DNA of 22,033 nt from NCBI GenBank assembly GCA_026398575.1, contig JAPLSP010000664.1, positions 1-22,033 on the forward strand, in the 5' to 3' direction. Below the pieces are notes generated by a model. That model saw only the letters and a list, made by a program, of their open reading frames with translations. It ran no database searches and was not told the DNA's origin. The position numbers and the translations under genes are program-made. Shown in pieces: positions 1 through 22,033 of this stretch. Position 1 is the stretch's first letter; every line of letters starts with the position of its first letter. Source of the stretch: Candidatus Sumerlaeota bacterium (GTDB taxonomy: Bacteria; Sumerlaeota; Sumerlaeia; JADFCT01).

Positions 1-108
1 GGCGCCAGCATTTGGAGTGCGGTTGCTTGCTGCCGCTTTTGCTTCGATTTTTTTTAGATTGGCGTAGCTAAAGTGGCAGCAAGCAACCGCCCTCCAAATG
101 CTGGCGCC
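1..108. repeat. long inverted repeat (34-bp arms, one mismatch)
   Basis: Bases 1-34 and 75-108 are reverse complements with a single mismatch (around base 91). Pairing extends inward to 39/70 with one G-T wobble, leaving a 30-nt loop. Both outer ends are the 6-bp palindrome GGCGCC. It lies 58 bp beyond the stop codon of the minus-strand ankyrin gene, so it could end that transcript, but no T-run follows in that direction. It starts exactly at the window edge and may extend further left. A dispersed palindromic element is the alternative. Confidence 0.85.
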
Positions 109-165
109 CCGCCTATTCGCATCAGTCTTTTCTTCCTTGCGAATGCTGCGCTGTAGGAGAGCCCA

Positions 166-2658
166 TCAAAAACCCGCGGGAGGCGCCGCCTTTGCGGGTT
201 TGCCCGGCGCCGTGTCTGGATCGTCTATTGCGGCGGCGCCGGCCGGGCTGGCAGTGGGGCCGGTGGCGCCGTGGGCTTTGAGCAGTTCGACGATGTCTTT
301 ATAGCCCAGCTGCGACGCCAGCTGCAGCGGCGTTTTTTTGTCCTTGCCCTTGACGTTGACGTTCGCGCCCTTTGCGATCAGTATCTTTGCCGCTTCGCGG
401 TTCTTTTTGCGCAAGGCCGTCAGCAAGACCGTATTCTTGTTTTCGTCCAGGTATTCGAGCTTAGGATTCAATTCCATGAGATACTTGAAGACGGGCATGC
501 GATTCCAGAACACCGACAAACTCAAAGGCGTAACCTCGTCCGTGTACTTGTTGATGTCGGCGCCCTTTTCCACCAACATCTTGACGATCTCCAGATTGCC
601 GTGATATGCTGCCCAATCCAAGTGCGTCCAGACGTTGCTCAGGGCATCGGGATCGGCGCCCTTGTCGAGCAGCGCCCGGACGAGTTGTGGATCATTCAGC
701 TTTATGGCCGCATAAAGGGGCGTATAGCCGAAGTTGTTGTCCGTATTGAGAATCGCCCCCTTTTCGATGAGTTTCAAGGCCACCGCCGTCTTTTTTCTGG
801 CGATTGCCGCATGCAATGGCGTGAATCCTTGCTTGTTCTTGTAATCCATGGGAGCGCCATTTTCAATAAGAAACATTGCGAGGTCGTCGTCATTATTATC
901 TTCGCACGTGATACAGTTATACAGCAAATTTGGACTGGATTCGCCGATGGAATATGCATGGAGCGATGCAAATCTCGCTCGCGCGATTCGATCCCGCAAA
1001 TAGCTACAAACCTCCTTGTCGCTCCGATTGGCTTCCATCGCTTTGCTGAAGGCAGCCAGCGCTTCGTCCAACTTTCCCGGAAGTATCCGTTCGGCTTGCA
1101 GCAGTTCCTCCTTCATCGGTCCTGTGAACAGCCGGATTTCCGCTTCGCATTGTTCGCGAGGCATGCCGCCCCAACCGATCGTTTCGTTCCAGAATCCCTG
1201 GTTCATCTGAATGGGCGTTTTGACTTCCTCCCATTTCTTTTTCGCTTCCTCGAAGCGCCCGCACCATGCCAGCGTCACGGCCCATTGCGCCAAAATATTG
1301 TCGCGATGCTGGTCCATCTTCGATTCGGCAAGGCTGCCTTTGTAGATTGTTTCCAGGTTTTCGGCCACTCCCGGAGCGCGGAAGCGAAGCCGCCAGGCGT
1401 CGTTGGGAGTTTCACCGGCGACATCACGGAGCGCGATCAGATACTGGAAGGGAACCAAAGTATCGAAGCGTTTGCTCTCCAGGCAATCCGTTCCAAAAGC
1501 AATGATTTCCTCGTGCGAGCCTCCCCAACGGGGACGCAGCGCCCAACGCAAACTGGAGTAAGCGTCGCTATAATCCAGTTGCCCCCGAACGGCGCGATCG
1601 AACCATACGCGCGGCGTTTCATCGCCTCCGCCGGCCATTGCCACATTAATCATTTTCGCCGCCGCCTCGGGAAACTCGGGGCGCAACTTCCAAGCGTCCG
1701 TGAGCGCGCGAGCGGCTTCTACCAGGTGTTCATGGAAGCCCTTCCATCCCTCCTTCTTCACCGTGTTTGCGAATCCATCTCCCCGCATATTCCAGGCCAT
1801 GTCCACCTCATAGTATCCTTCGAGAATCTTCAAAAACCAAGGATCGGCTGTGGGAGCGACTTTCTTGATCTTCTCCAGAAACAGGCCGTAGCGGCTGAAT
1901 TTCCCCTCTTCGGAGTTCTTTGCTTCCATGTGGGCATTTTCGATCTGGGAGAAGGCAATGCGCATTTCTTCGGGACGATATTCGCCTTGACGCACCGCCT
2001 CGGCCATCATCCCGATTTGCCTGTCGCGCATGACCTGGAAGTCGGCGCTGTTCTTGATCTTTAACTGAGAGAAGAATTGCGCCAGCATATCGGCGCCATA
2101 GCGGACGTGCGTCCGAGGATAGGAGCTTTTCTCCAAAACCGGGAGCATCCGGCGCAGCGTTGGCTCGGCCTCGGCGGCGTGGCCGTACAGCGCTTGAGCC
2201 ATGGCGTGCCAGAAGACCACCAGCGGCTCATCGCATCCGCGATCAATCAAGTCTTTGCCCATCTTCAATAGATCATCCGGCGGCAGCGCATCTGATTGAA
2301 GCGCCCATGCTTTGCAGATGGCGAGGAGAAACTTTATCGCTTCTGCATTCCATTTCGGATTTTTACTCTCATTGCGGTCATAAGCTTCCACGGTCATTCG
2401 CGTTAGCCATACATAGCGAGTACGCAAAAAGTCCTTGGTAGTCGGAATTGTGGATGATGTTGGAATCGGCGCGCCATCCCTCACTCTTTTTCCTGCCAAC
2501 GATTCGGTCGTTTCCCGCTCATCCTGATTGGGCGCAAAAAAGGAGCGCCCCCAGCTCATGGGCGTACAATAGGCGGCGCATCCCAACGTCACTATCGCCG
2601 CAATAATGCCCATTTTTTCGCTCAAGTGCTTGTGATGATTCGATCCATTTACAGTCAT
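166..2658 (-). CDS. membrane-anchored helical-repeat protein with C-terminal ankyrin repeats
   Basis: 830 residues. A basic/polar N-terminus is followed by a hydrophobic segment near residues 16-36 (MGIIAAIVTLGCAAY), which could be a signal anchor. Residues of about 75-570 are mostly helical and TPR-like, with W/G-rich motifs such as LRPRWGGSHEEII; this resembles the DUF4034-type region of planctomycete-like proteins, but that match is from memory. Residues of about 575-797 hold six to seven ankyrin repeats with typical GFTPLHAAI, GADINKY and GANVNVKGKDKKTPL motifs. The tail is low-complexity, Ala/Pro-rich. Ankyrin repeats bind proteins; no catalytic motif is seen, and the partner is unknown. 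The start is supported by a strong ribosome site (GAGGTGAT) just upstream. The gene is transcribed away from the toxin-antitoxin pair. Confidence 0.85.
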   Translation of the reverse strand: MTVNGSNHHKHLSEKMGIIAAIVTLGCAAYCTPMSWGRSFFAPNQDERETTESLAGKRVRDGAPIPTSSTIPTTKDFLRTRYVWLTRMTVEAYDRNESKNPKWNAEAIKFLLAICKAWALQSDALPPDDLLKMGKDLIDRGCDEPLVVFWHAMAQALYGHAAEAEPTLRRMLPVLEKSSYPRTHVRYGADMLAQFFSQLKIKNSADFQVMRDRQIGMMAEAVRQGEYRPEEMRIAFSQIENAHMEAKNSEEGKFSRYGLFLEKIKKVAPTADPWFLKILEGYYEVDMAWNMRGDGFANTVKKEGWKGFHEHLVEAARALTDAWKLRPEFPEAAAKMINVAMAGGGDETPRVWFDRAVRGQLDYSDAYSSLRWALRPRWGGSHEEIIAFGTDCLESKRFDTLVPFQYLIALRDVAGETPNDAWRLRFRAPGVAENLETIYKGSLAESKMDQHRDNILAQWAVTLAWCGRFEEAKKKWEEVKTPIQMNQGFWNETIGWGGMPREQCEAEIRLFTGPMKEELLQAERILPGKLDEALAAFSKAMEANRSDKEVCSYLRDRIARARFASLHAYSIGESSPNLLYNCITCEDNNDDDLAMFLIENGAPMDYKNKQGFTPLHAAIARKKTAVALKLIEKGAILNTDNNFGYTPLYAAIKLNDPQLVRALLDKGADPDALSNVWTHLDWAAYHGNLEIVKMLVEKGADINKYTDEVTPLSLSVFWNRMPVFKYLMELNPKLEYLDENKNTVLLTALRKKNREAAKILIAKGANVNVKGKDKKTPLQLASQLGYKDIVELLKAHGATGPTASPAGAAAIDDPDTAPGKPAKAAPPAGF

Positions 2659-2661
2659 GTT

Positions 2662-2669
2662 ATCACCTC
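2662..2669 (-). promoter_or_regulatory. ribosome binding site of the ankyrin gene
   Basis: Minus-strand GAGGTGAT ends 3 nt before the ATG at 2658 and fixes this start. Confidence 0.7.
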
Positions 2670-2955
2670 ACGCAAAGTTATATAAGCGGCGGGCACGGCT
2701 CATATTCCAAACCTATTGTTTGATTTTTGCCTATTGCGGTCGCCTGCGTCAAGTGGGAAGGATGAAAACTTTCCGGCGCGAAGGAAGGCGTAGGGATATT
2801 AAGCGTTCCTCCAAATTTTCAATGCTTCCTCTACAGATATGCCTTGACCGCAGCCCGCATCGGTTTGAAAGTCTTGTCAATAAATAAAATGAACTTAGCA
2901 ATCATCGAATATTGTTCTTTTATGAAGATGCAGTCGCTGCGGAAATAGCTGTCCA
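2670..2955. other. intergenic region between divergent genes
   Basis: The region is richer in A/T than its surroundings and separates the minus-strand ankyrin gene from the plus-strand toxin gene, so promoters for both should lie here. A plus-strand 76-codon open frame begins at 2657, but it is Arg-rich, has no ribosome site and overlaps the ankyrin start, so I take it as non-coding. I could not identify a convincing -35/-10 pair or an operator. Confidence 0.4.
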
Positions 2956-3243
2956 ATGCTGATAACAGACATCATGTGGAAGGAATATTTCATCGAGAAG
3001 ATCGCAGAGAAGCATTTTGTATCGGTAGGAGAAATGGAAGAGGCGCTCTTTTCCAAGCCATTAATCAAGAAGATGAGCAAGGGGCGCGTAAAAGGAGAAG
3101 ATGTTTACGCTGCTTTAGCGCAGATTAGCGGTGGGAGACGTTTGATCGTATTATTTATTGATAAGAAACATGGTCTAGCACTGCCAATCTCAGCGCGCGA
3201 CATGGACGATTCGGAGAGGAGATATTATGCAAAACACAGGTAA
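2956..3243 (+). CDS. BrnT-like toxin of a type II toxin-antitoxin system
   Basis: 95 residues; the second ATG at 2974 (MWKEYFIEK) is an equally plausible start because neither has a strong ribosome site. The C-terminus ISARDMDDSERRYY matches the signature end of BrnT-type toxins (IISARKA..KERR.Y), which are RelE-fold ribonucleases. The middle strand RRLIVLFID fits the same fold. The gene overlaps the next by 17 nt; the next gene encodes a CopG-family antitoxin, which supports the call. BrnT toxins cleave RNA and slow growth under stress; the antitoxin neutralises them and represses the operon. The sequence lacks the usual BrnT N-terminal FEWD-like motif, so a related but distinct toxin family is possible. 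Confidence 0.72.
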   Translation: MLITDIMWKEYFIEKIAEKHFVSVGEMEEALFSKPLIKKMSKGRVKGEDVYAALAQISGGRRLIVLFIDKKHGLALPISARDMDDSERRYYAKHR

Positions 3244-3496
3244 ACACGCGGACACGCTGCCGGATGAGTTCAAGTCAGAAGAAGAGGCCGCTGCGTTTTG
3301 GGATTCTCACAGCCTAAGCGATTATGAGGAATTCCTGGCGCCGGCGGATCTTGAGATAGACATTAAGAGGCGTCATTTCGAGATTGAGGTGGACGAGGAA
3401 AGCTTCTTTGCTTTGCGCGACAGCGCGAAAAAAATGCACAAGCCGGTCAAACTACTCGCCAGCGAAATTCTCAAACAGAAGCTGGTGGCGGTGTGA
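3227..3496 (+). CDS. CopG-family antitoxin
   Basis: 89 residues. The N-terminal segment LPDEFKSEEEAAAFWDSHS followed by LSDY (residues about 10-33) is the hallmark of the CopG-antitoxin family (PF12441) found beside BrnT-like toxins. The C-terminal half, FEIEVDEESFFALRDSAKK onward, reads as a ribbon-helix-helix: one beta strand and two helices, used to bind operator DNA as a dimer. The start is supported by GGAGAGGAGAT a few bases upstream, inside the toxin gene. Translational overlap with the toxin suggests coupled synthesis. The expected action is toxin binding plus autoregulation of the pair. Confidence 0.8.
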   Translation: MQNTGKHADTLPDEFKSEEEAAAFWDSHSLSDYEEFLAPADLEIDIKRRHFEIEVDEESFFALRDSAKKMHKPVKLLASEILKQKLVAV

Positions 3497-3580
3497 ATAA
3501 GATGGGCGCCGCCACTTGTGCGGCTAGCAGTTTGGCTCTGGCGGCGCTATTGAAATGGCGCAGAATTTTCATACCTTGAT

Positions 3581-3588
3581 GGAAAGGA
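3581..3588 (+). promoter_or_regulatory. ribosome binding site deciding the DUF1080 start
   Basis: GGAAAGGA lies 8 nt before the ATG at 3597. An in-frame ATG at 3555 has no such site and would place 14 extra polar residues before the signal peptide. Confidence 0.65.
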
Positions 3589-3596
3589 TTCGTCTC

Positions 3597-4310
3597 ATGC
3601 GGAAGAATCAAAGTAACAGCCGGGCGGCGGGCATTCGGGCCTGCATCTTCGGAAGTCTTGCGCTGCTTGCCGCAGGCGCGCTGGCGGCGGATAAAGCAGT
3701 TGCGCTCTTCAACGGAAAAGACACCAAAGGCTGGAAGGTCGTGGGCAAAGGGGAATCGCAATGGAAGGTCGGCAAGGCGGCGCTCGATTCTTCCGATCCC
3801 AAAAAGCTGGCCGTGGCCGGCGCCGGGGACGAACTCATCAGCTGCGAGAAGGGCGTGAATCTGGCGACCGAAGCCGATTACAAAGACTGCATCCTGGAGA
3901 CGGAGTTCATGGTCTCGAAAGGCTCGAATTCCGGGATCAAGATGGCCAACATCTATGAGATACAGCTGCTCGACAGCTTCGGCAAGGAAACAGCGGACAA
4001 GGGCGATTGCGGCGCCGTCTATCAGGAAAACGCTCCGAAAGTAAACGCCTGCAAGAAACCCGGCGAATGGCAGACGCTGGTCATTGATTTCCGCGCGCCG
4101 CGATTCGATGACGCGGGCAAGAAAACGTCCAATGCCAAGTTCGCGAAAGTAACGCTCAACGGACAGGTTGTGCAGGAGAACGTCGAGATCGCCCACGGTA
4201 CTGGTGGTGGCGGCAAGGTCGCGACGGAAAAACCCTCCGGCCCGATTTTTTTGCAGGGCGATCACGGCCCGGTGGCGTTCCGCAACATGAAAATCACGCC
4301 TCTGAATTAA
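3597..4310 (+). CDS. secreted DUF1080 (3-keto-disaccharide hydrolase family) protein
   Basis: 237 residues from the chosen start. The signal peptide has Arg/Lys near the start, the hydrophobic core IFGSLALLAAGALAA and probable cleavage after ALA near residue 31. The mature part starts AVALFNGKDTKGWKVVGKG, the classic entry into the DUF1080 domain (PF06439), a concanavalin-like jelly roll. Later landmarks are SKGSNSGIKM, YEIQLLDSFG, GDCGAVYQ, KPGEWQTLVIDFRAPRFD and a C-terminal GPIFLQGDHGPVAFRNM, all in the family order. Members hydrolyse 3-keto-glycosides or bind polysaccharide, and act outside the cytoplasm. Single domain, normal length. The neighbours (an upstream toxin-antitoxin pair, a downstream convergent gene) give no operon context. 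Catalytic activity is not proven by the sequence. Confidence 0.92.
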   Translation: MRKNQSNSRAAGIRACIFGSLALLAAGALAADKAVALFNGKDTKGWKVVGKGESQWKVGKAALDSSDPKKLAVAGAGDELISCEKGVNLATEADYKDCILETEFMVSKGSNSGIKMANIYEIQLLDSFGKETADKGDCGAVYQENAPKVNACKKPGEWQTLVIDFRAPRFDDAGKKTSNAKFAKVTLNGQVVQENVEIAHGTGGGGKVATEKPSGPIFLQGDHGPVAFRNMKITPLN

Positions 4311-4389
4311 CGCGATGGCTATTGTAAACGCCGGAAAGAAGGCATCGAGCCACAAGCGATTGATGGCTTAATCGTATTTGGTCACGTAT

Positions 4390-4623
4390 GAAATCCTGAA
4401 AGGATTTCACTCCAAAGCACAGGATAAGCGAAGCGCCATCCTGTGGCATGATGCCGCAAAATTATTCGAACCCTGAAAGGGTTCCACATTCAGACCGCTG
4501 AGAAGGATCTATTGTCGCCATTTGTGGAACCCTTTCAGGGTTCGTCGCAATTCGGCGCGGGTTCTATCGCAGGATGGCGCTTCGCTTATCCTGCGCTCTG
4601 GAGTTCAATCCTTTCAGGATTGC
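4390..4623. repeat. 234-bp nested inverted repeat with four internal hairpins
   Basis: The left half (4390-4488) is mirrored by the right half (4523-4623). Perfectly matched pieces are 4420-4443 with 4570-4593 (24 bp) and 4468-4488 with 4523-4543 (21 bp). Each half also holds small hairpins: 4390-4408 (GAAATCCT/AGGATTTC), 4468-4484 (GAACCCT/AGGGTTC), 4527-4543 and 4607-4622. All have a 3-nt GAA or TTC loop. The outermost pair differ by a matched change (A-T to C-G). The right end covers the stop codon of the PHP gene at 4614. It occupies the convergent gap after the DUF1080 gene, so it may stop transcription from both sides; no T-run is seen. Confidence 0.85.
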
Positions 4624-5489
4624 TCCAAACTCAATTTCGAGATGGCTTCCAGGAGCTTCTCTCCGACGGCGTCGGGGATGCGCAGTTTGCCCATGCCGGT
4701 TCCCAAATGGATTTCCGGCTTGCTCGCGCCGTGGAAGTCCGAGCCGCCCGTCGTGAGCAAACCATAGCGCGCCGCCAGCTTCTGGCAAAGGCCCATGTCC
4801 GAATCCGAATACGTGGAATAATAACACTCCAGTCCCACCAAGCCGGCCTCGCATAGTTCGCGCACGAACTTGTTCAATTGATCCTCGGGCAGATTCAACA
4901 GCGGCGGATGCGCCAGGACCGGCGCGCATCCCTCATCGCGAATGGCGCGCACGGCCTCGAACGCCGTGGGGCGGTCGCGGTCAACGTACGCCTTGGCGCC
5001 CGTGGCCAGATATTCGTGAAAGGCTTCGGTGACGGTTGCGACGTACCCCTTGCGAACCATGACGGCGGCGATATGCGGGCGCCCGATCACGTCGCCCTTG
5101 CTCTCGGCCGTCACTTCCTCGATCGCGATATCGAATCCCAATTCCTGAAGCCGGAGAACTATGGCGGCGCCGCGATTCTCGCGCGACGCCTGAAAATCCG
5201 CAAGCAATGCGGCAAAGCGCTCACTGATGCGGGCGGGAAAGCCATAGCCAAGGACGTGCGCTTCCTTGCCGCCGCCGGACCGGGTTCCCACGGCGCTGAT
5301 TTCAATGCCTCCGATGCCGCGCAAGCCAGGCGCATGTTTCAGCGCGTCGAAAAATTCCTCAAGCCCGCCCGCCGTATCGTGATCCGTCAATGCCAGGATG
5401 CCCAGTTTGCGGCCGGCGGCCTGCGCGACCAGTTCCACCGGCGCGAGCGATCCATCGGAGGCGCTGCTGTGTGTGTGAAGGTCAATCAT
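4614..5489 (-). CDS. PHP-domain phosphoesterase (RNase AM / nucleoside bisphosphate phosphatase type)
   Basis: 291 residues, one PHP domain (PF02811). Metal-binding motifs are clear: MIDLHTHSSASDG (H5, H7, D12), LTDHDT (D36, H37, D38), E63 in GGIEIS, H78 in EAHVLGY, RPHIA, a later LAHPP, and GGSDFHG near residue 250. This order is that of the YciV/TrpH-like group, which hydrolyses 3',5'-nucleoside bisphosphates or trims 5' RNA ends in the cytoplasm. The usual insertion between the metal motifs (about residues 95-170) is present. No clear ribosome site precedes the ATG. It follows pyruvate kinase by 185 bp of repeats, so co-transcription is uncertain. The last codons and stop sit inside the 4390-4623 inverted repeat. 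Confidence 0.88.
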   Translation of the reverse strand: MIDLHTHSSASDGSLAPVELVAQAAGRKLGILALTDHDTAGGLEEFFDALKHAPGLRGIGGIEISAVGTRSGGGKEAHVLGYGFPARISERFAALLADFQASRENRGAAIVLRLQELGFDIAIEEVTAESKGDVIGRPHIAAVMVRKGYVATVTEAFHEYLATGAKAYVDRDRPTAFEAVRAIRDEGCAPVLAHPPLLNLPEDQLNKFVRELCEAGLVGLECYYSTYSDSDMGLCQKLAARYGLLTTGGSDFHGASKPEIHLGTGMGKLRIPDAVGEKLLEAISKLSLEQS

Positions 5490-5516
5490 AGGAAGGCAGA
5501 GCCAGAGGGCAGTAGT

Positions 5517-5619
5517 TCAATATCCAATAATCAATATCCAATATCCAATATCCAACAGAGAATTTCCAATGTCCAACAGGGAATTTCCAATGTCCAACAG
5601 GGAATGCCCAATGTCCAAG
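5517..5619. repeat. CCAAT-type simple repeat with three 21-bp units
   Basis: Near-tandem TATCCAA/TCCAATA units (from about 5517) pass into three tandem 21-bp units at 5557-5577, 5578-5598 and 5599-5619. Units 1 and 2 differ by one base and unit 3 by three. The tract fills the gap between pyruvate kinase and the PHP gene. Confidence 0.85.
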
Positions 5620-5637
5620 CCCACTTGCGAAGTGTGA

Positions 5638-7150
<1,513 letters not shown>

Positions 7151-7157
7151 GCGAACG

Positions 7158-7162
7158 CTCCC
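7158..7162 (-). promoter_or_regulatory. ribosome binding site deciding the pyruvate kinase start
   Basis: Minus-strand GGGAG lies 7 nt before the ATG at 7150, which favours that start over the upstream ATG at 7189. Confidence 0.6.
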
Positions 7163-7250
7163 GATGCAATGCGCCACAGGCTTTTGCATTGGACATTAAT
7201 CGCCGCCGCGCGTCCGGATCAATGGGCAAGTTCCGAAATAATTCGCTTTA

Positions 7251-7307
7251 CAGGCAGAATCATTGAGGGCAGAATCATAATGATTCTGCCCTCAATGATT
7301 CTGCCTG
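7251..7307. repeat. perfect 57-bp palindrome (28-bp arms, 1-nt centre)
   Basis: Bases 7251-7278 pair without mismatch with 7280-7307 around the single base 7279. Each arm itself has the block GGCAGAATCAT twice, joined by TGAG. It lies 31 bp beyond the stop of the minus-strand isomerase-like gene and about 100 bp before the pyruvate kinase start. It could end transcription, but no T-run follows on either strand. Confidence 0.95.
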
Positions 7308-7337
7308 CCTTCGAATGCCAAGCGATCTCCTGGCGGC

Positions 7338-8876
7338 CTACCCCAGATTCACCCACTCAATCCCCACCTTGCGCAGCGCGTATCCAACCTCCCGCAGATA
7401 ATCGCCGTAGCATGTCATCCAGTGGAAGCCAGGCATGTTCTCGGCCACCCTTATATCATCCGCTTTATACGCGACTTCAATCTGGCTGCGGCAGATGGGC
7501 AGGAAAGGATGATCAATGATTTCGCCCGACAGGCCGACCAAGCGCGACATGGCGAAGTCCGGGATGATGTTTGTCACTTTTTGCCCCTTCTCCATCTCGA
7601 CCTTGGGAGAGGCGCCGTAGTCGGACTCGAAATGCGTCAGAATCCGCGCGTGCTCGAAATCCTCGCCGTTCATCTTGCGTGGAGCGGTGCAGTGCGCCAG
7701 CGTGATGACGCCGGCATGGGGATAAGTGGGATCGTTGAGGAACTGCGGGCGGCCTGAAATGCCCGCGAGCAGGATGCCGGACGGGATCACCACGAAATCC
7801 GATTCGCAGAACGCCAGATAACCTTCGTCGTTCAGGAGCGACAACGCCAGGCAGGCGGTCGTCTCGGCGTATTTCATGATCGTGCCCATGCAGGCGTTGA
7901 TGGTGAACATGCGCGCGCCGGCGTTGTCCAGGATTCCTTTCAGGACCTGTTCGAGCAGGAAGGCTTTCTCGACAAATACCTTGTCCGTCTCCAGCTTGAT
8001 TCCATGTTGTCTGAGGTAAGCGCGCGCCCGGTCCTTGGATCGCTGGACGGCGGAGGCATCGTTGCGGGCGGCTTGAATGAGTTTCCCCAGGTCCTCGTAG
8101 GAATACGTCTGGATATCGAGTTTGAAGCGCTCGCGCGAAAGGTCCGGCGCTTTGGGACATGACCACCCGCCCGCGCCGCCCAGAGCGACGATGCGGCTGC
8201 CAACCGTGTTCTTCAATCCGCACAGCGCGCGCAGCCGCCAGGCCAGTTCGTCCAGCGAATCAATGACCACGTCGTGCTGGTCCACGCCCGGAACGGCGTT
8301 CTTGTCCGTATGCTGATGCAGGAATCGCGGGCTGATGATCTCATACCAGAGATAAACGGGGCCGGACTTGTGGCGCAGAAAGATAATGACGTGCTTGCCC
8401 GATTTCGCCAGCGCGTTCAAGGCGTCCCCCCCTCCTCCGGCGGCATAGACAATATACGCGTCGGCGTTGCCAGCGACATCTTTGATGCTGTCCAATTCCT
8501 TCACGCTGCGAGCGCCGGAGACCGGCAGAAACGTCACGGGAAAATCCGCGCTCGCGCGAATTTTATCGAGTTCCTTCTGAATGCGCGCCATCTCGTCTTT
8601 GGCCTGCGCCTCCGTTTCGATGCCGCCCCAGTTGCGCCAGCTGGTCTGCGGCCTGCGCTGTGGCGTATTATAGATAAGGATGGGTTTGGCGGTGAGTGTC
8701 GTGCGCGGCGGAACCGGTTTTTCTTCAGCGTCTTTGACGGCGGACCAGACCAGTCCGGACAAGGCCAGACCTCCGGCCACCAGGCCGCCGGTCTTGATGA
8801 TCTCGCGCCGCGTCATGCCACACCCGCAACACTGAGGACGCATCGCAGGCATTCCAAGTGAATCTTGCATATTCAT
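7338..8876 (-). CDS. Tat-signal protein resembling sugar isomerases (FucI/AraA-like fold)
   Basis: 512 residues from the chosen start. The N-terminus has the twin-arginine motif MTRREIIKTGG (R23, R24) followed by the hydrophobic stretch GLVAGGLALSGLVWSA, so export in a folded state is expected. A Cys cluster (QCCGCG, residues 15-20) sits just before it. The body has two Rossmann-like halves. The C-terminal half, with INACMGTIM, CESDFVVIPSGILLAGISG, RPQFLNDPTY, LAHCTAPRKMNG and LTHFESDYGASPKVEM, follows the layout of L-fucose/L-arabinose isomerase-like proteins (an acidic residue after Cys, then HC.AP, then HFES). Substrate and activity are unknown, and an exported isomerase would be unusual. 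It is divergent from the propeller genes. This is a fold-level match from memory; I am confident of the Tat signal and less so of the enzyme class. Confidence 0.75.
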   Translation of the reverse strand: MNMQDSLGMPAMRPQCCGCGMTRREIIKTGGLVAGGLALSGLVWSAVKDAEEKPVPPRTTLTAKPILIYNTPQRRPQTSWRNWGGIETEAQAKDEMARIQKELDKIRASADFPVTFLPVSGARSVKELDSIKDVAGNADAYIVYAAGGGGDALNALAKSGKHVIIFLRHKSGPVYLWYEIISPRFLHQHTDKNAVPGVDQHDVVIDSLDELAWRLRALCGLKNTVGSRIVALGGAGGWSCPKAPDLSRERFKLDIQTYSYEDLGKLIQAARNDASAVQRSKDRARAYLRQHGIKLETDKVFVEKAFLLEQVLKGILDNAGARMFTINACMGTIMKYAETTACLALSLLNDEGYLAFCESDFVVIPSGILLAGISGRPQFLNDPTYPHAGVITLAHCTAPRKMNGEDFEHARILTHFESDYGASPKVEMEKGQKVTNIIPDFAMSRLVGLSGEIIDHPFLPICRSQIEVAYKADDIRVAENMPGFHWMTCYGDYLREVGYALRKVGIEWVNLG

Positions 8877-8881
8877 ATCCG

Positions 8882-8888
8882 CCTCCTT
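8882..8888 (-). promoter_or_regulatory. ribosome binding site deciding the isomerase-like start
   Basis: Minus-strand AAGGAGG lies 5 nt before the ATG at 8876 (MNMQDS). The frame is open to an ATG at 8918, but that start has no such site and would swallow this one. Confidence 0.8.
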
Positions 8889-9121
8889 TGGATGATTGAG
8901 TTCTATGATCAGACGCAACCACTTTTGCGCCTGCGCCAGCCGCTGTCAAGCAGGCATTTTCGCGGATGCCCTATCCAGATTGGCGCCAGCTCGAATAGAA
9001 ACGCTGAGCATCTTATGAAGCTTGGCGCCGAGCTATAAGTCGGGATGCGCCCAAGCCGCCGGTTGTCATTGACGCAACAAGGCCGATCCAGGTATTATTT
9101 CAGAGGAAAGGATGCACGAAC
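8889..9121. other. divergent intergenic region
   Basis: This holds the promoters for the isomerase-like gene (minus) and the first large propeller gene (plus). Two loosely similar GGCGCC-containing segments occur near 8981 and 9023. I could not assign promoter hexamers or an operator. Confidence 0.4.
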
Positions 9122-12100
9122 ATGATACAAAGGCTCATGATCCATCTGGCGGGCGCCGCCATCTTCAGTCTGGGATTGGCGCTGGCGCAAACTCCTTGCG
9201 CGGCCGTAGCGCAACCGCAGGACGCGGCGAAGCAGATCCTCGATGCGAGCGGCGTCAAGGGCGGACTGATTGTCCATGTCGGTTGCGGCGATGGAAAACT
9301 GACCGCCGCATTGAAGGCGGGCGACGGCTGGCTGGTTCAGGGGCTTGACGCCGATCCGGCCAACGTCGAGAAGGCCCGCAAGCAAATCCAATCGTTGGGG
9401 CTCTATGGTCCGGTCAGCGTGGACCGCTTCGACGGCAAACATCTGCCTTACGCCGAGAATCTGGTGAACCTTGTCGTGGCCGAGGACCTTGGAAAGATTT
9501 CCATGGACGAGGTGATGCGGGCGCTCTGTCCCAACGGCGTGGCCTGCGTCAAGAAGGATGGCGCATGGACGAAAACAGTGAAGCCGCGTCCCAAGGAGAT
9601 AGACGAATGGACGCATTATCTGCATGACGCGGGCAACAACGCCGTTGCCAACGACGCCGTGGTGGGACCGCCGCGCCACCTTCAATGGGTCGGCAGTCCG
9701 AAATGGGCGCGGCATCACGATCACATGGCCAGCCTCGACGCGATGGTCTCCGCCAATGGCCGCGTTTTTTATATCATGGATGAAGGCCCGACGGCGGCGA
9801 TTCTTCTGCCGTCGAAGTGGTTCCTCGTCGCGCGCGACGCCTTCAACGGCACGATCCTGTGGAAGCGCCCCATCGCCGAGTGGAATACGCAACTCTGGCC
9901 GCTCAAGAGCGGGCCGAACCAACTCCCGCGCCGGCTGGTCGCGATAGGCGACCGCGTTTATGTCACACTCGGCATTGATGCTCCGCTGAGCGAACTGGAT
10001 GCCGCCACCGGCAAGACGATTCGCGAATACGAGGGCACGCAGCATACCGAAGAGATCATGGCCTCAGACGGTGTCCTCTATGCGCTCGTCAGCCCGGCCG
10101 CCAACAAGTGGAAGGAGTATCGCCCCAAGCACACCTACGTCTGGGACAACACCCAGCGCGCGAATCGTGATTGGGCGTGGGATGAGGTTCCGCGCCGCGT
10201 GATGGCTTTTCAGATGTCAAACAGCGCCCCGATATGGAATCAGGAAGGCAAGGTCGCGCCGCTGACCCTGGCGGTAAATCGCGAGCGTATCTTCCTTTAT
10301 GACGGAGAAAGAGCGCGCTGCCTCGACCGCAAAAACGGCAAAGAAGTGTGGGCGTCCGAGCCGATTGAAAGGAAGGCGTCCTTCCCGACAGGCTATGGCC
10401 CGACGCTGGTCTCGTATGAGGACGTTGTTCTGCTTTCCGTCGAGAATAAGACGATGATCGCTCTGGCGGCGGCCAGTGGCAAAAAACTATGGTCATCCGA
10501 ACATCACCGCGGCGGCCATGCGTCGCCCGATGACATGCTCGTCATCAACGGCGTGGTGTGGTCAGGCCAGGTTGCTGCCGGCGCCGATTCCGGCATATTC
10601 ACGGGGCGAGACGTGCGCACGGGCGAGGTCAAAAGCGAGTTTCCGTGCGATTCGAATGCGTACTGGTTTCATCATCGCTGCTATCGCTCCAAGGCGACCA
10701 CCTCTTATGTGCTGACTTCGCGCACCGGCATCGAGTTTGTGGATGTCAATGCCAAGCATTGGACGATCAACCATTGGGTTCGCGGCGGATGCCTCTATGG
10801 CGTAATGCCGTGCAACGGCCTGGTCTATGCGCCGCCGCATTCGTGCGGCTGCTATCTTGAATCGAAGCTCTTCGGCCTTAACGCGCTCGCTCCCGAATCC
10901 GCATCGCGAAAAGCGCCAGTAAATCCCCCGGACTCAGAACGCCTCGAACGCGGCCCCGCCTATGCCGAAATCTCAAATCTCAAATCTCAGATTCCAAATT
11001 CAAAATCCGAAGTCTCAAATCTCAAATCTGAAATCTCAAATTCGGCGGATTGGCCGACCTATCGTCACGACATAGCCCGCAGCGCGTTCACCAAGGCGCC
11101 GGTCGCCGCCGATCTCAAGCGCGCATGGCAGGCGGATCTGGGCGGAAAACTCAGCAGCGTCGTGGCCGCAGATGGCAAAGTATTCGTCGCTTCAATCAAC
11201 GCCCACACCGTTCACGCCCTCGATGCGAACACCGGTAAGGCGCTCTGGAGTTATATCGCCGGCGGGCGCGTGGATTCCCCCCCGACCATTTATCAGGGCC
11301 TTGCGCTGTTTGGTTCGGCCGATGGCTGGGTGTATTGCCTGCGAGCCGGCGACGGACAGTTAGCCTGGCGGTTCCGCGCGGCGCCGGACGACCGGAAGAT
11401 CATGGCGTACGAGCAACTCGAATCGCCGTGGCCGGTGTCGGGGAGCGTGCTCGCGCATGACGGCGCCGTCTATTGCGTCGCCGGACGGTCCATCTTCCTC
11501 GACGGCGGGATGCGCCTGCTGCGGCTCGATCCGCAGACGGGGCGCAAGCTTTCCGAAACGATCCTTGACGACCGTAATCCGCAAACCGGCGAAGACATCC
11601 AGAAACTCATGAAAGGCCTTGATATGCCCGTCGCGCTGCCGGACGTGCTGTCGTGTGACGGAACCTCCGTTTACATGCGCGCCCAGCGGTTTGACCTCAA
11701 AGGCGCGCGGCAGGAACTCGGGCCGATAGACGCGAAAGAGCAAACCGGCGAAGGCGTGCATCTGTTTTCGCGCAGTGGCTTCCTCGATGACGCTTGGTGG
11801 CACCGGTCCTTCTGGATGTACGGCAAGGGCGTGAGTTCGGGATATGGCGCATGGTATCGTCCCGGAAATCTGGCGCCCGCCGGACGATTGATGGCGTTTG
11901 ACGATGCCGCCGTCTATGGCTTCGACCGCAAGCCGGAGTATATGTGCAACGCCTCGGTCTATGAATACTATCTCTATGCCGCCAACAAGCAGACCACCGA
12001 AGACCGCATTCAGCGCGTCAACGCCGCCAATGGCAAGATCAATGCCGCATCCCCCAAGAAAAGCGCCTCTTCATCTGACTGGGCGGCGCGAAAAAAGTTT

Positions 12101-13084
12101 TCGCTGACGGAACTCTCCGCCGCAGGTTTCAAGTGGGCTGAGGACAAGCCGCCAATCCAAGCGCGCGCGATGGCGCTGGCGGACAAAATCCTCTTCATCG
12201 CAGGGCCGCCGGACGTCGTGGATGAAGAACAGGTCTTCGCCACTCCGGACGATCCGGCGATCCGCGCCAAACTCGATGAACAGGTGGCCGCGCTCGAAGG
12301 ACGCAAGGGAGCGCAGATTCTGGCGTTCTCGGTCGCGGACGGCAAGAAACTCTGCGCGTTCGAACTCGATTCCCCTCCCACCTTCGACGGCATGGCCGCA
12401 GCCTTCGGGCGGCTCTATCTCTCGTGCATGGATGGGAAACTAATCTGCCTCGGCGGCGAGGGCGCGGCGCTCAAGGCGGCGCCGGGCGCCAACCTTTCGC
12501 CGATGGACGTAAGCCTGAAAAACACGGCAAGCGCTCCGGCGCCGGGCGCTGCCAAGGCGGCCGGGCCATCGGCCGCGGCGGAATTCGCCAAGGTCCTCCA
12601 AGCCGATATCGCCAAGTCCGCGATTGGCTATCAGCTCGCGACACAAGGCAAGGGCGAAGGGCTGGTATTGAAGAAGCTCGATGCGCCGCTCAAAGGCAAG
12701 GTCACGCTCAAATGCAACCTAAGGTTCAATGAAGGCGCCGCGCCGGATCGCACCATGAAGAACGGCTTCCTGATTTTTGGCGATACGCCCAATGAAGACT
12801 CGCTGGTCAAATGCGGCCTGCGGCTGGCGATGAAAACCGCCGTGATCGCGCAAGGTACGATCGCCAAAGGGAAAGGCGCTTCGGAGAAAATCGAAATGGA
12901 AGCCGTCGGCGATCATGACCTCACGGTCGTCGTGGATTTGGATTCCGGCCAGGTGACGCTGACAACCGCCAAACAAACCGTAAGCGCCAAACTGGACCGC
13001 CGCATGGAAAGCATCCAATACATCGGCTATTGCGCGATGGGCTCCATCTCCGATTTTAGCCCGATTGAGATATCCAATAAATGA
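9122..13084 (+). CDS. exported methyltransferase-like / double PQQ-type beta-propeller protein
   Basis: 1320 residues. There is a signal peptide (residues 1-30, hydrophobic IHLAGAAIFSLGLALA). Residues about 33-160 form a class I SAM-methyltransferase-like domain with motif I intact (VHVGCGDGKLTAAL) and LDADPANVEKARKQI for motif II. Residues about 160-610 form propeller A, opening DEWTHYLHDAGNNAVAND and rich in PQQ-type strands such as DAFNGTILWKRP. A Lys/Ser/Asn linker encoded by simple repeats spans about 615-640. Residues about 640-1130 form propeller B, opening DWPTYRHDIARSAF with LDANTGKALW and LRAGDGQLAW. The last 170 residues look like a LamG/concanavalin-type sandwich. PQQ-type repeats may bind a quinone or serve as scaffold; the cofactor is not provable here. 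A GAGGAAAGGA site precedes the start. Its neighbour at 13235 shares these modules in another order. Confidence 0.88.
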   Translation: MIQRLMIHLAGAAIFSLGLALAQTPCAAVAQPQDAAKQILDASGVKGGLIVHVGCGDGKLTAALKAGDGWLVQGLDADPANVEKARKQIQSLGLYGPVSVDRFDGKHLPYAENLVNLVVAEDLGKISMDEVMRALCPNGVACVKKDGAWTKTVKPRPKEIDEWTHYLHDAGNNAVANDAVVGPPRHLQWVGSPKWARHHDHMASLDAMVSANGRVFYIMDEGPTAAILLPSKWFLVARDAFNGTILWKRPIAEWNTQLWPLKSGPNQLPRRLVAIGDRVYVTLGIDAPLSELDAATGKTIREYEGTQHTEEIMASDGVLYALVSPAANKWKEYRPKHTYVWDNTQRANRDWAWDEVPRRVMAFQMSNSAPIWNQEGKVAPLTLAVNRERIFLYDGERARCLDRKNGKEVWASEPIERKASFPTGYGPTLVSYEDVVLLSVENKTMIALAAASGKKLWSSEHHRGGHASPDDMLVINGVVWSGQVAAGADSGIFTGRDVRTGEVKSEFPCDSNAYWFHHRCYRSKATTSYVLTSRTGIEFVDVNAKHWTINHWVRGGCLYGVMPCNGLVYAPPHSCGCYLESKLFGLNALAPESASRKAPVNPPDSERLERGPAYAEISNLKSQIPNSKSEVSNLKSEISNSADWPTYRHDIARSAFTKAPVAADLKRAWQADLGGKLSSVVAADGKVFVASINAHTVHALDANTGKALWSYIAGGRVDSPPTIYQGLALFGSADGWVYCLRAGDGQLAWRFRAAPDDRKIMAYEQLESPWPVSGSVLAHDGAVYCVAGRSIFLDGGMRLLRLDPQTGRKLSETILDDRNPQTGEDIQKLMKGLDMPVALPDVLSCDGTSVYMRAQRFDLKGARQELGPIDAKEQTGEGVHLFSRSGFLDDAWWHRSFWMYGKGVSSGYGAWYRPGNLAPAGRLMAFDDAAVYGFDRKPEYMCNASVYEYYLYAANKQTTEDRIQRVNAANGKINAASPKKSASSSDWAARKKFSLTELSAAGFKWAEDKPPIQARAMALADKILFIAGPPDVVDEEQVFATPDDPAIRAKLDEQVAALEGRKGAQILAFSVADGKKLCAFELDSPPTFDGMAAAFGRLYLSCMDGKLICLGGEGAALKAAPGANLSPMDVSLKNTASAPAPGAAKAAGPSAAAEFAKVLQADIAKSAIGYQLATQGKGEGLVLKKLDAPLKGKVTLKCNLRFNEGAAPDRTMKNGFLIFGDTPNEDSLVKCGLRLAMKTAVIAQGTIAKGKGASEKIEMEAVGDHDLTVVVDLDSGQVTLTTAKQTVSAKLDRRMESIQYIGYCAMGSISDFSPIEISNK
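10967..11042 (+). repeat. in-frame simple repeat inside the propeller gene
   Basis: Repeats of TCTCAAA and close variants encode a linker of the type SNLKSQIPNSK / SNLKSEISNS between the two propellers. The tract is A/T-rich in an otherwise GC-rich gene. It resembles the non-coding tract at 5517-5619 in style. It keeps the frame open. Confidence 0.85.
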
Positions 13085-13105
13085 CGTATGAGAAACCGCT
13101 GATAT

Positions 13106-13125
13106 ACGCTAATAAACGCTAATAA
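13106..13125. repeat. two tandem copies of a 10-bp unit (ACGCTAATAA)
   Basis: Exact copies at 13106-13115 and 13116-13125 in the 150-bp A/T-rich gap between the two large propeller genes. The gap otherwise shows no gene or terminator; whether the second gene has its own promoter here is unclear. Confidence 0.75.
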
Positions 13126-13234
13126 ATATCTTCATAGATTCATCATAGAGGAAGCAGGAATTCAGATTTGGTCTCTAAAAATTCATATATTATTTTATCA
13201 TCCATTATTTTGTAAATACTATGCCAAGGAGACT

Positions 13235-16200
13235 ATGATGAAAGTACATCTCGCGCATCATGCATTAGCCTTTGCGTTGATTCTCAGCGTGAGCATTAGC
13301 GCCTTTGCTGAAGACTGGCCGGCGTATCGGCATGACAATCAGCGCGGCGGCATCACGGACGAATCGCTGAAACTCCCGCTCGCGGAGAATTGGGTCTTCA
13401 CCCCCACTTTCCCTCCATCCCACGCCTGGAGCGACCCGCAGCCCAAGCCGGTCGAGAAAATTCTCGAACTGCCCCGGATGCGCTTCGACGATGCCTTCCA
13501 CGTGGCTGCCGCCGGCGATATCGTCTTTTTCGGCTCCTCATCCGAATGCAAGGTCTATGCTCTCGACGCGGCCACCGGCGCGGTGCGCTGGGAATTTTTC
13601 GCGGAAGGTCCGGTGCGCCTGGCGCCGGCGGTGGCGGGCGGACGCGTTTACTTCGGCGCGGATGACGGCATGGTTTATTGTTTGAATGCCTCGGACGGGA
13701 AACTGATTTGGTCCTTTGCCGCGGCGCCCAGTCCCGAACGCGTGCTCGGCAACAAGCGCATGATTTCGCTCTGGCCCGTCCGAACGAGTGTTGTGGTCGA
13801 GGGCGGCGTGGCGTATTTTGGCGCGGGCGTCTTCCCAGCAGAAGGCTTGTATCTTTTCGCCCTCGACGCCGCAAGCGGCAAGCTGCTTTGGAAAAACGAT
13901 TCCTACGGCCAGGGCGGCTCGGGCTCGGTTTCCCCGCAGGGCTACCTCCTGCTGTCGAAGGAAAAGATCTTCGTTCCCTCCGGACGCACGCTGCCGGCGG
14001 CGTTCAACCGCGCCGACGGGAAATTTCTCTTCCACAAAAGCCTCAACTGGCGCAGCTCAGGCTTGTCCGGCGGCACGAATATTTCGCTGTCCGACGATCT
14101 GCTCTTTTGCGCCTCCGAACAGCTGGTTGGCGTCAGCGAAGCCACTGGCGCGCTGGTCGCCGCCGAGGGAATGTCGGCCTATAGCTCTAAGGGCGGGATA
14201 CAGCAGGCCGTCGTTAACAAGGATATGATGTATGTCCTTGACGGCAAAGAGGTGGCCGCTTTCGTCCGCCCCACATGGATGACCCGCTCAAAACGCATGA
14301 GCAAAATCATGACCCAGACCACGGACCTGACGAAAGAACGGGATGCGTTGAAGACGCAGTCTGCGACGAACAAGGATGCTGACAAACAGGCGAAAGACAT
14401 TCAATCGCAACTCGACAAGCTCGCTGCCGAACGCAAGGCGATCTCCACCGAAGGGACCAAATGGCAAACCCCCTGCGCCTCCGCCGACGCGCTCATCCTG
14501 GCCGGCCAGACTTTGTTTGCAGGCGGCGCAGATACGGTGACGGCCTTCGACGCGGCCTCCGGGCGCAGCGTCTGGTCGGCGGCGGTCGGCGGCAAAGCGC
14601 GTGGATTGGCTGTGGCCGGCGGACGCTTGCTCGTCAGCACCGACAAAGGCGCGATCCATTGCTTCTCTGCCGGCGCCGCCTCCGGCCAGGGGCGCAAAGT
14701 GGCGCCGCCGGTCGTCGCCGATCCCTTCCCCAAGGATGCTCAAACCGCGCGATGCGCCGAGACCGCGCGGCAGATCATCAAGGAAAGCGGCGCCACGCGC
14801 GGCTATGCGCTCCTGTTGGGCAGCGATGGCCGGCTGGCGCTGGAACTGGCGAAAAATACTGACCTCATCATCTACATGGCCGTACAAGACAGCGCTGCCC
14901 TTGCTAGCGCTCGCAAAGCCCTCACAAGCGCGGGCGTTTACGGAGGCAAAGTCACGGCAGTCGCGCAGACTCAACCCGGCGAATTGCCGTTTGCCGATTA
15001 CTTCGCAAACCTGATCGTCGTCGAAGGCGATGCGGCCGCCGCCGCCAGCGCGATGCCCGCCAAAGAAATCCTGCGGATGCTCAAGCCCTGCGGCGGCGTG
15101 GCGTATATCGGCCAACCACCGGTTGAAAAATCAACGCCGGCTCCCACCGATGGCAAACTTCAAGTTTGGCTGGATGATTTCAACAAAGCCCTCAATGCGC
15201 TGGGCGAAAAAACCGCAAAGATCGCCTCGAACGCAGCCGGCGTCCGCATCACGCGCGGCGCGCTTAACGGCGCCGGCAGCTGGACGCATGAATATGGCGA
15301 ACCCGGAAACACCGCGTGCAGCGACGATCAACTCGTCCGCGGCGCCATCGGCATCCTGTGGTTCGGCGAGCCCGGCGGCGAGGAAATGCCAAGCCGCCAT
15401 CAAAGCAACTCGGCGCCGCTGGCGCTCAACGGCCGCATGTTTATCGAAGGCGAAAACGTCGTCATGGCCTACGATTCCTATAACGGAACGCAGCTGTGGG
15501 AGCGCGCGTTGCCCGGCGCCTTGCGCGTCGGACTGAAAACAGGCTGCTCCAACATGGTCGCAAACAATGACGGCGTCTTTGTCGCCACGGGAGAAACATG
15601 CCTGCGCCTCGATCCCGCCAGCGGCAAGACGCTGATGACTTACCCGTTGCCGCCGGCGAAGGAAACCGATAAGAAAAGACAATGGGACTACCTGGCCTGT
15701 GTCGGCGGGCTGCTTTATGGCGCCACAGGCGGCGATCAAATCTTTGCGATGGACATCGAAACCAACAAAGGGCGGTGGATTCACACGGGCAAAAACATCA
15801 TGCCGGCCACGATCTGCATCGGCGGCGGGCGTGTGTTCTTTGTGGACCGCGAAGTCACGCCTGAACAGCAGGAGAAATGCCTCGCCACTGTCCCGCCCGA
15901 AACGCGCGTGGACGCCAAAGGCAAGAAAATTGCGCCCGATGTGCGCCTTGTCGTAGCACTCAACGCCGAGACTGGGAAGAAGTCTTGGGAACGCCCGCAA
16001 TACGTTTCCGACTGCGTCAAGATCGGCGCCCCTGGCGGCGAGCTGACGGCGATGTATTCCAACAAAGTCCTGCTCCTGTGCGCGCAGCCTTGGAACGGAC
16101 ACTTCTGGAAGGAATTCCTCGCAGGCGAATTCTCGCGACGGAGCCTCATCGCCCTCGCCGAGGACGATGGCCACACCCTCTGGTCGGGGCGCAAGGGATA

Positions 16201-17164
16201 TCGCAGCCGCCCGCTGATCGTCGGCGACCGCGTCATCGCCGAGCCGTGGTCCTACGACCTGCAAACCGGCTACGACACCATGCGCCCGAACCCCGTTACC
16301 GGCGCCGACGCGCGCTGGCAGATGTCGCGTCCCGGACATCATTGCGGCAACATGGCCGCCGCGCCCAACGCCCTGTTCTTCCGCTCTTATGTGACCGCCT
16401 CCTACGATCTCCTCGGCGACTATGGCACCGCCCACTTCGGCGCGCAGAGGCCCGGCTGCTGGATCAACTGCATTCCCGCCAACGGCCTCGTCATCATGCC
16501 CGAAGCCAGCTCCGGCTGCGTCTGCCCGTTCTCGCTCCAGTGCTCCATCGTATTCCAGCCGCGCAAAGTCAGCCGCGTCTGGGGCGCCTTCAGCGCGCCG
16601 GGCCCGCTCGTTCCCGTCAAACGCCTGGGTGTCAACTTCGGCGCCCCCGGCGATCGCAAAGACGCGCAGGGTAATCTTTGGCTCGGATATCCGCGCCCCA
16701 CGGGCGTCGAACGCCTGGTCATGAACTTCAAACTCGATACCAAGGTTGACAAGGAAGGCGGCTACTTCTGCAAGGACGCGAATTTCCTGAAGTTCGAAGG
16801 CGCCCAGGAACCCTGGCTCTTCGCCTCTGGCTGCCGTGGCCTGACGCAATGCGTCATCCCCGTGAACACCAAAGACGCCGCGCCCAGCAGCTACACTGTG
16901 CGCCTCCTCTTCGCCGAAATCGAAAATCAAAAACCCGGCCAGCGCGTCTTCGACGTCCTGCTGCAAGACCGCCCTGTCCTGAAAAATTTCGACATCGCCA
17001 AAGAATCCGGCGGCCCCATGAAAGCCCTCGTCAAGGAATTCAAAGGCATCACCGCTCAGGAAAACCTAACCCTAGAACTGGCATCGAAAGCTGAAGCGCT
17101 AACCTCGGCCAACATGCCCATCATCAGCGCCCTTGAAATCATCTCCGAAACCGCCAAGCCCTGA
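13235..17164 (+). CDS. exported PQQ-type beta-propeller protein with degenerate methyltransferase-like domain
   Basis: 1309 residues. There is a signal peptide (residues 1-26, hydrophobic ALAFALILSVSISAFA). Residues about 27-480 form propeller B, opening DWPAYRHDNQRGG, interrupted near residues 350-410 by a charged, Gln/Lys-rich coiled coil (MTQTTDLTKERDALK). Residues about 500-640 are a methyltransferase-like fold whose glycine motif is eroded: LLLGSDGRLALELA in place of VHVGCGDGKLTAAL. Residues about 670-1130 form propeller A, opening SWTHEYGEPGNTACSDD. A C-terminal sandwich about 1160-1309 (SYTVRLLFAEI, GQRVFDVLLQ) resembles malectin/CBM domains. AAGGAG at 13226-13231 fits the ATG at 13238 slightly better than 13235. 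It lies 150 bp after its domain-sharing neighbour, in the same direction. It probably acts in the periplasm or at the surface; its partner and substrate are unknown. Confidence 0.88.
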   Translation: MMKVHLAHHALAFALILSVSISAFAEDWPAYRHDNQRGGITDESLKLPLAENWVFTPTFPPSHAWSDPQPKPVEKILELPRMRFDDAFHVAAAGDIVFFGSSSECKVYALDAATGAVRWEFFAEGPVRLAPAVAGGRVYFGADDGMVYCLNASDGKLIWSFAAAPSPERVLGNKRMISLWPVRTSVVVEGGVAYFGAGVFPAEGLYLFALDAASGKLLWKNDSYGQGGSGSVSPQGYLLLSKEKIFVPSGRTLPAAFNRADGKFLFHKSLNWRSSGLSGGTNISLSDDLLFCASEQLVGVSEATGALVAAEGMSAYSSKGGIQQAVVNKDMMYVLDGKEVAAFVRPTWMTRSKRMSKIMTQTTDLTKERDALKTQSATNKDADKQAKDIQSQLDKLAAERKAISTEGTKWQTPCASADALILAGQTLFAGGADTVTAFDAASGRSVWSAAVGGKARGLAVAGGRLLVSTDKGAIHCFSAGAASGQGRKVAPPVVADPFPKDAQTARCAETARQIIKESGATRGYALLLGSDGRLALELAKNTDLIIYMAVQDSAALASARKALTSAGVYGGKVTAVAQTQPGELPFADYFANLIVVEGDAAAAASAMPAKEILRMLKPCGGVAYIGQPPVEKSTPAPTDGKLQVWLDDFNKALNALGEKTAKIASNAAGVRITRGALNGAGSWTHEYGEPGNTACSDDQLVRGAIGILWFGEPGGEEMPSRHQSNSAPLALNGRMFIEGENVVMAYDSYNGTQLWERALPGALRVGLKTGCSNMVANNDGVFVATGETCLRLDPASGKTLMTYPLPPAKETDKKRQWDYLACVGGLLYGATGGDQIFAMDIETNKGRWIHTGKNIMPATICIGGGRVFFVDREVTPEQQEKCLATVPPETRVDAKGKKIAPDVRLVVALNAETGKKSWERPQYVSDCVKIGAPGGELTAMYSNKVLLLCAQPWNGHFWKEFLAGEFSRRSLIALAEDDGHTLWSGRKGYRSRPLIVGDRVIAEPWSYDLQTGYDTMRPNPVTGADARWQMSRPGHHCGNMAAAPNALFFRSYVTASYDLLGDYGTAHFGAQRPGCWINCIPANGLVIMPEASSGCVCPFSLQCSIVFQPRKVSRVWGAFSAPGPLVPVKRLGVNFGAPGDRKDAQGNLWLGYPRPTGVERLVMNFKLDTKVDKEGGYFCKDANFLKFEGAQEPWLFASGCRGLTQCVIPVNTKDAAPSSYTVRLLFAEIENQKPGQRVFDVLLQDRPVLKNFDIAKESGGPMKALVKEFKGITAQENLTLELASKAEALTSANMPIISALEIISETAKP

Positions 17165-17305
17165 ACTGGGAGCGCCACTGGGAGCGCCGGCATCCTGCCG
17201 GCGTGTGAATAGTGATAATGCGGCGCCTTACGGCGCGTACCACGCCAGCAAGATGGTGGCGCTCCCAGTGGCGCTCCCAGTGGCGCTCCCAGTGGCGCTC
17301 CCAGT
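17165..17305. repeat. repeat element: 2 inverted + 4 direct copies of a 12-mer around a hairpin core
   Basis: Two tandem ACTGGGAGCGCC units (17165-17176, 17177-17188) face four tandem GGCGCTCCCAGT units (17258-17269, 17270-17281, 17282-17293, 17294-17305), which are their reverse complement. Inside, 17191-17205 pairs with 17241-17255 with two mismatches, and a GC-rich mini-hairpin around GGCGCC-TTA-CGGCGC fills the centre (about 17222-17236). It begins on the base after the stop codon of the propeller gene. On the plus strand it ends with AAAAA. Related palindromes with the core GGCATCCTGCCGGC are, from memory, common in PVC-group genomes. Confidence 0.92.
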
Positions 17306-17552
17306 AAAAATTGGGTTCGTTCCTTCACTTTTAAGTTTTTCAAAAATCATGGCGCTTTGCGTATTTGCCTTATAAAACCTCAATATTTCTGAAGGTGAGA
17401 TAGCAAAAAAACAGGTTTGTTTGTTCCTTTTAGTTTTTGAGTCGAGGATTTGGCATTTGGGATCATAGGGCGGCGCCTCTCTGTATCGAGATCAAATCAA
17501 AGCCCGCAGGTCATAGGCTGTGCGGATTTTTGAGATTTTTGAGAGGGATAGG
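17306..17552. other. A/T-rich intergenic region without recognised gene
   Basis: The region has T-runs and short words such as TTTTTGAG, but no open frame with coding character and no clear promoter. It presumably contains the promoter of the DUF1016 gene. Confidence 0.4.
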
Positions 17553-17681
17553 ATGAATGCGTCTTGCTGTCAATTCCCTTGGAGAAACGAAAAGCCCCAG
17601 AACCTGGCGAAGGATAACATGAATCTCCCGCTGTTCTCAGATAATGCTGCTTCCCGTACTGTCAGATCCAATAATAGGTGA
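17553..17681 (+). CDS. possible 42-residue small protein or leader peptide before the nuclease gene
   Basis: ATG at 17553, preceded by GAGAGGGATAGG, is open for 42 codons to TGA at 17679-17681, 7 bp before the nuclease ATG. The peptide begins MNASCCQFPWRNEK and ends TVRSNNR. I do not recognise it. Its stop lies in the ribosome site of the next gene, so translation of it could influence that gene. It may equally be non-coding chance. Confidence 0.25.
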   Translation: MNASCCQFPWRNEKPQNLAKDNMNLPLFSDNAASRTVRSNNR

Positions 17682-17688
17682 AGGCGTC

Positions 17689-18972
17689 ATGAATCAACCT
17701 GAACTTCTACACTACCGCGAGCTGCTTGGCGATATCAAGACGCGCGTCCGCCAAGCCCAGTCCTGCGCCGCCCTCTCTGCCAATGCGGAAATGCTCCACC
17801 TTTATTGGGACATTGGCCGCATGATCGCCGTTCGGCAGAAGCAGGAGGGATGGGGCGCAGGAGTACTTCCCAGATTGGCTGCTGACCTGAAGAACGAACT
17901 GTCAGAGGAAAAGGGGTTTTCCTTGAGAAATCTCAAATTGATGGTACAATTCTATCAGGAATATCCTGCTGTTTTCGAATTTGGGCAACGATCCGTTGCC
18001 CAAATCCCCAACTCATTCCGAGCGCTTGAAATTGGGCAACGGCCCGTTGCCCAATTGGAGACGTCCAGCGATCCGGTCGAATTAAGGCCACGGGTTGTGG
18101 CCCAATTGGCGGCACGGCCTGTATCCCAATTGGAGACGCCTAACGCCTCAGCCGATTTTTTGCCACAGTCTGTGGCAAAATTACCGCCATCTCAAGCAGC
18201 CAAGGTAATGGACCCATCAGCATCCCCAATTGTGCAACGGCCCGTTGCGCAATTGAGCTGGGCGCATAACGTCATCCTCATCCAAAAACTCAAAGACCTT
18301 CCCACCCGCCTCTGGTATGCCCGGCAGGCGCTGGAACAGGGGTGGAGCCGCGATACTCTTGTGGTTCAGATCAAAAGCCGTCTCCATGAGCGCCAGGGAG
18401 GCGCCGTCACTAATTTCGATCAGACTCTGCCCGCGCCGCATTCCGAACTTGCCCGGCTGCTTCTGAAAGACCCCTACCTCTTCGACTTCTTCACCCTCGA
18501 GGAGCCTTTCCATGAGCGGGAACTTGAGACCGGACTGCTCGCCCACATCCAGAAGTTCCTGCTCGAACTCGGACGCGGATTTGCCTTTGTTGGCCGCCAG
18601 TACCGCCTCGAAGTCAGCGACCGGGAATTCTACCTCGACCTCCTCTTCTATCACCTGCACCTCCGCTGCTTCGTTGTCGTTGATCTCAAAAAAGGCGACT
18701 TCAAGCCCGAGTATGCCGGAAAGATGAACTTCTATTGCTCCGTCGTGGATGACCAGCTCCGCCACGCCCACGACGCGCCCACGCTCGGCCTGATCCTCTG
18801 CCAGACCAAGGACCGCATCCTCGCCGAATACGCCCTGCGCGACATCCACAAACCCATCGGCGTCGCCGACTACGAGCTGACCCGCGCCCTGCCGAAAGAA
18901 CTCGCCTCCAGCCTGCCCAGCATCGAGGACATTGAGGTTGAGCTTTCGGAAAACATGAAGGAGGAAGGTTGA
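17689..18972 (+). CDS. DUF1016 / YhcG-type PD-(D/E)XK nuclease family protein with palindromic insert
   Basis: 427 residues from the ATG at 17689, which has AGGTGAAGG just upstream; an ATG at 17644 would add 15 residues. Residues about 5-95 form the N-terminal DUF1016 domain (LHYRELLGDIKTRVRQAQ, LHLYWDIGRMI, GFSLRNLKLMVQFYQEYP). Normally LSW.HN follows within a short loop; here about 90 residues of repeats intervene (about 97-192) before LSWAHNVILIQKLKDL. Residues about 290-415 hold the nuclease domain with FYLDLLFYHLHLRCFVVVDLK, whose Asp and D-x-K match the PD-(D/E)XK pattern, then PEYAGKMNFYCSVVDD. Family members are found near restriction or mobile genes and are thought to act on DNA; no such partner is visible here. 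The gene ends at a strong terminator. Confidence 0.9.
   Translation: MNQPELLHYRELLGDIKTRVRQAQSCAALSANAEMLHLYWDIGRMIAVRQKQEGWGAGVLPRLAADLKNELSEEKGFSLRNLKLMVQFYQEYPAVFEFGQRSVAQIPNSFRALEIGQRPVAQLETSSDPVELRPRVVAQLAARPVSQLETPNASADFLPQSVAKLPPSQAAKVMDPSASPIVQRPVAQLSWAHNVILIQKLKDLPTRLWYARQALEQGWSRDTLVVQIKSRLHERQGGAVTNFDQTLPAPHSELARLLLKDPYLFDFFTLEEPFHERELETGLLAHIQKFLLELGRGFAFVGRQYRLEVSDREFYLDLLFYHLHLRCFVVVDLKKGDFKPEYAGKMNFYCSVVDDQLRHAHDAPTLGLILCQTKDRILAEYALRDIHKPIGVADYELTRALPKELASSLPSIEDIEVELSENMKEEG
17979..18255 (+). repeat. six in-frame palindromic units inside the nuclease gene
   Basis: Palindromes are centred at 17992, 18043, 18094, 18118, 18169 and 18241, all on the first base of a codon. Perfect ones: 17979-18005 (12-bp arms, 3-nt centre), 18030-18056 (13-bp arms) and 18158-18180 (11-bp arms). 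18227-18255 has 14-bp arms with one mismatch; 18086-18102 keeps a 6-bp core; the fourth is worn. Each encodes a version of GQRPVAQL (LRPRVVAQL, FLPQSVAKL, IVQRPVAQL). Three of the centre spacings are 51 nt. Confidence 0.92.
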
Positions 18973-19029
18973 AAGACGTAAATCAAAACCTTCTTCAAAG
19001 AATTCAAGGTATTCGCGACTTCCGTTGGT

Positions 19030-19056
19030 CCCGCGCCCTTCGGGGCGCGGGTTTTC
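19030..19056 (+). terminator. rho-independent terminator after the nuclease gene
   Basis: A perfect 9-bp stem CCCGCGCCC/GGGCGCGGG with a TTCG tetraloop is followed by TTTT on the plus strand, about 58 bp after the nuclease stop. There is no T-run in the other direction, so it serves the plus-strand gene and not the convergent glycosidase. Confidence 0.85.
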
Positions 19057-19105
19057 CATTTAAGGAGCCGGCCATGGCGCGTATGTTTGTTCAAGTTAGC
19101 GGAAA

Positions 19106-21085
19106 TTAAGGGGAAGTAATTATCATCAAATGCCCGCCGTTGGGTTCCATGTTGATGGGGATGATCGAGGCGGATGTCACGCTCTGTTGGGAATGGGATG
19201 CTTCACGCTTGCCAGCCACATCGCCATAGATGCTGGCATTATAGGTAACGCCAGGCGTCAGGAAGTTGAGCGGAAGGGGATAAGAGCGCGGATTGGAATC
19301 GGACATGCTGGCGATGTGCCAGTTTTTTCCCTTGCGGCGCGCGACGGTGACGTAAGCGCCGAGTTGGGCGATAACTTTCATTTCGTCGAAGAGTCCGGGG
19401 AGCTTGTCGAGGAATTCAATTTCTTTGCCGCCTTCGCCGCCGGGTGACCATTGTTTCATTCCGCCGCGGATGGACGCGCGGCCCTCGTACACACACAGCA
19501 TCGCCATCTGATGACAGTGGGTTTTGTTCTTATTATAAATCTCGGGCGTATAATCGAACGGGCCCATCAGGCCGCGCGTGAAGGGGAGCATCACGTCATG
19601 AAGGCCTTTGGTTTTGCCTTCGATCGAGTGTTCCGCTTCCTCGCCGGCCACGCCTTCGACGTTCATCAGATTGGGATACGTCCGCATCAGGCCGCTGGGA
19701 TAGTAGGCGTCGTGGATGACCATGATGAGTTTGTGTTCCGCCGCCTTCTTCACCATGTACGCGATCATGCGCTCGTTGTATTGCATGCCGGGCGGCACGA
19801 AACCTGCCTTGACACCCGCGAGGCCCCACTTTTCATAGAGGGCGAAAACATCTTCGATCGGATGCTCGCCGCCGAATTCTTTGAGGATCTCGCCGCGCAC
19901 ATAAACGCATATCCCGACCTTGGGGCTGAGGCTGTTTCCATAAGCGGTCAATTCCGGCAGATTGAGATCAACGAAATTGCCGCCGGAATCCGCTTTCGGG
20001 CGGAAGGGGACCCATCCCTTGGCGCTGGCCATTGGATTGCCTCCGATATTTTGTTTCCACTCCGGTTTGTCGTTCCAGAAGGGGAGTTTGCGCGTCTCGA
20101 AGAATTCAATTTCCTTCGGCGTCCATTTTGTCTCGGCGCCGTACCAGGAGTGATCTATCTCCAGATACTCGACGTTGTGGGCGGATGCGAACTCCAGCAG
20201 TTTCTTCAACTCGCTCGTCACCATGCGGGTGTTGCGCACCTGGCAGATCGCCTGGCCGGGCCTGATCCATGAAGGTTCGGCGATGGCGCAGGATGGATTC
20301 AGATTCTCCACGATGGCGCGGTTCTCGAGGAGTTTCGCGGCGGTCTCGCCAACGATGATCACTTCCCATGACGTGCTGAATGGAGCGGCGCCCGTGGAAG
20401 GAGAGTGCATGACGCCAATGATCGTGCCAGAGGCGCCGGTCTTTTTCGACCAGTTTGTCATGGAGAAATTGGCGCGATCCGCATCCATGAGGGAGACGAA
20501 ATTTCCCTCCCCGACGTCCACCGTCACATTCCCTTCGCTTCGCGACATGTTGTCAATCTTCACCGTGCCATACTCGTAATTTCTACATTGATAGATGGTC
20601 TGATTGCCTTTGAATTTATATTCCGTCAATCTCTTCTTGATGGAGAAATTATTCAAGTTTGGTTGCGCGGGGAAATGATACCGGCAGGCGACGCCCTCGT
20701 TGTAAGCCCGCAGTATGATATGGAATATGCGCTGGCGCCCCGCCGTTTCCTGAAGTTTGATCGTCAGTTCGTTATAGTGATCTTTCAATTCGCTCCACGA
20801 TCCCCACACCGGTTTCCAGGTTGTATTGGCGGTCGCTCGCTCGGCTCCGATCATTGTATAGGACCCGCTGAGAGTATCTGAGCTGAACACGACTCCCAGC
20901 AGGCCGTTTTCGATAAACTTGTTACTTCCATACGCGACATCCCAATAAGGCTGCGCGCCTTTCACTTCAAAACTCACCTTTATCTTGCCATCTGGAGATT
21001 GAATCGTTTCCCCCCCGTAAGCGAGCATGCCTGCGCTTGCGAAACCGATGGCGATTAATAATTGGAAGATCATTTTATTGTGCAT
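19106..21085 (-). CDS. GH97-family glycoside hydrolase
   Basis: 659 residues from the ATG at 21085 (GGTGAG just upstream); a GTG at 21094 would add three residues and overlap the upstream stop. Signal peptide: MIFQLLIAIGFASAGMLAYG. There are three GH97 parts: an N-terminal sandwich (about 25-260, opening TIQSPDGKIKVSFEV), a barrel (about 265-540) with YLEIDHSWYG, GLAGVKAGFVPPG and RTYPNLMNVEGVAGEE, and a C-terminal domain with WHIASMSDSNPRSY. The family hydrolyses alpha-glucosides or alpha-galactosides by inverting or retaining routes. The site where retaining members carry the Asp nucleophile reads KAGF (G428), as in inverting members. Another key spot reads HD (H458, D459), where HE or HG is usual. 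E477 fits the general acid. Substrate and mechanism are therefore uncertain. It is the second gene of a pair. Confidence 0.9.
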   Translation of the reverse strand: MHNKMIFQLLIAIGFASAGMLAYGGETIQSPDGKIKVSFEVKGAQPYWDVAYGSNKFIENGLLGVVFSSDTLSGSYTMIGAERATANTTWKPVWGSWSELKDHYNELTIKLQETAGRQRIFHIILRAYNEGVACRYHFPAQPNLNNFSIKKRLTEYKFKGNQTIYQCRNYEYGTVKIDNMSRSEGNVTVDVGEGNFVSLMDADRANFSMTNWSKKTGASGTIIGVMHSPSTGAAPFSTSWEVIIVGETAAKLLENRAIVENLNPSCAIAEPSWIRPGQAICQVRNTRMVTSELKKLLEFASAHNVEYLEIDHSWYGAETKWTPKEIEFFETRKLPFWNDKPEWKQNIGGNPMASAKGWVPFRPKADSGGNFVDLNLPELTAYGNSLSPKVGICVYVRGEILKEFGGEHPIEDVFALYEKWGLAGVKAGFVPPGMQYNERMIAYMVKKAAEHKLIMVIHDAYYPSGLMRTYPNLMNVEGVAGEEAEHSIEGKTKGLHDVMLPFTRGLMGPFDYTPEIYNKNKTHCHQMAMLCVYEGRASIRGGMKQWSPGGEGGKEIEFLDKLPGLFDEMKVIAQLGAYVTVARRKGKNWHIASMSDSNPRSYPLPLNFLTPGVTYNASIYGDVAGKREASHSQQSVTSASIIPINMEPNGGHLMIITSP

Positions 21086-21090
21086 TACTC

Positions 21091-21810
21091 TCACCGCCGC
21101 ATCGTAAAATCATAAAATCGGTTTTGCCCTTCACAGCCGGTGATTCCGATGTAGCAGGAGTCCGGCAAGGAGTCGTCGGCGTAGCCGAACGTATGGCTGG
21201 CGACCGAGACGGTCAGGACTTTGCCAGTCTTCTTTACTTCGAGCGTGTACTTCGTGTCCTTCTCCAACGGGAAATTAGCGAAGGCCGCTTTTCGATAGGT
21301 CGGTTTTCCGTCTTTGACGAAGTGATGCCAGACGTTCACTCCTTCGTTGAAGATGACGATCTCAAAGTGTTCGGCATATTCCTTCCGCCCTTTGGAATCC
21401 TCAGCGAGTTCGGGTGCCAGCACAATCAGCGGCGCCATCTTGTGGGTGAAGGACATTGTCGCGGCGACGGTCACATTCCCCGTGACTTTCTCCTTGTACA
21501 CCATGCTCGAATACGTCTCATCCGCCCGCTTGTTTTGAAGCTCTTCCGGCGTGGCTTGCGGCGGAACTTCATTGGCAATGCAGTCCTCCTGCTGAACCCA
21601 GCCGCCAACGTGATCGCTCTTTGATTTCTTGACCGGCGTCCAGTCGCTTCGTTTCCAGCTGCCCGACGTGAAGACACAGGAATAAATCGTCTTCGCCGCG
21701 CCATCGGCGGCAGGCGCCACGGCCTCGCCGCATGGCAACAGCAGAATCATGGTGGCCAATCGGGTGAGTGATCTTACGAGGCCGGCATGGGACTTATTCA
21801 TGGTAATCAT
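21091..21810 (-). CDS. secreted sandwich-fold protein (YesU/LamG-like), function unknown
   Basis: 239 residues. N-terminal signal: RSLTRLATMILLLPCGEAVA, with cleavage near residue 34. The mature part reads as a single concanavalin-like domain: WVQQEDCIANEVPP, TYSSMVYKEKVTGNVTVAA, FEIVIFNEGVNVWHHF, KDTKYTLEVKKTGKVLTVSV, ending SCYIGITGCEGQNRFYDF. This pattern of alternating strands and the WHHF motif recall YesU/DUF1961 or DUF1080-type proteins, which bind or process sugars outside the cell; I cannot be more exact. The stop lies 5 bp before the GH97 ATG, so the two are almost surely one transcript with this gene first. GGAGGAAAAGG precedes the ATG. It may help the glycosidase bind or present its substrate (inference). 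Confidence 0.8.
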   Translation of the reverse strand: MITMNKSHAGLVRSLTRLATMILLLPCGEAVAPAADGAAKTIYSCVFTSGSWKRSDWTPVKKSKSDHVGGWVQQEDCIANEVPPQATPEELQNKRADETYSSMVYKEKVTGNVTVAATMSFTHKMAPLIVLAPELAEDSKGRKEYAEHFEIVIFNEGVNVWHHFVKDGKPTYRKAAFANFPLEKDTKYTLEVKKTGKVLTVSVASHTFGYADDSLPDSCYIGITGCEGQNRFYDFTMRR

Positions 21811-22013
21811 TTTGCCTTTTCCTCCACACCGTGCTGGTTCAAAGGGGATCTATCTTGCCATTAGAAGAAAAGTGAAATTTGGAATGCCAATTAGCAGCAA
21901 TAAGATAAACAAAACGTATGCCTTTAGCCGCCTGAAGTAGGTGATGAAAATAATTTTCATAAACCCGAAAATTTAACTATTGTGACGTGAGGCCTTTATG
22001 TAATGTCCGTCTC
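21811..22013. other. A/T-rich upstream region of the GH97 operon
   Basis: This should hold the promoter of the minus-strand pair. A 6-bp-stem hairpin (TCCGTC/GACGGA, 22006-22021) lies at its right end. No gene and no certain promoter boxes were seen. Confidence 0.4.
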
Positions 22014-22033
22014 ATGACGGAACAAATCACCGA
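22014..22033 (+). CDS. possible gene start cut by the window edge
   Basis: ATG at 22014 opens MTEQIT and runs off the window. It resembles an ordinary protein start but has no ribosome site, and six codons cannot prove coding. Confidence 0.2.

Follow-up and report, generated by a model that had tools for sequence, protein, structure and literature searches.

In-frame DNA palindromes in the linker of DUF1016/YhcG genes and their recurrence in the ORF6N and RhuM families

Our results show that in-frame DNA palindromes characterize the DUF1016/YhcG family. Nearly all of the palindromes examined are confined to one codon phase and to one part of the gene, the linker that precedes the W-x-H motif. 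They occur in several bacterial phyla and in L077, a record whose title names an archaeon. Hairpin-forming sequences seem to persist inside these genes for a reason that lies at the DNA level. The reading that we prefer, and to which we give an even chance, is that what is maintained in this mobile gene is DNA able to form hairpins, neither an RNA structure nor a dispersed insertion, with the arms of the palindromes rewritten by templating and modules exchanged.

The window analyzed here is a stretch of 22,033 nucleotides from a Candidatus Sumerlaeota bacterium. On its plus strand, positions 17689..18972 contain a gene for a DUF1016/YhcG PDDEXK nuclease of 427 amino acids, as assigned from its translation, Pfam and PADLOC (PDC-S02). 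The protein is a full member of the family, scoring 132.5 bits for DUF1016_N and 219.9 bits for YhcG_C in Pfam, against curated cut-offs of 32.8 and 32.5. The first half of the DUF1016 N-terminal domain (PF17761; best stretch residues 15-107) lies at 17731..18009, and the YhcG_C PDDEXK nuclease domain (PF06250) covers residues 258-410 (18460..18918). Six related units separate the N-terminal domain from the SWAHN motif and are, like the domains, on the plus strand. The original prediction had described them as six palindromes centred on codon position 1, with spacings of 51, 51, 24, 51 and 72 nt. Phase and spacings, as read from the sequence, are correct for all six; four of the units are clear palindromes (1, 2, 5 and 6), whereas the third is imperfect and the fourth eroded. 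Palindrome 1 (17979..18005, centre 17992) encodes FGQRSVAQI and has a 12-bp stem with a 3-nt loop. Palindromes 2 (18030..18056, centre 18043, IGQRPVAQL) and 5 (18158..18180, centre 18169, FLPQSVAK) are complementary at 13/13 and 11/11 pairs, respectively, and palindrome 6 (18227..18255, centre 18241, PIVQRPVAQL) adjoins the conserved SWAHN motif on its N-terminal side. Palindrome 3 (18081..18107, centre 18094, LRPRVVAQL) has a 6-bp core, GGCCAC/GTGGCC, and copy 4 (18105..18132, centre 18118, AARPVSQL) has lost its stable hairpin. The compensated arms that had been predicted for this gene (GGCAAC/GTTGCC, GGCCAC/GTGGCC and GCCACAG/CTGTGGC) are present as described.

In RNA folding, copies 1, 2, 5 and 6 form stems of 10-13 bp with a 3-nt loop (MFE -12.3 to -18.1 kcal/mol) that were equalled by 0 of 200 shuffles, compared with 19/200 for copy 3 and 130/200 for copy 4, whose relatedness in sequence to the other copies is still visible. 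The palindrome insert as a whole also folds better than its shuffles (z -7.65). A degenerate consensus derived from relatives has four matches in the window at up to two mismatches, all of them in the DUF1016 gene (0.05 expected). When loops of 0-3 nt are allowed, a single palindrome in the 22-kb window, at about 7258-7300, outscores the best of the copies in this gene; at 7251-7307, the intergenic DNA contains a perfect 28-nt inverted repeat with a 1-nt spacer. Other repeats in the window comprise several GAACCCTGAAAGGGTTC-like inverted repeats in a mostly intergenic segment of about 230 nt (4389-4622), 10.6 copies of the heptamer AAATCTC in a PQQ-domain gene (10968-11041), translated into SNLKSEI-like peptides, and 4.2 copies of a 12-nt tandem repeat, GTGGCGCTCCCA, upstream of the DUF1016 gene (17256-17305), an inverted relative of which lies at 17165-17188.

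A homologue search, in which the 7,998 best candidates were scored, returned 7,997 hits, and the linker peptide motif appears among the 120 listed in the variants GQRPVAQ, GARPVPQ, VPQPVAQ and LPQSVAK. One scan gave 249 relatives, the best 80 of which formed the starting point of the DNA set; members from viral contigs and more divergent ones were then added. Each locus contributed its best frame only, and frames shorter than 300 aa were left out. Of 243 full-length genes, 234 remained after identical copies had been dropped and 209 after a second de-duplication, made because 23 duplicate pairs were still present among the 234. The palindromes of the best 80 relatives are very different in sequence and share their codon phase. 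The linkers of an 81-gene set contain 106 palindrome centres, 104 of them at codon position 1, distributed over 75 of the 81 genes (synonymous-shuffle mean 2.6), whereas the rest of the same genes contains 3 palindromes. In the non-redundant set, 191 of 209 genes bear palindromes, 141 of them a single one, while synonymous shuffles give about five such genes, bearing out the earlier claim that palindromy exceeds the needs of the protein. Homologues lacking palindromy, which would have spoken against the original prediction, are limited to 18 of the 209 relatives at the threshold used.

The 283 centres in the 209 genes fall on codon position 1 in 268 cases, on position 2 in 7 and on position 3 in 8, and synonymous shuffles produce 15 centres in all; 112 palindromes score at least 12, compared with a shuffle mean of 0.2. 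Of the 191 genes with palindromes, 80 have one directly before a W (by 5-7 residues); the remainder have it at another place, mostly farther upstream, as do the window gene's relatives with long linkers. A few divergent members (L084, L114, L120, L134 and L135) have palindromes in other parts of the gene, likewise at codon position 1. L114, L120 and L135 have a second palindrome in the N-terminal domain, over a peptide like QIVATLSRQL and also at codon position 1, which resembles the palindrome before the W-x-H motif of the same gene. AATT stands at both ends of 125 of the 268 palindromes. Codon choice is skewed within them: in GC-rich genes, isoleucine at residue -4 is encoded by ATT in 74 of 82 cases, compared with 255 of 1197 elsewhere in those genes.

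The two arms covary strongly. Of 257 palindromes, 149 are complementary throughout their eight inner pairs, as opposed to 2.9 when the right arms are dealt at random. The covariation counts given here are inflated by relatedness, an effect that was limited by de-duplication and by the use of one unit per gene. The suggestion that a hairpin-like structure is kept is supported. The 257 palindromes comprise 150 different inner arms, which exceeds what tandem duplication of one founder would give, and a single founder is also contradicted by the palindromes that the ORF6N and RhuM families have of their own. Mutual information, calculated from distinct 29-mers, reaches 1.0-1.3 bits at pairs k=2 to 9 and at most about 0.4 at neighbouring offsets. 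Among 204 distinct units selected by peptide sequence alone, k=1 shows no covariation (115 paired, 113.8 expected), whereas k=2 to k=9 lie above expectation (z 4.8-12.9), the pattern of a hairpin whose loop has 3 nt. When units are selected for palindromy itself (score at least 8), k=1 is above expectation as well (126.9 v 86.7 of 186), partly because of this very choice. The encoded residues covary as base pairing demands: across the 204 units, a residue of the group Q, P, R, H or T at -2 is mostly accompanied by A at +2 (140 units), one of the group A, G, V, E or D by P or R (12 and 8), and a K-type residue by S (14). Within genes, 112 pairs of distinct palindromes could be compared; the 8-nt inner arm is the same in 20 of these pairs and deviates at three or more of its eight bases in 48.

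Closely related genes reveal how the palindromes change. The 83 gene pairs with 80% or higher identity include 38 in which palindromes can be aligned by their centres, 43 palindromes in all. Of their 516 pair positions, counted over gene pairs that are not independent of each other, 396 are unchanged, 69 have changed in both arms and are still paired, 46 have changed in one arm, and 5 have changed in both arms and are unpaired; independent changes would be expected to hit both arms at about 18 positions in all. One-armed changes are also seen between the close relatives L036/L039 and L081/L082. Stems extend outward into unconserved sequence by at least three extra pairs in 18 of 148 cases (6.3 expected). 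Both the two-armed changes and the stem extension are possible under template switching and also under selection. Finally, the linker is replaced, together with its palindromes, between otherwise similar genes: L037 and L053 are 90% identical outside this region and 50% inside, and carry unrelated palindromes despite their identity elsewhere.

The trait is not limited to DUF1016 genes. Frames flanking these genes contain 14 palindromes that score at least 10. Five of the 14 belong to paralogues of DUF1016, and two others to frames that resemble, by motif, ORF6N and RhuM (one each); the ORF6N and RhuM families were therefore tested, together with Fic and PDDEXK_3. For each family, 30 loci were taken from a larger number of matches, using the longest frame over the middle of the locus, a choice that is possibly wrong for a few. 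ORF6N and RhuM proteins are presumably DNA-binding. In ORF6N (L258-L287, PF10543), 23 of 30 genes have palindromes, 17 of which score at least 12, and codon position 1 holds 20 of the 23 centres; the palindrome occupies one site, over a peptide like LRSQIATS and with a CAAATTTG-like centre. In RhuM (L318-L347, PF13310), they are found in 24 of 30 genes, over SVIRKFRITAADG-like peptides and with a GAAATTC-like centre; 20 of the 25 centres fall on codon position 3 and 9 palindromes score at least 12. The controls gave 2/30 genes for Fic and 0/30 for PDDEXK_3, neither above shuffles. The arms covary in ORF6N and RhuM also (20 and 18 distinct palindromes, respectively), with no covariation at k=1 and k=2 in the 18 from RhuM.

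The DUF1016 gene lies between hsdM and hsdS of type I restriction-modification operons at 20 of the 58 loci with enough flank; at these 58 loci, HsdM is encoded upstream in 26 cases and HsdS downstream in 21. A Pfam check identified both neighbours at L008, L013, L021 and L043, and HsdS at L066 and L078. Control of type I restriction-modification was considered as a common cause and rejected: the window gene is not in the hsdM-hsdS slot but has a beta-propeller protein and a GH97 protein (Pfam) as neighbours, and relatives of HsdM or HsdS are encoded at 0/30 ORF6N loci. They are encoded at 7/30 RhuM loci and at one locus each of Fic and PDDEXK_3. Similarity between DUF1016 loci usually stops near the gene end, at a median of 18 nt before the stop codon in 152 pairs of at least 75% identity, 10 of which continue for more than 100 nt past the stop and 21 of which have another similar stretch. 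The predicted structure of one relative, L066 (mean pLDDT 74, usable; the model of P0001 was poor, with a pLDDT of 51), has a putative nuclease domain that resembles NucS/EndoMS at domain level (E 5e-5; TM only 0.25 over the query); the palindrome-encoded stretch of this model, about residues 97-105, is of low confidence. DUF91 is NucS. An earlier study linked YhcG to DUF91 and to Holliday-junction-resolvase-like nucleases (Kosinski et al., 2005, PMC1189080).

Several other explanations need to be weighed against these data. If protein-level selection or codon habit were at work alone, a repeated peptide would merely happen to be palindromically encoded, in agreement with the conserved peptide pattern, the single phase of the units and the multi-copy linkers of some Flavobacteria, which look by eye like a tandem duplication of palindrome plus spacer. 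However, synonymous shuffling removes the palindrome signal and thereby refutes this reading, and both the base-pairing logic of the residues at -2/+2 and the ATT bias at isoleucine -4 contradict it as well, so that it is practically out of the question. A dispersed coding palindrome of the Rickettsia RPE, Wolbachia WPE or REP/MITE type, inserted into the gene, would account for several in-frame, palindromic copies in a tolerant region, and an RPE-like spreading element had indeed been part of the original prediction. A consensus pattern was therefore searched for in 36 genomes of relatives (about 167 Mb), each chosen for a DUF1016 gene and none of them the source of the window. This pattern, which detects DUF1016-like palindromes only and misses many, because 18 of the 36 DUF1016-bearing genomes have no match, hit 23 sites in the other 18 genomes. 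No fewer than 22 of the 23 are inside DUF1016 genes, five of them, without a locus of their own, being assigned by their position inside the gene of a fetched locus; the sole site outside (L101) is near the start of an unrelated frame. The palindromes thus share with RPEs that they are palindromic and in frame, but genome-wide dispersal was not seen in these relatives. Moreover, they occupy the same gene region across phyla, and their many distinct inner arms reveal no common element. We therefore rejected the dispersed element, which we regard as highly improbable. As for the genomic background, 1.2 Mb of a complete Brocadia genome (about 0.99 Mb of it coding) were scanned and gave 16 palindromes scoring at least 11 in frames of 120 aa or longer. 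DUF1016 genes account for two of the 16, and four have a CCCTGACAGGGTT-like sequence in common. By comparison, 217 kb of DUF1016 genes contain 137 palindromes of this score.

Selection could also act on mRNA hairpins that serve translational pausing between domains, attenuation or protein binding. The stable RNA hairpins predicted for four of the six copies, the folding of the whole insert, the location of the palindromes at a domain boundary and the transition mismatches in RhuM (4 G·T to 1 A·C) are all consistent with this idea. However, selected RNA stems tolerate G·U, and G·T is not favoured over A·C in DUF1016, with 39 v 54 mismatches in a first set, 35 v 72 in distinct 29-mers and 32 v 49 in the latter without the loop-closing pair, all counted with strands not separated; the counts for RhuM and ORF6N (0 v 3) are too few to judge. 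Compensatory changes, as in a conserved RNA structure, are present, without a preference for G·T in DUF1016; in addition, an Rfam scan at the window gene found no family near its gathering score, and the frame is open through the units. Selection for an RNA hairpin is hence unlikely, and mRNA structure or recoding, which the original prediction had entertained, can be set aside as the main cause. A sequence-specific operator for a homodimeric protein, such as an autorepressor, would fit a symmetric site of about 27 bp with frequent AATT ends, but palindromes of the same gene differ at inner positions while remaining symmetric, and genes as similar as L037 and L053 carry unrelated ones; this diversity weakens the case for a dimer site and makes it improbable. 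More plausible, if still doubtful, is a selected self-site, an extruded cruciform or hairpin that would be recognized by its shape by the encoded nuclease or DNA-binding protein and would limit expression or promote allele exchange, its sequence being free as long as the arms match. In favour of this proposal, three families have palindromes of their own, and the differing palindromes of one gene all stay palindromic, which a sequence-reading protein would not require and which we count for shape recognition. The NucS/EndoMS-like fold modelled for a relative, the link of YhcG to Holliday-junction-resolvase-like nucleases and the hsdM-hsdS slot, where the gene might need its own control, point in the same direction. 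Against it, a nuclease cutting its own gene would be costly, and some family members have no palindrome.

Our preferred reading, the maintenance of hairpin-forming DNA with templated rewriting of the arms, would work as follows. A single-stranded or strongly supercoiled region may snap into a hairpin or cruciform. If one arm then served as template for the other during replication or repair, by template switching or quasi-palindrome correction, both arms would be restored or rewritten at once; recombination would swap palindrome modules. Loss by deletion would be prevented by the reading frame and the tolerant peptide I-x-x-x-x-(V/L/A)-x-(Q/K)-L. Less firmly, the hairpin may serve the DNA-acting product of its own gene (a NucS-like nuclease here, ORF6N or RhuM proteins elsewhere), for instance if the gene brings along a site whose binding or cleavage would limit its expression or favour exchange between alleles. 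We infer that hairpin-templated change and module exchange are the means by which the arms are kept matched. Template switching fails to explain, however, why these families are affected: it would target quasi-palindromes wherever they occur, but the other coding sequence of the Brocadia genome scanned has few palindromes. Some selection therefore seems needed to account for the restriction to these families. It is tempting to speculate, and this is a tentative view, that DUF1016, ORF6N and RhuM genes each carry an in-frame cruciform or hairpin site, in a family-specific phase, that would be recognized by its shape by their own protein, travel between phyla, and control the gene or drive allele shuffling, its sequence drifting as long as the arms match.

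The closest printed case found is that of the mitochondrial coding palindromes of Nematomorpha. That report describes inverted repeats of up to 284 bp in genes, scattered and gained or lost between species of one animal phylum, for which its authors consider repeat conversion or template switching (PMC6649704). In both systems, the two arms are translated and matched; unlike the Nematomorpha repeats, the DUF1016 palindromes measure about 27 bp, sit in one linker and one phase in several bacterial phyla, are diverse in sequence and have counterparts in two further families. RPEs, which form families of 100-150 bp dispersed over the genome (PMC3767692), and the Wolbachia WPEs similarly place palindromic DNA in open frames without breaking them (PMC3767692, PMC4316617). 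In contrast to RPEs, DUF1016-type palindromes are gene-bound and not dispersed in the genomes of relatives searched, and they keep arm identity across wide divergence, whereas RPEs lose it over time according to the Nematomorpha authors (PMC6649704). Quasi-palindrome template switching (PMC8794818, PMC7202029, PMC8604942) would give two-armed changes in one step and outward-growing stems, but is a general mutation process and leaves the choice of family and site unexplained. A search of open-access PMC articles on DUF1016/YhcG, ORF6N, RhuM or coding palindromes turned up no earlier description of the trait, and one YhcG paper concerns extragenic REP elements (PMC7967276). We thus found no report of the palindromes of these three families in the open-access literature searched.

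Perfect palindromes are unexpected in coding DNA, in which protein and palindrome constrain each other. Here, this compromise is seen across several phyla, in one codon phase per family and with both arms rewritten together, providing a natural, well-replicated system for studying how palindromes survive and evolve, and for setting selection against mutational self-repair. It also serves as a warning that covariation in coding sequences need not mean RNA structure. For the function of the DUF1016, ORF6N and RhuM genes, the palindromes offer a first handle.
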